The position numbers were made by a program, and so were the translations under genes. Shown here piece by piece: positions 1 to 64,000 of a stretch of 64,000 nucleotides of DNA; the first letter of the stretch is position 1; each line of letters opens with the position of its first letter. Location: the NCBI RefSeq assembly GCF_018304965.1, contig NZ_JAGQED010000021.1, positions 1-64,000 of the forward strand, written 5' to 3'. This DNA comes from Collimonas antrihumi (lineage in GTDB: Bacteria > Pseudomonadota > Gammaproteobacteria > Burkholderiales > Burkholderiaceae_D). The notes below the pieces were generated by a model. The model was not told where the DNA came from and did no database searches. It was given only the letters and a program-made list of their open reading frames with translations.

Positions 1-138
1 GTTTGCTTGCCTTGAGCAATGGACAGAAATGCGCAATTTACTGCGAGAACCTTCGCGAAAGAAACGTCATTATCAGCAGGATCAATTCAGAGGAGGAAAG
101 TTTGGTTAGCGCGTATGGGGGTAGCCCCGGCGCACGTA

Positions 139-273
139 CCCACGGAGTAGCAAACGTTTTAAGTAACGTGACCTTTCGTCGCATGCAACGACACTTACTC
201 CGTGGGCCGTTAAATGGGGTCAGAGTAATTTACGACGGTACTACTGTCGTAAAAAAACTCTGACCCCATTTAA
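139..273. repeat. Dispersed hairpin repeat, family A, copy 1
   Basis: TTAAATGGGGTCAGAGT (210-226) is repeated inverted at 257-273. The loop holds a second perfect dyad, TTTACGAC/GTCGTAAA, so the whole 64 nt can fold into one long hairpin. Upstream, CCCACGGAGTA (139-149) is inverted at 196-206. A second copy with the same left flank CTCCGTGGGCCG lies at 24347-24418. This motif is typical of REP-like elements mobilised by RAYT (REP-associated tyrosine) transposases; no RAYT gene is in the window. Apart from this element, 1-448 shows nothing I can call; 276-448 is non-coding leader of the efflux gene. Confidence 0.8.
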
Positions 274-448
274 CTACTAGCGAGTCGGTTGTCGGCAGAT
301 ATTGCGATGTTCGTGTAACATGTCCAACTGTTCCCGGTCGCCAGATTGATCCATCTCCGGCGCACCACCCGGCCCTCCCGCCGACGCATTCCACCCGCTA
401 TAAATAACCACTGAAGCACAAGCAAGTTGTGCAACTCCAAGCACCCCA

Positions 449-1687
449 ATGACAAACACACCTGATACCCCAGGCCCCGAGAAACTACTCCCGGGCTGGC
501 TCCTGTTACTCGGCGCCCTCACCGCCATCGGCTCCCTGTCGATCGACATGTACCTCCCAAGCTTCCCCACCATCGCCCAACAGTTCGGCGTCGGCAGCAA
601 CCTGGTACAACTGACACTAGCCAGCTTCCTGGTCGGACTAGCAGTCGGCCAGATGTTTTACGGACCGCTCAGCGATCGCTTCGGCCGCAAGCCGCCACTC
701 TATGTCGGCATGACGCTATACCTGCTAGGCTCGCTAGCCTGCATGGTCTCGCAAGACGTAACCGCGCTAATCGTATCCCGCTTCCTGCAAGGTCTCGGCG
801 GCTGCGCCGGCATGGTCATCGCGCGCGCAGTAATCCGCGACCGGCTAGGCACCACCGGCGCCGCCAAGGCGTTTTCACTGATGATGCTGGTGATGGGCCT
901 GGCGCCCATCCTGGCGCCGCTGATCGGCGGCAGCGTGCTCAAATTCTGGGGCTGGCGCGTGATCTTCGGCGGCCTCGCCGCCTTTGGCTTGTGTTGCCTG
1001 CTGGCGATCCATTACACGATGCAGGAAACGCTGGACCGCCACAAGGCAGAACCGCTGCATCTGGGCCGCACCCTGAAACAATACGGCCGGCTGTTGCTGG
1101 ATCGCCAGTTCGTCTCTTATAGCCTGGTCGGCGGCCTGATGCAGGGCGGCATGTTTGCCTACATTACCGGCTCTTCTTTTGTCCTGATCGAATTGCACGG
1201 CATCAAGCCAGAGCATTTCGGTTTCGTGTTCGGCACGAATGCTTTCGGCCTGATTGCCGCCTCGCAGATCAACGCCCGCCTGGTCGGAAAATATGCGCTC
1301 GACACCATCCTCGGCCGCGCCCTGTGGCTGCCGGCTATCCTGACCCTGCTGGTGGCGGTGCTGGTGGCTTGCGGCATGAGCAACCTGCCGATCCTGCTGA
1401 TTGGTTTTTTCGGCTACCTGGCTTGCTACGGCTTCATCAGCCCGAATGCTTCGGCCATCGCCTTGTCGCAACAAGGCAAGCAAGCCGGTGTGGCTTCAGC
1501 CTTGATGGGCACGTTGCAATTTTCGCTGGGTATCGCTGCCGGCATCGGCATGAGCTTGTGGCACGATGGCACGGCGTTGCCGCTGATGGTGGTGATGGCA
1601 ATTTGCGGCGCCAGCGGCTTGCTGTTGCATCGCTTCGTGGCCAGGCCGGAACATCGACGTCTATCGCAAGCGGCAGCCCGGGCATGA
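449..1687 (+). CDS. Bcr/CflA family multidrug efflux MFS transporter
   Basis: A 412-aa inner-membrane drug/proton antiporter of the major facilitator superfamily. Twelve hydrophobic segments are visible. The segment SIDMYLPSFP (residues 31-40) is characteristic of the Bcr/CflA subfamily, and the MFS loop motif GPLSDRFGRKP follows TM2 at residues 72-82. Length agrees with the family (about 390-410 aa). Substrates cannot be told from sequence; family members export bicyclomycin, chloramphenicol or related compounds. The stop codon overlaps the start of the next gene by 4 nt (ATGA), so the two are translationally coupled. No strong Shine-Dalgarno precedes the ATG. Confidence 0.93.
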   Translation: MTNTPDTPGPEKLLPGWLLLLGALTAIGSLSIDMYLPSFPTIAQQFGVGSNLVQLTLASFLVGLAVGQMFYGPLSDRFGRKPPLYVGMTLYLLGSLACMVSQDVTALIVSRFLQGLGGCAGMVIARAVIRDRLGTTGAAKAFSLMMLVMGLAPILAPLIGGSVLKFWGWRVIFGGLAAFGLCCLLAIHYTMQETLDRHKAEPLHLGRTLKQYGRLLLDRQFVSYSLVGGLMQGGMFAYITGSSFVLIELHGIKPEHFGFVFGTNAFGLIAASQINARLVGKYALDTILGRALWLPAILTLLVAVLVACGMSNLPILLIGFFGYLACYGFISPNASAIALSQQGKQAGVASALMGTLQFSLGIAAGIGMSLWHDGTALPLMVVMAICGASGLLLHRFVARPEHRRLSQAAARA

Positions 1688-2367
1688 CAACTCACACGAC
1701 AAACGCACTGGTGTCATGGAGCGGCGGCAAGGATTCCTGCCTGGCCTTGTGGCGCGCCCGTCAAAACGGCATACAGATCAAACGCCTGATTACAGCACTC
1801 GATGAAAGCGGCCAGCGCGCCCGTTCACACGGCGTACCGCCGGCATTGCTGCAGGCCCAGGCCGATGCGCTCGGTGTGCCGCTGGCGTTTTACAGCGCCA
1901 GCTGGCAACAGTATGAAGAAAAATTCATCGCAACCTTGCGTGATGCGCACGGCGCCGGCATGCGACATGCCGTGTTCGGCGATATCGATTTGCAAGCGCA
2001 TCGCGACTGGGAAGAAAAAGTCTGCGCCGAGGCCGGGTTGCAAGCCAGCCTGCCGCTTTGGAACCAGCCGCGCCGGCAACTGGTGGATGAATTCCTGGCG
2101 CTTGGTTTCAAGGCGTTGGTGGTGTGCATCAATGGCAGCCATCTGTCGCAAGATTTTTGCGGACGCGAATTCGATGCGGCTTTTCTCGCCGACTTGCCGC
2201 CCGGCGTAGATGCTTGCGGCGAGAACGGCGAGTTCCATACTTTCGTGTACGACGGCCCGGCGTTTGCCCATGCGGTACCGTTCCGCCGTGACCGCATCAG
2301 TCCGTATCAATCACCGCCGGAACTGGGTTCGACAATTTATTATTTCCAGGAATTGCTGGCGGCCTGA
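1684..2367 (+). CDS. PP-loop ATPase related to diphthine-ammonia ligase (Dph6/COG2102 type)
   Basis: A 227-aa cytoplasmic protein of the N-type ATP pyrophosphatase superfamily. The PP-loop SGGKDS is at residues 13-18, and the conserved GENGEFHT segment of Dph6-like proteins is at residues 179-186. Eukaryotic and archaeal members amidate diphthine on EF2; bacteria lack diphthamide, so the bacterial substrate is unknown and only ATP-dependent amidation or thiolation is a fair guess. The ATG at 1684 is chosen because it overlaps the efflux gene's TGA and places the PP-loop near the N-terminus as in the family; the frame is open further upstream but only as a shadow of the efflux gene. Confidence 0.85.
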   Translation: MTTHTTNALVSWSGGKDSCLALWRARQNGIQIKRLITALDESGQRARSHGVPPALLQAQADALGVPLAFYSASWQQYEEKFIATLRDAHGAGMRHAVFGDIDLQAHRDWEEKVCAEAGLQASLPLWNQPRRQLVDEFLALGFKALVVCINGSHLSQDFCGREFDAAFLADLPPGVDACGENGEFHTFVYDGPAFAHAVPFRRDRISPYQSPPELGSTIYYFQELLAA

Positions 2368-2547
2368 GTAATCGGCCAAATTGCCCGGCCATATGCATAT
2401 CCGCAATATCAGGCTCGCCGCTTATGCGTAAAATGCTGGATGTTATTCAGGTACTATCCAAAAGCACTTGAAATGAATATTAAAAACACAACACGTGATT
2501 GCCCGCCGCTCTTTCACTCGCTCTTTCACTTTTCATAGACTGACGCC

Positions 2548-3450
2548 ATGCAAGCAGGAATGTTCTACGCGATCGCCTCCTACGTCCTGTGGGGCATGTT
2601 CCCGATCTACTTCAAGGCGCTCGAAGCCGAAATTCCGCCGGTCGATATCGTCATGCACCGGATGCTATGGTCGTTCCTGTTCCTGGTGATCGTACTGACC
2701 GTGCGCAAGCAATGGGCGTGGGTAGCGCCGATGCTGCGGCAGCCGCGTGTCATCGGTGGCTTCATGGCCAGCGCGCTGCTGCTGACCGCCAACTGGACCA
2801 CCTACATCTGGGCCGTCAACAACAATCACATCGTCGAAGCCAGCCTTGGTTATTTCATCAATCCGATGGTCAGCGTCGCGCTTGGTTTCATCTTCCTGCG
2901 CGAACGGCTGCGCCCGGTGCAATGGCTGGCAATTGCATTGGCGGCAGCCGCCGTAGTCTGGCTGACCTGGCAAACCGGCCATCCACCCTGGATTGCGCTG
3001 ACGCTGGCAGTCACTTTCGGCAGCTACGGCTTGCTGCGCAAGACCGCCAGCCTTGGCGCCCTGCCCGGCCTGGCGCTGGAAACGGCGCTGGTGCTGCCGC
3101 TGGCGGTGGCGTACCTGGTTTATACTACGGTCCAGGATCAGAATACCTTTGTCAGTGCCTCGACTTCCACCAAATGGCTGCTGGTCGCTGCCGGTCCGAT
3201 TACCTCGATTCCCTTGCTGATGTTTGCCGCCGGCGCGCGCCGCCTGCCGTTATCGCTGGTCGGCGTGCTGCAATACATCACGCCATCGCTGCAATTGTTG
3301 CTGGGCGTCTGGTTATATAACGAACAGCTGGACGGCGCCAGACTGGTGGGTTTCATCGTCATCTGGTGCGCGCTGGCACTGTATTCGGCCGAAGGATTGT
3401 GGCGCACGTTTACAATACGCCCAGCGTCTGGCGCCGGAGACCAGCCTTAA
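2548..3450 (+). CDS. rarD: RarD-type EamA permease
   Basis: A 300-aa inner-membrane protein of the drug/metabolite transporter superfamily with ten hydrophobic segments. The opening 'GMFYAIASYVLWGMFPIYFK' and the internal 'LLTANWTTYIWAVNN' are hallmarks of the RarD subgroup, named from the chloramphenicol-sensitivity gene of E. coli; the true substrate is not established. Length matches RarD (about 296 aa). It stands alone between the PP-loop ATPase and ettA, both on the same strand with gaps of 180 and 111 bp. Confidence 0.92.
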   Translation: MQAGMFYAIASYVLWGMFPIYFKALEAEIPPVDIVMHRMLWSFLFLVIVLTVRKQWAWVAPMLRQPRVIGGFMASALLLTANWTTYIWAVNNNHIVEASLGYFINPMVSVALGFIFLRERLRPVQWLAIALAAAAVVWLTWQTGHPPWIALTLAVTFGSYGLLRKTASLGALPGLALETALVLPLAVAYLVYTTVQDQNTFVSASTSTKWLLVAAGPITSIPLLMFAAGARRLPLSLVGVLQYITPSLQLLLGVWLYNEQLDGARLVGFIVIWCALALYSAEGLWRTFTIRPASGAGDQP

Positions 3451-3561
3451 CAACTCGTCAACCCGGCCCGCATCGGTTATTCTTGGCAGCTCGGCGCACT
3501 CTCAGTTCACCATTAGCTGCTTGCCCATTCATCGCATTTCTTTTTATTATCATCGCTACTC

Positions 3562-5229
3562 ATGGCCCAATACGTCTACACAATGAACAAGGTCGGCAAG
3601 ATCGTGCCGCCCAAACGTCAAATCCTGAAAGATATCTCGCTGTCGTTCTTCCCCGGCGCCAAAATCGGCGTGCTGGGCCTGAACGGTTCCGGTAAATCGA
3701 CTTTGCTGAAAATCATGGCCGGTATCGATAAGGATATCCAGGGCGAAGCGGTACCTATGCCTGGCTTGAATATCGGCTACCTGCCGCAAGAACCGCAACT
3801 CGATCCGGAACAAACGGTACGTCAAGCCGTCGAAGGCGGGCTGGGCGAAGCGTTTGAAGCGCAAGCGAAGCTGGATGCCGTATACGCGGCCTATGCAGAA
3901 GAAGATGCCGACTTTGACGCGCTGGCAGCGGAACAGGCGCGACTTGAAGACATCCTTGCTACCGCCGGCGACGGCAATCTTGACCTGCAACTGGAAATGG
4001 CGGCCGACGCCTTGCGCCTGCCGCCATGGGACGCCAAGATCGGCATCCTCTCCGGTGGTGAAAAGCGCCGCGTGGCGCTGTGCCGCTTGTTGCTGTCGAA
4101 ACCTGACATGCTGCTGCTCGATGAACCGACCAACCATCTGGATGCCGAATCGGTTGAGTGGCTGGAGCAATTCCTGCAACGCTTCCCCGGCACCGTGGTC
4201 GGCATCACCCATGATCGCTACTTCCTGGACAACGCCGCCGAATGGATCCTGGAGCTGGACCGCGGTTACGGTATCCCTTGGAAAGGCAACTACAGCTCAT
4301 GGCTGGAGCAAAAGGGCGATCGCCTGAAACAGGAAGAAGCGACCGAATCGTCACGCCAGAAAACCATCGCCAAGGAACTGGAATGGGTGCGCCAGAATCC
4401 CAAGGGCCGCCAAGCCAAGAGCAAGGCGCGTCTGGCACGCTTCAATGAACTGAGCGAACACGAATACCAGAAGCGCAACGAGACCCAGGAAATCTTCATC
4501 CCGGTCGCCGAACGCCTGGGCAATGAAGTGATCGAATTCAAGAACGTATCGAAATCGTTCGGCGACCGCATGCTGATCGACAACCTGAGTTTCCGCATTC
4601 CGGCGGGCGCCATCGTCGGCATCATCGGCCCTAACGGCGCCGGTAAATCGACGCTATTCAAGATGATCACTGGCAAGGAACAGCCGGACAGCGGCGAGGT
4701 GGTGCTCGGCACGACCGCGCGGGTATCGATAGTCGACCAGTCGCGCGATTCCTTATCGGACCAGAAAACCGTGTTTGAAGACGTCTCCGGCGGCGCTGAC
4801 ATCCTCACCGTCGGCCGCTTTGAAATGCCTTCGCGCGCCTACCTGGGCCGCTTCAACTTCAAGGGCGGCGACCAGCAAAAGATCGTCGGCAACCTGTCCG
4901 GCGGTGAACGCGGCCGCCTGCATCTGGCCAAGACCCTGCTGCAAGGCGGTAACGTGCTGCTGCTGGATGAACCGTCCAACGATCTCGACGTTGAAACTTT
5001 GCGCGCGCTGGAAGACGCCTTGCTGGAATTCGCCGGTAGCGTGATGGTGATCAGCCATGACCGCTGGTTCCTGGATCGTATCGCGACGCATATCCTGGCG
5101 TTTGAAGGCGAATCGCAAGTGTCGTTCTTCGACGGTAACTACCAGGAATATGAGGCCGACAAGCGCAAGCGCCTGGGTGAAGAAGGCGCCAAGCCTAAGC
5201 GGATTCGCTACAAGCCTGTCACACGTTGA
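3562..5229 (+). CDS. ettA: Energy-dependent translational throttle protein EttA (ABC-F)
   Basis: A 555-aa soluble ABC-F ATPase, the same length as E. coli EttA, which binds the ribosomal E site and gates the first peptide bond according to the ATP/ADP ratio. Two ABC domains are visible: Walker A GLNGSGKST (residues 39-47) and GPNGAGKST in the second half, with signatures LSGGEKRR and LSGGERGR, and no transmembrane segments. The linker between the domains carries the charged interdomain helix pair. A bidirectional terminator follows at 5273-5311. Confidence 0.97.
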   Translation: MAQYVYTMNKVGKIVPPKRQILKDISLSFFPGAKIGVLGLNGSGKSTLLKIMAGIDKDIQGEAVPMPGLNIGYLPQEPQLDPEQTVRQAVEGGLGEAFEAQAKLDAVYAAYAEEDADFDALAAEQARLEDILATAGDGNLDLQLEMAADALRLPPWDAKIGILSGGEKRRVALCRLLLSKPDMLLLDEPTNHLDAESVEWLEQFLQRFPGTVVGITHDRYFLDNAAEWILELDRGYGIPWKGNYSSWLEQKGDRLKQEEATESSRQKTIAKELEWVRQNPKGRQAKSKARLARFNELSEHEYQKRNETQEIFIPVAERLGNEVIEFKNVSKSFGDRMLIDNLSFRIPAGAIVGIIGPNGAGKSTLFKMITGKEQPDSGEVVLGTTARVSIVDQSRDSLSDQKTVFEDVSGGADILTVGRFEMPSRAYLGRFNFKGGDQQKIVGNLSGGERGRLHLAKTLLQGGNVLLLDEPSNDLDVETLRALEDALLEFAGSVMVISHDRWFLDRIATHILAFEGESQVSFFDGNYQEYEADKRKRLGEEGAKPKRIRYKPVTR

Positions 5230-5232
5230 TTG

Positions 5233-5256
5233 AATTGAATTCGATTAAATTCAATT
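5233..5256. repeat. AT-rich inverted repeat after ettA
   Basis: AATTGAATT (5233-5241) and AATTCAATT (5248-5256) form a 9-bp dyad with a 6-nt loop directly after the ettA stop codon. It precedes the strong terminator and may stabilise the 3' end of the mRNA. Confidence 0.4.
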
Positions 5257-5272
5257 AAATCCGATTGAAGCG

Positions 5273-5311
5273 AAAAAAGACGGAAAGCGCACTGCGCCTT
5301 CCGTCTTTTTT
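5273..5311. terminator. Bidirectional rho-independent terminator between ettA and the DUF4337 gene
   Basis: The stem AAAAAAGACGGAA/TTCCGTCTTTTTT, interrupted by GCGCactGCGC, has an A-run on the left and a T-run on the right, so it works in both directions. It separates the convergent ettA and DUF4337 genes. Confidence 0.93.
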
Positions 5312-5326
5312 CATGGCCTCTCACTT

Positions 5327-5905
5327 TTAAATATGCAACCAGGCCAGCGTCCCCAACACCACGCTGACCGCTCCCGCGCCATACGCCATTTTTTTCAGCC
5401 ATTCCTTGCGCGTCAGCAGCGTAATCGCCGCCAACGATATGGCAATCTGGATCGCCGTCATCGCCTGCGCCCAGCGGTGATGTTGATGCAATACCAACTC
5501 TGATTTTTCATCCCATGCGCTAGCCTCCGCTTCGAGCGCCTCGGCCTTTTTCTGCACGACTTCCTTCTCACTCTTGTAACGCTGCGCTTCGGCGGCGTAA
5601 TGCGCCGCATCGACGCCAGGAATATGCGTAGCCAGTTCCGCCAGGTTTTGCCGGCTGGATTTGGCCTGGTAGTAATTCCACTGGTTGGACGCTTCGGTTT
5701 TCTTGATGGCAGCGTTGTTCTTGTTCATTGCCGCTTCGCTTTCAGTGGAGCCGGACTGATAGCTGAACATGGCGCCGATGGTCGCCAGGATGGCTGTCAT
5801 CACCGCGATCTTGCCGGCGAAATTATCGCCGCTGCCGTGGGCATGCTCGGTGACGTGGTCCAGATGCTGTTCGTGCGGGCTGGGGACTTCGAATTCTTCG
5901 GACAT
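5327..5905 (-). CDS. DUF4337 domain-containing membrane protein
   Basis: A 192-aa protein with one hydrophobic segment near residues 32-50, a charged, Ala/Glu/Lys-rich helical middle that is probably a coiled coil, and two closely spaced hydrophobic segments at the C-terminus (about 143-162 and 170-190). This layout and the SEEFEVPSPHEQH-type N-terminus match DUF4337, a family of unknown function common in proteobacteria. It is monocistronic, with the shared terminator at its 3' end. No biochemical role can be assigned. Confidence 0.85.
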   Translation of the reverse strand: MSEEFEVPSPHEQHLDHVTEHAHGSGDNFAGKIAVMTAILATIGAMFSYQSGSTESEAAMNKNNAAIKKTEASNQWNYYQAKSSRQNLAELATHIPGVDAAHYAAEAQRYKSEKEVVQKKAEALEAEASAWDEKSELVLHQHHRWAQAMTAIQIAISLAAITLLTRKEWLKKMAYGAGAVSVVLGTLAWLHI

Positions 5906-5986
5906 GGCTTGATCTCTGGAAAGAAATTAATCAAATAGCGATTGTAAAGGCCGATTGTAAAGCCAACAATCACCGATAGTCTGCTA

Positions 5987-8131
5987 TCAATGAATCACCA
6001 TCGACATCGCGCCCAAACCCAGACTGCGGATGTCCTTGCTCGCCGTCGCCTGTATCGGGGATATCAGTTCGGCGATGCTGAACACGATCAGCAGTTCGCC
6101 ATGGCTGCGCGCCACCGTCGCGGCCGGAATCTGCAAACTTTGCAGGCTCTGGTTCTGCCGGGCAGTATAGTGCAGCTCGCCCACTGGCTGCCCGTTCACG
6201 GAAACCTGCACGGTTTGCTGAGGATATGATGGTGGCACGAAAGCATGTGCCGAGATGTCTAGCGTCAGGTCGCCAGAGCTGTACCCTGGAATAGCGAGCC
6301 GTAGAGCTGCCGCATTGGCGTAGCTCCAGTTGCCCCACTCCTCCGTGTGGGACCAGCCTCCCGCCAGATAGCGAGCCGCGTTACCGCCACTGCCAAATCT
6401 GATCTCAGTGCCTGGCACATATTCCGGCGCCGCCGCAGGCGCTACCTGCGGCAAAGTGAAACCCAGGTGCTGGCATTCGGCGCATTGCTTCCAACCTGGA
6501 GCCAATACCCGATAACCGTCCACTTCCGCCATCAAATCATCAGGGCCGGCAGAAATCTTCGCCTGTTCTGACAGTGCCATGGAAAGCGGGTCGCCGAGGA
6601 ACACATACAAGGTCTGCGGATCATAACCGCCGGCAAATACGGTCTTGATGGTTTCGGACTGCAGCTTCAACAACTGCTTTACATCCATCCGGGCAAAGTA
6701 ACCATGATTGATCGACAAGTGGCGCTCCGATGCAAACAAGGCAATCGGGAAATAATCGAAATTGTAGGCGGCCGGCATCACCACGGCAATGCGGCGATAG
6801 ACTTTTGGCAGCTGCTGCCAGAACGGCGATTGCAAGGGCGAGGTCCAGTGGTATTCGCGAAAACTTTTACGGATATTCTGTGTGGCGCCATTGCTATCGA
6901 CCAATTGCAGGATCAGCAGTGCGCCAAGCAGGTATTGCAGCCATCGATTAGCGATCAACTTGAAAGCAGCGCAAAATACGCCGACATAAATCAGGTAGAA
7001 CACTGGCCAGAACATCCGTCCGGAGACCCGGAAAACACCGAAAAACTTGTCCAAAATAACCGGCAAGCGATAGATCCATACATCGTGTTCGCCCCATCCT
7101 ACATGCGTGGTAAGGGCCTGCATGGCCAGGATCAAGGCCGCGGCAAACAATGGCAGCAGCGGCAGCAAGGCCGCCCAGCGCCAGCCGGACGCCAGCTGTC
7201 CTTTCCTCGTAATCAGCAACGCCAATACGCTGACTACCACGCTGGCCAGCAACAGTAGCATGCCGCTACCCAAATAGCTGAAGCCTTCGTACTCGCCGCC
7301 GCTCCTGGATGGCTCAGGCATGACAGACGACCACCAGCTTAGCGGATCGATCAACCCCAGCAAACTCATGCGGAAATAGCTGCCCACCGGCGTGCTCAGC
7401 CCGTCATGCAGCATGAAGTAGCCGGTAACCCACATGACTAATCCCAGGCAGGCGGCCGACAACAGTACATATCCGGCTATCGCCCTCAATGAAATTTGCT
7501 TTTTCAGTGCCCGCTGCAGGAGGTCGGCACCCCAGATTGCCAGCACCATGGCGAGCAGATAAGCATGCGTCAATGCAGCAAGGGATAACAAGACTAGCCA
7601 CCCGCGCCAGCGCAACTGCGGACTGAAATACAGATACAGGGCGGCCAGGATAAGCCAATGTGCCGCCAAAGCATCGGACTCGACGTAGATACGCCACCAG
7701 AATGGCGGTGCTATGACAAAAAACGCTGTCGCCAGCAAGACCGTCAAGCGCTGCTTCGAAAACAGCGATAGCAGCTTGTAGGCAAACACCCCCTGCAGCA
7801 TGACGCTCAACGCGAGCCAGATGCCGATGTATTGAAACGGTTCCGGCAACCACGCCGCGAACGGTTTGAACAAGAATGCGAATAAGGGCGTCGAGTCGGT
7901 AAACACGATTGAGCTACTCAGGGTTTCACCGTACTCGCGGCTGGCGCCCAGTGGAAATTGCAGCAGCGGCGTGTGCCGGAAAAAATTCCAGCCAAGGAAA
8001 TGCTGGCCGAAATCGCCGCGCATCAGCCATTCGGTGGAGGTCGGCCAGACGATGGCGCCGCCGGTGTAGAACACAAAGGCGGCGATACCGATCAGCGCTG
8101 CCAGTAACACCGGCGGAAATTTTCTAATCAT
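5987..8131 (-). CDS. DUF6311 polytopic membrane protein, probable GT-C type glycosyltransferase
   Basis: A 714-aa protein. The first 500 or so residues hold about ten hydrophobic segments with a large periplasmic-type loop after TM1 (motif around MRGDFGQHFLGW), as in GT-C polyprenyl-phosphate-sugar transferases. The last 150 or so residues are soluble and beta-rich, resembling a carbohydrate-binding sandwich. DUF6311 proteins have no proven activity. It is the last gene of a unit with a GT2 dolichol-phosphate-mannose-synthase-like enzyme and a GtrA flippase, overlapping gtrA by 8 nt. This is the arrangement of serotype-converting gtrA-gtrB-gtr(type) cassettes, so transfer of a sugar from a lipid carrier to surface glycan or lipid A is the likely job (inference). 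Confidence 0.82.
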   Translation of the reverse strand: MIRKFPPVLLAALIGIAAFVFYTGGAIVWPTSTEWLMRGDFGQHFLGWNFFRHTPLLQFPLGASREYGETLSSSIVFTDSTPLFAFLFKPFAAWLPEPFQYIGIWLALSVMLQGVFAYKLLSLFSKQRLTVLLATAFFVIAPPFWWRIYVESDALAAHWLILAALYLYFSPQLRWRGWLVLLSLAALTHAYLLAMVLAIWGADLLQRALKKQISLRAIAGYVLLSAACLGLVMWVTGYFMLHDGLSTPVGSYFRMSLLGLIDPLSWWSSVMPEPSRSGGEYEGFSYLGSGMLLLLASVVVSVLALLITRKGQLASGWRWAALLPLLPLFAAALILAMQALTTHVGWGEHDVWIYRLPVILDKFFGVFRVSGRMFWPVFYLIYVGVFCAAFKLIANRWLQYLLGALLILQLVDSNGATQNIRKSFREYHWTSPLQSPFWQQLPKVYRRIAVVMPAAYNFDYFPIALFASERHLSINHGYFARMDVKQLLKLQSETIKTVFAGGYDPQTLYVFLGDPLSMALSEQAKISAGPDDLMAEVDGYRVLAPGWKQCAECQHLGFTLPQVAPAAAPEYVPGTEIRFGSGGNAARYLAGGWSHTEEWGNWSYANAAALRLAIPGYSSGDLTLDISAHAFVPPSYPQQTVQVSVNGQPVGELHYTARQNQSLQSLQIPAATVARSHGELLIVFSIAELISPIQATASKDIRSLGLGAMSMVIH

Positions 8132-8567
8132 TGGGTCGGGAGTCGCGGCATGCAGGATTTTTCTGCTGCGTTTGTTGTGGCTGCTTCGAGCCGAAGGTCC
8201 ACAGTGTATTCGCGGAATAAGTCAACATCAGTACTGCCGCAGAAGACAGTAGCTGCGCCAGGAGATAATTGAGTGACAGCTGGATCGTTAGCACATGCAT
8301 CAAGCCGGTATTGAGCAGAATGCCGGCAACCGCAATCAGGCCGAATCGGCTTGCGGCTTTCAGATGGCTGGCCTGACTCTTGAAGGTAATCCGGTAGTTG
8401 AGTCCGTAGTTGACGACTGCACCGACCAGGGCTCCCAGCGCCGACGCAGGCACCGGTGTCGCCAGGCCGCTCTGAACCAGCACGATCAGGACGGCGTATT
8501 GGCATGCCGTGCCGACCGCGCCGGCAGCGGTATAGATCAGGAAACGTATCCAGCGCTGCATAGCCAT
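8124..8567 (-). CDS. GtrA family flippase-like membrane protein
   Basis: A 147-aa protein with four predicted transmembrane helices and the GtrA-type pattern IYTAAGAVGTACQYAVLIVLV near the N-terminus, followed by GALVGAVVNYGLNYRITFKS. GtrA proteins are thought to flip polyprenyl-phosphate-linked sugars to the periplasmic face. The ATG at 8567, or the ATG at 8561, is chosen because the frame upstream of it is only a shadow of the GT2 gene, whose stop lies 8 nt before. The 3' end overlaps the DUF6311 start by 8 nt, so all three genes are coupled. Confidence 0.9.
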   Translation of the reverse strand: MAMQRWIRFLIYTAAGAVGTACQYAVLIVLVQSGLATPVPASALGALVGAVVNYGLNYRITFKSQASHLKAASRFGLIAVAGILLNTGLMHVLTIQLSLNYLLAQLLSSAAVLMLTYSANTLWTFGSKQPQQTQQKNPACRDSRPND

Positions 8568-8574
8568 CGCGCCG

Positions 8575-9558
8575 TCAGTCTCCGGCTTTTTGATAACGGC
8601 GGCGAACCAGGTAAATCGGCCGCCCTTTCGATTCCAGATAGGTTCTGCCCAGATACTCGCCAAGAACGCCGATACCGATTAACTGTATCCCGCCAAGAAA
8701 CAGCACAACTGTGAGGATCGATGCGTAGCCTGGCATGTCGATGCCATGGATCAGAGTTTTGAAAATGATCACCAGGCCGTAGATAAAGGCGAACAATGAA
8801 ATCGCAGAACCGCAATAGGTCCGCCAGCGCAACGGCACGGTACTGAAACTGGTGATGCCTTCCAGCGCAAAATTCCACAAGCGCCAGCCGGAGAATTTCG
8901 ACTCTCCTGCACTGCGCGCTTCGCGTACATAGTCAATCGTGGCCGTCTTGAAGCCGACCCAGGCAAACAGCCCCTTCATGAAGCGCCGGTTTTCCGGCAG
9001 CTGCTTGAGCGCCTCCAGAACCTGGCGATCGATCAGGCGGAAATCGCCGACGTTGTCTGGCAGCTTGATGTCCGACACTGCATTGTAAAGACGGTAAAAC
9101 AGATGGGCAGTCTTGCGCTTCAGATAGGAATCGCTATCCCGGTTAATCCGCTTGGCCAGCACCACTTCGTAACCGTTGCGCCATTGCTCGACCAGGCGTG
9201 GAATCAATTCGGGCGGATCCTGCAAGTCGGCGTCGATAGGAATCACCGCATCGCCCGCTGCTTCGTTCAGGCCGGCAGTCAACGCCGCCTCCTTGCCGAA
9301 ATTGCGCGACAGATCGATCACCCTGACCCGGCTGTCGCGCTTGGCGATGGCGATCAACTGCGCCAGGGTATCGTCGGCGCTGCCGTCGTTGATGCAGACG
9401 ATCTCATAATCCAGCGTGTCGAGAGCCGCCAGTATAGGCGTTACCCGCTGGAAGAAATGGGCAATGGCCGAACTCTCATTGTAGAAAGGAACCACCAGCG
9501 ATAGCAGTGGCCTGTCTGGAGCTTTAACTGACGCTTGATCCGGGGAGTTCACATGCAT
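8575..9558 (-). CDS. GT2 family polyprenyl-phosphate glycosyltransferase (GtrB/DPM1-like)
   Basis: A 327-aa (or 343-aa) enzyme that would load a sugar from a nucleotide donor onto the undecaprenyl-phosphate carrier at the cytoplasmic face. The GT-A fold begins with LSLVVPFYNESS; INDGSADDT and the catalytic PIDADLQDPPEL segment (around residue 110) follow; two C-terminal transmembrane helices end the protein, as in GtrB and ArnC. First gene of the gtr-like unit. The start is uncertain: an ATG at 9558 gives MHVNSPDQ, and another in-frame ATG at 9606 adds 16 residues; neither has a convincing ribosome binding site. Confidence 0.92.
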   Translation of the reverse strand: MHVNSPDQASVKAPDRPLLSLVVPFYNESSAIAHFFQRVTPILAALDTLDYEIVCINDGSADDTLAQLIAIAKRDSRVRVIDLSRNFGKEAALTAGLNEAAGDAVIPIDADLQDPPELIPRLVEQWRNGYEVVLAKRINRDSDSYLKRKTAHLFYRLYNAVSDIKLPDNVGDFRLIDRQVLEALKQLPENRRFMKGLFAWVGFKTATIDYVREARSAGESKFSGWRLWNFALEGITSFSTVPLRWRTYCGSAISLFAFIYGLVIIFKTLIHGIDMPGYASILTVVLFLGGIQLIGIGVLGEYLGRTYLESKGRPIYLVRRRYQKAGD

Positions 9559-9683
9559 TGCTTGCTCTGGGAGTATCGCTTGTAGGTTCGCGCATATTAG
9601 CACCATTCCACATGGAAATAGTGCCTGGTGCTGGCTGCTGTTGTAGAGGAAATGATCAGGATCGATCAGCGTCGCAAACGTAA

Positions 9684-9717
9684 AAAAAGCCAGCTAACGT
9701 GAATTAGCTGGCTTTTT
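9684..9717 (-). terminator. Terminator of the asparaginase gene
   Basis: Perfect stem AAAAAGCCAGCTAA/TTAGCTGGCTTTTT with a 6-nt loop, 32 bp after the asparaginase stop. The long A-run on the + strand becomes the U-tract for minus-strand transcription. Confidence 0.93.
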
Positions 9718-9748
9718 GCTGCTTGTAACCTATGTCATGCGAACATGA

Positions 9749-10876
9749 TCAATAGGTATAAAACATACGCTGGATTTCTTTGGTGTTGTTAGTCTTGGTC
9801 AGCGCCAGCATCAGCAGGATGCGCGCTTTTTGTGCATTCAGCGTATCGGCCACCACGAAATCGAGTTCATCATCGTTGGCTTCGCCATTGCGGGCAACGA
9901 TGCCCTGGCCGACGCGGCTGGCGCGAACAATGATCACACCCTTCTTGCGTGCTTCGATCAGCGGCGTTTTCATCTGCGCCGCAATGCTGCCGTCGCCGAC
10001 GCCAGCCTGGATGATGCCCTTGGCGCCGGAAGCGACTTGCGCATCGAGTGCAGCGCGGGTCATGTTGGCGTAGCCGTAGATGATGTCAACTTGTGGCAGC
10101 ACATCCAGCTTGCTGACGTCGAATTCGGTATCGACCGTATTCTTGCGTGTCGATTGCCGATAGAAGTACGCCTTATTACCCTGGATATAACCCAGCATGC
10201 CGAGCTCGGGCGACTTGAAGGTGTCGGTAGTCGAGGTGTTGGTCTTGGTTACTTCGCGGGCAGAGTTGATCTGGTCGTTGAGCGCAACCAACACGCCTTT
10301 GCCGATCGCATCTTTGCTGCCGGCCAGCAGGACTGCGTTGTACAGGTTGATCGGGCCATCGGCCGAGATCGCGGTCGAAGGACGCATGGCGCCGACGACT
10401 ACCACCGGCTTGCGGCTTTTGACGGTCAGGTCGAGGAAATAAGCAGTTTCTTCGATAGTGTCAGTGCCGTGGGTGATGACGATGCCGTCCACATCCGGTT
10501 GCGCCAGCAAGGTGTTGACGCGCTTGGCCAGCTTCAGCCAATGGTCGTTGGTCATGCTTTCGCTGGCGATCTGGAATACTTGCTCGCCTTTGACGTTGGC
10601 GACTTTCTTCAGCTCTGGCACTGCAGCGATCAACTTTTCGACGCCGACGGTGGCTGAGGTGTAGCCAACCGTGGTGGTGCTGTCGGCGCCAGTGCCGGCA
10701 ATCGTGCCGCCGGTTGCCAGGATCATCACGTTAGGCAGCTTGGCCTGGCTGTCTTGCGCATGCGCCACCGAGGTGGAGAGCAACAAGGCGCTGAACATCA
10801 TCACCGCATAAGAATGCAATGTGCGATTGAAGGTGCGATTGAGAGCGCGCAGCGCGAGTGTGCGGGTGGTAGTCAT
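9749..10876 (-). CDS. ansB: Type II L-asparaginase, periplasmic
   Basis: A 375-aa secreted enzyme hydrolysing L-asparagine (often also glutamine) to aspartate and ammonia. A signal peptide with a hydrophobic core (MMFSALLLSTSVAHA, cleavage near AHA-QD) precedes the mature domain. Catalytic motifs ATGGTIAGT (nucleophilic Thr) and THGTDTIEETAYFL (Thr-Asp pair) are intact. The ATG at 10876 is preferred because AGGAG lies 6 nt upstream; a longer frame to 10912 exists without such a site. It has its own terminator downstream. Confidence 0.96.
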   Translation of the reverse strand: MTTTRTLALRALNRTFNRTLHSYAVMMFSALLLSTSVAHAQDSQAKLPNVMILATGGTIAGTGADSTTTVGYTSATVGVEKLIAAVPELKKVANVKGEQVFQIASESMTNDHWLKLAKRVNTLLAQPDVDGIVITHGTDTIEETAYFLDLTVKSRKPVVVVGAMRPSTAISADGPINLYNAVLLAGSKDAIGKGVLVALNDQINSAREVTKTNTSTTDTFKSPELGMLGYIQGNKAYFYRQSTRKNTVDTEFDVSKLDVLPQVDIIYGYANMTRAALDAQVASGAKGIIQAGVGDGSIAAQMKTPLIEARKKGVIIVRASRVGQGIVARNGEANDDELDFVVADTLNAQKARILLMLALTKTNNTKEIQRMFYTY

Positions 10877-11070
10877 AAATCTCCTGATCCTTTTGGTAAT
10901 TGTGGACCGCAAGCCAGGCTCAACTCAAAATCAAAATCAAACCCGAAGCGGTCACGTGGCAGACCAGCATTCGGGAACGCGCCGCCACGCAGCGGAACTG
11001 TAACGAATGTTGGCAAAGTGATCTAATGCCATCTATGCATAGGTTTATGCATAATTATTATAGGTTTCGA

Positions 11071-11919
11071 TCAGGCAATCTTGGTTTCGACTTCACGCGT
11101 AATAAGCAATTCGCGTGTAGGAAACGGGATCGTGCAATTTACCGCTGCCAGCGCAGCCTGCACATTTTGCGCAATCGACCACCGCACCGCCCAGTATTCG
11201 GAGGTGGTGGTCCAGGCCCGCAGATTCAGCATGACTGCACTTTCGGCATGGTCGGTGACGACTACCATCGGTGCCGGCGTCGCCAGGATCCGGTCGTCCG
11301 CCATCAACAGTGCCTGCAACGCCTTCATCGCAACAGCGGGATCATCCTTATAGCTGATGCCGATCGGCATATCGATGCGGCGCGTGTTGTTGCGGCTATA
11401 GTTGGTCAGCGCGCTATTCCACAGTTGATTGTTAGGGGCGAACAGGCAGATGCCGTCAGCCTTGGTCAGCTTGGTCGCAAACAAGCCGATTTCATCGACG
11501 GTGCCTTCGATGCTGCCATTCGAGATGTATTCGCCGACCTGGAACGGCCGCAGGAACAGCAGCATCATGCCGGCTGCTATGTTTTGCAAAGTCCCCTGCA
11601 AGGCCAGGCCGATCGCCAGGCCGGCTGCGCCCAGGACGGCGATAATACTGGCGGTCTGCACACCGAACTGGCCAAGCACGGCGACCAGCGTGATCAGGCG
11701 TACCAGCCACAGCAACACGCTGCGCAGCACCGGGCGCAAGGTAGCGTCCAGGCTGGCACGGGTCATTACCCGGTCAAGCGCATTGGCGAAACGCGACGAC
11801 AGCCACCAGCCGACGGCCAGCGTGATAATCGCCAGCACCGCGTTGAGGCCGTAGTGCAAGGACGATTCAAGAAGAAAATTCCAGATCGACGTGAGTTGAT
11901 TGGCAGCTAGTATGTTCAA
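11071..11919 (-). CDS. Small-conductance mechanosensitive channel (MscS family)
   Basis: A 282-aa inner-membrane channel that opens on hypo-osmotic shock. Three hydrophobic segments lie in the first 110 residues, and the pore-lining third helix with its Gly/Ala packing pattern (AAGLAIGLALQGTLQNIAAG) is clear, followed by the beta domain starting at PFQVGEYI and the alpha/beta vestibule. Size matches E. coli MscS (286 aa). The start is a TTG at 11919 with AGGAG 6 nt upstream; no in-frame ATG occurs before the membrane region. Confidence 0.94.
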   Translation of the reverse strand: MNILAANQLTSIWNFLLESSLHYGLNAVLAIITLAVGWWLSSRFANALDRVMTRASLDATLRPVLRSVLLWLVRLITLVAVLGQFGVQTASIIAVLGAAGLAIGLALQGTLQNIAAGMMLLFLRPFQVGEYISNGSIEGTVDEIGLFATKLTKADGICLFAPNNQLWNSALTNYSRNNTRRIDMPIGISYKDDPAVAMKALQALLMADDRILATPAPMVVVTDHAESAVMLNLRAWTTTSEYWAVRWSIAQNVQAALAAVNCTIPFPTRELLITREVETKIA

Positions 11920-12087
11920 GGGCAGCTCCTGTTGCTTGAATAAAATAACGCGAACCGGGTCCGCGTATTGAGTCCTCTATGTTACCAGTTGTCTTCAGTG
12001 CAACCTGCGAATCCCAGCCAGACTGCTCCGGGTTTGCTACCATATGGCTGATCCGCCAACCCGGCCCTTACCTTTTTTAGCGACACA

Positions 12088-13176
12088 ATGAGCAAATTCT
12101 GGAGTCCCATCGTCAGCCGTCTGACGCCTTACACCCCCGGCGAACAACCCAAGCTGAGCAAGCTGGTCAAGCTCAATACCAATGAAAATCCGTACGGTCC
12201 GTCGCCGCTGGCGCTGGCGGCCATGAGCGCCGAACTGGGCGACAACCTGCGGTTGTATCCCAATCCGGATGCCGAGCCGCTGAAACTGGCGCTGGCCGAA
12301 CAAAACGCCGCGCACGGGATAACGCCGGCCCACGTGTTTGTAGGCAACGGTTCCGACGAAGTGCTGGCGCATGCGTTCCAGGCTTTGCTGCAGCATGAAC
12401 AAGCGATCCTGTTCCCGGATATCAGCTACAGTTTTTATCCGACCTATTGCGGCTTGTACCAGATCGCCCATCGGCTGGTGCCTTTGGCCGAGGACTTTAC
12501 GCTGCGGGTTGACGATTATCTGAACACCTCCGCCGGCGGCATCATTTTTCCGAACCCGAACGCCCCTACCGGCTGCCTGCTGCCCTTGGCCGAAGTGGAA
12601 CGGCTGGTAGCCGGCCAGCCCGACTGCGTGGTGATCGTGGATGAGGCGTATGTCGACTTTGGCGGTGACAGTGCCATCCCGCTGGTGGCGCGCTACCCTA
12701 ATCTGCTGGTGGTGCAGACCTTGTCCAAATCGCGCTCGCTGGCCGGCTTGCGGGTCGGCTTTGCGATCGGTCATCCGGACCTGATCACGGCACTGGAACG
12801 GGTCAAGAACAGTTTCAACTCCTATCCGCTGGACCGCATGGCAATCGTCGGCGCTACCGCGGCGATCAAGGATCAGGCGCACTTTGACAAGACCCGGCTG
12901 GCGGTCATGGCCAGCCGCCGGCATCTGGCGAGCGGCTTGGCCGCGCTCGGTTTCGACGTGCTGCCTTCGGCTGCCAACTTCGTGTTTGCGCGTCACCCGC
13001 GCCACGATGGCGCCAAGCTGGCAGCCCGTCTGCGCGCCGACGGCATCATCGTGCGCCATTTCGGCAGCGCCCGCATTGCCCAGTTCCTGCGCATCACGGT
13101 GGGTACCGATGAGGCTTGCCAGACGTTGCTGGATGCTTTGCACATGCATCTGAAAGACATGCCTGCCGACTTCTGA
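12088..13176 (+). CDS. hisC: Histidinol-phosphate aminotransferase
   Basis: A 362-aa PLP enzyme of fold type I that converts imidazole acetol phosphate and glutamate to histidinol phosphate in histidine synthesis. Visible features are [12 protein letters not shown] near the N-terminus, [10 protein letters not shown], and [12 protein letters not shown] with the Schiff-base lysine at residue 214. No other his gene is nearby, so this may be a second, dispersed copy or one of the paralogues that also act on aromatic amino acids. Monocistronic, followed by a repeat-filled gap. Confidence 0.95.
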
Positions 13177-13219
13177 TCATCCGGGACTGTAGCCTTCGAA
13201 AGTAAACGCTGGAAACTTA

Positions 13220-13325
13220 GTCATCCCCGCGAACGCGGGGATCCAAATTACTGAAAAAAATGGATTCCCGTGTGCACGGGAATGACGGGGTCGCCTAGAC
13301 GGGGTCGCCTAGACGGGGTCGCCTA
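13220..13325. repeat. Dispersed palindromic repeat, family B, copy 1, with 14-bp tandem flank
   Basis: TCATCCCCGCGAACGCGGGGAT (first arm, from 13221) and ATTCCCGTGTGCACGGGAAT (second arm) form two hairpins between 13220 and 13286, bounded by GTCAT/ATGAC. From 13284 the 14-bp unit GACGGGGTCGCCTA is repeated three times exactly (13284-13325). The same element with a shorter form of this flank is at 35632-35721. Confidence 0.85.
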
Positions 13326-13381
13326 GACGCAGTCGGAGTTATTTTTGGTTCCTAACGCGTACACTTTCGCCTCCTCATCAA

Positions 13382-14536
13382 ATGCCCAACTCAATCGCAT
13401 CACCCGCCCCCGTCGCCATCACTCCCATGCGCCGGGCGGCCTTGCCGCTGCTGTTCCTGTTGCTGGGCGTGATCTATGCCAGCTGGGTCTCGCGCATCCC
13501 GGCGTTGCGCGATAACCTGCAACTGGATCCGGCCAGCCTCAGCCTGTTCCTGCTGGGTGGGGGCATTGGCGCAGTCGGCTCGTTCCCGCTGGCGGCGTGG
13601 CTGGTAGGTCATTACGGCGCGCGCCGCGCCAGCTGGTATGCCGGCGTGCTGCTGTTGGTCACCATCCCCTGCCTGGCATTGGCGCCCACGCTGCCGCTGC
13701 TGATGCTGGCGATGCTGTGCCTGGGCGCCTGGTCCAGCTGCTTCAATGTCGCTATCAACACACTCGCCGCAGAAGTCGAGAAACTCGCCGGGCGCTCGAT
13801 CATGTCGCAGTTGCATGCCTGGTTTTGTGTCGGCACCTTGTCCGGCGCCTTGCTTGGCAGCGCCGTTGCCGGTATTGGGATTGGGCCCTTCTTGCATTTC
13901 AGCCTCATCGCTGCATGCGTGGCGATTCCGCTGCGTCTGTGCTACCGCGCTTTGCCGAATGACCGGCCGCAATATATCGCAGGCAAAAAACACTTTGCGC
14001 TACCGCACGGCCCGCTGATTGCACTCGGCGTGGTGGCCTTCGGCGGCGCAATCGTCGAAGGTTCTGTGGCCGACTGGAGCGGGGTCTACATGAAGGATCG
14101 CTTGCTTGCCAGCGACGGCGTGGCGCCGCTGGCCTTTGCGTTCTTTGCCGGCATGATGCTGCTGACGCGTATCGTCGGCGACAGACTGAAGGAAGCACTC
14201 GGTGCGCGCCGCGTCGTCGCCGGCGGCGGCTTGATAGCGGGTATCGGCATGCTGATCGCGTTACTTGCCAGTCAAATCCCGTTCGCTATTTTCGGCTTTG
14301 CGCTGACTGGCGTCGGCGTCGCCACTATTTTCCCCTTCATCTTCAGCGCCGCCGGCCGCCACGGCCCGACCGCGCTGGCCGGCGTTACCACCATGGGCTA
14401 TACCGGCGGCCTGATCGGGCCGCCGCTGATCGGCTTTCTGGCGCACGGCTTCGGCCTGCCTGCCGCCTTGTCGCTGGTCGGCGTGCTGTGCATTGCGGTG
14501 GCGCTGGCGGCCAGCCGCGCCAGATGGCTGGAATAG
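13382..14536 (+). CDS. MFS transporter, YbjJ-like
   Basis: A 384-aa inner-membrane protein with about twelve hydrophobic segments. The N-terminal 'LLGVIYASWVSRIPALRDNL' and 'LAAWLVGHYGARR' resemble the E. coli YbjJ / fucose-permease-like branch of the MFS. Its substrate is unknown. The gene is monocistronic, with the family B repeat directly upstream and the lipoprotein gene 65 bp downstream on the same strand. Confidence 0.88.
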   Translation: MPNSIASPAPVAITPMRRAALPLLFLLLGVIYASWVSRIPALRDNLQLDPASLSLFLLGGGIGAVGSFPLAAWLVGHYGARRASWYAGVLLLVTIPCLALAPTLPLLMLAMLCLGAWSSCFNVAINTLAAEVEKLAGRSIMSQLHAWFCVGTLSGALLGSAVAGIGIGPFLHFSLIAACVAIPLRLCYRALPNDRPQYIAGKKHFALPHGPLIALGVVAFGGAIVEGSVADWSGVYMKDRLLASDGVAPLAFAFFAGMMLLTRIVGDRLKEALGARRVVAGGGLIAGIGMLIALLASQIPFAIFGFALTGVGVATIFPFIFSAAGRHGPTALAGVTTMGYTGGLIGPPLIGFLAHGFGLPAALSLVGVLCIAVALAASRARWLE

Positions 14537-14601
14537 AATTCATTTCATTACGCTAAAATATGCGCTTGCGTTTGTACGCCAACCCTTTGCATGGAGTCCA
14601 T

Positions 14602-15339
14602 ATGACGCTTCCCTGTTCTCTGATCCGCTGCCTGTCTCTCGCCGCTGCTGCCGGCCTCACCTTGGCGGCCTGTGCCGGCACTCCCCCGCAATCGACGGCT
14701 GACAATGATGCGGCACTTACGGCATCGCGATGGGAACTGACGCGCTGGACCGGGCACACCATACCGCATGGCGACAACGGCGAGCCGGTGATCTTGAACT
14801 TCGCTCAGGAAAACGGCAAGGGACGTGTCAGCGGCCGTGCCGGCTGTAACCAGTTCTCGGCACCCTACTCGGTGCGCGGGCCCGGCCAGTTGACGATCGT
14901 CCAGGCGGTGACAACCCGCATGGCTTGCCCTGGACCGGCAATGCAATTCGAAGCCGATTTTCTCGACAAGCTGCAGGCAGTGAATCAGTACAAGATCGAC
15001 GGCCAGCAAATGGAAATGAAAACCCTGGACGGTCAAACCTTGAGTTTCCATGCACGCGAAAAGCCGGGCGCCGCGGCGAAAATCAAGTTCATCTATGTCG
15101 CATCGGAAAAGGTGCCTTGCAGCGCCGGCGTGATGCGCACCACCTGCCTGCAGATCCGCGAACGCAAGGAAGATCCTTGGCAGCTCTGGTACGGCAACAT
15201 CCAGGGTTTCAATTTTGAACCCGGCATCGCTTACCGTCTGCGGATTCTGGAAGAGCAAGTCGCCAACCCGCCAGCCGACGCCAGCGCCATCAAATGGACC
15301 CTCGATATGGTAGTTGAACAGGAAGTGGTCAAGAAATAA
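14602..15339 (+). CDS. META and DUF4377 domain lipoprotein
   Basis: A 245-aa outer-membrane or periplasmic lipoprotein: signal sequence with lipobox LTLAAC near residues 15-20, a META domain (about residues 30-145, GRVSGRAGCNQFSAPY motif as in HslJ), and a C-terminal DUF4377 domain (about 155-240). META proteins such as HslJ are linked to envelope stress and novobiocin resistance; the specific role here is unknown. The ATG at 14602 has GGAG 8 nt upstream; an earlier ATG at 14560 lacks a site. The stop overlaps the next start by 1 nt (TAATG). Confidence 0.88.
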   Translation: MTLPCSLIRCLSLAAAAGLTLAACAGTPPQSTADNDAALTASRWELTRWTGHTIPHGDNGEPVILNFAQENGKGRVSGRAGCNQFSAPYSVRGPGQLTIVQAVTTRMACPGPAMQFEADFLDKLQAVNQYKIDGQQMEMKTLDGQTLSFHAREKPGAAAKIKFIYVASEKVPCSAGVMRTTCLQIRERKEDPWQLWYGNIQGFNFEPGIAYRLRILEEQVANPPADASAIKWTLDMVVEQEVVKK

Positions 15340-16067
15340 TGACGCAGTCTGTAAATCAAAATCACAGCTTGCCCCAGCTGTTGCTGCTACCCGGCTTCAT
15401 GCTGGATCAAACCCTGTGGGACGATATGCGCGACGGCCTGGCGCAACTGGGCCAGCTGCATTTCGGCGATCTCGGCCAGGATGATTCGATCAGTGCGATG
15501 GCTGCCCGCGTCTTGCAGAGCGCCCCGCCGCGCTTCGTCCTGATCGGCTTCTCGATGGGCGGCTACGTGGCGCAGGCGATCATGCAGCAGGCGCCGGAAC
15601 GGGTGATCGCGCTGGCTTTGCTGAATACCTCGGCGCGCCAGCAGGATCCGCGTGAAATTGCCGGCAACCGGATGCAACTGGAACTGGCTAGGCAAGTGCC
15701 GTTCAAGGGGTTAACCAGCCGCGCACTGGCATCGTCGCTGCATCCGGATCGCGCCCATGACCGGGTGTTGCTGGATCGCCTGCAGGCGATGGCACTGCGT
15801 AACGGCAAGGAAGTCTTCATCAATCAATTGTCGGCGCTGCGCAGCGATGGTTACGCTGAACTGGAAAACATTCGCTGTCCGACGCTGGTGGTCGCCAGCA
15901 GCAACGACCAGCTCAGCAGCATCGCCGAAGCGCAGCTGATGGCGGCACGGATTCCTGCCGCCGGCATGGTGGTGATCGAAGACTGCGGCCATATGACCCC
16001 GCTGGAGAAGCCAGAGGAACTGCTGCAGATTTTGTCAGGCTGGTTATTGCAGTCAGTCAATAACTGA
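15339..16067 (+). CDS. Alpha/beta-fold hydrolase
   Basis: A 242-aa cytoplasmic hydrolase. The nucleophile elbow GFSMGGY places Ser72 as catalytic; a histidine in EDCGHMTPLEKPEEL near the C-terminus and an aspartate in ASSNDQLSS complete a plausible triad. The oxyanion segment LLPGFMLDQTLWDDM is typical of the esterase/peroxidase-like group of the superfamily. Translationally coupled to the META/DUF4377 lipoprotein gene; the functional link is not obvious. Confidence 0.87.
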   Translation: MTQSVNQNHSLPQLLLLPGFMLDQTLWDDMRDGLAQLGQLHFGDLGQDDSISAMAARVLQSAPPRFVLIGFSMGGYVAQAIMQQAPERVIALALLNTSARQQDPREIAGNRMQLELARQVPFKGLTSRALASSLHPDRAHDRVLLDRLQAMALRNGKEVFINQLSALRSDGYAELENIRCPTLVVASSNDQLSSIAEAQLMAARIPAAGMVVIEDCGHMTPLEKPEELLQILSGWLLQSVNN

Positions 16068-16198
16068 TCCAAATAAACATTGTATTTCAGAAAATAAAAG
16101 ATGATCTTTAGATAATAAAATTGTCTTGGAATTGTAAAAAAAACACTTTTTGATGGTAGTGTGTGAACCTTGTTTTTTTGATAAATAAGGAGACCGTC

Positions 16199-17149
16199 AT
16201 GAAGTTAGCACACACTCTCATCTTCGCTACGTGCCTCAGCGCTTCTGCAACGGCAGCCCACGCACAGCAACAATTCGTCAATGTTTTAACCGGTGGTTCC
16301 AGCGGCGTTTATTACCCGCTCGGCGTCGCCATGTCGCAGTTATATGGCAAAGCCCTGCCCAAAGCCAAAATCCAGGTGCAAGCCACTAAAGCATCGGTAG
16401 AAAACCTTAATCTGCTCGAACGCGGCCGCGGTGAAATCGGCTTTGCCTTAGCCGACAGCGTTAGCGATGCCTGGACAGGCGTGGCCGATGCCGGCTTCCC
16501 CAAGCCATTGAAGAATATTCGCGCGATTGGCGCAATTTATCCCAATTACATCCACATCGTTGCTCGTGCCGACAGCGGCATCCGCACCCTGGCTGATTTA
16601 AAAGGCAAGCGCATTTCCGTCGGCGCGCCTAAATCCGGCACCGAACTTAATGCCCGCGCGGTGTTTACTGCCGCCGGTTTGAAATACGCAGATTTCTCCA
16701 AAACAGAATTCCTGCCATATTCCGAATCGGTCGAGCTGATGAAGAATCGCCAGCTGGACGCCACGCTGCAATCATCCGGTTTAGGCATGGCGGCTTTCCG
16801 CGATTTGTCCACGACAATTCCCGTGATCTTCATTCCGGTGCCGGCAGATGTCGTCGCCAAAATCGGCAATCCGGCCTATCAGGCATCCAGCCTCCCGGCA
16901 AAAACGTACACCGGCCAGGATGCTGCCGTGCCAACCGTGGCGATTAACAATATTTTGGTAACGCATGACAAGGTGCCAGAAGCTACGGCGTATGAAATGA
17001 CCAAACAGCTTTACGACAATATCGATCAGCTGGGCAATGCACATAACGCTGCCAAATCGATCGTCCTAGCCGATGCTACCGGCGGCTTGCCGATCCCGTT
17101 GCATCTTGGCGCGGAACGCTATTTCCGTGAAAAAGGCTTGATCGATTAA
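16199..17149 (+). CDS. TAXI family TRAP transporter solute-binding protein
   Basis: A 316-aa periplasmic receptor. A signal peptide ends near AHA-QQQ. The mature start FVNVLTGGSSGVYYPLGVAMSQL is the classic TAXI (TRAP-associated extracytoplasmic immunogenic) motif, and ERGRGEIGFALADSVSDAW follows. TAXI proteins capture small carboxylates or amino acids for TRAP permeases. The ATG at 16199 has AAGGAGA upstream; an earlier in-frame start at 16163 has none. The 130 bp upstream (16068-16198) are strikingly AT-rich with A8 and T7 runs, and probably hold the promoter. The permease follows after 19 bp. Confidence 0.94.
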   Translation: MKLAHTLIFATCLSASATAAHAQQQFVNVLTGGSSGVYYPLGVAMSQLYGKALPKAKIQVQATKASVENLNLLERGRGEIGFALADSVSDAWTGVADAGFPKPLKNIRAIGAIYPNYIHIVARADSGIRTLADLKGKRISVGAPKSGTELNARAVFTAAGLKYADFSKTEFLPYSESVELMKNRQLDATLQSSGLGMAAFRDLSTTIPVIFIPVPADVVAKIGNPAYQASSLPAKTYTGQDAAVPTVAINNILVTHDKVPEATAYEMTKQLYDNIDQLGNAHNAAKSIVLADATGGLPIPLHLGAERYFREKGLID

Positions 17150-17168
17150 ACCAATTCAGGAGTCCCAT

Positions 17169-19208
17169 ATGGAACAATCGGATCAATCGGAACAATCCCC
17201 GTCACGCCCATTCTGGCTGCTGTTTTACGGCGCTCTGGCGTTTTCTACATTTCAGCTTGTTACGGCAGCGTTCAGCCCCGTTTCCACTACCGTGGTGCGT
17301 GCACTGCACGTCGGCTTTCTATTTCTGCTGATTTACTGCCAATACGATTTGCGCGGTGTGAAACAAGAACGCCCGAGTTGGCTGGGCATTACGCTTGGCC
17401 TGTTCGGCCTGGGCCTGGCGTTTTATCACTGGATCTACGAAGGTGAATTGATTTTGCGCGCTGGCGAGCTCAATCAATGGGATTGGATCATCGGCATCGC
17501 CACGCTGATATTGGTGTTCGATGCTTCGCGCCGCATGATGGGCTGGGCCTTGCCGGGCATCTGCCTGGCATTTTTAGCCTACTCCTTGTTTGGTGAATAT
17601 CTGCCCGGCAGCTTCCAGCATCGTGGCTACGACCTGGAACAAGTGATTTCACAGCTGGCCTTTGGTACAGAGGGTTTGTATGGCACGCCGACCTATGTGT
17701 CGTCAGGCTATATCTTCCTGTTCATTCTATTCGGCGCGTTCCTGGAACAAGCGGGCATGCTGAAATTGTTTAATGATCTGGCGCTTGGCCTGGTGGGTAG
17801 TTCACGCGGCGGACCGGGAAAAGTGTCGGTGATTTCTTCCGGCTTGATGGGAACCATCAATGGCTCCGGCGTTGCGAATGTGGTCAGTACCGGCCAATTC
17901 ACGATTCCGCTGATGAAGCGTTTCGGCTATCGCAGCGAGTTTGCCGGTGCGGTGGAAGCTACCAGTTCGATGGGTGGGCAAATCATGCCGCCGGTCATGG
18001 GAGCGGTGGCTTTCATCATGGCGGAAACGATCAATGTCCCTTATCTGGATATCACCAAAGCGGCGCTGATACCTGCTTTGCTGTATTTCTTCACCGTATT
18101 CTGGATGGTGCACCTGGAAGCCGGTCGTGCAGGTTTGATGGGCCTGGCAAAAGAAGATTGCCCTAATCCGTTAGCCGCATTGCGCGCACGCTGGTATTTA
18201 TTGTTGCCGCTGGTGGTCTTGGTAGCGCTCTTGTTCTCGGGCTTCACGCCGCTGTTTTCCGGCATGGTGGGCCTGGCTTTGACGGTGGTGCTGATCTTGG
18301 GCAGCGGCCTGGCTTCGCGGATTAGCGCGACGCTGTGGCGCGTGATGTTCTGGCTCGGATTGGGCGTGGCTTGCGCGACGTTCAACCAATATGGCATTAC
18401 AGCGATTTTTGTCGTGGTGACAGTGCTGGTCGTACTGATCTTTTTAGGCCGGGATCGCGGCGTCCTCAAAACCGCGGTGGATGCTTTGTATCACGGTGCT
18501 TTGCACGCTTTGCCTGTCGGTATCGCTTGCGCGCTGGTCGGCGTGATTATCGGGGTTATTTCCCTGACCGGTGTTGCCACCACGGTTGCCGGCCACATTA
18601 TCGATCTGGGCGAACATAGCTTGATGTTGTCGCTCCTGTTGACGATGTTGACCTGCCTGGTATTGGGTATGGGTATCCCCACCATTCCCAACTACATCAT
18701 CACCAGCTCGATTGCCGCACCTGCATTGCTGGATCTAGGCGTACCTCTGATCGTGTCGCACATGTTTGTCTTCTACTTCGGCATCATGGCGGATCTGACC
18801 CCGCCGGTTGCGCTCGCCGCATTTGCCGCGTCGCCGATTGCACGGGCTTCCGGCATGGCGATCGGCATGAAAGCATTGCAGATTGCGATTGCCGGATTCC
18901 TGGTGCCTTTCATGGCGGTATATGACCCGGCGCTGATGTTGCAAGGCGACCCGACGTGGGCAGCGATTGTTTACATCAGTATCAAAGCGTTGCTGGCGGT
19001 GACTTTATGGGGCATGGGATCGATCGGCTTTTGGCGTGGACGCCTGGCCTGGTGGGAACGCATCGCAATGATTGCCGCCGCCTGCGTGCTGGTCGTGAAG
19101 CTGCCATATAGCGATGAACTGGGTTTTGCCATCGCTCTGGTTCTATTGGCGCAACATTGGTGGCGTTGGCGTAATGCCGCACCCGTGCCGGCGCAAAGCC
19201 CGTCATAA
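17169..19208 (+). CDS. TRAP transporter fused permease (small and large subunits)
   Basis: A 679-aa inner-membrane protein with about 17-18 hydrophobic segments: an N-terminal four-helix DctQ-like part and a large DctM-like part, fused as is usual in TAXI-type systems. Conserved DctM segments such as GSGVANVVSTGQFTIPLMKRFGY and GMGIPTIPNYII are visible. It would use the sodium or proton gradient to import the ligand bound by the TAXI protein. Starts 19 bp after the receptor gene with an AGGAG-type site (caggagtcccat). Confidence 0.95.
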   Translation: MEQSDQSEQSPSRPFWLLFYGALAFSTFQLVTAAFSPVSTTVVRALHVGFLFLLIYCQYDLRGVKQERPSWLGITLGLFGLGLAFYHWIYEGELILRAGELNQWDWIIGIATLILVFDASRRMMGWALPGICLAFLAYSLFGEYLPGSFQHRGYDLEQVISQLAFGTEGLYGTPTYVSSGYIFLFILFGAFLEQAGMLKLFNDLALGLVGSSRGGPGKVSVISSGLMGTINGSGVANVVSTGQFTIPLMKRFGYRSEFAGAVEATSSMGGQIMPPVMGAVAFIMAETINVPYLDITKAALIPALLYFFTVFWMVHLEAGRAGLMGLAKEDCPNPLAALRARWYLLLPLVVLVALLFSGFTPLFSGMVGLALTVVLILGSGLASRISATLWRVMFWLGLGVACATFNQYGITAIFVVVTVLVVLIFLGRDRGVLKTAVDALYHGALHALPVGIACALVGVIIGVISLTGVATTVAGHIIDLGEHSLMLSLLLTMLTCLVLGMGIPTIPNYIITSSIAAPALLDLGVPLIVSHMFVFYFGIMADLTPPVALAAFAASPIARASGMAIGMKALQIAIAGFLVPFMAVYDPALMLQGDPTWAAIVYISIKALLAVTLWGMGSIGFWRGRLAWWERIAMIAAACVLVVKLPYSDELGFAIALVLLAQHWWRWRNAAPVPAQSPS

Positions 19209-19211
19209 AGC

Positions 19212-19661
19212 ATGCTCTGCCTGGCCAGCGGTGGGGTTAAAGCAGTGCTCGCCATTGCCAGCTTCACGCTGGCTTGGCAGCACTCGGTGGAAAAAATCCG
19301 CTGGGAGGAGAGTTATCGCGTGGAGGCCGGCGCACTGGTGTTGGAAGAAGCTCGCGTACAGGGCAGCGGCGCGGGCATGGAGCCACCGCTTACTAGCAGT
19401 TTGAAAGACGGATTCTGGCGTTGGCAACCTCAGCAAACCATGTCGGAGTTGTTGCTGACACGCTCAGAATTCACGCCGGACTATCAATTTTGCACCCGGG
19501 ATCAGTGCCATGCATTGACTGAGATTGTGCCGCCGGCTGCGACCGTCACCAGATTATGGGCCTGCGATAAGAAGGTCACAGGCCCACCGGTTACAGCGCC
19601 AAACGTTGGCGCGCAGCCTGATATTCAGTCTGCAAACGATCAACCATCTGCGCCACGCTAG
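19212..19661 (+). CDS. DUF1850 domain-containing protein of the TAXI-TRAP operon
   Basis: A 149-aa protein with a short hydrophobic N-terminus (GVKAVLAIASFTLAW) and a small domain with WRWQPQQT and a paired cysteine segment (FCTRDQCHAL). DUF1850 genes regularly follow TAXI-TRAP permease genes, so an accessory role in the same transport system is likely; the activity is unknown. It starts 3 nt after the permease stop. The last 24 codons overlap the convergent nitronate monooxygenase gene (71-bp tail-to-tail overlap), beyond the conserved domain. Confidence 0.82.
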   Translation: MLCLASGGVKAVLAIASFTLAWQHSVEKIRWEESYRVEAGALVLEEARVQGSGAGMEPPLTSSLKDGFWRWQPQQTMSELLLTRSEFTPDYQFCTRDQCHALTEIVPPAATVTRLWACDKKVTGPPVTAPNVGAQPDIQSANDQPSAPR

Positions 19662-20550
19662 GCACGTCATCCATCAACCCGACGCCCTGGCCAGCGCCCC
19701 AGATATCGCGCCAGGCTTTGGCGCCGGTGCCGCCCGAACCGAAATTCATCTTCGATTTATCGGCTTCCGGCAAATTCTCAGGATCGAGGCCGGCATTCAC
19801 GATGGATTTTTTCAGGTAGTTGCCATGCACCCCGGTGAACAGATTGGTGTACACCACATCGGCCGCTGTCGATTCCACGATCGCCTGGCGATAAGCATCG
19901 TCGACATGGGCTTCCTTGGTCGCCAGCCAGCGCGAACCGATGTAGGCAAAATCGGCGCCCATCGCCTGCGCTGCCAGGATCGCGTCGCCGGTGGCGATTG
20001 CACCCGACAAGGCGATCGGACCCTTGAAGAATTTACGTACTTCACCCACCAGCGCAAACGGCGACAAGGGGCCGGCATGGCCGCCGGCGCCGGCCGCCAC
20101 CAGGATCAAACCGTCGACTCCCGCTTCCAGCGCCTTTTGCGCATGGCGGATCGAGATCACGTCATGCAGCACGATGCCGCCGTAGCTGTGGATCGCATCC
20201 ATCATTTCCGGCGGCGGCGCGCGCAGGCTGGAGATGATGATAGGTACCCGATGCTTGACGCAGACGGCGACGTCATGCGCCAGGCGATCGTTCGATTGAT
20301 GAACGATCTGGTTGACCGCGATCGGCCCGATTTTTGCGTCAGGATGCGCTGCCTTGTATGCCGCCAGTTCCGCCTGCAAATCTGTCAGCCAGACATCCAG
20401 CAATTCCGCCGGACGGGCGTTAAGGGCTGGAAACGAACCAACGATGCCTGCCTTGCATTGCGCGGCTACCAGGGCCGGGCCGCTGGCGATGAACATCGGC
20501 GAACCTATCACGGGAAGGCTCAGGTTTTGCAACGCAACGGGCAATGCCAT
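19591..20550 (-). CDS. Nitronate monooxygenase family protein
   Basis: A 319-aa FMN enzyme that oxidises alkyl nitronates (toxic propionate-3-nitronate class) to carbonyls and nitrite. The TIM-barrel pattern includes LSLPVIGSPMFIASGPAL at the N-terminus, [10 protein letters not shown] in the phosphate-binding region and GADFAYIGSRWLATKE near the C-terminus. In this subgroup the same fold can also be an enoyl reductase, so the substrate is uncertain. A GGGCCTG/CAGGCCC hairpin (19558-19585) lies just past its stop codon. Confidence 0.9.
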   Translation of the reverse strand: MALPVALQNLSLPVIGSPMFIASGPALVAAQCKAGIVGSFPALNARPAELLDVWLTDLQAELAAYKAAHPDAKIGPIAVNQIVHQSNDRLAHDVAVCVKHRVPIIISSLRAPPPEMMDAIHSYGGIVLHDVISIRHAQKALEAGVDGLILVAAGAGGHAGPLSPFALVGEVRKFFKGPIALSGAIATGDAILAAQAMGADFAYIGSRWLATKEAHVDDAYRQAIVESTAADVVYTNLFTGVHGNYLKKSIVNAGLDPENLPEADKSKMNFGSGGTGAKAWRDIWGAGQGVGLMDDVPSVAQMVDRLQTEYQAARQRLAL

Positions 20551-20679
20551 AACAACCTCTTGTATTGGGTATGAAGAGTTTGATTATAGGGGGAAAGGTG
20601 AAATAAAAAGTACGATCGTGCTAGATTTTGTCCTCTAAAGCCTAGCTGGAATCTTGCGTGCCAAACATCAAGGATCGAT

Positions 20680-21597
20680 TTAATGTCGGTTGTACAAGAA
20701 GCCGTCACGTATTTCAGCCGCTCCGGCACGTACCAGTTGCGTTATCGCCCAGTCGCTCAGGTCGGCGTCGCTGCGTTGCAGATAGCGCCGGTTGGCGGCT
20801 GCCGCCAGGGGCAGGCTGGCCAGCATCGGCGGTACGTCGGTCAATTTGATCTGTTGCCGTTCCAGCAGCAAGAACTTCAGCAAAACCTTGATGGCATTCT
20901 GCGCATTCCGTTGCGGATCGGCGGCCAGATAGTCGAGTCGTGAGAAGGCCGTGTCGAGCGCCGCGGTGACGCCGCTGAATGGACGGCCATGGCCGGGAAT
21001 CACCAGGCGCACGTCCAGCGTGGCGATCAATTCCAGCGTCGCCCGCGCCTCGGCAAAACCTGATTCGCCATCCAGTTCCGGAAAAATCACGCCGAAACCG
21101 TTTTCCCACAAAGCATCGGCGGAAATCAGGATGCCGTGCTCCTGGCAATAAAAAATCAAGGAATGCGGATCGTGGCCGGCTGCCGCCAGCACTTGCCACT
21201 GCATGTCGCCGAGCGTCAGCAAATCGCCGGCCTGCAAGGTATCGTCGAAACTGAAAGGCGCACATTGCTGGCCGGTGCCGTTGTAAGTCAGCGCATCCCT
21301 GTCCCAGTTGCGTACCTGCTCGGCTTGCCCGGCCGGAATCGATGTATGGCAGCGCCAGGTTTGCTGCAAAGCCGCGTTACCGCCGCAATGATCGGAATGC
21401 AGATGCGTGTTCAACAAGCGGTCCAGCGGCCGGCCTTGCAAGCCGTGCGCCACCAGCGCCACGGTTTGCGCCGCGTGGCTCAGGTAGCCGCTGTCGACCA
21501 GCGCCGTTTGTTCGCGGCCCAGGAACAGGATGTTGTTGGAGGACAGCCAGCCGCGTTCCAGCACGCGCATGGCCGGCGGTAACGATGGCGCTGTCAT
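20680..21597 (-). CDS. MBL-fold metallo-hydrolase
   Basis: A 305-aa metallo-beta-lactamase-fold protein. The dinuclear zinc motif is intact: HLHSDH (His65, His67, Asp69, His70), then AAGHDPHS, an acidic ISADALW, and a C-terminal VIPGHG. A GGWLSSN-type N-terminus and substrate loop resemble glyoxalase-II-like thioesterases, but no specific substrate can be named. It overlaps the DUF1289 gene upstream by 4 nt. Confidence 0.88.
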   Translation of the reverse strand: MTAPSLPPAMRVLERGWLSSNNILFLGREQTALVDSGYLSHAAQTVALVAHGLQGRPLDRLLNTHLHSDHCGGNAALQQTWRCHTSIPAGQAEQVRNWDRDALTYNGTGQQCAPFSFDDTLQAGDLLTLGDMQWQVLAAAGHDPHSLIFYCQEHGILISADALWENGFGVIFPELDGESGFAEARATLELIATLDVRLVIPGHGRPFSGVTAALDTAFSRLDYLAADPQRNAQNAIKVLLKFLLLERQQIKLTDVPPMLASLPLAAAANRRYLQRSDADLSDWAITQLVRAGAAEIRDGFLYNRH

Positions 21598-21785
21598 CGG
21601 GTCTCCCGGCGTTGCAAGATGTGTTGCCAGATGCTGCGCTTTTGCGCATCGGTGGCGCCCGACCAGGCGGCTATTTCATCCAGAGTTCGCCAACAGCCTT
21701 CGCACAAACCACTGTCGGCGTTCATCACGCAAACGTTGATGCAAGGTGACGCAGTGTGATCCGCGATGAGGCTATTGTCAGCCAT
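21594..21785 (-). CDS. DUF1289 small cysteine-rich protein
   Basis: A 63-aa protein with CINVCVMNADSGLCEGCWRT: four cysteines in the pattern typical of DUF1289 (YdhL-like), which may bind a metal or Fe-S cluster. The family's size is about 60-80 aa. It is translationally coupled to the downstream metallo-hydrolase gene (ATGA overlap), a pairing that suggests a shared process but does not show which. Confidence 0.88.
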   Translation of the reverse strand: MADNSLIADHTASPCINVCVMNADSGLCEGCWRTLDEIAAWSGATDAQKRSIWQHILQRRETR

Positions 21786-21816
21786 GGTCAGTCATAACCC
21801 GCTCGAAGCAATCCAC

Positions 21817-22299
21817 TTAAGCCCGCAACGCAACATCGGCAACCGGCGCCGATGTCATCATTACCAGCTGCTGCGGCGTCAGGTTGAAGACAGCGTGCGG
21901 ATGCCCGGCCGCAGCCCAGACGCTGCCAAGCTCCAGCAGATCCTGATCTATCAGCATTACCGTCTTGCCGAGGTGGCCGATAGGACAAACGCCGCCGATG
22001 GCATAACCGATCCGTTCCCTGACGAAGCGCGCATCGGCCTTCCCCAGCGGACCGACAAGCGCCGCCACCTTGGCTTCATCGACACGATTGCTGCCGCTGG
22101 CCACCACCATCACGGCGGCGTCATCGGTCAAGCGCCTGAATACAATCGACTTGGCGATCTCGGCAACGCTGCACCCGAGCCCGGCAGCAGCCTCGGCTGA
22201 GGTCTTGCCGGTTTCCGGCAACATGACGACTTGCTTGTCATGCCCCATCGCCGTCAGCAGGTCGGCAACGCGTTGGGCACTGTCGGGAAGTGTATTCAT
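21817..22299 (-). CDS. YbaK/EbsC family aminoacyl-tRNA deacylase
   Basis: A 160-aa cytoplasmic protein with the YbaK/ProX editing domain. KSIVFRRLTDDAAVMVVASGSNRVDEAK carries the conserved lysine, and GGVCPIGH is the conserved loop. Family members hydrolyse mischarged Cys-tRNA(Pro) or Ala-tRNA(Pro) in trans; which one applies here is not certain. An AAGGTAG ribosome binding site lies before the ATG at 22299 and abuts the stop codon of the remnant described next. Confidence 0.88.
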   Translation of the reverse strand: MNTLPDSAQRVADLLTAMGHDKQVVMLPETGKTSAEAAAGLGCSVAEIAKSIVFRRLTDDAAVMVVASGSNRVDEAKVAALVGPLGKADARFVRERIGYAIGGVCPIGHLGKTVMLIDQDLLELGSVWAAAGHPHAVFNLTPQQLVMMTSAPVADVALRA

Positions 22300-22310
22300 T
22301 TGAATCTACC

Positions 22311-22400
22311 TTATTTGGCGACGGTATCGAAATATTGAGAGTGAAGCTTGTCGTAGGTGCCGTCCGCCTTGATCGCGGCCCGGCCTTTCAACTCAGACGC
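22311..22400 (-). pseudogene. 3' remnant of an amino-acid ABC transporter substrate-binding protein gene
   Basis: On the minus strand, the 29 codons ending at the TAA of 22311-22313 read ASELKGRAAIKADGTYDKL followed by HSQYFDTVAK. ADGTYDKL...YF is the C-terminal signature of SBP_bac_3 polar amino-acid binding proteins. The frame runs back into the last codons of mvaB and has no own start, so only the tail of such a gene survives. No promoter or other part of the gene is present. Confidence 0.5.
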
Positions 22401-23296
22401 TTGGCCGCGATGGCGTTGCCTGCGCGGCTGGCCGCCTTGCGTCCGAGATGCGCCGAGATAAACTGCCCCGCATCCACTACCGCATCGAGATCGATGCCGG
22501 TTTCGATGCCGAGCCCTTGCATAAGATACAACACGTCTTCCGACGATACGTTGCCGGTCGCGCCCTTAGCATACGGGCAGCCGCCCAGGCCTGCAACAGA
22601 CGAGTGATAAATCGAAATGCCGACTTCCAGGCTGGCATAAATATTTGCCAACGCCTGGCCGTAGGTATCGTGGAAATGACCTGACAGGCGTTCTATCGGG
22701 AACTCCTGCACCAGTCGTTGCATCACCGTATGCACTTTGTTCGGCGTGGCGACGCCGATGGTGTCGGCGATATCGATTTCGTCGCAGCCGAGGTCACGCA
22801 AGCGGTGCAGCACATCGACTACTGAATCTATGCTGACTTCGCCTTGATACGGACAGCCGAAAGCGCAGCTGATGCTGCCGCGCAGACGCTTGCCCTCTTG
22901 TTTGGCGACTTGCGCCACCTCACGGAACCGTTCGATAGATTCGGCGATCGAGCAATTGATATTCTTTTGCGAGAACGCTTCCGAGGCCGCACCGAAGATC
23001 ACCATCTCGTCGGCGCCGGCTGCCAGTGCGGCTTCCAGGCCTTTCATGTTGGGCACCAGAGCGGAATAGATAACGCCCGGCTTGCGCTGGATGGCCGCCA
23101 TCACTTCACTGGACGTCGCCATCTGCGGCACCCATTTCGGCGATACGAAGGAAGCGGCTTCGATGTTGACGAAACCGGCGTTGGTCAGCTGGTCGACCAG
23201 CGCTATCTTGACTTCGGCCGGGATGGTTTCCTTTTCATTTTGGAGGCCGTCGCGAGGGCCGACTTCGACGATTTTCACTTTGCTGGGGAATGTCAT
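22388..23296 (-). CDS. mvaB: Hydroxymethylglutaryl-CoA lyase
   Basis: A 302-aa TIM-barrel lyase that splits 3-hydroxy-3-methylglutaryl-CoA into acetyl-CoA and acetoacetate, the last step of the leucine pathway in this region (LiuE). KIVEVGPRDGLQNEKE at the N-terminus, the metal-binding HFHDTYG, and the catalytic-cysteine loop GGCPYAKGATGNVSSED are all intact. Its stop overlaps the frame of the degraded binding-protein tail. The gene follows the hydroxypyruvate reductase gene by 36 bp. Confidence 0.96.
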   Translation of the reverse strand: MTFPSKVKIVEVGPRDGLQNEKETIPAEVKIALVDQLTNAGFVNIEAASFVSPKWVPQMATSSEVMAAIQRKPGVIYSALVPNMKGLEAALAAGADEMVIFGAASEAFSQKNINCSIAESIERFREVAQVAKQEGKRLRGSISCAFGCPYQGEVSIDSVVDVLHRLRDLGCDEIDIADTIGVATPNKVHTVMQRLVQEFPIERLSGHFHDTYGQALANIYASLEVGISIYHSSVAGLGGCPYAKGATGNVSSEDVLYLMQGLGIETGIDLDAVVDAGQFISAHLGRKAASRAGNAIAAKRLS

Positions 23297-23332
23297 GTCA
23301 TCACCTATTTTTCAATTTGCAACGCTCGGTTT

Positions 23333-24283
23333 TCAATAACCTTTGGTGCGATCGACTACGCCGTTTACGCTCTGGCCATTTTCCAGCGCAAGTATCTTGT
23401 CGCGGATCTGCCGGACCGTGTCTTCATCTACCGTCACAGCCGATATATGCGGCGTGATCGTGATACGCGGCTCTTGCCAGAACGGGTGGGCTGGCGGTAA
23501 AGGTTCTTGCTCAAATACATCCAGTGTCGCGGCTGCAACCTGCCCTTCCTGGATCGATGCCAGCAGATCTGCCTCGACTACGTGGCCGCCGCGGGCCACA
23601 TTGATCAGGTAGGCGCCATCTGCGCCGTCAGCGCCCTTTTGCAGTTTCTGCAGGTTTTGCCGATTCACAATCCCACGCGTGGCGTCCGTCAAAGGCAGGA
23701 TGCATACCAGCACCCGCGATGCGCGCAGGAAGGCGTCGAGATCGTCGTCGCCGACAAAGCTGCGTACTCCCGGTTGGCTTTTTGGAGTACGACTCCAGCC
23801 ATTCAATGGGAAATCGAAATGCGCCAGTGCCTCGGCGATACGCGAGCCCAGTACGCCCATGCCGAGGATGCCGATAGTGAAATCGCGTTTGTCGGGCGCT
23901 GGCAACGGACGCCATTCGCCGCGCGCGGCTTGTTGGCGGTAGATGTCGTGGCGGCCGAAATAACCTAGCACGGCATGGGTTACGTAGTTCGCCATCTGGA
24001 TTGCCATGCCGCCATCGTCGACCCGGATCAGCGGTACGCCGGTGGGTAGCGCTGCGCCTAGTTGCAGGATTGCGTCGACACCGGCGCCGAGGTTGAAGAT
24101 GGCTTTGAGGTCGTGGCGGCCTTGCAGCATGGCTGCGGGTGGGCGCCATACGAGCGCGTAGTCGGCTGGGGCGGTGTCGCCTTCTTTCCAGAAGCGGATT
24201 TCGGCTTGTGGTAGGGCTGTGCTGAAGTCGGTGATCCAGTTTTCGAAGTCGGAGCCTGGTGGTACGTAACACAGGAGTTTCAC
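23333..24283 (-). CDS. ghrA: Glyoxylate/hydroxypyruvate reductase A
   Basis: A 316-aa NAD(P)H-dependent D-2-hydroxyacid dehydrogenase reducing glyoxylate or hydroxypyruvate. The Rossmann motif GILGMGVLGSRIAEAL, the substrate-binding VDDGGMAIQMANYVTHAVL, NVARGGHVVEADLL and the catalytic histidine of ITPHISAVT are visible. Length matches E. coli GhrA (312 aa). It lies between mccA and mvaB; glyoxylate handling fits a locus that also holds aceK, the switch of the glyoxylate bypass (inference). Confidence 0.93.
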   Translation of the reverse strand: MKLLCYVPPGSDFENWITDFSTALPQAEIRFWKEGDTAPADYALVWRPPAAMLQGRHDLKAIFNLGAGVDAILQLGAALPTGVPLIRVDDGGMAIQMANYVTHAVLGYFGRHDIYRQQAARGEWRPLPAPDKRDFTIGILGMGVLGSRIAEALAHFDFPLNGWSRTPKSQPGVRSFVGDDDLDAFLRASRVLVCILPLTDATRGIVNRQNLQKLQKGADGADGAYLINVARGGHVVEADLLASIQEGQVAAATLDVFEQEPLPPAHPFWQEPRITITPHISAVTVDEDTVRQIRDKILALENGQSVNGVVDRTKGY

Positions 24284-24346
24284 TGTTTGGGTCCTTAAAC
24301 AATTTTTTCGTTTGCGTGCAACGACTGGCGAACGCTGCGCTTTGTG

Positions 24347-24418
24347 CTCCGTGGGCCGTTAAATGGGGTCAGAGTAATTTTCGCAAAGGGCGCGAAGAAA
24401 AACTCTGACCCCATTTAA
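24347..24418. repeat. Dispersed hairpin repeat, family A, copy 2
   Basis: CTCCGTGGGCCG (24347-24358) is followed by TTAAATGGGGTCAGAGT and its inverted copy ending at 24418. The loop has changed to TTTTCGC...GCGAAGAAAA but keeps base pairing, a compensatory change against copy 1 (139-273). It separates mccA from ghrA and may act as a terminator or mRNA stabiliser. Confidence 0.8.
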
Positions 24419-24434
24419 CTATGTCCGCGATTCT

Positions 24435-26453
24435 TTAAGCCGCCTTAAAGACTAGCAACTGCGCCGATTCGCTTACTTGATCGCCCACTGTGTACAACAA
24501 CTCTTCTACAAGGCCATCAGACGGGGCGGCGATCGTGTGTTCCATTTTCATGGCTTCCATGATGAGTAATGGTGCGCCTTTTTTTACCTGTTCGCCTTGG
24601 GTTACCAGCAGCGCGACGATCTTGCCTGGCATCGGTGCTGTGAGGCGGCCGCCTTCGGCTTCGGTGTCGCCAGCATGCAGCAGCGGGTCGACATAGCCTA
24701 GCGTGTACTGGCTGCCGGCGTAAAACACGTGGAACTGTTCGCCTTCGCGCACTACCGTGCCGGCTACGGTTCTGTCGCCAAGGCTGATTTCGATGGCGTT
24801 ACCGTCTTGCTCCAGCACGGTCATCTGCTTGAAAGTCTGGGCGCCGAACTGCTCATGATGCAGCAACCAGCGGCCTGCCTCGTAGGTGACGTCGAGTGGA
24901 CTGGCGTTGCCGTCGTCGACAAATGCGAGGCGGCGTTGCAGGCTGCCGTTCAGGCGCCAGCCATCGGTATTGGTCCACGGATCACTGCCGGCGTTGTTTG
25001 CCGCATTACGTTCCGATAGCAGCAACGATGCTGCCGCCAAAGCGAATACTTCGATCGCCACCGGAGTAGCGGCGGGAAACAGGGTATCTTGATGACGTTC
25101 GATCAGGCCGGTATCCAGATCCGCTTCGGAGAATGGCTTGCCGGCAATCAGGCGCTGCAGGAATTTGACGTTGCTGGCGAGACCGACGATCTGATATTGC
25201 GCCAGCGCTTTCGCCATCGCAGCCAATGCTTGTTGCCGGTCCTGGCCCCAGACGATCAGCTTGGCGATCATCGGATCGTAGAACGGTGAGATCGCATCGC
25301 CTTGACGCACGCCGGAATCGATCCGGACGATGCTGGCGTTTGATTGGCTGACCTCGAACTCGGTGGCCGCCGGCGTGCGCAGATGGCGTAACGTGCCTAT
25401 CGACGGCAAGAATCCCTTGTCCGGATTTTCTGCATAGATACGCGCTTCCAGTGCATGGCCGCTCAGTTTCAATTGCTCCTGTTTGAGTGGCAACGGTTCG
25501 CCTGAAGCTACCCGCAACTGCCATTCGACCAGATCGAGGCCGGTAATCATTTCCGTCACCGGATGTTCTACCTGCAGGCGCGTGTTCATCTCCATGAAAT
25601 AGAAAGAACCATCCTGATTGGCGATGAACTCCACCGTACCGGCGCCAACGTACCCGACTGCCTTGGCCGCTGCCACAGCGGCTTCACCCATGGCGCGCCG
25701 GCGTTCCGGTGTCATGCCAGGTGCAGGCGCTTCTTCCAGCACTTTCTGATGGCGGCGCTGTACCGAGCAGTCGCGCTCGAACAGATAGACGCAATCGCCC
25801 TGGGTATCGGCAAACACCTGGATTTCGATGTGACGTGGACGGGTCAGGTAACGTTCGACCAGCACTTTGTCGTCGCCGAAACTGTTGATCGCTTCGCGTT
25901 TGCAGGAAGCCAGCGCAGCCTTGAAATCGGCGCTTTGCTCGACGATGCGCATCCCCTTCCCGCCGCCGCCGGCGCTGGCTTTCAGCAACACCGGGTAAGT
26001 GATCTTATCGGCTTGCTGTTGCAAGAAATCGGCATCCTGGTTCTCGCCGTGATAACCGGGCACCAGCGGCACCTTGGCTTTTTCCATCAATTCCTTGGCG
26101 GCCGACTTCGAGCCCATCGCCGAAATCGCACTGGCAGGCGGGCCGATGAATACCAGGCCGGCCTTGGCGCATGCTTGGGCAAACTGCGCGTTTTCAGACA
26201 GGAAACCGTAGCCGGGATGAATTGCCTGCGCGCCAGTGGCCAAGGCCACTTCGATGATCTTGTCGGCGCGCAGGTAACTTTCCTTGGCCGCAGCCGGCCC
26301 GATCAGCACCGCCTCGTCACACACCGCAACGTGCTTGGCGCCAGCGTCGGCATCCGAATACACGGCCACGGTCTTGATACCCATGCGCCGTGCGGTGGCT
26401 GCCACGCGGCAGGCAATCTCGCCGCGATTGGCAATCAGTATCTTGGTAAACAT
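24435..26453 (-). CDS. mccA: 3-Methylcrotonyl-CoA carboxylase biotin-carrying alpha subunit
   Basis: A 672-aa subunit (LiuD) that carboxylates its own biotin with bicarbonate and ATP and hands the CO2 to the beta subunit. An N-terminal biotin carboxylase domain (ILIANRGEIACRV; ATP-grasp loop KASAGGGGKGMR; EMNTRLQVEHPVTE) is followed by a linker and a C-terminal biotinyl domain with MEAMKMEHTI, the lysine being biotinylated. The ATG at 26453 has GGGGGAGA before it. bioB ends 23 bp upstream, so biotin synthesis and its acceptor are in one transcript. Assignment to MCC rather than propionyl- or geranyl-CoA carboxylase rests on the liu neighbours. Confidence 0.94.
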   Translation of the reverse strand: MFTKILIANRGEIACRVAATARRMGIKTVAVYSDADAGAKHVAVCDEAVLIGPAAAKESYLRADKIIEVALATGAQAIHPGYGFLSENAQFAQACAKAGLVFIGPPASAISAMGSKSAAKELMEKAKVPLVPGYHGENQDADFLQQQADKITYPVLLKASAGGGGKGMRIVEQSADFKAALASCKREAINSFGDDKVLVERYLTRPRHIEIQVFADTQGDCVYLFERDCSVQRRHQKVLEEAPAPGMTPERRRAMGEAAVAAAKAVGYVGAGTVEFIANQDGSFYFMEMNTRLQVEHPVTEMITGLDLVEWQLRVASGEPLPLKQEQLKLSGHALEARIYAENPDKGFLPSIGTLRHLRTPAATEFEVSQSNASIVRIDSGVRQGDAISPFYDPMIAKLIVWGQDRQQALAAMAKALAQYQIVGLASNVKFLQRLIAGKPFSEADLDTGLIERHQDTLFPAATPVAIEVFALAAASLLLSERNAANNAGSDPWTNTDGWRLNGSLQRRLAFVDDGNASPLDVTYEAGRWLLHHEQFGAQTFKQMTVLEQDGNAIEISLGDRTVAGTVVREGEQFHVFYAGSQYTLGYVDPLLHAGDTEAEGGRLTAPMPGKIVALLVTQGEQVKKGAPLLIMEAMKMEHTIAAPSDGLVEELLYTVGDQVSESAQLLVFKAA

Positions 26454-26476
26454 GCTGTCTCCCCCAGTTATATTAT

Positions 26477-27523
26477 TTATTGCGGTTGGGTATTGCTGTC
26501 GGCGGTAACTTCGCAACGTGCATCGAATACCGATGACCGCGAATGCATGCCGAGTTTTTCCAGCAAGGCACGGTCCTCTTCCACTTCCGGATTACCGGTG
26601 GTGAGCAACTTGTCGCCGTAGAAAATCGAGTTGGCGCCGGCCAGGAAACACAGCGACTGGATCGCCTCACCCATCTGCCGGCGGCCAGCGGACAAACGCA
26701 CGCGCGCCTTCGGCATGGTGATACGGGCCACGGCCACGGTGCGCACGAATTCGAACAAGTCGATCGGATCTATGCCGTGCAAAGGCGTGCCTTCGACTTG
26801 CACCAGATTGTTCACCGGCACCGATTCCGGATACGGTTCCAGATTCGCCAGTTGCGCCACCAGGCCGGCACGTTGCAGGCGCGATTCGCCCATGCCGACG
26901 ATGCCGCCGCAGCAGACCTTGATGCCGGCGCCGCGCACGCTGTCGAGCGTATCCAGGCGGTTCTGGTAATCGCGGGTGGTGATGATGTCGCCGTAGATTT
27001 CCGGTGCGGTATCGAGATTGTGGTTGTAGTAATCGAGGCCGGCGCCCTTCAGGCGCTCAGCCTGGCCTTCGCCCAGCATGCCCAGCGTGGCGCAGGTTTC
27101 GAGGCCCAACGCCTTGACTTCGCGCACCATTTCTTCGACCTTTTCCAAGTCGCGGTCTTTCGGCTCACGCCATGCCGCGCCCATGCAGAAACGGGTTGCG
27201 CCATGCGCCTTGGCTTGGCGGGCGGCTTCCAGCACGGTATCCAGCGGCAGGATTTTCTGGGCGGTGACGCCGGTGTCGTAACGTGCCGCTTGCGGGCAGT
27301 AGCCGCAATCTTCCGGGCAGCCGCCGGTCTTGATCGACAACAGCGTCGCCAGCTCGACTTCATTCGGGTCGAAATTTTCACGATGCACTTGCTGCGCCTT
27401 GAACAACAGTTCGTTGAACGGCAGGTTGAACAAATCCAGCACGGTTTGCACCGGCCACTTGGCGTCGGCTGGCAGCACCATAGGCTTGGCGGCTGGCTGG
27501 AATGTAATTGGTTGCGATGACAT
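26477..27523 (-). CDS. bioB: Biotin synthase
   Basis: A 348-aa radical SAM enzyme inserting sulfur into dethiobiotin. The SAM cluster motif CPEDCGYC (CxxxCxxC) and the CGGIVGMGE segment are intact, as is RLSAGRRQM, whose arginine coordinates the second [2Fe-2S] cluster. The ATG at 27523 has AAAGGAAG upstream; a longer frame reaching 27592 would overlap bioD. Last gene of the biotin group, directly before mccA. Confidence 0.97.
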
Positions 27524-27555
27524 GATCAGACTTCCTTTGTGTTGAGGGAATACGG

Positions 27556-28305
27556 TTACGAGTTTGGTGTATTGCCGGATGGCGCAGGCCACCCCGGTAA
27601 ACAGGAAAAATTCAAATGACTGGCGGCGGCCTCGACCAGCGCCTTGGCGGGCAACGCGTTCATGCGCGGCACGTGGCCTAGAAATGGTGCATCAATGCGA
27701 TTCTTCAATGCGGCAATGTTGGCGTCGCCGTTGAGCATGGTCGGGTCGACCGTGTTGGCAACCCAGCCGGCCAGCCGCAAGCCGCGCGCGGCAATCGCCT
27801 CGACCGTCAGCAATGCATGGCTTATGCAACCCAGCCGCAAACCGACCACCAGCACCACCGGCAAACCGAGCTGCTGCGCCAGGTCGGCGGTATCGTGGGT
27901 ATCGTTGAGCGGCACGCGGAAGCCGCCCACGCCTTCGACTATCACGGCGTCGGCCAGCTCGGCGAGCTGTCGATAACATGACAGGATATGCGCCAGTTCG
28001 ATCGGCCGCTCTTCTTGTTCTGCGGCGATATGCGGTGCGGTCGCCTGACGCAATAGAAACGGTGTAGTCAATTCCTGTGGCAGCTTCACACTGGCCTCTG
28101 CCGCCAGGATATCGGCATCGTCGTTGTGCCAGACGCCATCGCGCAATTCAGCGCCGGCAGCGACCGGTTTCATGCCGGCGCTGCGAACACCGGTTTTAGT
28201 CAGTCCATGCAGCAAGGCGCCGGCGATCAGCGTCTTGCCGATTTCTGTATCGGTGCCGGCGACGAACCACGCGGCCTTTTGGGTATTTACGATAGGGTCA
28301 GTCAT
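27556..28305 (-). CDS. bioD: Dethiobiotin synthetase
   Basis: A 249-aa ATP-dependent carboxylase closing the ureido ring of biotin from 7,8-diaminopelargonate. The P-loop GTDTEIGKT is at residues 17-25 and [14 protein letters not shown] matches the second nucleotide/substrate loop. It overlaps bioA by 8 nt at its 5' end, and bioB begins 32 bp downstream. Confidence 0.96.
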
Positions 28306-29677
28306 GATCGATCACGCTTTCGAAAACCATGGCAGTGCGAGTAGCCAGCAACTCGATCTCTTCATCGTCGAGAATATACGGCGGCATCAGGTAGACCGTT
28401 TTTCCGATCGGCCGCAGCAGCAATTCATGCTCCACCGCGCTGCTGAAAAACCGGCGTGAAAATGTCGCCGCGTGCGCCTTGCTATCGATGACGGCGTCAA
28501 AAGCCCAGATCATGCCGCGTTGACGGAAATGCTGCACTTTAGGATGCTGCGCCAAAGGCGCCAACGCGGCGGTAATGCGTTCTGCCCGCCGGCGATTGAC
28601 GTTGATCACATCGTCTTCCCGGAAAATCGCCAGCGTTGCCAGCGCAGCACGGCAAGCCAGCGGATTACCGGTGTAGGAATGCGAGTGGAGGAAACCGCGC
28701 GCCAGGTCGTTATCGTAGAAAGCCTGATAGATTTCGTCGCGCGTCATCACCAGCGACAAAGGCAGGTAACCGCCGCTGATGCCTTTCGACAGACACAGGA
28801 AATCCGGCCAGATTGGCGCCTCTCCCGGCGCAGCCGCCTGCTCGGAAGCGAAGAAAGTACCGGTGCGGCCGCAGCCGACGGCAATTTCATCAAAAATCAG
28901 GTGGACTTTGTAGCGGTCGCATAAAGCGCGCAATTCGCGCAGATAAACCGGATCGTGCATCGCCATGCCGGTGGCGCATTGCACCAGCGGTTCGATGATG
29001 ATGGCGGCGATATGGCTGGAACGCTGCTGCAACAATTTTTCCAGTGTTGCAGCTGCCCGGTGGGCGACGTCGGCAGCGCTCTCAGCGTCGCGCGCGCCAC
29101 GTGCATCGGGCGACGCCACCACATGCGCCTGGCGCAGCAAGGGGCCATAGGCATCGCGAAACAACGGCACGTCGGTAACCGCCAACGCGCCGATGGTTTC
29201 GCCGTGATAACTGCCTTTCAGGCACACGAACTCCTGCTTGTCGGTGTAACCCGCGTTACGCCATGCATGGAAACTCATCTTCAAGGCGATCTCGACTGCC
29301 GAGGCGCCGTCGGAGGCATAGAAACAATGACCCAGCACATTGCCGGTGCGCGCCGCCAGCTGCTCAGACAACTGCACGACCGGTTCATGCGTAAAGCCGG
29401 CCAGCATGGCGTGTTCGAGCTGGTCGATCTGATCTTTCAATGCGGTATTGATGCGTGGATTGGCATGGCCGAACAGGTTGACCCACCAGGAGCTGATCGC
29501 ATCCAGGTAGCGTTTGCCGTCGCTGTCATACAGCCAGGCGCCACGGCCGCGGCTGACCGCGATCAGCGGCACCGATTCATGGTGCTGCATTTGGGTACAC
29601 GGATGCCAGACACTGTTCAGGCTACGCTGAATCAGATCCGACTGTGGTGCAAGTGCATCTGTACTATTCTTACGCAA
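28298..29677 (-). CDS. bioA: Adenosylmethionine-8-amino-7-oxononanoate aminotransferase
   Basis: A 459-aa fold-type-I PLP transaminase producing 7,8-diaminopelargonate with S-adenosylmethionine as amino donor. SVWHPCTQM at the N-terminus is BioA-specific; [13 protein letters not shown] and [12 protein letters not shown] (Schiff-base lysine) are intact. The likely start is TTG at 29677, overlapping the bioF stop (TTGCGTAA) with GAGGAA just upstream; an in-frame ATG at 29710 would add 11 residues with no visible site. Confidence 0.94.
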
Positions 29678-30854
29678 TTGTGTTCCTCGTATAGTGCTCA
29701 GCCAGCACATGCAGTGCGCTGACCAACTTATCTATTTGTTCAATGCTGTGCGCCGCCGACAGCGATATGCGCAAGCGCGCGGTGTCTTTCGGCACGGTCG
29801 GCGGCCGGATCGCCGGCACCCAGATGCCTTGCTCGCGCAGCCCTGCCATCAGATCCAGCGCCAGCTGGTTATCTTCAACGATCAACGCTTGCACCGGCGT
29901 TTCTGACGGCAGCAAAGGCCAGGGCAAGCTAGCCAATCCGCTGCGCAGCCGCGCAATCAAATCGCGCAAGTGCTGTTGCCGCCAATCCTCGACCTGCATC
30001 AGCTTGACTGCCGCCAGCAAAGCGCTCGCCAGCATGGGTGGGCTGGCCGTAGTAAACACGTAGGTGCGCGCCCGCTGCAGCAACCATTCAATCAGCAGCG
30101 CATCGCCGGCGACGAAGGCGCCTGCCACTCCGGCCGCTTTGCCCAAGGTCCCCATATACAGGATGCGTTGCGACTGCAATCCGAAATGCGCCAGGCTGCC
30201 GCGTCCTTGCGGACCCAACACGCCGAAGCCGTGGGCATCGTCGACCAGCAGCCAGGCATCGTATTTTTCGCACAAGGCCAGCAGTTCCGGTAATGGCGCG
30301 ATATCGCCATCCATGCTGAACACGGCATCGGTGACGATCAGCTTGCGCGGGTGATCGCTCTTGGCCAGCAATTGTTCCAGTCTTGCCACATCGGCATGCG
30401 GGTAGATGCGGAACTGCGCACCCGACAAACGCGCGCCGTCTATCAGGCAGGCGTGATTCAGGCGATCTGAAAATACGATATCGCCGGGGCCGACCAGTGC
30501 CGGGATGGTCCCCATGTTCGCCATGTAGCCGGTCGAAAAATGCAAGGCGCGCGGCATGCCGACGAATTCCGCCAGCGCCAGTTCCAATTCCTCAACCACG
30601 CTGGTGTGGCCGCTGATCAAGGCTGATGCGCTGGCGCCGACGCCGTATCGGTCGAGCCCGGCTTGCGCTGCAGCACGCAGAGCCGGATGGTTCGCCAGGC
30701 CCAGATAATCGTTGCTGCAAAAGGACAGGTATTGCCGGCCATCGACATCCAGCAACGGCTCCTGCGGACCATCGACGATGCGCCGCTTGCGCAACAGCTT
30801 CTGCTCTTGCAACGCAGCCAGCTGGTCGCGGATCTGGGTCAGCAACTCAGGCAT
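29670..30854 (-). CDS. bioF: 8-Amino-7-oxononanoate synthase
   Basis: A 394-aa PLP enzyme condensing pimeloyl-ACP (or pimeloyl-CoA) with alanine, the first ring-assembly step of biotin. SFCSNDYLGLANHP, TDAVFSMDGDIAPL, VDDAHGFGVLG and GTLGKAAGVAGAFVAG with the PLP lysine are all present. The ATG at 30854 has GGAGG 6 nt upstream and overlaps the P450 stop by 8 nt, so its translation depends on the P450 reading frame. Confidence 0.96.
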   Translation of the reverse strand: MPELLTQIRDQLAALQEQKLLRKRRIVDGPQEPLLDVDGRQYLSFCSNDYLGLANHPALRAAAQAGLDRYGVGASASALISGHTSVVEELELALAEFVGMPRALHFSTGYMANMGTIPALVGPGDIVFSDRLNHACLIDGARLSGAQFRIYPHADVARLEQLLAKSDHPRKLIVTDAVFSMDGDIAPLPELLALCEKYDAWLLVDDAHGFGVLGPQGRGSLAHFGLQSQRILYMGTLGKAAGVAGAFVAGDALLIEWLLQRARTYVFTTASPPMLASALLAAVKLMQVEDWRQQHLRDLIARLRSGLASLPWPLLPSETPVQALIVEDNQLALDLMAGLREQGIWVPAIRPPTVPKDTARLRISLSAAHSIEQIDKLVSALHVLAEHYTRNTIA

Positions 30855-32148
30855 ATTGGGCCTCCGCTGGTGTTGCTGGTGTTGCTGCTGTTGCTTGCTC
30901 TGCCGCCGACGGCCGTGCAAATTTTAGCGGCAGCTGGTTCAGGCTGCGATATACCGCGTTGCCGCCCCATGACTGGATGTCGCCGGCCAGTCGCAATTGC
31001 GGCAAGCGTTGCATCACGCTGCGCATCGCGATTTCTGCTTCCAGGTAGGTCAGCGTTGCACCGATGCAGACGTGCGGGCCATAACCGAAGGACAGATGGG
31101 CGCCCTGGTTGCGCGCGATATCGAGTTGGTCCGGATCTGTGAATTTGGCGGGATCGCGATTGGCGGCGCCGATCAGCGGGATCACCAGATCGCCCTTTTT
31201 CATCAGCTGGCCGTGCATCTCGACATCGACCTTGAGCCGACGGCCGGTGTACTGCACCGGGCTGTCAAAACGCAGTAATTCTTTTAGAGCAGACGGCAGC
31301 AGCGACGGCGTGCTTTGCAAAGCTTGCCATTGTTCCGGATGTTGCAACAGCGCCAGCATGCCGTTGCCAAGCAGGTTACGCGTGGTTTCATGACCGGCGA
31401 ACAGCAGCGTGCAGCACTGCGCCAGCAACTCTTTAGTGGTGATGATGCCGCCCGTAGCTTCAGCGCGTATCAGCTGACTCATCAAGTCGTCGCCCAACGC
31501 TGCGCGACGCTGCGGCAACAGCTGGCGGAAATATTCGTTCATGGCGATCAGGCTGACCTGGGCCGCGCGGGCGATTTCAAGCGTCGGCGTCGGACTGCCG
31601 ATGAAAGCGGCAATATCGTCGGACCAGGCAACAAATTCACTGCGGTCTTCAGCGGCAATGCCGAGCATGCTGGCGATCACCAGCGCCGGCAGCGGACGGG
31701 CGAAGTCGCGCATGAAGTCGAATTGCGCGAATTCAGCAAACTGCCCGGACGCGCCGCAGTCAGCGGCCTTGGCCAATACCTGGTCGAGCAAACGATCGAC
31801 AATAATCTGGATCTGCGGCCCCAATTCCTGCAATGCCGCAGGCTTGAAGCCGGCATTCATCACTTGCCGCAAGCGAGTGTGCTGCGGCGCATCCACAAAC
31901 AATAGCGAACGTGAAAAAATCCGTTTGAATTCGCGCAGTTCGGCCAGCGCCCCCGGGCCGCTGCTATTAGCCCAGCCGCCGGCGCGGCGCACCGAGAAAC
32001 GCGGATCGCGCAACACGCTGGCGACATCGGCATGGCCGGTCAGCAGCCAGGCGCCGCCGCAGAACTCCGGGCTCCAATGCAACGCGCCTTGGGCACGCAG
32101 AGCGTGGTAAGCCGGGTAAGGGTCGTTCAAAAATTCTTCGTTAATCAT
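30847..32148 (-). CDS. Cytochrome P450 heading the biotin operon, possible BioI analogue
   Basis: A 433-aa soluble class I bacterial P450. The I-helix oxygen-activation motif LLFAGHETTRNLL, the K-helix E-L-L-R pair (KELLRFDSPVQYTGR) and the heme loop FGYGPHVCIG with ligand Cys361 are intact. The overall pattern resembles the CYP107 group, to which B. subtilis BioI belongs; BioI oxidatively cleaves acyl-ACP to give pimeloyl-ACP. Its stop overlaps bioF by 8 nt, so it is co-translated with the enzyme that uses pimeloyl thioester. Supplying that precursor is a strong inference but unproven; no ferredoxin or reductase gene is adjacent. The Ala/Thr-rich tail after residue 410 is probably unstructured. 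Confidence 0.9.
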   Translation of the reverse strand: MINEEFLNDPYPAYHALRAQGALHWSPEFCGGAWLLTGHADVASVLRDPRFSVRRAGGWANSSGPGALAELREFKRIFSRSLLFVDAPQHTRLRQVMNAGFKPAALQELGPQIQIIVDRLLDQVLAKAADCGASGQFAEFAQFDFMRDFARPLPALVIASMLGIAAEDRSEFVAWSDDIAAFIGSPTPTLEIARAAQVSLIAMNEYFRQLLPQRRAALGDDLMSQLIRAEATGGIITTKELLAQCCTLLFAGHETTRNLLGNGMLALLQHPEQWQALQSTPSLLPSALKELLRFDSPVQYTGRRLKVDVEMHGQLMKKGDLVIPLIGAANRDPAKFTDPDQLDIARNQGAHLSFGYGPHVCIGATLTYLEAEIAMRSVMQRLPQLRLAGDIQSWGGNAVYRSLNQLPLKFARPSAAEQATAATPATPAEAQYA

Positions 32149-32210
32149 TTGCCATCTTTTCCGACATTTAAATCTCTGCAAGGACGAGATTGTATGTGAT
32201 CACGGCGCGA

Positions 32211-32996
32211 TCACTGCAGCCAGGACGGTTTGCGCTTCTCCAGGAAGGCGCGTACACCCTCCCGCCCTTCAGTAGAAGCGCGGATTTTAGCGATATCTTC
32301 AACCGTATCGGCAATCAGCGCCTCAGTCAGCGGCTGGCCCGCAATCGCGCGCACCAGGCGCTTGGCTTCAGTGACGGCGTTGGGGCTGGCCGCCAATAAT
32401 GCCTTGAGCAACAAATTCACGCTTTCATCCAATTTTTCTGCGACAACCACCTCATGCACCAGGCCGAGCTTTTGCGCAGTTTCGGCAGAAAATCGTTCTG
32501 CAGTAATAAAGTAACGACGCGCAGCCGACTCGCCGATGGCTTTGATGACATAGGGCGAAATGGTTGCCGGAATCAAGCCAATCTTCACTTCCGACAGGCA
32601 GAACTGCGCCGTACCCACCGCCGCCACGATATCGCAGGCAGCCACCAGGCCAAGTCCGCCGGCATAGCAATCGCCCTGCACCTTGGCGATCACCGGCTTC
32701 GGGCATTGGTAGATGGTGCGCAACATGGTCGCCAGCTGGGCGGCATCGGCGCGATTCTGTTCCGGCGTGTAATCCGCCATCGCCTTCATCCAGTTAAGAT
32801 CGCCACCGGCGCTGAACGCTGCGCCATTTGCCGCCAGCACGATCGCCCTGACCCCGGCGTTGCTGCCCAAATCGGCAAAGGCGTGGGTGATTTCGGCAAT
32901 CATGGTCTCGTTGAAGGCATTACGTACTTCGGGCCGATTGAGGACGATGGTAGCCACCTGCGACGCATGTTGTATTGCTAAAGTCTGATAAGTCAT
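32211..32996 (-). CDS. liuC: Methylglutaconyl-CoA hydratase (enoyl-CoA hydratase family)
   Basis: A 261-aa crotonase-fold enzyme. RPEVRNAFNETMI, the oxyanion hole segments NGAAFSAGGDLNWMK and GDCYAGGLGLVAACD, and a catalytic glutamate region (SEVKIGLIPATISPYV) are visible. GLIPATISPYV is typical of the LiuC/AUH branch, which hydrates 3-methylglutaconyl-CoA to HMG-CoA. It overlaps the upstream hydrolase gene by 4 nt, and the P450 start is 62 bp further on. Confidence 0.92.
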   Translation of the reverse strand: MTYQTLAIQHASQVATIVLNRPEVRNAFNETMIAEITHAFADLGSNAGVRAIVLAANGAAFSAGGDLNWMKAMADYTPEQNRADAAQLATMLRTIYQCPKPVIAKVQGDCYAGGLGLVAACDIVAAVGTAQFCLSEVKIGLIPATISPYVIKAIGESAARRYFITAERFSAETAQKLGLVHEVVVAEKLDESVNLLLKALLAASPNAVTEAKRLVRAIAGQPLTEALIADTVEDIAKIRASTEGREGVRAFLEKRKPSWLQ

Positions 32997-33913
32997 TTGT
33001 TCATCTCCTTCAACGGCTCCGCGGAAAATCCATTTCGCCCAAGAAAATCCGCCACCACCGGCTCCCAGATGCTGAGGCCGGATGAAAATAGTAAATGCCC
33101 GTTCTTGGCAAACGGCGGCAGTAATTTGAATTCGGCCTGGCCGCCCGCCTGGTTAAACGCGGTGTGCCAGGCCTGGCTGTATTGCGGACTGAAATACAGG
33201 TCATTCTGGGTGTATACCCAAAGCATCGGCACCTTGGCAGTCTTGCCGAATTGCGCATACATGTCTTCCAGCTTGGCGCCTTGGCAAGGTATCCCTGGAT
33301 GCGTCTCCGGATCACCGCCGGCGCCGCCGGCAAAATTGATTGCAGCCACCAAGCCCTGCGGCATCCTGGCTGCGGTCGCGGTTGTGGTGTAGCCGCCGAC
33401 CGACTGGCCGACTAACAGCACCCGCCCGGGATTCACGTAGGGTTGTTGCTTGGCATAATCAAGTACTGCCAACACTTCGCTGCTGGCTGCCTCGGCCATC
33501 GGCCCGTAATCTTTATCGCGGCAGCCGCCGCTATCTTCAGGGTCGGGCTCGACACCGGCTTCGCCATAGCCCAGCCGGGTCGGCACAAACACGGCAAAAC
33601 CGCGCTCGATGAAGAAGCGCACTTGCTGCGTGTAGCGGAACCGCGGCGGCTTGGAGCGATCGGTACCGCTCCGGCCGTGACTGATGATCACAATCGGAAA
33701 CGGTCCGCCGCCGGCAGGTTTGAATTGCGTCACGACGACATTGCCACTGACGGTCCGGCCATACAGATTCTTGACGGTGATCGGCAAGCGGGTGACGGCT
33801 TCGTTCAAATCCTCGGCCAGGGGCTGCCCTGCAGCCTGCGCGCACCATGCACACAGGCACAGGCATGCAGATGCCAAAGCTGGTCTCACCGATACTCCTG
33901 TCATTGTGTGCAT
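32993..33913 (-). CDS. Secreted alpha/beta hydrolase, dienelactone-hydrolase-like
   Basis: A 306-aa protein with an N-terminal signal peptide (ALASACLCLCAWCAQAAG), so probably periplasmic. The fold elements VIISHGRSG (oxyanion region), LLVGQSVGGYTT (nucleophile serine) and a late GHLLF histidine point to an active hydrolase of the dienelactone hydrolase or prolyl oligopeptidase-like group. It sits between mccB and liuC with a 4-nt overlap to liuC, an odd place for an exported enzyme; a role in leucine breakdown is not evident. Confidence 0.83.
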   Translation of the reverse strand: MHTMTGVSVRPALASACLCLCAWCAQAAGQPLAEDLNEAVTRLPITVKNLYGRTVSGNVVVTQFKPAGGGPFPIVIISHGRSGTDRSKPPRFRYTQQVRFFIERGFAVFVPTRLGYGEAGVEPDPEDSGGCRDKDYGPMAEAASSEVLAVLDYAKQQPYVNPGRVLLVGQSVGGYTTTATAARMPQGLVAAINFAGGAGGDPETHPGIPCQGAKLEDMYAQFGKTAKVPMLWVYTQNDLYFSPQYSQAWHTAFNQAGGQAEFKLLPPFAKNGHLLFSSGLSIWEPVVADFLGRNGFSAEPLKEMNK

Positions 33914-33939
33914 GATGGTTTTCTGTTCGCCATGTGGCT

Positions 33940-35562
33940 TTACATCCGGAACACGCCGAACCTGGTCTCCGCAATCGGCGCATTCAAGGCTGCGCTCAAA
34001 CCCAACCCCAGCACCCGGCGCGTATCGGCCGGATCGATCACACCGTCATCCCACAAGCGGGCGGAAGCGTAATACGGATGCCCTTGATGTTCGTACTGGT
34101 CGCGAATCGGCTTTTTGAAAGCTTCTTCTTCTTCCGCGCTCCAGCTGCCGCCCTTGGCTTCGATGCCGTCGCGCTTGACGGTTGCCAGCACACCGGCGGC
34201 CTGTTCGCCGCCCATCACCGAGATGCGGGCGTTCGGCCACATCCACAGGAAACGCGGCGAATAAGCGCGGCCGCACATGCCGTAGTTGCCGGCGCCGAAG
34301 CTGCCGCCGATGATCACTGTCAGCTTAGGTACCGCAGTGGTTGCCACCGCCGTCACCATCTTGGCGCCGTTACGGGCGATGCCTTCATTTTCGTAGCGGC
34401 GGCCGACCATGAAGCCGGTGATGTTTTGCAGGAACACCAGCGGGATCTTGCGTTGCGAGCAGAGTTCGATGAAGTGGGTGCCTTTCACGGCCGCTTCTGA
34501 AAACAGAATCCCGTTGTTGGCGACGATGCCGACCGGCATGCCGTAGATATGGGCGAAACCGCAAATCAGCGTGGTGCCGTAGCGCGCCTTGAATTCATCG
34601 AACTCGCTGCCGTCGACGATGCGCGCGATGACTTCACGTACATCGAACGGCTTGCGGGTATCGAGCGGAATCACGCCATACAGTTCATGCGCCGGATACT
34701 TCGGCTCGACTACCGGACGCAACAGCGGACCTTGCGGCTTCTGGCGATTCAGGTTGGAGACGATAGTGCGCGCCAGCGACAACGCGTGCATATCGTTGTG
34801 CGCCAGATGATCGGCCACGCCGGACAGCCGGGTATGGACATCGCCGCCGCCCAGGTCTTCGGCGCTCACCACCTCGCCGGTTGCAGCCTTTACCAGTGGC
34901 GGGCCAGCCAGGAAAATCGTGCCCTGGTTCTTGACGATGATCGACTCGTCGCTCATCGCCGGCACATAGGCGCCACCTGCCGTGCACGAGCCCATCACCA
35001 CCGCGATTTGCGGAATGCCTTTGGCGGACAGGTTGGCCTGGTTGTAGAAGATGCGGCCGAAATGGTCGCGATCCGGGAACACTTCATCCTGATTCGGCAA
35101 GTTGGCGCCGCCGCTATCGACCAGGTAGATGCAAGGCAGATTGTTTTGCTCGGCGATTTCTTGCGCCCGCAAATGTTTTTTGACGCTGAGCGGATAGTAG
35201 GTGCCGCCTTTGACGGTTGCATCGTTGCAGACCACTACGCATTCCTGCCCCGCGATACGGCCGATGCCGGTAATCACCCCGGCGGCGGGCGCTGCATCGC
35301 TGCCATCTTTATCTTTGTAGACGTGATAAGCCGCCAGCTGGGAAAATTCCATGAACGGCGTGCCAGGATCAAGCAGCATCTGCACCCGCTCGCGCGGCAG
35401 CAACTTGCCACGCGCCACATGTTTTTTGCGTGCAGCGTCACCACCGCCCTCGGCGATCTGCGCGACTTTCTGGCGCAAGTCGTCAACCAGCAAATTGAGT
35501 GCGCTGGCATTTTCCTGGAATTCTTCGCTGCGTGTGTTCAGCTTGCTTTCTAACTGGGGCAT
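33940..35562 (-). CDS. mccB: 3-Methylcrotonyl-CoA carboxylase carboxyltransferase beta subunit
   Basis: A 540-aa carboxyltransferase (LiuB) moving CO2 from biotin on MccA to 3-methylcrotonyl-CoA. Two crotonase-like halves are visible; [30 protein letters not shown] and [21 protein letters not shown] are signatures of the MCC beta family. The ATG at 35562 has AAAGGA upstream and is preferred over a frame start at 35658, which lies in the flank of a repeat. Separated from its partner mccA by the biotin operon. Confidence 0.95.
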
Positions 35563-35631
35563 TGCGATGTCCTTTGTGTCTGGTATGTGAAACAGCTTCT
35601 TATGCGTTACCCAAAAACCCGTCGCGTCATT

Positions 35632-35721
35632 GGCGACCCTGTCTCGGCGACCCGTCATTCCCGCGAACGCGGGAATCCAATTTAATACGGCAACCTGGAT
35701 CCCCGCGTTCGCGGGGATGAC
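35632..35721. repeat. Dispersed palindromic repeat, family B, copy 2
   Basis: GTCATTCCCGCGAACGCGGG (from 35654) and GGATCCCCGCGTTCGCGGGG form two facing hairpins ending in ATGAC at 35721. On the left, the 14-bp units GGCGACCCTGTCTC (35632-35645) and GGCGACCCGTCATT correspond, on the opposite strand, to the tandem unit of copy 1 (13284-13325). It lies between the acyl-CoA synthetase gene and mccB. Confidence 0.85.
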
Positions 35722-35739
35722 GGATCTATCTAATTTCCT

Positions 35740-37434
35740 TTATGCGGTGTGGATATCGTTGATTTTCAACTCATCCTTCATCGCTTCACGGATCTTGAAT
35801 TTCTGAATCTTGCCGGTCACCGTCATCGGGAAGGCATCGACAAAGCGGATATAGCGCGGCACCTTGTAGTGCGCGATCTGGCCCTGGCAAAAATCGCGCA
35901 CAGATTGTTCGTCCGCGGTTTGCCCGGGACGCAAGATAATCCAGGCACATAGTTCTTCACCGTATTTCTGATCCGGCACGCCGACCACCTGCACATCCTG
36001 GATCGCCGGGTGACGATATAAAAATTCTTCGATCTCGCGCGGATAGATATTCTCGCCACCGCGAATCACCATATCCTTCATGCGGCCGACGATATTGACG
36101 TAGCCTTCAGCGTCCATGGTTGCCAGATCGCCGGTATGCATCCAGCCTTCGCTGTCGATCGCTTCGCGCGTCTTTTCTTCATCGCCCCAATAACCGTGCA
36201 TCACCGAATAACCTTGGGTGCATAACTCACCGGAACTGCCGATCGGCATGATCGCGCTCGATTCCGGATCGATGATCTTTACCTGCAGGTGCGGCTGAAC
36301 CCGGCCAACCGTGGAAACGCGTTTCTCGAGCGGTGTATCGGTCATGCTCTGGCAGCTGACCGGGCTGGTTTCGGTCATGCCGTAGGCGATGGTAATTTGC
36401 GCCAGATGCATGTCGCGCACCACACGTTTCATCACTTCAATCGGACATGGCGATCCGGCCATGATGCCGGTGCGCAGCGTCGACAAATCGAATTCGGCAA
36501 AGCGCGGATGATCCAGTTCCGCGATGAACATGGTCGGCACGCCGTGCAAGCCGGTGCAGCGTTCTTCCTGCACTGCCTGCAGCACCGACAACGGTTCGAA
36601 GCCGTCGCTCGGATAAACAATCGTAGCGCCGTGCGTCAGGCAGGCCAGATTGCCGAGCACCATGCCAAAGCAGTGATACAAAGGCACCGGGATGCAGAGC
36701 CGGTCCCGCGCGGTCAGCTTCATCGCTTCGCCAATGAAAAAACCATTGTTAAGAATATTGCGATGGGTCAGCGTCGCGCCTTTCGGAAAGCCGGTAGTGC
36801 CGCTGGTGAACTGGATGTTGATGGGATCGCTGGCTTGCAATTGCCTGGCGATCTCTGCCAGCTGCGGATCGGACGAATCGCCGCTGGCGATAAAGTCGGC
36901 AAAACGCAACATGCCCGGCTGCGCATCGGAGCCAAGCTGGATCACGGTTTTCAAGGTCGGCAGACGCGCTGCCTGCAAGCTGCCCGCAATGGCGTGCTCG
37001 AGTTCAGGCGCCAGCGTGCGGATCATCTCCAGATAATCGCTGGTCTTGAAACTGGTCATCGAAATCAGCGCCTTGCAGCCGACATTGTTGAGCGCATACT
37101 CCAGCTCGCTGACGCGATACGCCGGATTGATATTCACCAGCACGATGCCGGCGTAGGCCGTAGCCAGTTGCGTCAACACCCACTCGGCATTGTTGTGCGA
37201 CCAGATACCGATACGGTCACCCTGCTGCAGCCCGAGCTTGAGCATGGCGCTGGCCAGCTGCCGGGCCTGACTTTGCAGTTGCCGATAGCTCAGGCGGATC
37301 TGCTGATGACGCGATACCAGTGCGTCATTGTCGGCGACCCGCTCCACCATCTCGTCGAAAAAGCGGCCGATGGTCTGTTCGATCAGCGGGATATCCTGAC
37401 TGCCGCGATCGATGCTGGAATTCAGTTGCGTCAT
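35740..37434 (-). CDS. AMP-binding acyl-CoA synthetase
   Basis: A 564-aa adenylate-forming ligase of the ACSF2/FadD3-like group. The P-loop [31 protein letters not shown], the [22 protein letters not shown] motif and the C-terminal catalytic lysine ([12 protein letters not shown]) are intact. In liu regions such an enzyme may activate free isovalerate, medium-chain acids or acetoacetate; the substrate cannot be read from sequence. An SD-like aggagacaag precedes the ATG at 37434. Confidence 0.92.
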
Positions 37435-37480
37435 AATCTTGTCTCCTGTTAGGACCTTCTACTGCTTCCCGCAATGATTT

Positions 37481-37888
37481 TTATTTTTCAGGGAAACTGC
37501 CATCTACATAAAACCAGCGTGGCTGGTCTTCTGTGCCAGGTTCACGCTCGCGCACAAAGCGGCTTACTTCGTGCAAGCGCTGCGCACGGCCGCCGATCTT
37601 GTAACGCGCCACAAATTCCACGATGGCGCTGTCACCGTCGGCCTGATGCTTGCGAACCTCGAGCCCCAGCCATTTCAGCCCGGCTTCTGCCACAATCGGT
37701 TCTGTCGGCCTGGTATTGCGATGCCAGGTCGCTTGCAAATAGGCGCCGTTGTCCATGACATAGGCGCTGTAACGTGAGCGCATCAGCGCCAGTGCGGTCG
37801 GCGCTACCTCGCTGCCATTGTGATAACGGCCGCAACACTGTGCGTAATTGCCGCCACCGCAAGGGCAGTCACCTGCCTTATTCTTCAA
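37481..37888 (-). CDS. YchJ family SEC-C motif protein (UPF0225)
   Basis: A 135-aa protein with an N-terminal SEC-C-like zinc site (CPCGGGNYAQCCGRYH) and a conserved NTF2-like domain (ALMRSRYSAYVMDNGAYLQATWH, then VEFVARYKIGG). YchJ proteins are widespread with no established function; the metal motif suggests protein binding. It overlaps the isomerase gene upstream by 4 nt (ATGA). Confidence 0.9.
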   Translation of the reverse strand: MKNKAGDCPCGGGNYAQCCGRYHNGSEVAPTALALMRSRYSAYVMDNGAYLQATWHRNTRPTEPIVAEAGLKWLGLEVRKHQADGDSAIVEFVARYKIGGRAQRLHEVSRFVREREPGTEDQPRWFYVDGSFPEK

Positions 37889-38490
37889 ATCTTGCCATCC
37901 CTCAGAAATGCTTCGAGTTGGTCGAAACGGTCGAAACCCCAGAATGGCTCGCCATCGACAATCATGAACGGCGAGCCGAACACGCCGCGCGCCATCGCCA
38001 GGTCGACTTCCGCTTTCAGCTGATTCTTGATCGGCACGCTGTTGATGCCATCGCTCAGGCCAGTGGTGTCGATGCCGCTGTGATGGCCGATCTCAAGCAG
38101 ATTCATCGGCTCGGCGATATTCGTGCCGTCGACAAAATACGCTTTGTAAATCTGCTTGGCGTATTTGATGGCCTTGTCTTCACCTTGTTTGCCACGAACC
38201 CACAGCACCGCGCGTGCCGCTGCCTGAGTAGAAATCGGGAAAGCGCCGGGACGCTTGTACGGGATGCCGTGAAATCGCGCGCTGCGCTCGAAATCGTGGA
38301 ACGAGTAATCGCCCTTGATCGGTACTTGCGGCAAGGGTGTCGAGCCGGTGGTCTTGAATACCGGACCAAGCAGGATCGGATGCCATTCGACATCGCGCTT
38401 GTATTTTGCCGCCAGTTCATCGATACGGGTGGCAGCAAAGTAGCCGTACGGAGAAGAAAAATCAAAGTAGAAATCAATCGCTGCAGCCAT
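37885..38490 (-). CDS. 2-Hydroxychromene-2-carboxylate isomerase family protein (DsbA fold)
   Basis: A 201-aa member of the kappa-class GST/HCCA isomerase family. DFYFDFSSPYGYFAATRI carries the serine that activates glutathione in place of the DsbA CxxC. GVFGSPFMIVDGEPFWGFDRFDQLE is the conserved C-terminal segment with a cis-proline. The classic reaction is in naphthalene breakdown, but many bacteria carry such proteins without that pathway, so the role is a glutathione-dependent isomerase or oxidoreductase of unknown substrate. Confidence 0.9.
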   Translation of the reverse strand: MAAAIDFYFDFSSPYGYFAATRIDELAAKYKRDVEWHPILLGPVFKTTGSTPLPQVPIKGDYSFHDFERSARFHGIPYKRPGAFPISTQAAARAVLWVRGKQGEDKAIKYAKQIYKAYFVDGTNIAEPMNLLEIGHHSGIDTTGLSDGINSVPIKNQLKAEVDLAMARGVFGSPFMIVDGEPFWGFDRFDQLEAFLRDGKI

Positions 38491-38568
38491 CTTCTTGTGC
38501 CCTGTCTGAAATGGTAATTGTTATTGCGACTATTGCGATTATTGCAATTCGCGAAGACCGATAACAAA

Positions 38569-38610
38569 GATCAGCGTGAATTCGCGGAAAGTTCGCGAAA
38601 ACCGCTGATC
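38569..38610 (-). terminator. Nested inverted repeat after the thiolase gene, probable terminator
   Basis: GATCAGCG (38569-38576) pairs with CGCTGATC (38603-38610), and inside it TTCGCG pairs with CGCGAA. On the minus strand the stem is followed by CTTTGTT. The T-tract is weak, so termination may be partial. It would close the dehydratase-aceK-thiolase transcript. Confidence 0.55.
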
Positions 38611-38656
38611 CATTTGATGCCTGCTACTCAGTTACATCAGGACTAGTTGCACCCCG

Positions 38657-39853
38657 TCAAACCAGTTCGACTGCGATGGCAGTACCTTCACCGCCGCCGA
38701 TGCACAGCGATGCCACGCCACGCTTGCCGCCCTTTGCCTTCAACGCGCCGAGCAGGGTAACGATAATGCGCGCGCCGGAAGCGCCGATCGGATGGCCGAG
38801 AGCACAAGCGCCGCCGTGGACATTGATCTTGTCGTGCGGAATATCGTGTTCTTTCATCGCTGCCATCGGCACCACGGCAAAAGCCTCGTTGATTTCGTAC
38901 AGATCGACGTCGCTGTTCTTCCAGCCGACTTTCTTGTACAGCTTTTCAATCGCGCCTACCGGTGCGGTAGTGAACCATTCCGGTTCTTGCGAATGGCTGG
39001 CATGGCCGAGAATGCGGGCAATCGGCGTGCAGCCGAGTTTCTTGGCAGTCGATTCGCGCATCAGCACCAGCGCCGCAGCACCGTCGTTGATGGAGGACGA
39101 CGAAGCCGCCGTGATGGTGCCGTCTTTCTTGAACGCTGCGCGCAGCGACGGGATCTTGTCGATCTTGGCCTTTTGCGGACCTTCGTCCTTGTCGATCACC
39201 ACTTCACCGGCGCGGCTGGTGACGGTCACCGGCGCGATTTCCCACTTGAAAGAACCGTCGGCAGTAGCGGCTTGCGCACGCTGTACCGATGCAATCGCAA
39301 ACGCATCCTGGTCGGCACGGCTGAAATGGTATTTGGCAGCGCATTCCTCACCGAAAGTACCCATCGAACGGCCGCCGCCGCTTTCGCCCTTGGAGTACGC
39401 ATCTTCCAGGCCGTCCAGCATCATATGGTCGAAAATCGTGGCGTGGCCGATACGATAGCCGCTGCGTCCCTTCGGAATCAGGTATGGGGCGTTGGTCATC
39501 GACTCCATGCCGCCGGCGACCACCACTTCATTGGTCCCTGCCAGCAAGGCATCGAAAGCGAACATGGTGGCTTGCATCGCCGAACCGCACACCTTGGAGA
39601 TGGTGGCCGCATTGGTAGAAACCGGCAAACCGGCTTTGATTGTTGCCTGCCGTGCCGGCGCCTGGCCTTGGCCGGCTTGCAATACATTGCCAAACAACAC
39701 GCCGTCGACCTGCTCCGGCTTCAGCCCGGCGCGCTCAACTGCAGCCTTGATCGCTACGGCGCCCAGGTCACTGGCGGTCAATGCTGAAAAATCACCCTGA
39801 AACGCACCCATTGGAGTACGTGCTGCACCGACGATAACGATTGGGTCATTCAT
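38657..39853 (-). CDS. Acetyl-CoA C-acetyltransferase (thiolase)
   Basis: A 398-aa biosynthetic-type thiolase that interconverts acetoacetyl-CoA and two acetyl-CoA. The nucleophilic Cys89 lies in SKVCGSAMQA; HGGACALGHPIGASGAR and CIGGGEGTA provide the other active-site histidine and cysteine. The ATG at 39853 has GGAG upstream; the open frame back to 40000 is not needed. In this locus it can finish leucine breakdown by cleaving acetoacetyl-CoA. aceK ends 147 bp upstream. Confidence 0.94.
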   Translation of the reverse strand: MNDPIVIVGAARTPMGAFQGDFSALTASDLGAVAIKAAVERAGLKPEQVDGVLFGNVLQAGQGQAPARQATIKAGLPVSTNAATISKVCGSAMQATMFAFDALLAGTNEVVVAGGMESMTNAPYLIPKGRSGYRIGHATIFDHMMLDGLEDAYSKGESGGGRSMGTFGEECAAKYHFSRADQDAFAIASVQRAQAATADGSFKWEIAPVTVTSRAGEVVIDKDEGPQKAKIDKIPSLRAAFKKDGTITAASSSSINDGAAALVLMRESTAKKLGCTPIARILGHASHSQEPEWFTTAPVGAIEKLYKKVGWKNSDVDLYEINEAFAVVPMAAMKEHDIPHDKINVHGGACALGHPIGASGARIIVTLLGALKAKGGKRGVASLCIGGGEGTAIAVELV

Positions 39854-40000
39854 GTTACTTCTCCAGATTACGACAACTTTGTAAACCGCTTCAGGAATCA
39901 CCGGCTTTGTCCTGCGATTCGCCAGAACGGCTTTGCTGCCTGGTTGGTCAAAAATAAAATGGTTCGGATGGTTCGATTTCTTGCGTCTGTTACCGGTCAA

Positions 40001-41776
40001 TCAACTTTGTACGTAGGTAAAACGGCATTCTTGCGGATACGGGAACACATCGTCGAAATGCCCCTCAAGAATGTGCTGCTTGTGTTGTTGCCAATATTGC
40101 TGGGTCAATAGATCCGCGTGATGTTTGATAAAGTATTTCTTGACGTTTTGATTACCGAGAAGAAATACACCGAATTGTTCCGGAAAGACATCGTTCTTGG
40201 CGATGGAATACCAGGGCTCGGCAGACATTTCGTCTTCCTCGTTACGCGGCTGCGGGATAGTCCTGAAATTGCAGTCGGTAATGTATTCAATCTCATCATA
40301 GTCGTAAAACACGACACGATTGTGACGCGTCACGCCAAAATTTTTGTACAACATGTCACCAGGAAAGATATTCGCCGCGACCAGTTCCTTGATAGCGTTA
40401 CCGTATTCGGTGATGCCATGCTCCAGCGCAGCCTGGTCGTTGTTTTTCTCGGCGTTGTTCAGATAGATATTCAGCGGCACCATGCGCCGTTCGATATACA
40501 GATGCTTGATGACGATTTCGTCGCCATCTTCTTCGACCACCGACGGTGCTACCCGCTTCAATTCTGCTAACAGCTCGTCGGAGAAACGCGCGCGCGGAAA
40601 AGCCACGCTGGAATATTCCAGCGTATCGGCCATGCGGCCAACCCGATCATGATGCTTGACCAGCAGGTATTTTTCCTTGACCAGCGCATTGGTGGTTTCC
40701 TTCGGCGCCGGAAAATAATCCTTGATCACCTTGAACACGTACGGAAACGACGGCAAGGCGAATACCACCATCACCAGGCCGCGAATCCCCGGGGCGATTT
40801 CAAAATGATCCGACGAATGCCGCAGGTGGCGCAGGAAATCCCGATAAAACAATGCTTTACCGAGTTTTTGCAAACCCAGGATGGTGTAGATTTCACTACG
40901 TGGCTTGTTTGGCAACAGGCTGCGCAGAAATTGTACGTAGGCTGACGGCACTTCCATGTCGACCATGAAATAGGCGCGCGTGAAAGAGAACAGGACCGTC
41001 AATATCTTGGTGTCGAACAGCACCGCATCCAGCACCAGCTTGCCATCCCGGTCATGCAGGATAGGCACCACAAACGGATACTCGCGCGGGCCGTTGATCA
41101 TCTTGCCGACCACGTAAGCGCCCTTGTTACGGTAGAACAGGTTCGACAGCACCTGGATCTGGTGATTCGGCTCCAACGCCGTCTCGCCGAAAGCTTTCGC
41201 TATGCGCTCTTCAGCCATTGCGACATCGCGGTCCAGGTCTGCGAACGGCCGCTGCAGCTGGAAGTTGGTAATCAAGCGCTTGAGCGTGTAATGCAAGCCA
41301 TCCTTGGCCGGGTAGTACACCCGGTAGGTAGGCAAGGCCTCATCGGTGTCGATATATTCAGTCGACACTGCCGGCCGCACGAAAATGAAATCGTTATGGA
41401 AATAGGCGCGATGCAGGATGTTGCAACAGACCGAGTTGAAGAAGGTCTCGGCCAGCTCCGGCTGCTTGTGGTCGGTCAGCAGGCCAATGTAATGCAGCTT
41501 CACCTCACGCCAGACCTCGTCGGTCAGATCGTTTTGATCGTATTCGTCTTCCAGCGCCTGCACGCATTCATGCACGCGCGCGTCGTAGAAACCGATCCGC
41601 TCGCGCGCGGCGAGTTGCGCGGTTTTCCAGTCGGCGGCTTCGAAATGCTGCTTGGCCAGCAGGCTGGCTTCGCGGAACAAACGGTAATGCTTGTCGAAAC
41701 CGTCCAATATCATGCGCGCAGTATCGAAAGCGATCTGCGACGACAGTAATTTTGGAAAGTTTGGCGACGTAATCAC
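40001..41776 (-). CDS. aceK: Isocitrate dehydrogenase kinase/phosphatase
   Basis: A 591-aa bifunctional enzyme that phosphorylates isocitrate dehydrogenase to send isocitrate into the glyoxylate bypass, and reverses this. The kinase core includes [26 protein letters not shown], and the regulatory domain occupies the first 300 residues; length agrees with the family (about 580-600). The start is GTG at 41776 overlapping the dehydratase stop (GTGA). No aceA or aceB is nearby, unlike the enterobacterial aceBAK operon. Confidence 0.96.
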
Positions 41777-42714
41777 AGCGAGAACCGTTCCTTCCAGCCA
41801 GCCAGCATCGCCAGGCTGACGCCGATGCCACCGCACACCACAATCAATGGCCGTTGATACGGTGCCAGCACCGGCAGTTTTTCGTAGGCCACAGCCAGTG
41901 CCGCGCCGCATGCCGGTTCCACCAGCGTGCGCATCTGATCGGCAAATGCCAGCGCGGCGGCGACCGCCTGGGCATCGCTGACCGTTACGCTGTGCACTTC
42001 ATGCCGCTTGGTCCAGGCAAAACACGCATCGGCCACGCGCTTGGCGCCAAGAGTGCCAGCAATCGAGGTAATCGCCGGCAATGTCATCAGTTCACCGGCG
42101 CGCACTGCGGCGTTCAGTGAAGCGGCGCCATCAGTTTCTACTGCGATCAACGGGATATGCGCCAAGCCGTTACGATGCAAACCGCTCAACACGCCGCTCA
42201 TCAAACCGCCACCGCCGACCGAGCAGATGACGACATCGAAATCGACCCCGAGCTCGCGCGCCTGCAGTACCGCTTCGTCGATCATGGTGGCGTTGCCGTC
42301 CCAGATATCGGGGTGATCGAAGGGCGGGATATAAACGGCTCCGGGCTGTTCGCACAGCTTCAGCGCCAGCTGGTTGGCTTCATCCCACACACCGCCATGA
42401 ACGATCACCTCGGCGCCGATATCCCGGATACGCTGGCAAACTTCTGCAGCGGTGGTTGCCGGTACTACGATAGTCGTCTTGACGCCCAGCGCCGCGCCGG
42501 CAAACGCCGCTGCAAAGCCCGCATTGCCGCCTGAAGGGCAAACCAGATGGCTGGCGCCGCCGGCCACCGCGCGCTGGCACAGCAAGCCGATCCCGCGCAG
42601 CTTGAATGAGCCGGCCGGCTGCGTGTTTTCCATCTTCAGCAAAACTTGCTTGTCGAGCGCGACGGAAAGTTGCGGGTGTCGCAGTAATGCAGTCTGAATA
42701 TGCAGTGAAGTCAT
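41773..42714 (-). CDS. PLP-dependent serine/threonine dehydratase
   Basis: A 313-aa fold-type-II PLP enzyme. [13 protein letters not shown] supplies the Schiff-base Lys38, [13 protein letters not shown] the substrate loop and [10 protein letters not shown] the phosphate-binding glycines. It lacks the ACT regulatory domain of biosynthetic IlvA, so it looks like a catabolic serine or threonine deaminase (mammalian SDS-like), yielding pyruvate or 2-oxobutyrate plus ammonia. Coupled to aceK by a 4-nt overlap. Confidence 0.9.
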
Positions 42715-42771
42715 GTGCTTGACGCTGTTGCCTTTATATCAAAAATGCAATTAAATTAATTATTTAACTAA

Positions 42772-43956
42772 CTAACAAGTTTCCGCAAACAGTTCACGGC
42801 CGATCAGCATGCGGCGGATTTCGCTGGTGCCGGCGCCGATTTCATACAGTTTGGCGTCGCGCCACAGGCGTCCCACCGGATACTCATTAATGTAACCGTT
42901 GCCGCCCAGCGCCTGGATCGCTTCGCCCGCCATCCAGGTAGCTTTTTCGGCCGAATACAGGATTGCTCCGGCTGCATCCTTGCGCAAGGCGCGGGCTGCG
43001 GCGGGCGTCTTGGCGCGGTCGCATGCCTGGCCGACGGCGTATACATATGCCTTGCAAGCCATCATGGTCGAATACATATCGGCCAGTTTGCCCTGCATCA
43101 GCTGGAATTCGCCTATGGACTGGCCAAACTGCTTGCGGTCATGCACGTAAGGGACGACTACATCCATACACGCCTGCATGATGCCAAGCGGGCCGCCGGA
43201 AAGGACGGTGCGCTCATAATCCAGGCCGGACATCAGCACATTGACGCCTTTGCCCAGTCCGCCCAGCACGTTTTCAGCAGGCACTTCGCAATCCTGGAAT
43301 ACCAGCTCGCCGGTGTGCGAACCGCGCATGCCGAGCTTGTCCAGTTTTTGCGCCACGCTGAAGCCTTTGAAGCTTTTTTCGATGAGGAAGGCGGTCATGC
43401 CGCGCGCGCCGGCTTCCAGATCGGTCTTGGCGTAGACCACCAGCACGTCCGCATCGGGACCGTTGGTGATCCACATCTTGGTGCCGTTGAGCACCCAGCG
43501 ATCGCCCTTCAGTTCGGCCCGCAATTTCATGCTGACCACGTCGGAACCTGCATTCGGCTCGGACATCGCCAAGGCGCCGACGTGGTCGCCGGAGATCAGC
43601 TTCGGCAGGTATTTGGCTTTTTGCTCGGCGCTGCCGTTACGCTTGATCTGGTTGACGCACAGGTTCGAGTGGGCACCGTAAGACAGGCCGACCGAAGCCG
43701 AAGCGCGTGAGATTTCTTCCAAGGCGATGATGTGCGCCAGGTAACCCATGCCGCTGCCGCCGTACTCTTCTTCAGCGGTGATGCCGAGCAAGCCGAGATC
43801 GCCCATTTTTTTCCATAAATCCATCGGAAACTGGTCGTTACGGTCGATTTCCGCGGCGCGCGGAGCGATTTCCACGGCGGCGAATTCCTGGATTGCACTA
43901 CGTAATGCGTCGATATCTTCGCCGTGATCGAACGTTAAACCGGGTAAGTGGATCAT
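42772..43956 (-). CDS. liuA: Isovaleryl-CoA dehydrogenase
   Basis: A 394-aa FAD flavoenzyme, first committed step of the pathway (isovaleryl-CoA to 3-methylcrotonyl-CoA, electrons to ETF). [14 protein letters not shown] and [18 protein letters not shown] are acyl-CoA dehydrogenase signatures. The catalytic base Glu248 in [13 protein letters not shown] is at the position specific to isovaleryl-CoA dehydrogenase, not the late-glutamate position of other family members. The ATG at 43956 has AAAGGAGA upstream. A family C repeat fills the gap to liuR. Confidence 0.96.
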
Positions 43957-43977
43957 GTTGTCTCCTTTAATATATTT

Positions 43978-44066
43978 GTAGGGTGGGCAGGTATTTCTGC
44001 CCACGCGTTATTTAAGGCCAATATAGGTGGGTTTGAATTCCGCGTGGGCACAGGTGCCCACCCTAC
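43978..44066. repeat. Dispersed repeat, family C, copy 1 (long form)
   Basis: GTAGGGTGGGCA (43978-43989) and TGCCCACCCTAC (44055-44066) are inverted ends of an 89-bp element with inner arms CTGCCCACGCG and CGCGTGGGCAC. It lies between liuR and liuA. Other copies are at 45697-45728 (short) and 51650-51739 (long). Confidence 0.85.
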
Positions 44067-44081
44067 GCTTGGTTAGTAAAG

Positions 44082-44486
44082 TCATGGTGCGACGTGATCG
44101 CTCAGCTCGCCACTGCTCAGCAGGCGGCGGCACTCATCCTCGTGCGCGGTAATTTCTGCCAGTGTCACTTCTATATCTTCGCGTTGCTGTTCCAGATGTT
44201 CGCGGTGACGCGCCAGCACCCTCAGAAACAGTTCCAGCTGAGGCGTCGAATCCTTGGGCGAGTCGTACATATCGACCAGGCTCTTGATTTCCGACAACGT
44301 CAGCCCGAGCCGTTTGCCGCGCAAGGTCAGCTTCAGGCGAGTGCGCTCGCGGGCGGCATACACCCGGTTGCGGCCGCCGGCACCGTCCCGCTTCGGGCTC
44401 AGCAAACCCTGATCCTCATAGAAACGGATCGCCCTGGGGGTAATGTCAAATTCGCGGGCAAGTTCAGTGATGGTGTAAGTCGGCAT
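44082..44486 (-). CDS. liuR: MerR family regulator of leucine/isovalerate catabolism
   Basis: A 134-aa one-domain MerR protein: winged helix (TYTITELAREFDITPRAIRFYEDQGLLSP) followed by a long dimerisation coiled coil (about residues 75-120). The N-terminal pattern and the adjoining isovaleryl-CoA dehydrogenase identify the LiuR group, which controls branched-chain amino acid breakdown in proteobacteria. The ATG at 44486 is preferred to a TTG at 44528. The palindrome at 44535-44550 upstream is the likely operator, giving autoregulation. Confidence 0.92.
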   Translation of the reverse strand: MPTYTITELAREFDITPRAIRFYEDQGLLSPKRDGAGGRNRVYAARERTRLKLTLRGKRLGLTLSEIKSLVDMYDSPKDSTPQLELFLRVLARHREHLEQQREDIEVTLAEITAHEDECRRLLSSGELSDHVAP

Positions 44487-44523
44487 GGTCTCAGGGTGGC
44501 AGAACAAGAATTGCTGGTTTAGG

Positions 44524-44560
44524 TACAATGGCAGTTAACGTTAACGTAAAGCACATTGTA
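44524..44560. promoter_or_regulatory. Probable LiuR operator between liuR and the metallo-hydrolase gene
   Basis: TTAACGTTAACGTAAA (44535-44550) is a near-perfect 16-bp palindrome (TTnACGTTAACGTnAA). It is framed symmetrically by TACAATG (44524-44530) and CATTGTA (44554-44560), each reading TACAAT on its own strand and usable as a -10 box for divergent transcripts. MerR-type operators have this size and place. LiuR sites described in other proteobacteria are also ACGT-containing palindromes (from memory of the family). Confidence 0.7.
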
Positions 44561-44626
44561 GGCGCGCTTACGGAAAATGAAAACACCGAAAAACTACTAG
44601 CATTGCAAAAAAGAAAGAATCCCCCC

Positions 44627-45700
44627 ATGAACGCACTCGAAGCCCAGCTCAGCTATGCATTCGGCGACACCTTGCCGGCCAGCGGCGCCACCCTCGAAGT
44701 CGCGCCCGGCGTGCACTGGCTGCGGATGGGTTTGCCGTTTGCGTTGGATCACATCAATTTATGGTTGCTGGAAGACAGTGTGGAAACCGAGGAAGGTATC
44801 CGCCACGGCTGGACCATCGTCGATTGCGGCATTGCCAACGATGCCACGCGCACCGCCTGGGATGCCATTTTTGCAAGTGAGTTGCGCGGCTTGCCGGTAT
44901 TGCGGGTGCTGGTCACCCATTGCCATCCGGATCACGTCGGCCTGGCAGACTGGCTGTGCAGCCGCTGGCAAGCACCGTTGTGGATGAGCGGCGGCGAATA
45001 TCTTTCTGCGCGCATCATGTCGGCGGCGCTGCCCGGTGCTGACGGCAGCGCATCCTTGCCGCATTTTCAGCAGCATGGCATGCACGATCCTGAGGTCATC
45101 GCCAAGGTATCTCAGCGCAAATCCTACTATCCGAACATGGTGCCCGCGGTACCGCAGGCCTATCATCGGCTAGCGGACCAGCAGCAGCTGCGCATCGGCC
45201 AACACCAATGGCGCGTAATTACCGGCTTCGGCCACGCACCGGAACATGTGGCGCTGTATTGCGCTGACCTGGATCTGCTGATTTCGGGCGATATGGTGTT
45301 GCCGCGGATTTCCACCAATGTCTCGGTGTTTGCGATCGAGCCGGAATCGAATCCGGTCCAGCAATATATGGATTCACTGGAAAAATACCGCGCTCTGCCG
45401 ACCACTACGCTGGTCCTGCCATCGCACGGCAAGCCGTTCCGCGGTTTGCAGATCCGTATCGACCAGTTGCAGCAACACCATCGGGAGCGGCTGGCGGAGG
45501 TAGTGGAAGCCTGCACGGCGGCGCCGCAGTCGGCCAGCGACATCGTGCCGATCATGTTCCGGCGGCCGCTGGATGCGCATCAAATGACTTTCGCGCTGGG
45601 CGAAGCGCTGGCGCATTTGCACAAGTTGTGGTTTGACGGCGTGCTGAAACGGCGGCTGGATGCGGATCAGGTTTACCGTTTCAGCGCAGAAGCCAGGTAG
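44627..45700 (+). CDS. MBL-fold metallo-hydrolase divergent from liuR
   Basis: A 357-aa metallo-beta-lactamase-fold protein with the zinc motif HCHPDH (His98, His100, Asp102, His103), GFGHAPEH, a bridging aspartate in LLISGDMVLP and a late LPSHGKPF. A C-terminal winged-helix-like region (AHLHKLWFDGVLKRR) resembles LACTB2-type enzymes. Genes of this kind often sit beside liuR, so a thioesterase or clean-up role in acyl-CoA metabolism is plausible. An in-frame ATG at 44528 would place 33 extra codons across the operator, so 44627 is preferred. Its TAG lies in a family C repeat. Confidence 0.88.
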   Translation: MNALEAQLSYAFGDTLPASGATLEVAPGVHWLRMGLPFALDHINLWLLEDSVETEEGIRHGWTIVDCGIANDATRTAWDAIFASELRGLPVLRVLVTHCHPDHVGLADWLCSRWQAPLWMSGGEYLSARIMSAALPGADGSASLPHFQQHGMHDPEVIAKVSQRKSYYPNMVPAVPQAYHRLADQQQLRIGQHQWRVITGFGHAPEHVALYCADLDLLISGDMVLPRISTNVSVFAIEPESNPVQQYMDSLEKYRALPTTTLVLPSHGKPFRGLQIRIDQLQQHHRERLAEVVEACTAAPQSASDIVPIMFRRPLDAHQMTFALGEALAHLHKLWFDGVLKRRLDADQVYRFSAEAR

Positions 45701-45728
45701 GGTGGGCACGCCTTTGTGCCCACCCTAC
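45697..45728. repeat. Family C repeat, short form, acting as convergent terminator and stop donor
   Basis: GTAGGGTGGGCACG-cctt-TGTGCCCACCCTAC is a 32-bp hairpin. The first TAG (45698-45700) ends the metallo-hydrolase gene on the + strand, and the inverted TAG (45725-45727) ends the LysE gene on the minus strand. Confidence 0.9.
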
Positions 45729-46345
45729 GGTATCGCCGCCACAATCATCGCTACCGCCAGCATCAGGCTACCGGCGACGCGGTCGGTAATCCGCGCAAAA
45801 CTCGGCCGGGTAGCGATGGTTTGCATTTTTCCAGCGAGGGCAGCGTAGCCGATCAGGATGAAGAATTCCGGAATGATCGAACCGGCCGCCAGCCAGATCA
45901 TTTGCATCGGGATATTCGCGGACGGGTTGAGGAATTGCGGCAAGATGGCGATGAAGAAAATCAGCGCCTTGGGATTGGCCAGTTGCAGCGTCAGGCCGCT
46001 GAACCAGATTTTCCAGCCGGAGGCGTTGCGGTTATCCAGCTTGGAAGCGGTGATCGGCGAAGGCCGGCCGAATATTGCCGACAAGCCGAGATACGCCAGA
46101 TACGCCACGCCCAGCCATTTCACTACGCTGAACAAGGTATGCGAAGCGACGATCAAGGCGCCCAAGCCAGTCGCCGAAATGGTGAAATAGATCGCATTGG
46201 CGGTAAGTATCCCCAAGATGGCGAAAATCGCTTTCTTCCAGCCGACCGTGATGCCGTAGGCAACCACCAGCATGACCGCCGGCCCCGGTGACGCCGATAG
46301 CGCGAATTCCGTCAGTACGAATAAGAAAAAATTATGGAAATCCAT
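45725..46345 (-). CDS. LysE/RhtB family amino-acid exporter
   Basis: A 206-aa inner-membrane protein with five to six hydrophobic segments. The N-terminal ALSASPGPAVMLVVAYGITVGWKKA and LGVAYLAYLG are typical of the LysE/RhtB family, which exports amino acids or homoserine lactones. The ligand is unknown. Its stop codon belongs to the family C repeat. The SDR gene lies 9 bp upstream on the same strand. Confidence 0.92.
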   Translation of the reverse strand: MDFHNFFLFVLTEFALSASPGPAVMLVVAYGITVGWKKAIFAILGILTANAIYFTISATGLGALIVASHTLFSVVKWLGVAYLAYLGLSAIFGRPSPITASKLDNRNASGWKIWFSGLTLQLANPKALIFFIAILPQFLNPSANIPMQMIWLAAGSIIPEFFILIGYAALAGKMQTIATRPSFARITDRVAGSLMLAVAMIVAAIP

Positions 46346-46354
46346 GTGCTCTGA

Positions 46355-47140
46355 TTAGTTGATGGTTTTACGTGCCTTGCGCGGCGCTTTAGAAAACACC
46401 ATGTCGTACAGCCAGTTCGGCAACAAACGTAGCAACTTGGCGACAACGCCCATCTGCCACGGAATCACCCGATAGCTGCTGCCACGCGCGACAGCAGCGC
46501 CGGTCTTGGCGGCGAACTGCCGCGCCGGCATCAGGAACGGCATTTTGTAGTGATTGACCTGGGTCATCGGCGTGTCGATATAACCCGGGACGATGGTAAC
46601 CACCTTGATGCCGCTGGCGCGTAACTCCACCCTGAGCGACTCGCAGTAACCGATCACCGCAGCCTTCGATCCGCTGTAGGCGCCGGCGCCCGGCAAGCCA
46701 CGAATGCCGGCCACGCTGCCAACGCCGACCAGCCGCAAATCGGTTTGCCCGGCCCGTGCCTGGCGTTTCATGGTGGCGATAAATGGCGTAAAGGTCGCGA
46801 CCGTAGCCAGCACATTGGTGGCAAACACTTGCTCAAACACTTGCTGGTCTTCGGCATATTCAGTCAAGGTACCTTGTGAAATCCCGGCGCTGGCGATCAC
46901 CACATCGACACCATCGCCGGCGGCGATGAAATCTTCGGCGGCGGCAGTCAAGGCAGCATGATCGTTGACATCCAGCGCATACAGGCGATGCCGTTCCGGA
47001 TGCGGCAAACCCGCCAGCAATTGCTCCAGCACCGCCTGGCGCCTGGCTACCAGCCCCAGTGTTGCGCCCTGCTCTGCATAATATTGCGCCAGTGCGGCCC
47101 CGATGCCGCTGGAAGCACCAGTGATGAATACACGTTTCAT
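46355..47140 (-). CDS. Short-chain dehydrogenase/reductase
   Basis: A 261-aa classical SDR. The cofactor motif TGASSGIGAAL is at residues 7-17, NNAG is replaced by ASAG (VVIASAGIS), and the catalytic YSGSKAAVIGY pair is intact, as is the PGYIDTPMT segment. The C-terminal basic stretch (SKAPRKARKTIN) may contact membrane. Substrate unknown. Separated from dsbA by a terminator. Confidence 0.9.
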   Translation of the reverse strand: MKRVFITGASSGIGAALAQYYAEQGATLGLVARRQAVLEQLLAGLPHPERHRLYALDVNDHAALTAAAEDFIAAGDGVDVVIASAGISQGTLTEYAEDQQVFEQVFATNVLATVATFTPFIATMKRQARAGQTDLRLVGVGSVAGIRGLPGAGAYSGSKAAVIGYCESLRVELRASGIKVVTIVPGYIDTPMTQVNHYKMPFLMPARQFAAKTGAAVARGSSYRVIPWQMGVVAKLLRLLPNWLYDMVFSKAPRKARKTIN

Positions 47141-47161
47141 GGGAGTGCCTTTTACGTCGAT

Positions 47162-47230
47162 AAAAAAGCCCGCCCTCTTGCGAGAGGCGGACTTTTCAAG
47201 ATCTGCTGCCGACTGACCGTGACGGTCAGT
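47162..47230 (-). terminator. Terminator after dsbA, with adjacent 19-bp palindrome
   Basis: On the minus strand AAAAGTCCGCCTCTC pairs with GAGGGCGGGCTTTTTT across a short loop, a strong rho-independent terminator (47162-47194). Between it and the dsbA stop lies the perfect palindrome ACTGACCGTGACGGTCAGT (47212-47230), a second hairpin. Confidence 0.88.
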
Positions 47231-47258
47231 TTGATTTGCAGCTGGCTTTTCAGCTTAC

Positions 47259-47984
47259 TTATTTCTTGGTTGCGGCGGCCTTGGTCACCAGGCTGTCCAT
47301 CACTTGCAAGGTGGACTTGAACAGTTCCTGCTCGGTTTTGCCGGCGCCAGGAGTAACGCTGACTATCGATGGCGAGGTTACGTAACGACCGTCAATCACC
47401 AGCGTTGGCACGCCGTCGATCTTGTAGGCATTTTGCAACTGGGCGGCGCGGGTGACCTTGGTTTGCACTGCGAACGAATTGTACACATCCAGGAACTTGG
47501 CTTTGTCGAGACCTTGCTTCACCGCGAAATCGGTGACAGAGCTGTCTGTATCCAGGCGCTGGCGCTGTACGTGGATCGCGTTAAAAACCTTCGCGTGCAA
47601 TTCAGGCAGCTTACCCATGGCTTCCAGCGCGTAGTACAGCTTTTTCTGTGGAACGTACGGTGACTTTGGTTGCTGCTGGTTCGGGTTTGCAGGGTCGATA
47701 GCGAAATCGACCGGCACACGCTTGAAAGAAATCTTGTCGCCTTGCTTTGCTACCCATGCTTCCAGCGTCGGTTCGAGCGCATTGCAATGTGGGCAGAAAT
47801 ACCCGAAAAATTCTGTTACTTCGACTTTTTTCCCGATACCGGAATCGGTAGGTTGCGGGTTATCGAGAACTTTGTATTCGGCGCCGGCAACCGGGTTGGT
47901 CGGCGATGCACTTGCGCTGACGGCAAGCAGGCCGAAACTCAGACTAAGACCAGCGACAGCCAAGGCTTTTTGAAAAAAACGCAT
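47259..47984 (-). CDS. dsbA: Periplasmic thiol:disulfide interchange protein DsbA
   Basis: A 241-aa exported oxidoreductase that introduces disulfide bonds. Signal peptide MRFFQKALAVAGLSLSFG... ending near SASA; active site FCPHC (Cys64, Cys67) and the cis-proline loop GVPTL. Length is slightly above E. coli DsbA (208 aa) because of the insert around PNQQQPKSPYVPQ and the tail. Downstream of the SPOR gene with a 216-bp gap holding tandem repeats. Confidence 0.95.
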   Translation of the reverse strand: MRFFQKALAVAGLSLSFGLLAVSASASPTNPVAGAEYKVLDNPQPTDSGIGKKVEVTEFFGYFCPHCNALEPTLEAWVAKQGDKISFKRVPVDFAIDPANPNQQQPKSPYVPQKKLYYALEAMGKLPELHAKVFNAIHVQRQRLDTDSSVTDFAVKQGLDKAKFLDVYNSFAVQTKVTRAAQLQNAYKIDGVPTLVIDGRYVTSPSIVSVTPGAGKTEQELFKSTLQVMDSLVTKAAATKK

Positions 47985-48154
47985 GAAATATCCTTTTTTA
48001 TTAAATTGCGAAGCAAGTTATGTGCGGAACAGAGTGCGAAAATCACCGGACTTAGCATTGTGCATTGTGCCGAATCACACTATTCCCAACCGATTAGATT
48101 AAACAAAACGCATAAATTACAAACAAAAACATTCATTTACTTATAACTGAAGCC

Positions 48155-48198
48155 TCTTCGAAGTTTCTTCGAGGTTTCTTCGAAGTTTCTTCGAAGTT
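48155..48198. repeat. Four tandem copies of an 11-bp unit after the SPOR gene
   Basis: TCTTCGAAGTT is repeated four times in 48155-48198 (the second copy has TCTTCGAGGTT), ending 2 nt before the SPOR stop codon. Each unit contains the palindrome TTCGAA. The remaining gap to dsbA is AT-rich and otherwise featureless. Confidence 0.9.
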
Positions 48199-48200
48199 TC

Positions 48201-48914
48201 TTATTTCGCAGCACGTACCACCGCTGCATTAACGCCGTTATCTGACAACTTTCCGCGTATCCGGTTCATTGTTTCCAACTGATTAAATGGCCCGATCCGT
48301 ACCCGATACAAAGAACCGGTATCGGCCTGGCGTTCGCTGATCTTGGCTTCGAAACCCATCAGAGCCAGTCTGGCCTTGGCGCTTTCGGCTTCGGTCTGCT
48401 CGCGGAAGGCGCCGACCTGCAGGAAATAAATCCAGTTGTCGTCGGCTGCGGCAGCTTTGGTTTTGGCTTCGGCGATGTCGCCGGCCGCTTTCTTGGTCTT
48501 GTCGGCAGTGGATTTATCAACGATAGAGGGCGACTTGCTTTCCTGTGCCTTGGCAACCAGGGCATCCAGCTTTTTCTCTGCGGCAGCGCTTGGCGGCGGC
48601 GTGCCGTCCGCACTCGGTGTCGGAGTGGTAGCCGGGGGAGTAAACGCCTTGGCTGCTTCCTTCGCCGCATCCTTGTTACCGTAGAGCGACTTATTCGGAT
48701 CCGGCAGATCGTTCGATGGCGCTGTCGATGTCGACGCAGCCGGCGCGGTAGCGACCTCTGGTGTTTTATCGGTCTTGGTAGTCTTGTTGGTAAACGGCGT
48801 CGGCGTCTTGGTGATCATGATCGCCACTACGACGGCAATCGCCAATCCGATAATCAGGCCGAAAATCAGGCCCAGTAAGGTACCGCCAGCTTGCTTGTTG
48901 TTAAGTTTGCTCAT
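48201..48914 (-). CDS. SPOR domain cell-division-type protein (FtsN-like)
   Basis: A 237-aa bitopic membrane protein: short cytoplasmic start, one transmembrane helix (about residues 12-34, GTLLGLIFGLIIGLAIAVVVAIMI), a Pro/Ala/Lys-rich linker, and a C-terminal SPOR domain (about 160-235, IYFLQVGAFREQTEAESAKARL...YRVRIGPF). SPOR domains bind denuded peptidoglycan at the septum. The argS-SPOR-dsbA order is common in Burkholderiales. It follows argS by 82 bp. Confidence 0.93.
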   Translation of the reverse strand: MSKLNNKQAGGTLLGLIFGLIIGLAIAVVVAIMITKTPTPFTNKTTKTDKTPEVATAPAASTSTAPSNDLPDPNKSLYGNKDAAKEAAKAFTPPATTPTPSADGTPPPSAAAEKKLDALVAKAQESKSPSIVDKSTADKTKKAAGDIAEAKTKAAAADDNWIYFLQVGAFREQTEAESAKARLALMGFEAKISERQADTGSLYRVRIGPFNQLETMNRIRGKLSDNGVNAAVVRAAK

Positions 48915-48996
48915 ACTTTCCCAATGACATCCTGATTGCAGATTTACAGACCGTCTCCGGCAGCGGCTGCCAGAGATCGCCGATTGCAGATTTACA

Positions 48997-50748
48997 TTAC
49001 ATGCGGGCTGGCGCCGATACGCCGATCAGCGCCAAGCCGTTGCGCAACACCTGGCGGGTTGCGTACATCAAGGCAAGGCGCGCCATCTTGAGCGCTTCAT
49101 CGTCAACCAGAACCCGCTCAGCATTGTAGTAGCTATGCAGCTCACCCGCCAAATCGCGCAGATAAAACGCGACCTGATGCGGCCCCAGCTCTTCCAGCGC
49201 ATGCTGCAGCATATCCGGATATTCCGCCAGCTTGGCCAGCAGGCTGGCCTCGCGCGGCGCGGTCAGCGGGCTCAGGTCGACTGTGCCAAGGCTGGCTTCG
49301 TCACCGGTCCATTGCGCCAGCACCGAACAGATACGGGCATGGGCATATTGCACGTAGTAGACCGGATTTTCGTCGGATTTGGCCAACGCCAGATCGACAT
49401 CGAACACGAATTCAGTATCGGCCTTACGTGAGATCAGGAAGAACCGCACGGCGTCGCGGCCGCGGGTCAGGTCGCGCGGCGCGTCCTTGTCCTGCGCACC
49501 ATCGGCAGCGCCATCTTCGCCAGACGACCATTCGATCAAGTCTCGCACCGTGACATACGAACCGGCGCGCTTGGAAATCTTCACTTCCTCGCCGTTCTTC
49601 ATCACGGTCACCATCTTGTGCAGCACGTAGTCGGGATAGCCTTGCGGAATTCCCATGTTGACGGCTTGCAGTCCGGCGCGCACCCGCGCAATCGTGCCAT
49701 GGTGATCGCTGCCCTGGACATTGATGACCTTGCCGAAGCCGCGCTGCCATTTGACGATGTGGTAGGCAACGTCGGGCACGAAATAGGTGTAGGTGCCGTC
49801 GGACTTCTTCATGACGCGGTCTTTGTCGTCGCCGTAGTCGGTGGTGCGCAGCCACAATGCGCCATCCTGCTCATAGGTGACGCCGGCTGCGATCAGGGCC
49901 TCGACGGCGGCATTGACCTTGCCGTCTTTGTACAGCGACGATTCCAGGTAATAGTTATCGAACTTGACGCCGAAGGCCAGCAAATCCAGATCCTGCTCGC
50001 GGCGCAGGTAAGCGACGGCGAACTTGCGGATCGACTCGATATCGTTAATGTCGCCGCTGGCGGTGACCGGTTCGCCATCGCTGGCGGCAACCGTTTTCCT
50101 GGCCAGGAAATCCTGTGCAATATCAGCAATGTAATCGCCGTTGTAGGCGCTTTCCGGCCATGCGGCATCACCCGGCTTGAAGCCGTTGGCGCGTGCCTGC
50201 ACAGAAGTCGTCAGGGTAGCGATCTGAACGCCGGCGTCATTGTAGTAAAACTCGCGGGTGACATCGAAACCTTGCACCTCGAACAGTGCGGACATGGCAT
50301 CGCCGAGCGCGCCCTGACGGCCGTGGCCCACATGCAAAGGCCCGGTCGGATTGGCGGAAACAAACTCCACCAACACTTTCTTGCCGGCGCCAAGCTTGCT
50401 CTTGCCGTAGTCGGCGCCCTCTTGCAGAACGGTCTTGACCACTTGCTGCTTGGCCGCCGCTGTCAAACGCAGATTGATGAAGCCGGGGCCGGCGATTTCA
50501 GCGGTTTCGATCAGATCGCGGTGTTCGGTGCTGGCCAGCACCGCCGCCACCAAAGCTTGCGCCAGTTCACGCGGGTTCTTTTTCAGCGGCTTGGCCAGTT
50601 GCATGGCGATATTACAGGCGACGTCGCCATGCGACGGGTCACGCGGACGCTCCAGCGTCACCGTCGGCTGCAATTCGCTGCCGGCAATAATGGGCTGCAA
50701 GGCAGCGTTGAAAAGGTCGATGATCTGTTGTTTCTGTGGTGCGAGCAT
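48997..50748 (-). CDS. argS: Arginyl-tRNA synthetase
   Basis: A 583-aa class I synthetase charging tRNA(Arg). The HIGH equivalent is in [19 protein letters not shown], and [18 protein letters not shown] holds the KMSKS-like loop, followed by the alpha-helical anticodon-binding domain (DALRP-type, [10 protein letters not shown]). The ATG at 50748 gives MLAPQKQQ; a TTG at 50763 would add five residues. A short perfect dyad sits just upstream (50765-50781). Confidence 0.97.
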
Positions 50749-50764
50749 AGGATAGGTGGTCAAT

Positions 50765-50781
50765 AGTACGGGGACCGTACT
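50765..50781. promoter_or_regulatory. Perfect dyad in the argS leader
   Basis: AGTACGG-gga-CCGTACT is a 7-bp inverted repeat with a 3-nt loop, 17 bp upstream of the argS ATG. In the mRNA it would form a small hairpin near the ribosome binding region; as DNA it could bind a dimeric protein. No T-tract follows. Confidence 0.4.
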
Positions 50782-51039
50782 GGATTTATGCGAAAAGTCT
50801 ATGGGACTGCCCCATTTACTTGATTATTCTCGATTATACCGGCTTGGCGGGGCAATCTTCACCCTGCTTGCCCGTGTGGATGACGACATCCCGTAAATCC
50901 GGCCACGCGCTGCAAGCATCAAAAACTGCTGCTAAGATGCTGCGTCTCGGTCGTGGCGTTTCTGACATGTTTCTGAAACATTTTTGAAACGTCATCGGCC
51001 GCCTCGTTTTGCCTTGCTTATTTATCTACAGGAACCTTG

Positions 51040-51636
51040 ATGACCCAGTCCACACCCCGTGTAGCCGACCACCCTGCCCATCCGCAATTCCTCAGCCGCT
51101 GGTCGCCACGCGCCTATGCCAATGACGAGATTTCCGAACAAGAATTGCTGACCATTCTGGAAGCGGCACGCTGGGCGCCGTCGTCCTATAACTCGCAACC
51201 TTGGCGTTTCGTGTTCGCACGCCGCGGCACACCGCACTGGAACAAACTGCTGCCTTTGCTCAACGATTTCAATCGCAGCTGGGCGGAAAATGCCGCGGCA
51301 TTAGTGATCATCTTGTCGAAAACCACCTTTGCGCCACCGGGCAGCAGCGAAGAGTCGCCGATGCCAACCCACTCTTTCGACGCCGGTTCAGCCTGGGGTT
51401 ACCTGGCGCTGCAAGCCAGTTTGTCTGGTTGGCATGCGCACGGCATGGCCGGTTTCGACAAGGAAAAAACGCGCAAGGAACTGGACATCCCGGCCAATTT
51501 CGCGATTGAAGCTGCGGTAGCCATCGGCAAGATCGGCGATAAAGCTATGTTGCCGGAAGGTTTGCGCGCCAAGGAAGAGCCAAGCCCACGCAAGCCGTTG
51601 CAAGAGTTGGTTTCTGAAGGGATTTTCAAGGCCTGA
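51040..51636 (+). CDS. Nitroreductase family protein
   Basis: A 198-aa FMN-dependent oxidoreductase. FLSRWSPRAYANDEISEQELLTILEAARWAPSSYNSQPWRF is the classic N-terminal pattern with FMN contacts, and GSAWGYLALQASLSGWHAHGMAGFD the second. Substrates may be nitro-compounds, quinones or flavin intermediates. The ATG at 51040 has AGGA upstream. A family C repeat separates it from the convergent EamA gene. Confidence 0.92.
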   Translation: MTQSTPRVADHPAHPQFLSRWSPRAYANDEISEQELLTILEAARWAPSSYNSQPWRFVFARRGTPHWNKLLPLLNDFNRSWAENAAALVIILSKTTFAPPGSSEESPMPTHSFDAGSAWGYLALQASLSGWHAHGMAGFDKEKTRKELDIPANFAIEAAVAIGKIGDKAMLPEGLRAKEEPSPRKPLQELVSEGIFKA

Positions 51637-51649
51637 CAATTGTAGTCGG

Positions 51650-51739
51650 GTAGGGTGGGCAAGTTTTTTTGCCCACGTGTTCTCGGATAGGCGTGTTGGT
51701 GAATTTGAGGTCACGCGTGGGCATACGTGCCCACCCTAC
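51650..51739. repeat. Dispersed repeat, family C, copy 3 (long form)
   Basis: GTAGGGTGGGCA (51650-51661) and TGCCCACCCTAC (51728-51739) bound a 90-bp element, nearly the same length as copy 1, with inner arms TTTGCCCACGTG and CACGCGTGGGCA. It lies between convergent genes. Confidence 0.85.
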
Positions 51740-51757
51740 AAAACTGATATGCAGCAA

Positions 51758-52657
51758 TTAGCCGCGTTGCCAATTCACTAGCACAATCCCGCTCAACACC
51801 AGCAACGCGCCGAATACAAACGGCAACCCGATCGGATCCCCCAGCAGCAACACGCCGAAACTGACGCCGAACAACGGCGTCAGGAAAGAAAACACCGTCA
51901 GCCGCGAAGCAAGATAGCGGCGCAACATCCAGAACCAGGCCAGGAAACTGCCGAAAGCGACGATCAGCGACTGGAACACCAGGCTCACCCACATGATGCC
52001 GGTCAACGGCGCCACTTCTGTCTGCCCCGAAACCAGGGCCACCAGCGGCAGCGACAATGCGGCTATCACCAACTGGTACCACAATGTCATGCTGGGAGAG
52101 GCGTTGGTGAGGACGCTGCGCTTGATCATGATCGTGGTGGCGGCCCAGAACACGGCGGCCAGCACGCCCAACGCATCGCCGATCAGCATCCGGCTGAAAC
52201 CGGCGCCGGCTTCAAAGCCACCGGCGAACGCCACGGTAATCCCGGCAAATGCGGCAATCACACCTAGCCATTGGGTGACGCCGAAACGCTCGCCCGGCAC
52301 CAGCCAGTGCAAACCCAGCACGGTGAAAATCGGCGCGGTGTAAACGAACACCGACATGTGCGAAGCGGTGGTGTAGTTCAAACCGATGGAGACGCACAGG
52401 AATTCGCCGGCAAACAGCAAGCCGGTTGCCAGACCCGGCCAGAAGGTGCCATCGGTCAGCGAAAATTTACTGCCGCGCCACCACATCAGGCCGCTCACCA
52501 GCACCGCCGCAACCGCTGAGCGCAAGCCGTTTTGCAGGATCGGCGAGATGCTGGGCGCCGCCACTTTGATTGCAACTTGTTGCAGCCCCCAGCACAGGCA
52601 CAGCATCAACATCAGGCTCATGGCCAAACCGTCCAGCGGTTTGCGAGTAGCGGGCAT
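51758..52657 (-). CDS. EamA family transporter
   Basis: A 299-aa inner-membrane protein of the drug/metabolite transporter superfamily: ten hydrophobic segments in two EamA repeats (CLCWGLQQVAIKVAAPSISPILQNGLRSA; then FWAATTIMIKRSV). Substrate unknown. The ATG at 52657 gives the usual family length; the frame is open to 52801 with other ATGs at 52690 and 52699. Confidence 0.9.
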   Translation of the reverse strand: MPATRKPLDGLAMSLMLMLCLCWGLQQVAIKVAAPSISPILQNGLRSAVAAVLVSGLMWWRGSKFSLTDGTFWPGLATGLLFAGEFLCVSIGLNYTTASHMSVFVYTAPIFTVLGLHWLVPGERFGVTQWLGVIAAFAGITVAFAGGFEAGAGFSRMLIGDALGVLAAVFWAATTIMIKRSVLTNASPSMTLWYQLVIAALSLPLVALVSGQTEVAPLTGIMWVSLVFQSLIVAFGSFLAWFWMLRRYLASRLTVFSFLTPLFGVSFGVLLLGDPIGLPFVFGALLVLSGIVLVNWQRG

Positions 52658-52783
52658 CACGTTCTTTCTGAAACAGGGATTGTTTGTCATAAATGTCATT
52701 TTACTCAGCGCCGATTTATCCCTATCATCAGCGTGATCGGGCAGGAGTGCCCGGTAAAAATCCGAATGCAGATTGCAAGGAGT

Positions 52784-52852
52784 ATGCTTGAAAGTAGTCA
52801 CTTTTGCATTACCGGCAGCAAACCGATGATGGCCGGAGCATATTATTCATAA
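52784..52852 (+). other. Short leader ORF before the glycosyltransferase gene
   Basis: A 22-codon frame, ATG at 52784 to TAA at 52850-52852, has a good ribosome site (AAGGAG) just upstream. A TTG at 52788 in the glycosyltransferase frame shares the same site but meets TGA at 52827-52829. The leader may be a true upstream ORF, or the damaged original start region of the gene that follows. Confidence 0.4.
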
Positions 52853-54020
52853 GTCAGTCAAAGCCCCGCGCCCTCGTAAACTATTACTGTTAAGCGTCTC
52901 TGCCGGTGCCGGCCATATGCGCGCCGCCGAAGCGCTCAAGGCCTATGCCGCCGCCGAATTCCCCGACACCGAAGCGATCCATCTGGACGCGATGGATTAC
53001 GTGCCGGCCGGATTCCGTGCGGTGTATACCGATTTTTATCTGCATCTGGTGAATCGCCATCCTGCGTTGTGGGGTTATGTTTACCAAAAAAGCGACAAAG
53101 CCCTGACCAACTCGCCAACGCAAAAATTGCGGCGCGCGATTGAACGCATCAGCACGCGCCCCTTGCGTGCCGCGATCCAGGCGGCAGCGCCGGACGCCAT
53201 CATCTGCACCCACTTCCTGCCGGCCGAATTGCTGGCGCGCGAAATCGGCAGCCAGCGTGTGGTGTGCCCGGTCTGGGTACAAGTTACGGATTTCGATTTG
53301 CACAGCATGTGGCTGCAACCGCTGATGCGCGGTTACTTTGCCGCCACCGAAGAAATCGCCTATCGCATGCGGGCGCGCGGCCTGGCGGCCGACGCGGTAC
53401 ACGTGACCGGTATCCCGATCATGCCGGGATTCGGGCAACCGCTGGATCGCCGGCGGTGCGCGCAGCAATTCGGCCTGGATCCCGACCGCAAGATTATCCT
53501 GATGATGTCGGGCGGCGCCGGTATCGGCGATCTCGATAAGACCGTGCAACGGCTGCTGGAGCTGGGCGACGATTTTCAGCTGGTGGCGTTGGCGGGTAAA
53601 AACGCCGCGCTACTGGGCAACCTGCAGCAATTGGCGGCTGCCCATCCGCGCCGCCTGTTTCCTTTCGGCTTTACCCACCATGTGGAACAATTGATGGCGT
53701 GTGCCGATCTCGCGATTACCAAACCAGGCGGCCTGACTACCTCAGAATGCCTGGCGATGGGGGTACCGATGATCATCCACTCGCCAATCCCGGGCCAGGA
53801 AGAACGTAACGCCGACTATCTGCTGGAACAGGGCGCAGCGCTGAAAGCGATCGACCTGACCGCACTGGCGTTCCGGGTCCAGCAACTACTGCAACAGCCG
53901 GAACAACTTCAACGCTTGCGGCAGCACAGCCTGACGTTGGGCCGCCCGCATGCCGGCCGCGCAGTGCTGCAAACTGTCTTCAGCAAACTCGATTCTCAAT
54001 TTCATACGGTATCGACATGA
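52842..54020 (+). CDS. MGDG-synthase-type glycosyltransferase (GT28)
   Basis: A UDP-sugar-dependent glycosyltransferase of the MGDG synthase/MurG fold. The N-terminal RKLLLLSVSAGAGHMRAAEAL (glycine loop) is encoded from 52875 on and is essential in this family. The C-terminal donor-binding segment (CADLAITKPGGLTTSECLAMGVPMI) is intact, so a diacylglycerol or lipid sugar transferase is likely. The first ATG in frame (52917) would cut off the glycine loop. Between the in-frame TGA at 52827 and 52875 only ATT codons (52842, 52845) stand at a proper distance from a GGAG. The coordinate given is the first of these and is uncertain. Confidence 0.85.
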   Translation: MIHKSVKAPRPRKLLLLSVSAGAGHMRAAEALKAYAAAEFPDTEAIHLDAMDYVPAGFRAVYTDFYLHLVNRHPALWGYVYQKSDKALTNSPTQKLRRAIERISTRPLRAAIQAAAPDAIICTHFLPAELLAREIGSQRVVCPVWVQVTDFDLHSMWLQPLMRGYFAATEEIAYRMRARGLAADAVHVTGIPIMPGFGQPLDRRRCAQQFGLDPDRKIILMMSGGAGIGDLDKTVQRLLELGDDFQLVALAGKNAALLGNLQQLAAAHPRRLFPFGFTHHVEQLMACADLAITKPGGLTTSECLAMGVPMIIHSPIPGQEERNADYLLEQGAALKAIDLTALAFRVQQLLQQPEQLQRLRQHSLTLGRPHAGRAVLQTVFSKLDSQFHTVST

Positions 54021-54523
54021 CCGCAACTACACCTTTTCGCCGCTTGCTCGGCATGCTGTTCTGGGCAGTGCTGACTGCCTTTTTTTTCGCCAATGTCGAA
54101 ATCCAGATCGAGGGCGCCGCCGGCTGGGCCGCCAATTTGCCGACCTGGCGTATCGAACATCACTGGCTGCTCGACATCTTCTGGGGCGGCCGCGCCATGA
54201 CCGGCTATCACGCCTGGATTTTTCCTTTCATTGCGTTGATGTTCCACTATCCGATCTGGTTCAACGGCAGTTGGGACTGGCGCGGCGAAGCCCGGATCAT
54301 GGCGTCCATCATGGTGTTCTGGATCAGTGAGGACTGGCTATGGTTTGTACTCAACCCGGCATATGGACTGGGACGTTTCAATCCGGCCGATGTCCCGTGG
54401 CATAAGCATTGGCTTGGCGGTGTGCCGGTCGACTACTGGATTTATTCGGGAGTGGCGATCCTGTTGTTGTGGCTGGCCGAGCGCAAGCCGCGTCCGGCAC
54501 GCATCGCGCTGAATCAGAATTGA
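54017..54523 (+). CDS. Conserved four-helix membrane protein coupled to the glycosyltransferase
   Basis: A 168-aa protein with four hydrophobic segments (about residues 10-32, 60-82, 92-112, 138-158) and many Trp/His residues at the interface (RIEHHWLLDIFWGG, GYHAWIFPF, WISEDWLWFVLNPAYG, DVPWHKHWLGG). I do not recognise a family. The clustered His/Asp/Glu could be catalytic or metal-binding. It overlaps the glycosyltransferase stop by 4 nt, so the products probably act on the same lipid or glycolipid. Confidence 0.8.
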   Translation: MTATTPFRRLLGMLFWAVLTAFFFANVEIQIEGAAGWAANLPTWRIEHHWLLDIFWGGRAMTGYHAWIFPFIALMFHYPIWFNGSWDWRGEARIMASIMVFWISEDWLWFVLNPAYGLGRFNPADVPWHKHWLGGVPVDYWIYSGVAILLLWLAERKPRPARIALNQN

Positions 54524-54531
54524 ATCAATTT

Positions 54532-54567
54532 GTGAATCTCTGGTTCTGTATAGAAGTAGAGATTCAC
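54532..54567. promoter_or_regulatory. 10-bp perfect inverted repeat upstream of the GntR gene
   Basis: GTGAATCTCT (54532-54541) and AGAGATTCAC (54558-54567) are exact inverted copies 16 bp apart. There is no T-tract, so an operator or mRNA hairpin is more likely than a terminator. Confidence 0.6.
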
Positions 54568-54574
54568 ATATGTA

Positions 54575-54621
54575 TTGTAAAAACAGCTGGAACTTGGTAA
54601 ATTGCGGACCCGTTCCAAGTT
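54575..54621 (+). promoter_or_regulatory. Candidate promoter and operator of the GntR gene
   Basis: TTGTAA (54575-54580), a 17-bp spacer and TAAATT (54598-54603) resemble a sigma-70 promoter. AACTTGG (54591-54597) and CCAAGTT (54615-54621) form a dyad over the -10 and start site, a place suited to autorepression by the GntR dimer. Confidence 0.45.
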
Positions 54622-54625
54622 TGAA

Positions 54626-55483
54626 ATGTTGTTAATGCCGATCAAAAAAAGCGCAAAAAAAACGCCTCTCTCTCAAAAAAATGCGTCTCTCTCTGAAAAA
54701 AACGCGTCTCTCTCGAAAAAAAATACGTCTCTCCTGAAAAAAAACGCGTCTCTCCCGCCAGAAAACGGGTCTGATCCACGCTTGCCGCGCTACCTGCAAG
54801 TCCGTGACGATCTGCTCCAAAGGATCGCTTTGCGTAGCTGGGCCGCTGATGAAGCGCTGCCGTCCGAGGACAAACTGGCCGCCGAATATGAAATTGCAGT
54901 CGGCACCATGCGCAAGGTGCTGGACGCGCTGGTCACCGATGGCGTCGTCGATCGCGTGCGCGGACGCGGGACATTCGTCGCGCGCGCTGCCGAACGCTCA
55001 TCGATGCTGCGTTTCGTGCGGCAACACGGCAAAGCTGAAAACCAGCTGCCGACCGCGCAGATTCGTTCGATGACGACCGCGATACCGCCCGTTGCGGTGG
55101 CGGATAAACTCAAGCTCAAGCCGCGCGACAAAGCGCTATATCTGCATCGCACCCGTTCTTTCGATGATGAAATCGTGCTGTCGGAACATATCTGGCTGCC
55201 GCTTGCGCGCTTCAGGAAGTTGCAGAAATATCTAAAAAGCAATTCTCCGGCATCCCTGTATCCCGTCTATGAGAGCGAATGCGATGTGCTGGTCTCGCGT
55301 GCCATCGACGACTTGACAGCGAAACCGCTGAACCGGGCCAATGCTTCCGTGTTCAAACTGAAAACCAAGACCGTGGCGATCTGTGTCGAACGGCTGATGC
55401 TGGATCACGCCGGTGAACCGGTTGAATGGCGCACATCTTTTGTGCCGGCAGAGCGTTTCCAGTATTCGGCAGAAATCCGCTAG
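54626..55483 (+). CDS. GntR family regulator with UTRA domain and heptapeptide-repeat leader
   Basis: A 285-aa HutC-type regulator. Residues 14-48 are five copies of a 7-residue unit (consensus SLxxKNA) rich in Lys/Asn/Ser, unlike the family. A winged helix follows (LPRYLQVRDDLLQRIA...GTMRKVLDALVTDGVVDRVRGRGTFVA), then a UTRA ligand domain. Starts at 54602 (TTG), 54626 and 54635 (ATG) are all possible; the promoter position favours the ATGs. Ligand unknown. Confidence 0.88.
   Translation: MLLMPIKKSAKKTPLSQKNASLSEKNASLSKKNTSLLKKNASLPPENGSDPRLPRYLQVRDDLLQRIALRSWAADEALPSEDKLAAEYEIAVGTMRKVLDALVTDGVVDRVRGRGTFVARAAERSSMLRFVRQHGKAENQLPTAQIRSMTTAIPPVAVADKLKLKPRDKALYLHRTRSFDDEIVLSEHIWLPLARFRKLQKYLKSNSPASLYPVYESECDVLVSRAIDDLTAKPLNRANASVFKLKTKTVAICVERLMLDHAGEPVEWRTSFVPAERFQYSAEIR
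54665..54769 (+). repeat. Five 21-bp tandem repeats inside the GntR gene
   Basis: Units of the form CGTCTCTCTCGAAAAAAAAC repeat with period 21 bp over 105 bp, giving PLSQKNA, SLSEKNA, SLSKKNT, SLLKKNA, SLPPENG. CT dinucleotide runs and A7-A8 tracts make the stretch prone to slippage. Confidence 0.88.
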
Positions 55484-55634
55484 GGTTCTGGCAACCGGGG
55501 GCAGCGCGCCAAGGTGGTGCGCCATCCTCTCCAACTGTCGATTCACGACGTATTCCTGCATTTCGTCGCTTTCCGCTTTTCCCGCCTCTGCGGCGACCAG
55601 ATAATCGCCGCAGATCAATCAACCGGAGAACGAC

Positions 55635-56174
55635 ATGCTTGTACAAATCATTTCACACACACCGCTTTGGGTCTGGGCGCTACTGGCGTTCCTGATCTAT
55701 CGCGGCATCCTGGCCAGCGTCGATCGCGAACTGACGCTGAAAAAACTGTCGATTATTCCATTGGTAATGCTGGCGCTGTCCTGGCAGGGCGTGTCCACTG
55801 TGTTCGGCGTCACGCCGCCGCCTATGCTGTGCTGGCTGCTGGCGGCAACTGTCGCTGCGAGCTTGAACTGGCGCCTGTTCAGGAAGGATCGCGTCATTGC
55901 CTATCCGGAGCGTGGCGTGGTGTTCCAGCGCGGTAGCTGGCTGCCATTGATACTGATGATGGGAATTTTCCTGACCAAATATACGGTTGGCGTGACGCTG
56001 GCGATACATCCTGCACTGGCACACGATGGCGCATTTACAGCTGTTGTCTGCACACTTTATGGCGTCTTTAACGGCATGTTCATCGGTCGCCTGCTGCGCG
56101 TTGTCAGCCTGTATCACAGTGCGCAACAAGCACAACCGGCGCCAGGCGCTTATAACGGTCAACTGAAAGGCTGA
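55635..56174 (+). CDS. Conserved small membrane protein, possibly DUF6622-like
   Basis: A 179-aa protein with five or six hydrophobic segments. The opening SHTPLWVWALLAFLIYRGILASVDREL and LMMGIFLTKYTVGVTLAIHP recall a family of Burkholderiales membrane proteins labelled DUF6622; I am not certain of the label. A purine-rich ggagaacgac precedes the ATG. It lies 151 bp after the GntR gene, on the same strand; co-regulation is possible. The gap holds nothing I recognise. Confidence 0.75.
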   Translation: MLVQIISHTPLWVWALLAFLIYRGILASVDRELTLKKLSIIPLVMLALSWQGVSTVFGVTPPPMLCWLLAATVAASLNWRLFRKDRVIAYPERGVVFQRGSWLPLILMMGIFLTKYTVGVTLAIHPALAHDGAFTAVVCTLYGVFNGMFIGRLLRVVSLYHSAQQAQPAPGAYNGQLKG

Positions 56175-56184
56175 ACGCTGGACG

Positions 56185-56215
56185 AAAAAAATGCCGGCCG
56201 GCGAACCGGTCGGCA
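56185..56215 (-). terminator. Terminator of the cstA-ybdD operon
   Basis: TGCCGgCCGG pairs with CCGGtCGGCA (56192-56215), and A7 on the + strand gives the U-tract for minus-strand transcription. It lies 36 bp after the ybdD stop. Confidence 0.88.
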
Positions 56216-56250
56216 CAAACATCTCCACAGGACGCTTAATTTTTAAGCAG

Positions 56251-56451
56251 CTAGCAACAGCGGCCAACCCGGCCATTGCCGCCATAGCGCGCTTCCTGGC
56301 GTTCCTTGAAAAACTCTTCGTAGCTCATCATCGGTTCACCAGGATGGGTGTTTTCCATATGCGTCACGTAAGTGCCGTACTCAGGCAAACCCACCATCAG
56401 CCGCATGGTTTGCCCGAGGTAGCGCCCGGCTTTCGATAGTTCTTCCAGCAT
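56251..56451 (-). CDS. YbdD/YjiX family small protein partner of CstA
   Basis: A 66-aa protein ending in ARYGGNGRVGRCC with the core GRYLGQTMRLMVGLPEYGTYVTHMENTHPGEPMMSYEEFFKERQ, the typical YbdD/YjiX pattern (formerly DUF466). In enterobacteria this protein is encoded next to CstA/BtsT pyruvate or peptide transporters and is needed for transport. The ATG at 56451 has AAAGG upstream and starts 10 nt after the cstA stop. Confidence 0.93.
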   Translation of the reverse strand: MLEELSKAGRYLGQTMRLMVGLPEYGTYVTHMENTHPGEPMMSYEEFFKERQEARYGGNGRVGRCC

Positions 56452-56461
56452 GGCCAACCTT

Positions 56462-58534
56462 TCAGACTGACGGTAGAGCGCTCGTCGGCAGTGATTCAAA
56501 CGGGGTTTCGCTGGTGCTCGGGCGATGGCTGGCGCGCGCAGCCAGTACGGTCTTGATGCCGAAGCCGAGAATGCTCACCAGCACCAGGATGAAGAAGGCA
56601 GCCAGGCCCGCATCCAGGTAATCATTGAAGATTACCTGCTGCATTTGCGCGATCGATTTCGCCGGCGCCAGCAATTTTCCTTCTGCCAGCGCAGCCTGAT
56701 ATTTGGCGGCGTGGGTCAGGAAGCCGACGCGTGGATTGGCGTCGAAGATTTTTTGCCAGCCGGCGGTCAAGGTGCAAATCAGAATCCAGACGGTCGGCAC
56801 GATGGTGACCCAGGCAAAACGGTCGCGCTTCATCTTGAACAATACGCAAGTCGCCAGAATCAAAGCGATCCCCGCCAGCATCTGGTTGGAGATGCCGAAC
56901 AAAGGCCATAAGGTATTGATGCCGCCAAGCGGATCGACCACGCCTTGATACAGGAAATAGCCCCAGCCGGCGACGCACAAGGCGGTCGCAATCAAGCTGG
57001 CCGGCAACGAATCGATCTTGCGCATGGATGGCACGAAAGTACCGAGCAGATCCTGCAGCATGAAGCGGCCGGCGCGAGTGCCGGCATCGACTGCGGTCAG
57101 GATGAACAGCGCTTCGAACAGAATCGCAAAGTGATACCAGAACGCCATCATGACTTTGCCGCCGCCGATGCTCGACAGGATGTGCGCCATGCCGACCGCC
57201 AGCGTCGGTGCGCCGCCGGCGCGGGAAATGATGCTGTGCTCGCCCACATCCTTAGCCACCTGCGCCAGCATTTCCGGCGTGACGTGGAAACCCCATTGCG
57301 ACACGGCTTGCGCTGCCGTTTCGACAGTAGTGCCGATCAATGCGGCCGGGCTGTTCATCGCAAAATACACGCCAGGCTCGATGCAGGATGCCGCGATTAA
57401 CGCCATGATGGCGACAAACGATTCCATCAACATCGCGCCGTAGCCGATGAAGCGCGCATGGCGTTCGTTTTCCAGCAGTTTCGGCGTGGTGCCGGAAGCG
57501 ATCAGCGCGTGGAAACCGGATACTGCGCCACAGGCGATGGTAATGAACAGGAAGGGGAACAAGCTGCCGGACCAGACCGGGCCGGAGCCGTCCATGAATT
57601 GTGTGAAGGCTGGCATTTTCAATTCCGGCGCAACGAACACGATGCCCAGCGCCAGGCCGACGATGGTGCCGATCTTGAGGAAAGTCGACAAATAATCACG
57701 CGGCGCCAGCAACAGCCAGACCGGCAGCACCGAAGCGATGAAGCCGTAGCCGATCAGCATCCAGGTCAGTTCCTTGCCGGTGAAGGTGAACATGGCGCCC
57801 AATACCGGATGCTCCTGCACATACTGGCCGCCGACAATTGCCAGCATCAACAGCACAAAGCCGATCACCGAAATCTCGCCGATACGTCCCGGCCGCAGAT
57901 AACGGGTATACACACCCATGAACAAGGCGATCGGGATAGTCACCGCCACCGTGAAAGTACCCCAGGGTGATTCCGCCAATGCCTTGACCACAATCAGCGC
58001 CAGCACTGCCAGGATGATCACCATGATCATGAAGGTACCGAACAAGGCAATCACGCCCGGCGCCGTGCCCAGCTCGGACTTGATCAAATCGCCCAGAGAA
58101 CGGCCGTCGCGGCGGGTGGAGATGAACAACACCATCAGATCCTGCACCGCACCGGCAAACACCACGCCGGCCAGGATCCACAACATGCCGGGCAGATAAC
58201 CCATCTGCGCCGCCAGCACCGGGCCGACCAATGGTCCGGCGCCGGCAATTGCGGCGAAATGATGGCCGAACAGGACATTCTTGTTGGTCGGCACGTAATC
58301 CAGCCCGTCGTTGTACTTATAGGCAGGTGTCATGCGGGTGGCGTCGAGACCCAGTACTTTGTCGGAAATGTAGAGGCTGTAGAAACGGTAGGCGATCAGA
58401 TAGACGCAGACTGCGGCAATCACGATCCAGATAGCGCTGATGGATTCGCCACGCTGCAGGCCGATATAGCCAAACGCGAATGCACCAAGCAGGGCCAGCG
58501 CAAGCCAGCCCATTTTTGAAAATAGACGATTCAT
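56462..58534 (-). CDS. cstA: Carbon starvation protein A, peptide/pyruvate transporter
   Basis: A 690-aa inner-membrane transporter with about 16-18 hydrophobic segments. YKYNDGLDYVPTNKNVLFGHHFAAIAGAGPLVGPVLAAQMGYLPG is the CstA signature. Homologues import peptides (CstA) or pyruvate (BtsT) under carbon limitation. GGGAGGAG gives a strong ribosome site. The 516-bp region upstream (58535-59050) holds a perfect 16-bp palindrome and no gene I can support. Confidence 0.96.
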   Translation of the reverse strand: MNRLFSKMGWLALALLGAFAFGYIGLQRGESISAIWIVIAAVCVYLIAYRFYSLYISDKVLGLDATRMTPAYKYNDGLDYVPTNKNVLFGHHFAAIAGAGPLVGPVLAAQMGYLPGMLWILAGVVFAGAVQDLMVLFISTRRDGRSLGDLIKSELGTAPGVIALFGTFMIMVIILAVLALIVVKALAESPWGTFTVAVTIPIALFMGVYTRYLRPGRIGEISVIGFVLLMLAIVGGQYVQEHPVLGAMFTFTGKELTWMLIGYGFIASVLPVWLLLAPRDYLSTFLKIGTIVGLALGIVFVAPELKMPAFTQFMDGSGPVWSGSLFPFLFITIACGAVSGFHALIASGTTPKLLENERHARFIGYGAMLMESFVAIMALIAASCIEPGVYFAMNSPAALIGTTVETAAQAVSQWGFHVTPEMLAQVAKDVGEHSIISRAGGAPTLAVGMAHILSSIGGGKVMMAFWYHFAILFEALFILTAVDAGTRAGRFMLQDLLGTFVPSMRKIDSLPASLIATALCVAGWGYFLYQGVVDPLGGINTLWPLFGISNQMLAGIALILATCVLFKMKRDRFAWVTIVPTVWILICTLTAGWQKIFDANPRVGFLTHAAKYQAALAEGKLLAPAKSIAQMQQVIFNDYLDAGLAAFFILVLVSILGFGIKTVLAARASHRPSTSETPFESLPTSALPSV

Positions 58535-58698
58535 TGTTCTCCTCCCAGGCGGGAATGGATGTTGAGGAATATTTTTTTATTAGATAATTGATGGGACGGG
58601 CAGATAGCCAAAGCGGCGGCCAAATGCTTGAAATAAACCCGCTGCAAAGTATTTGACATATGCAGTGAGAGAGCAAGCGAGGTACTACGCAATACATT

Positions 58699-58714
58699 TA
58701 CGTAATATTACGTA
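58699..58714. promoter_or_regulatory. Perfect 16-bp palindrome upstream of cstA
   Basis: TACGTAATATTACGTA (58699-58714) is identical on both strands. It is flanked by GTACTACGC on the left and GCGTAC on the right, an outer partial dyad. It lies 165 bp before the cstA ATG, in the divergent region, and looks like a binding site for a dimeric regulator. Confidence 0.65.
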
Positions 58715-59050
58715 GAGCGTACTGAAAATATCTGTTCCTACTAATAATCCGCCACCTTGAATATTTGTGGCAACGCTCGGGACCTAATAACTTGCGGGAA
58801 AAGCGCGCTTTCTTCAACCGCCGCCTGTGTTTCTTGCTGAAACCTGTAAATTGTGAAATTTAGAAGATAATGATTACTACGACAAAAATGCCTATGGTGA
58901 TTACTCGTATCAACTGATGAGGTGGGAGGAATAACGTAAAAGCAGAGGCAATATCCTGCAGCGTATTGAGTATTGAAATCAGTGAGTTGAGCCCTACTTC
59001 CTATTAACCTTACGGGCATTAATGAAAAACCACATGTTAGTATTAAGCCT

Positions 59051-59320
59051 ATGGCACTCTATTTAGCAACTCCGTTCGCAGATCCTGATCGTCTCGCCAC
59101 CGCCATAAAGGCGGCATTTGGCGAATATGATCGCTATTTGCTTAAAAGTGGCGGATGGCTCATCAGATTCGATGGAACTACTCGTGAGTTGTCCAACAAA
59201 ATCGGAACGACCACATCTGAACCGCCAACCACAGGTTCCGTACTCTACGTTGCCGTCGGCGGCTATTACGGTCGCGGCCCCACAGATATGTGGGAATGGA
59301 TGAAGTCGCGCATGGAGTGA
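59051..59320 (+). CDS. Small protein of unknown function, first gene of a two-gene module
   Basis: An 89-aa protein, no signal peptide or membrane segment. The order strand (ALYLATPF), helix (DPDRLATAIKAAFG), strand (GWLIRF), helix (TTRELSNKIG), strand (SVLYVAVGGYYG), helix (DMWEWMKSRME) suggests a small ferredoxin-like fold such as that of SinR/Cas2/VapD relatives; this is only a pattern impression. Base composition is lower in GC than the neighbours. The next gene starts after 1 nt. No clear ribosome site precedes the ATG. Confidence 0.7.
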   Translation: MALYLATPFADPDRLATAIKAAFGEYDRYLLKSGGWLIRFDGTTRELSNKIGTTTSEPPTTGSVLYVAVGGYYGRGPTDMWEWMKSRME

Positions 59321-59321
59321 T

Positions 59322-59729
59322 ATGGCGACCAACAAACGAACCCCATCTGCCACCTCGCAAGATCGTCCGCCCACTGAGCCGGCTGATATTGTCACGCCCA
59401 ACTTGGGAGGATCAGGGGCAGATTATTTGAGTTTCATTTGGCAGCAACTTGCCGAAATACATCGGATGAATGGCGAATTAAAAGCGCAAAACGAAGCGTT
59501 GAAAGATTTCGCAAAATCAAATCACGATTCTCTCAAAAATTCTCTGGATAACATAAAAACCAAGGTCGATGACTTGGTTAATTGGAAGCAAAAGATACTT
59601 GGCGGCGTAGTAGTTTTGGGTACAGTTTTCACGCTGCTTGGTTTTGTGATTGCAAAGGGATGGGACTACGTCTCGTTCAAAATCCCAGCGCCTGCTGTAA
59701 TAGCCATTCCTTCTGCCCCCCCCAACTAA
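59322..59729 (+). CDS. Coiled-coil membrane-anchored protein, second gene of the module
   Basis: A 135-aa protein: a polar Pro/Thr-rich N-terminus, a coiled-coil helix (about residues 36-88, with LKAQNEALKDFAKSNHDSLKNSLDNIKTKVDDLV), one transmembrane helix (about 93-112, ILGGVVVLGTVFTLLGFVIA) and a short Pro/Ala tail. No family recognised. The start follows GGAG with 4-nt spacing, overlapping the end of the first gene. A C8 run (59716-59723) lies five codons before the stop. Confidence 0.75.
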   Translation: MATNKRTPSATSQDRPPTEPADIVTPNLGGSGADYLSFIWQQLAEIHRMNGELKAQNEALKDFAKSNHDSLKNSLDNIKTKVDDLVNWKQKILGGVVVLGTVFTLLGFVIAKGWDYVSFKIPAPAVIAIPSAPPN

Positions 59730-59902
59730 CAACTCAAGCCTCTTCCCTACCGCGCCAGCCGGCGACAAGCACAAATAGAGAATTTCTTTCGACCACCTCA
59801 CCTGCACGCAATGCTTATTTGCATCTTCGCATCCCAAATACCTAAACATTAATATTGGTGGATTTATTTCGGATCGTTTTCGATTCCGAGTAAAGTAGCG
59901 CC

Positions 59903-61273
59903 ATGAAATTACGGCAAAAAATCATCTTCCTGGCCATCGTTCCCTTGATCCTGGCGCTGTGCGCGATCGCCCTGGCGGTGCGCCACCAGGCGATTTCGCT
60001 TGGCCAGCAGCAACGCGCGACGATCCAGGCGGCCTATCTGGCCAGCAAGGAAGCCGAACTCAAGCACTACGTGGCGCTGGCCACGCGTTCGATTGCACAT
60101 CTGTACGAATCCGGCCGCAACGATCCGGCCACGCTGGAGGAAGCCAAGGCGATCCTGGGCAAATTGTCTTATGGCGACGACGGTTATTTCTTTATCTACG
60201 ACATGCAAGGCAAGAGCCTGATGCATCCGCGCCAGCCGGAGCTGGTCGGGCAAGATCTGTGGGATATGAAAGATGCCAACGGCAGCCTGACTATCCGGCA
60301 TCTGATAGAACGCGCCAAGAGCGGCGGCGGTTTTGAGCGTTATCTGTGGGAAAAGCCGTCCAGCCACCATGTCGCGCCGAAGCTTGGCTATGTGGTGGCA
60401 TTGCCTAACTGGGGCTGGATGCTGGGCACCGGCATCTACCTGGACGATGTCGACGAAGCGCTGAACCAGATCGACGCCCAGGTATCCGGCAATATCCGCA
60501 ACACCATGTGGTGGATTACCGCCATCGCGATCCTTAGCGCGCTGGCAGTGGGCGTGTCGGGACTGGTATTGAATATCAGCGAACATCGGGTGGCTGACGC
60601 CAAACTGAAAGTCCTGGCGCAGCGCGTGGTGCGCTCGCAGGAAGAAGAACGGGCCAGGCTGTCACGCGACCTGCACGACGGCATCAGCCAGTGGCTGGTA
60701 TCGATCAAACTGCAGATCGAAGCCGCCATCGCCAAACTCGACAACGGGCCGCAGCAGATCGCCGCCGCGCGCGTCACTTTCGAACGCACTGCCGGCCAGC
60801 TCAATGATGTATTAGGTGAGGTGCGCCGTATCTCGCACGATCTGCGGCCGGCGATCCTGGATGACCTCGGCCTGGCGGCGGCACTGGACCATCTGACGCA
60901 CGAGTGGCTGGAGCACGCCGGCATTCCGATCACGTTCAAGCACACCGGCAGTACCGATGGCATGCCGGCGGTCGCCAATACGGTGTTGTTTCGCATCGCT
61001 CAGGAAGCCTTGACCAATATCGCCCGCCATTCCCAGGCAACGCAAATCAATGTGCTGTTGCAAGGCGATGCGCAAGCGATTACCCTGACCGTGCAAGATA
61101 ACGGCGTCGGTTTCGATGTCGATCAGATCGACGGCAATCCGAAACGCGGCATCGGCCTGCGCAATATGGTTGAGCGGCTGGAAGCGGTTGGCGGCACGCT
61201 CAAGGTCAGTTCCTCTGCGGCCGGCACCACGGTGTTGGCAACCATTCCGCCCCCACATTACTCTTATGTCTGA
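59903..61273 (+). CDS. NarL-type sensor histidine kinase with Cache domain
   Basis: A 456-aa membrane kinase: TM1 (about residues 7-27), a periplasmic single Cache domain (about 35-190, GDDGYFFIYDMQGKSLMHP), TM2 (about 202-224), a HisKA_3 dimerisation domain with phosphoacceptor His258 (ARLSRDLHDG), and a HATPase domain (RIAQEALTNIARHS; DNGVGFD; GIGLRNMVERL). Cache domains of this type sense small carboxylates or other nutrients. The stop overlaps the response regulator start by 8 nt. Confidence 0.95.
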   Translation: MKLRQKIIFLAIVPLILALCAIALAVRHQAISLGQQQRATIQAAYLASKEAELKHYVALATRSIAHLYESGRNDPATLEEAKAILGKLSYGDDGYFFIYDMQGKSLMHPRQPELVGQDLWDMKDANGSLTIRHLIERAKSGGGFERYLWEKPSSHHVAPKLGYVVALPNWGWMLGTGIYLDDVDEALNQIDAQVSGNIRNTMWWITAIAILSALAVGVSGLVLNISEHRVADAKLKVLAQRVVRSQEEERARLSRDLHDGISQWLVSIKLQIEAAIAKLDNGPQQIAAARVTFERTAGQLNDVLGEVRRISHDLRPAILDDLGLAAALDHLTHEWLEHAGIPITFKHTGSTDGMPAVANTVLFRIAQEALTNIARHSQATQINVLLQGDAQAITLTVQDNGVGFDVDQIDGNPKRGIGLRNMVERLEAVGGTLKVSSSAAGTTVLATIPPPHYSYV

Positions 61274-61901
61274 AACGTCTGAAACAATCACAAAAATCAT
61301 GCTGGTCGACGATCACCCGCTGGTGCGCGACGGCTTGCGGGCGCGGCTTGAAGCGGTGCCGACGTTCGCTATCGTGGCCGAAGCCGGCAGTGCCGAGGAA
61401 GCATTGCAGCGCGCGGAGCAGCAACCTGTTGACGTGATCCTGATGGATATCAATCTGCGCGGCAGCATCAACGGCATCGACCTGACCGCGCGCTTTCACG
61501 TCAGCTTCCCGGAAATCGCCGTGCTGATCCTGAGCATGCATGACAAGACCGAATACCTGATGCAGTCGGTACAGGCTGGCGCGCGCGGCTATGTATTGAA
61601 AGATGCGCCTGGCAAGGACATCGTGCACGCAATAGAAACCGTGATTTCCGGCGGCATGTACTACAGCGCGGCGCTGGCGCAAAAGCTGGCGCGGCCGATG
61701 ACGCCGGGGCAATTGCTGACCGTGCGCGAACGTCAGGTATTGCAGCACATCGCCAACGGTGAATCGAACAAGCAGATTGCGCGTGAGCTGGATTTAAGCG
61801 TGCGCACTGTCGAAGCCCACAGGCTGAATATCAAACGCAAGCTGGATATCGAGGGCCAGGCGGAATTGATCAAGTTTGCGGTGGAGAATAATTTCCGCTG
61901 A
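61266..61901 (+). CDS. LuxR/NarL family response regulator
   Basis: A 211-aa DNA-binding regulator, partner of the kinase. Receiver domain with VDDHPLVRDGL, phosphoacceptor Asp61 (VILMDINL), and the conserved Lys of YVLKDAPGKD; C-terminal LuxR-type helix-turn-helix (LTVRERQVLQHIANGESNKQIARELDLSVRTVEAH). The ATG at 61266 is used; an earlier in-frame start at 61116 is a shadow of the kinase gene. Targets unknown. Confidence 0.95.
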   Translation: MSETSETITKIMLVDDHPLVRDGLRARLEAVPTFAIVAEAGSAEEALQRAEQQPVDVILMDINLRGSINGIDLTARFHVSFPEIAVLILSMHDKTEYLMQSVQAGARGYVLKDAPGKDIVHAIETVISGGMYYSAALAQKLARPMTPGQLLTVRERQVLQHIANGESNKQIARELDLSVRTVEAHRLNIKRKLDIEGQAELIKFAVENNFR

Positions 61902-61924
61902 AAGGGTTGATCAGGCTGGCGTAG

Positions 61925-62404
61925 TTACCCTAACCGCCCCTCTGCAGCCAGTTCACGGATCACCCGGATGGTGTCGATATCGGCTTCTTCATAAGCCGAG
62001 CGCCGGAACTCGTCATAAAATTCCTGCTCGGCTTGCGCCGCCGGCTGCCGCTCGACTGCCTCGTCTTCATATTCAAAGCGTACGAAGAGCATATCCGGTC
62101 CGGGCTCTTCAATCGTCATGATCAGGCTGGAGCCGCCGATATCTTGCTGTTTCGGCACCTGGTAGCGCACCTGCAGCTGTGGCAGGTAACTGACCACATC
62201 CTTGACGGTCACTTTGCCGTACCGCAATTCGCGCGTCACCGACTGCACCGATTTGTCCGACAGGCTGCAATCGTCCAGATGCTCAACAAACAACTTCGGC
62301 TGCTCAGCCCGCATCACTAGCCCGCGCCATAGCTGTTCGCGGGTCAAAGAATCGATTAGCGGGTTGAGGGGATCGTTGATTTCGATCAAGTGGCTGAATT
62401 TCAT
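61925..62404 (-). CDS. SRPBCC family protein (AtaL-like, DUF1857)
   Basis: A 159-aa START/Bet v 1-like protein. MKFSHLIEINDPLNPLIDSLTREQLWRGLVMRAEQPKLF is the DUF1857 start pattern; the ligand-binding cavity fold is inferred from the family. No enzyme role is known for bacterial members. The ATG at 62404 is chosen by family alignment; the frame is open to 62452. Convergent with the response regulator gene, 23 bp apart. Confidence 0.85.
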   Translation of the reverse strand: MKFSHLIEINDPLNPLIDSLTREQLWRGLVMRAEQPKLFVEHLDDCSLSDKSVQSVTRELRYGKVTVKDVVSYLPQLQVRYQVPKQQDIGGSSLIMTIEEPGPDMLFVRFEYEDEAVERQPAAQAEQEFYDEFRRSAYEEADIDTIRVIRELAAEGRLG

Positions 62405-62562
62405 GGCATGTCCGGCAAGATAGTTGATAACGGATTGTCCCATATTCAGCACTTAAGCTGGTGCAACTCACTGGTGCAACTCGCCAGCAACCGTACCCGC
62501 CTCTCGCGCACTGTTAAAATACAGCGCTTTGCTCCTTCAGGTCAGTCGCTGCGCTGTAATTT

Positions 62563-64000
62563 ATGTCGTCTACTCCCAATTTCGGTCTCAACACTCCCCA
62601 ACGGGAAGCCGTCAAGTACCTGGACGGCCCCTGCCTGGTGCTGGCCGGCGCGGGCTCGGGCAAGACGCGCGTGATTACGCAGAAAATCCAGCATCTGATC
62701 GAGGATTGCGGCTATGACCCCAAACATATCGCGGCGCTCACCTTTACCAACAAGGCGGCCACCGAAATGCAGGAGCGTATCGCCAAGCTCCTGAAAGATC
62801 CGAAACAAGCCAAGCACATCACCGTCAGCACCTTCCATTCGCTGGGGGTCAAGATCCTGCGCCAGGAAGCGCGCGAACTGGGCTTGAAAGATCGTTTTTC
62901 GATCATGGATAGCGACGACTGTTTTTCGATTGTGCAAGACCTGGCGATTACCACTGATAAACAACTGATCCGCCGCATCCAGACCGCCATGTCGCTCTGG
63001 AAGAACGGCCTGGTCGATCCCGAACAGGCCATCAAGCAAGCCGTTACCGAAGACGAAGCGCAGGCAGCGCGGATTTACCGCAGCTATGTGGCGACGCTGG
63101 CGGCTTATCAGGCGGTCGATTTCGACGATCTGATCCGCTTGCCGGTGGAACTGTTCCGCAGCAATGAGGCGGTGCGCGATAAATGGCAACGCCGGTTGCG
63201 CTATCTGCTGGTCGATGAATATCAGGATACCAACACTTGCCAGTATGAACTGGTCAAGCTGCTGGTGACCGGACTCGGCAAGAAGCCGATGTTCACCGCG
63301 GTGGGCGACGACGATCAGGCGATTTACGCATGGCGCGGTGCCACCATCGAAAACCTGAAAACCCTGCAAGTCGATTTCCCCGACCTGAAAGTGATCAAGC
63401 TGGAACAGAATTACCGCTCTTCCACGCGCATCCTGCAAGCCGCTAACGCGGTGATCGGCAACAATCCCAAGCTGTTCGACAAAAAACTGTGGTCGGAACA
63501 CGGACTGGGCGATCCGATCAAGGTGATGGGCATGGAGGATGACGAAAAGGAAGCAGAGCAGGTGGCGATCATGCTGTCGGCCCATCGCTTCGAGCGGCGC
63601 GCCAAGTTTTCCGACTACGCCATCCTGTATCGCGGCAACCATCAGGCGCGGACTTTTGAAAAAGCCCTGCGACGGGAACGCATCCCGTACACGATGTCGG
63701 GCGGCCAGAGCTTTTTCGACCGCGCCGAAATCAAGGACATCATCAGTTACCTGCGCCTGATCGCCAACGAAGACGACGATCCGGCCTTTATCCGCGCCAT
63801 CACCACGCCCAAGCGCGGCGTCGGCCAGGCTACGCTGGAAGTGTTGGGTACCGTGGCCGGGCAATGGCAGTGTTCGCTGTTCGAAGCGGTTTTCAAGGGC
63901 GGCATTGAAGCCAAGCTGACCGATCGCCAGCTCTATCCGCTGCGTGAATTCTGCCATTTCATCAACCAGCTGGAAGCCCGCGCCAGCCGTGTCGGCCCGG
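62563..64000 (+). CDS. ATP-dependent DNA helicase Rep/UvrD (5' part, cut by window edge)
   Basis: 479 codons of an SF1 helicase are present; the gene continues beyond the window. Q-motif LNTPQREAVKYLDGP, Walker A AGAGSGKT (residues 28-35), TFTNKAATEMQERI, motif II LVDEYQDTN, GDDDQAIYAWRGA (motif III), QNYRSS (motif IV) are all intact. The protein resembles Rep more than UvrD by its start and spacing. No convincing ribosome site precedes the ATG at 62563. Confidence 0.95.
   Translation, partial: MSSTPNFGLNTPQREAVKYLDGPCLVLAGAGSGKTRVITQKIQHLIEDCGYDPKHIAALTFTNKAATEMQERIAKLLKDPKQAKHITVSTFHSLGVKILRQEARELGLKDRFSIMDSDDCFSIVQDLAITTDKQLIRRIQTAMSLWKNGLVDPEQAIKQAVTEDEAQAARIYRSYVATLAAYQAVDFDDLIRLPVELFRSNEAVRDKWQRRLRYLLVDEYQDTNTCQYELVKLLVTGLGKKPMFTAVGDDDQAIYAWRGATIENLKTLQVDFPDLKVIKLEQNYRSSTRILQAANAVIGNNPKLFDKKLWSEHGLGDPIKVMGMEDDEKEAEQVAIMLSAHRFERRAKFSDYAILYRGNHQARTFEKALRRERIPYTMSGGQSFFDRAEIKDIISYLRLIANEDDDPAFIRAITTPKRGVGQATLEVLGTVAGQWQCSLFEAVFKGGIEAKLTDRQLYPLREFCHFINQLEARASRVGP

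Follow-up and report, generated by a model that had tools for sequence, protein, structure and literature searches.

Where does the biotin pathway of Collimonas obtain its seven-carbon pimeloyl chain, when its biotin operon opens with a cytochrome P450 and holds neither bioC nor bioH? We addressed this question for a window of 64,000 nt, that is, the whole stretch of Collimonas antrihumi DNA analysed, in which the initial annotation had proposed that the P450 supplies or tunes the pimeloyl precursor. Judged from sequence comparison and structural modelling, the P450 most likely belongs to the biotin pathway and supplies this precursor. We put the probability at roughly 0.64 that it functions solely in biotin synthesis, making a pimeloyl thioester for the neighbouring BioF, and is BioI-like but independently recruited.

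The P450 gene and the biotin operon

The operon in the window has the order P450-bioF-bioA-bioD-bioB and lies with its neighbours as follows.

32211..32996, minus strand: enoyl-CoA hydratase-family gene, upstream of the P450
30847..32148, minus strand: cytochrome P450, at the head of the biotin operon; judged from sequence and model, it would cleave acyl chains and form a pimeloyl thioester
29670..30854, minus strand: bioF (TIGR00858, 488.9 bits vs cut-off 426.45); in the P450-linked BioF clade in trees
28298..29710, minus strand: bioA ORF (TIGR00508, 521.8 vs 405 bits), in conserved order; the real start is probably slightly inside
27556..28305, minus strand: bioD ORF (TIGR00347, 158.5 vs 83.3 bits), overlapping bioA by 8 nt
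26477..27523, minus strand: bioB (TIGR00433, 404.9 vs 225 bits)
24435..26453, minus strand: biotin-dependent carboxylase of the methylcrotonyl-CoA carboxylase (MCC) alpha type (Pfam Biotin_carb_N, Biotin_lipoyl and BT_MCC_alpha)

All four bio genes scored above their NCBIfam cut-offs, and both flanks, the enoyl-CoA hydratase-family gene and the MCC-type carboxylase gene downstream of bioB, form a neighbourhood common to P450-less relatives. The P450 ORF encodes 433 aa from an ATG start with no internal stops, and contains the heme signature FGYGPHVCIG with Cys361, an ExxR motif (E290-R293) and the I-helix motif AGxETT. Seven residues (Cys361, E290, R293, G252, E254, T255 and T256) were invariant across 13 aligned P450s. 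Its PF00067 score (83.9 bits vs a cut-off of 22.8) places it among the cytochromes P450, and a Pfam profile search of the 4.72 Mb genome matched this P450 only. The ATG of bioF begins at 30854 and the TGA of the P450 occupies 30849-30847, giving an overlap of 8 nt (30847-30854). An identical overlap was found at the start of the BLAST match in 9 of the 13 named-genome loci measured; L025 shares it provided that translation starts at an ATG lying in frame and 45 nt before the match, the overlap is 16 nt in L021, and L028 and L032 have none at the match start, with gaps of 22 and 133 nt. Coordinates, motifs and gene order all confirm the intact P450 that the initial annotation had placed at the head of the operon with an 8-nt bioF overlap, and its assignment to a betaproteobacterium agrees with the nearest named loci, which are those of Collimonas.

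Eight named Collimonas loci shared 84-94% protein identity with the window. Relative to the window gene, dN/dS was 0.04-0.09 in eight comparisons (seven Collimonas and one Glaciimonas; a ninth returned no value), and these sequences point to strong purifying selection on the P450. The earlier remark that no redox partner gene is adjacent also held: the ORF list contains none, and a crude scan of non-overlapping ORFs of 60 to <130 aa near P450 loci returned no match to the ferredoxin motif.

Linkage, co-divergence and transfer of the P450 and bioF

In the family sample, 72 of the 392 genomes had a P450 match at E <= 1e-60. Close-type P450s occurred in 43 genomes (15 of genus g1, 5 of g15, 21 of g27, plus G036 and G314), and by their coordinates every one immediately precedes bioF in the same orientation (43/43; here, as in the counts 21/23, 0/11 and 41/45 below, genomes without a listed match are taken as lacking the gene). 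Within genus g27, the P450 was found in 21/23 bioF-positive and 0/11 bioF-negative genomes. The two P450-less bioF-positive g27 genomes are G301 (L132), with a complete operon and a BioF of the P450-linked clade, and G316, in which bioF lies ~200 bases from a contig end. The order P450-F-A-D-B is typical of Collimonas and Glaciimonas and was read in 11 named-genome loci (L018-L026, L028 and L031), while 11 of the 13 P450-bearing g27 loci read have B-P450-F-A-D, as does L032; the remaining two g27 loci are P450-F-A-D-B (L076) and P450-F alone (L074). The pair also stands alone in L027 and in L075 (G314). A sister P450 at ~50% identity occurs in 10 g19 genomes, and it adjoined bio genes in 0 of the 5 loci read there (4 genomes). 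The P450-bioFADB operon is kept in a Collimonas genome of 1.7 Mb (G083). A search of the phylum sample (398 genomes, E <= 1e-75) added three genomes beyond the window's own and one congener; one of the three, a 1.2 Mb genome from another family (G656), has a biotin-linked P450, in the order P450-bioF-bioA-bioD.

The P450 and BioF also diverged together: across 25 distinct P450-BioF loci, their identities correlated with r = 0.919, a value reached in none of 2000 permutations. The BioF tree comprised three groups matching operon type, and the same three were recovered with E. coli BioF added: a P450-linked group (31 rows plus G301 and G316; support 99), a bioF-bioH-bioC group (9 rows; support 98) and a bioA-F-D-B group (12 rows; support 100). 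BLAST stretches containing stops were omitted from the quick tree (P450: L165, L090, L037 (two), L040 and L039; BioF: L154 and L138).

Horizontal transfer of the P450 with biotin genes is evident. The alphaproteobacterium Devosia elaeis carries the entire P450 operon, with its P450 at 73-74%, and in Mesorhizobium norvegicum the P450 adjoins a short bioF remnant. A plasmid of Cupriavidus sp. P-10 has the order bioA-F-D-B-P450, in which the P450 start overlaps the bioB end and BioF is nearest to the A-F-D-B clade, and on a Polaromonas plasmid the P450 comes after bioB, the matches to both bioF and the P450 being in pieces; a plasmid search with BioF at E <= 1e-110 returned no matches. The complete linkage, the several gene orders and the transferred copies rule out the P450 as a chance neighbour of bioF.

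BioC, BioH and the methyltransferase beside comF

The initial annotation had noted that bioC and bioH are missing from the operon and had called for a search of the remaining genome, in which an intact pair would have counted against its proposal. They are indeed missing there, and profile searches for BioC and BioH, which made up the pimelate-route search in this genome, found neither above the curated NCBIfam cut-offs (BioC, TIGR02072, best 166.6 bits vs 184.95; BioH, TIGR01738, best 52.4 bits vs 206.95). We further examined 80 genomes chosen from the 392, comprising all 43 with the P450 and 37 without it: 10 of g27 (8 without bioF and 2 with it), 9 with bioF-bioH-bioC, 13 other bioF-positive genomes (operon order read in 9 of the 13) and 5 bioF-negative genomes of other genera. 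BioC exceeded its cut-off in 9 of the 80, all of them bioF-bioH-bioC genomes and none with a close P450 (0/43 P450 genomes), so the P450 and a BioC at the curated cut-off were mutually exclusive among the genomes examined. Devosia elaeis and Mesorhizobium norvegicum likewise had no BioC above cut-off. The BioH cut-off is strict: best profile scores in the nine bioF-bioH-bioC genomes were 142-208 bits, and one of nine operon BioHs in the family passes, the others scoring 142-196 bits; in the other 71 genomes the best score did not exceed 101 bits, or nothing matched at E <= 1e-20. Within the same family, bioH-bioC directly follows bioF in 10 of the loci read. The P450 takes the position in which some relatives have two different chain-forming genes, and so it probably makes the seven-carbon chain.

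Neither BioC nor BioH was found above cut-off in any of the 13 P450-less bioF-positive genomes of other operon types, nor in G301 and G316. The family must therefore hold a pimeloyl route unrecognised by these searches, and Collimonas could share it. The P450 might then be a backup or tuning enzyme like BioI of Bacillus subtilis, adding pimelate in air while an unrecognised route (BioZ-, BioW- or BioE-like, or the one used by other Burkholderiaceae) makes most of it. We consider this unlikely: besides those genomes, it draws on G301, which retains a P450-clade BioF in the absence of the P450, and on the dispensability of BioI in B. subtilis stated in the available excerpt of PMC7645780, but it fits poorly with the strong purifying selection, the 43/43 linkage and co-divergence of the P450 with BioF, its retention in two small genomes, and the existence of P450-bioF pairs away from other bio genes.

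The sub-threshold BioC match in the window's genome is a BioC-like methyltransferase gene, scoring 166.6-166.7 bits with the BioC profile. The gene next to it, transcribed divergently, gives sub-threshold matches to the comF and GntX models. Its best family is BioC (166.7 bits), followed by another BioC model (82.9) and the first non-BioC family (62.7). Homologues at E <= 1e-30 were present in 383/392 genomes, including 14/15 of the window's genus and 41/45 without bioF; G083, a P450-bearing genome, yielded none. The comF linkage was seen in five loci, L002, L149, L151, L183 and L184 (with the comF model below cut-off for L002 and L183). In the family sample, neighbours were read for the window's genome and for G152 and G263, both of which show it. 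The Devosia and Mesorhizobium homologues also adjoin a comF-like gene, though the excerpt of PMC7645780 names Agrobacterium and Mesorhizobium japonicum as examples of alphaproteobacteria that rely on BioZ. An unrooted tree, in which the E. coli and alphaproteobacterial branches are long, separated 11 BioCs (E. coli and 10 from operons) from 16 beta- and 2 alphaproteobacterial comF-type proteins (support 100/99). The gene in the window's genome had 41% identity (score 347) with one operon BioC and 39% (score 218) with its Devosia homologue, whose methyltransferase domain is far weaker than its own. The gene may resemble NDUFAF5, a complex I assembly hydroxylase. No bacterial NDUFAF5 is named in the excerpt of PMC4938201.

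Its score below the cut-off, its persistence without bioF and its grouping with comF-linked alphaproteobacterial genes cast doubt on this gene as BioC, and the candidate of a BioC elsewhere in the genome was set aside on these grounds. By sequence it may yet be BioC, since pairwise identities fail to separate it clearly from that family. Were it so, the P450 might replace BioH only, with the methyltransferase starting methyl-capped synthesis and the P450 oxidatively demethylating the pimeloyl-ACP methyl ester. The best family match, the identities of up to 41% to operon BioCs, the presence of homologues in 14/15 genomes of the genus and the lack of any BioH above cut-off would all suit such a division of labour; the sub-threshold score, the placement with comF-linked alphaproteobacterial genes away from E. 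coli BioC, the retention in 41/45 bioF-less genomes, and G083, where the P450 is kept and no homologue was found, make it very improbable.

Proposed reaction and comparison with known systems

A first AF2 model of the P450 reached a pLDDT of 69.1, which rose to 85.8 with a deeper alignment. The best PDB match of the model was acyl-ACP-bound BioI, making BioI the nearest solved structure, followed by PikC, CalO2, PksS and CYP107P2 (8YHN), which by their PDB titles are other P450s and not biotin genes. A single-sequence PDB search put PikC slightly above BioI. The match of the model to BioI reflects a common shape, not function. Among the features expected of BioI and CYP107H, the location in a biotin operon was also found; P450 families usually correspond to more than 40% identity, and BioI (CYP107H1 of B. 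subtilis; PDB 3EJB, 3EJD and 3EJE) is 34-36% identical to the Collimonas P450, below that level.

In AU tests, grouping BioI with the biotin-linked P450s as one clade was rejected (P = 6e-67, or 0.015 with the g19 sisters), and all P values against uniting the P450 and BioI were 6e-67, 7e-4 and 0.015. The careful tree placed BioI among other CYP107-type enzymes, a placement that rests on one BioI sequence, six reference P450s and long branches. BioI fell next to another long branch in the quick tree. With the same sampling, the AU tests reject strict BioI (CYP107H) orthology. The phylogeny with CYP107H that the initial annotation had asked for thus put the P450 away from BioI, an outcome it had named as adverse. 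Of the BioI-type pimeloyl source that it had suggested, a place in the biotin pathway is supported and supply of the pimeloyl precursor is likely, whereas identity with BioI or orthology to it is not supported.

Related P450s adjoin acyl-CoA ligases or AMP-binding proteins in L085, L195 and L201, and this fits general fatty-acyl chemistry. The P450 might accordingly have another part in the metabolism of biotin or fatty acids, such as the salvage of longer diacids or of fatty acids bearing hydroxyl groups, its link to the operon being regulatory only. Such a role is improbable: the P450 specifically adjoins bioF and is matched to a single BioF clade, it and bioH-bioC exclude each other among the genomes tested, and its closest fold is acyl-ACP-bound BioI.

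As a dedicated biotin enzyme, the P450 would bind a long-chain fatty acyl group attached to ACP, or perhaps to CoA, oxidise C7 and C8, two adjacent carbons in the middle of the chain, and cleave the bond between them to yield a C7 dicarboxylyl thioester. This cleavage would consume O2 and electrons; we assume that general partners, ferredoxin or flavodoxin, deliver the electrons, because the crude scan showed no ferredoxin-like ORF near P450 loci. The co-translated BioF would carry out the condensation of alanine with the pimeloyl product, after which BioA, BioD and BioB would complete biotin. In this scheme the P450 would replace the BioC-BioH pair and work like BioI, having been recruited separately from the broad CYP107-like P450s. 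The scheme builds on the observed linkage, co-divergence, exclusion of bioH-bioC, distribution, lack of BioC and BioH above cut-off, and structural similarity, and from these it predicts which substrate and carrier the P450 uses, how it cleaves the chain, what redox partner serves it and that it is essential. The original proposal of a P450 that supplies or tunes the precursor is in this way supported by its tracking of bioF, its exclusion of BioC and its best structural match to BioI, with the chemistry being what we infer.

More broadly, Collimonas, Glaciimonas and further Burkholderiales, the reduced 1.2 Mb genome among them, may begin biotin synthesis by a second P450 route that evolved independently, is in working order and probably essential, and depends on O2. 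The route would spread between bacteria as a cassette in which the P450 and bioF travel together, with a BioF clade of its own, and would perform a BioI-type reaction that truly feeds BioF; we rate the odds of this as even. Our literature search of titles and abstract openings returned, among the matches listed, no description of a P450 in a betaproteobacterial biotin operon, and no paper combining Collimonas, biotin and P450. If the route is real, oxidative chain cleavage has entered biotin synthesis on more than one occasion and has a genuine role there, and this locus makes it testable whether a P450 can be the true source of biotin's carbon chain. These findings also place in doubt the BioC identity of the BioC-like gene beside comF, and raise the question of how P450-less Burkholderiaceae make pimelate.

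The BioI-like function here has probably arisen from a separate P450 lineage. The Collimonas P450 directly precedes bioF with an 8-nt overlap, unlike BioI in B. subtilis. Available excerpts describe BioI as dispensable in B. subtilis, with a product that its BioF does not use (PMC7645780, PMC12915131), and PMC7645780 calls it an enigma for these reasons; operon membership alone is therefore no proof of need. BioI is considered unique to B. subtilis in the excerpt of a 2025 paper (PMC12915131) and present in a limited number of microorganisms in that of PMC11089781. The BioC-BioH pathway carries out the same step as that proposed for the P450, but uses a methyltransferase and an esterase, enzymes unrelated to P450s, and no oxygen. 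Closer in outcome is BioE of Elizabethkingia and Chlamydia, which, as described in the excerpt of PMC12915131, oxidatively cleaves long-chain acyl-ACP or acyl-CoA to a pimeloyl thioester, bypassing BioC-BioH, and is also reported in Burkholderiaceae. BioE would thus be a functional analogue of the role proposed for the P450, but it is a non-heme diiron enzyme.

Relatives without the P450

Neither BioC nor BioH, the enzymes of the usual proteobacterial pimeloyl route, was found over the curated cut-offs (NCBIfam; 184.95 and 206.95 bits) in P450-less, bioF-positive Burkholderiaceae (13 genomes tested), and the operon order bioA-F-D-B (loci L135-L147) was read in nine of these 13. The genome G301 (L132:7004-8143) combines a full bio operon and a BioF of the P450-linked clade with the absence of a P450, and is a natural exception to the P450-BioF pairing.

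Additional, broken and transferred copies

Besides its main operon, Glaciimonas soli carries additional P450 copies (L030, L035 and L163; the L035 copy is partial) that are 64-66% identical to the window P450 and adjoined by bioB pieces, with one bioB split over two frames. The P450, bioF and acyl-CoA ligase of G197 (L091) are each spread over more than one frame, possibly reflecting assembly errors. On a plasmid of Cupriavidus pinatubonensis (L199:4887-9827), a related P450 stands alone, adjacent to a gene for pyruvate carboxylase, a biotin enzyme.

Among Alphaproteobacteria, the transferred P450-bio operon of Devosia elaeis (L028:1646-11082) is followed by an integrase-core ORF and preceded by riboflavin genes, forming a two-vitamin cluster:

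L028, riboflavin synthase
L028, ribBA-type gene
L028, lumazine synthase

The P450 frame is open in Mesorhizobium norvegicum (L029:4777-7542), where the adjoining bioF is reduced to a remnant and a panC fragment lies upstream.

The comF-side methyltransferase and small genomes

A methyltransferase adjoining a comF-like gene in the window's genome gave a BioC-like score, and this adjacency also occurs in two alphaproteobacteria, a Devosia and a Mesorhizobium:

L002:1387-2331, + strand, BioC-like methyltransferase with comF-like neighbour
L183:1276-2112 and L184, homologues in the two alphaproteobacteria

Another Burkholderiales family includes a 1.2 Mb genome that retains P450-bioF-bioA-bioD (L193:8702-13198). 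Collimonas G083 (L148; 1.7 Mb, 130 contigs, estimated 99% complete) retains P450-bioFADB, and no homologue of the methyltransferase was found in it. Homologues persist in 41 of the 45 genomes without bioF in the family sample. The comF-side methyltransferase, possibly NDUFAF5-like, is perhaps not BioC, and 'bioC' calls in Burkholderiales may therefore be doubtful.
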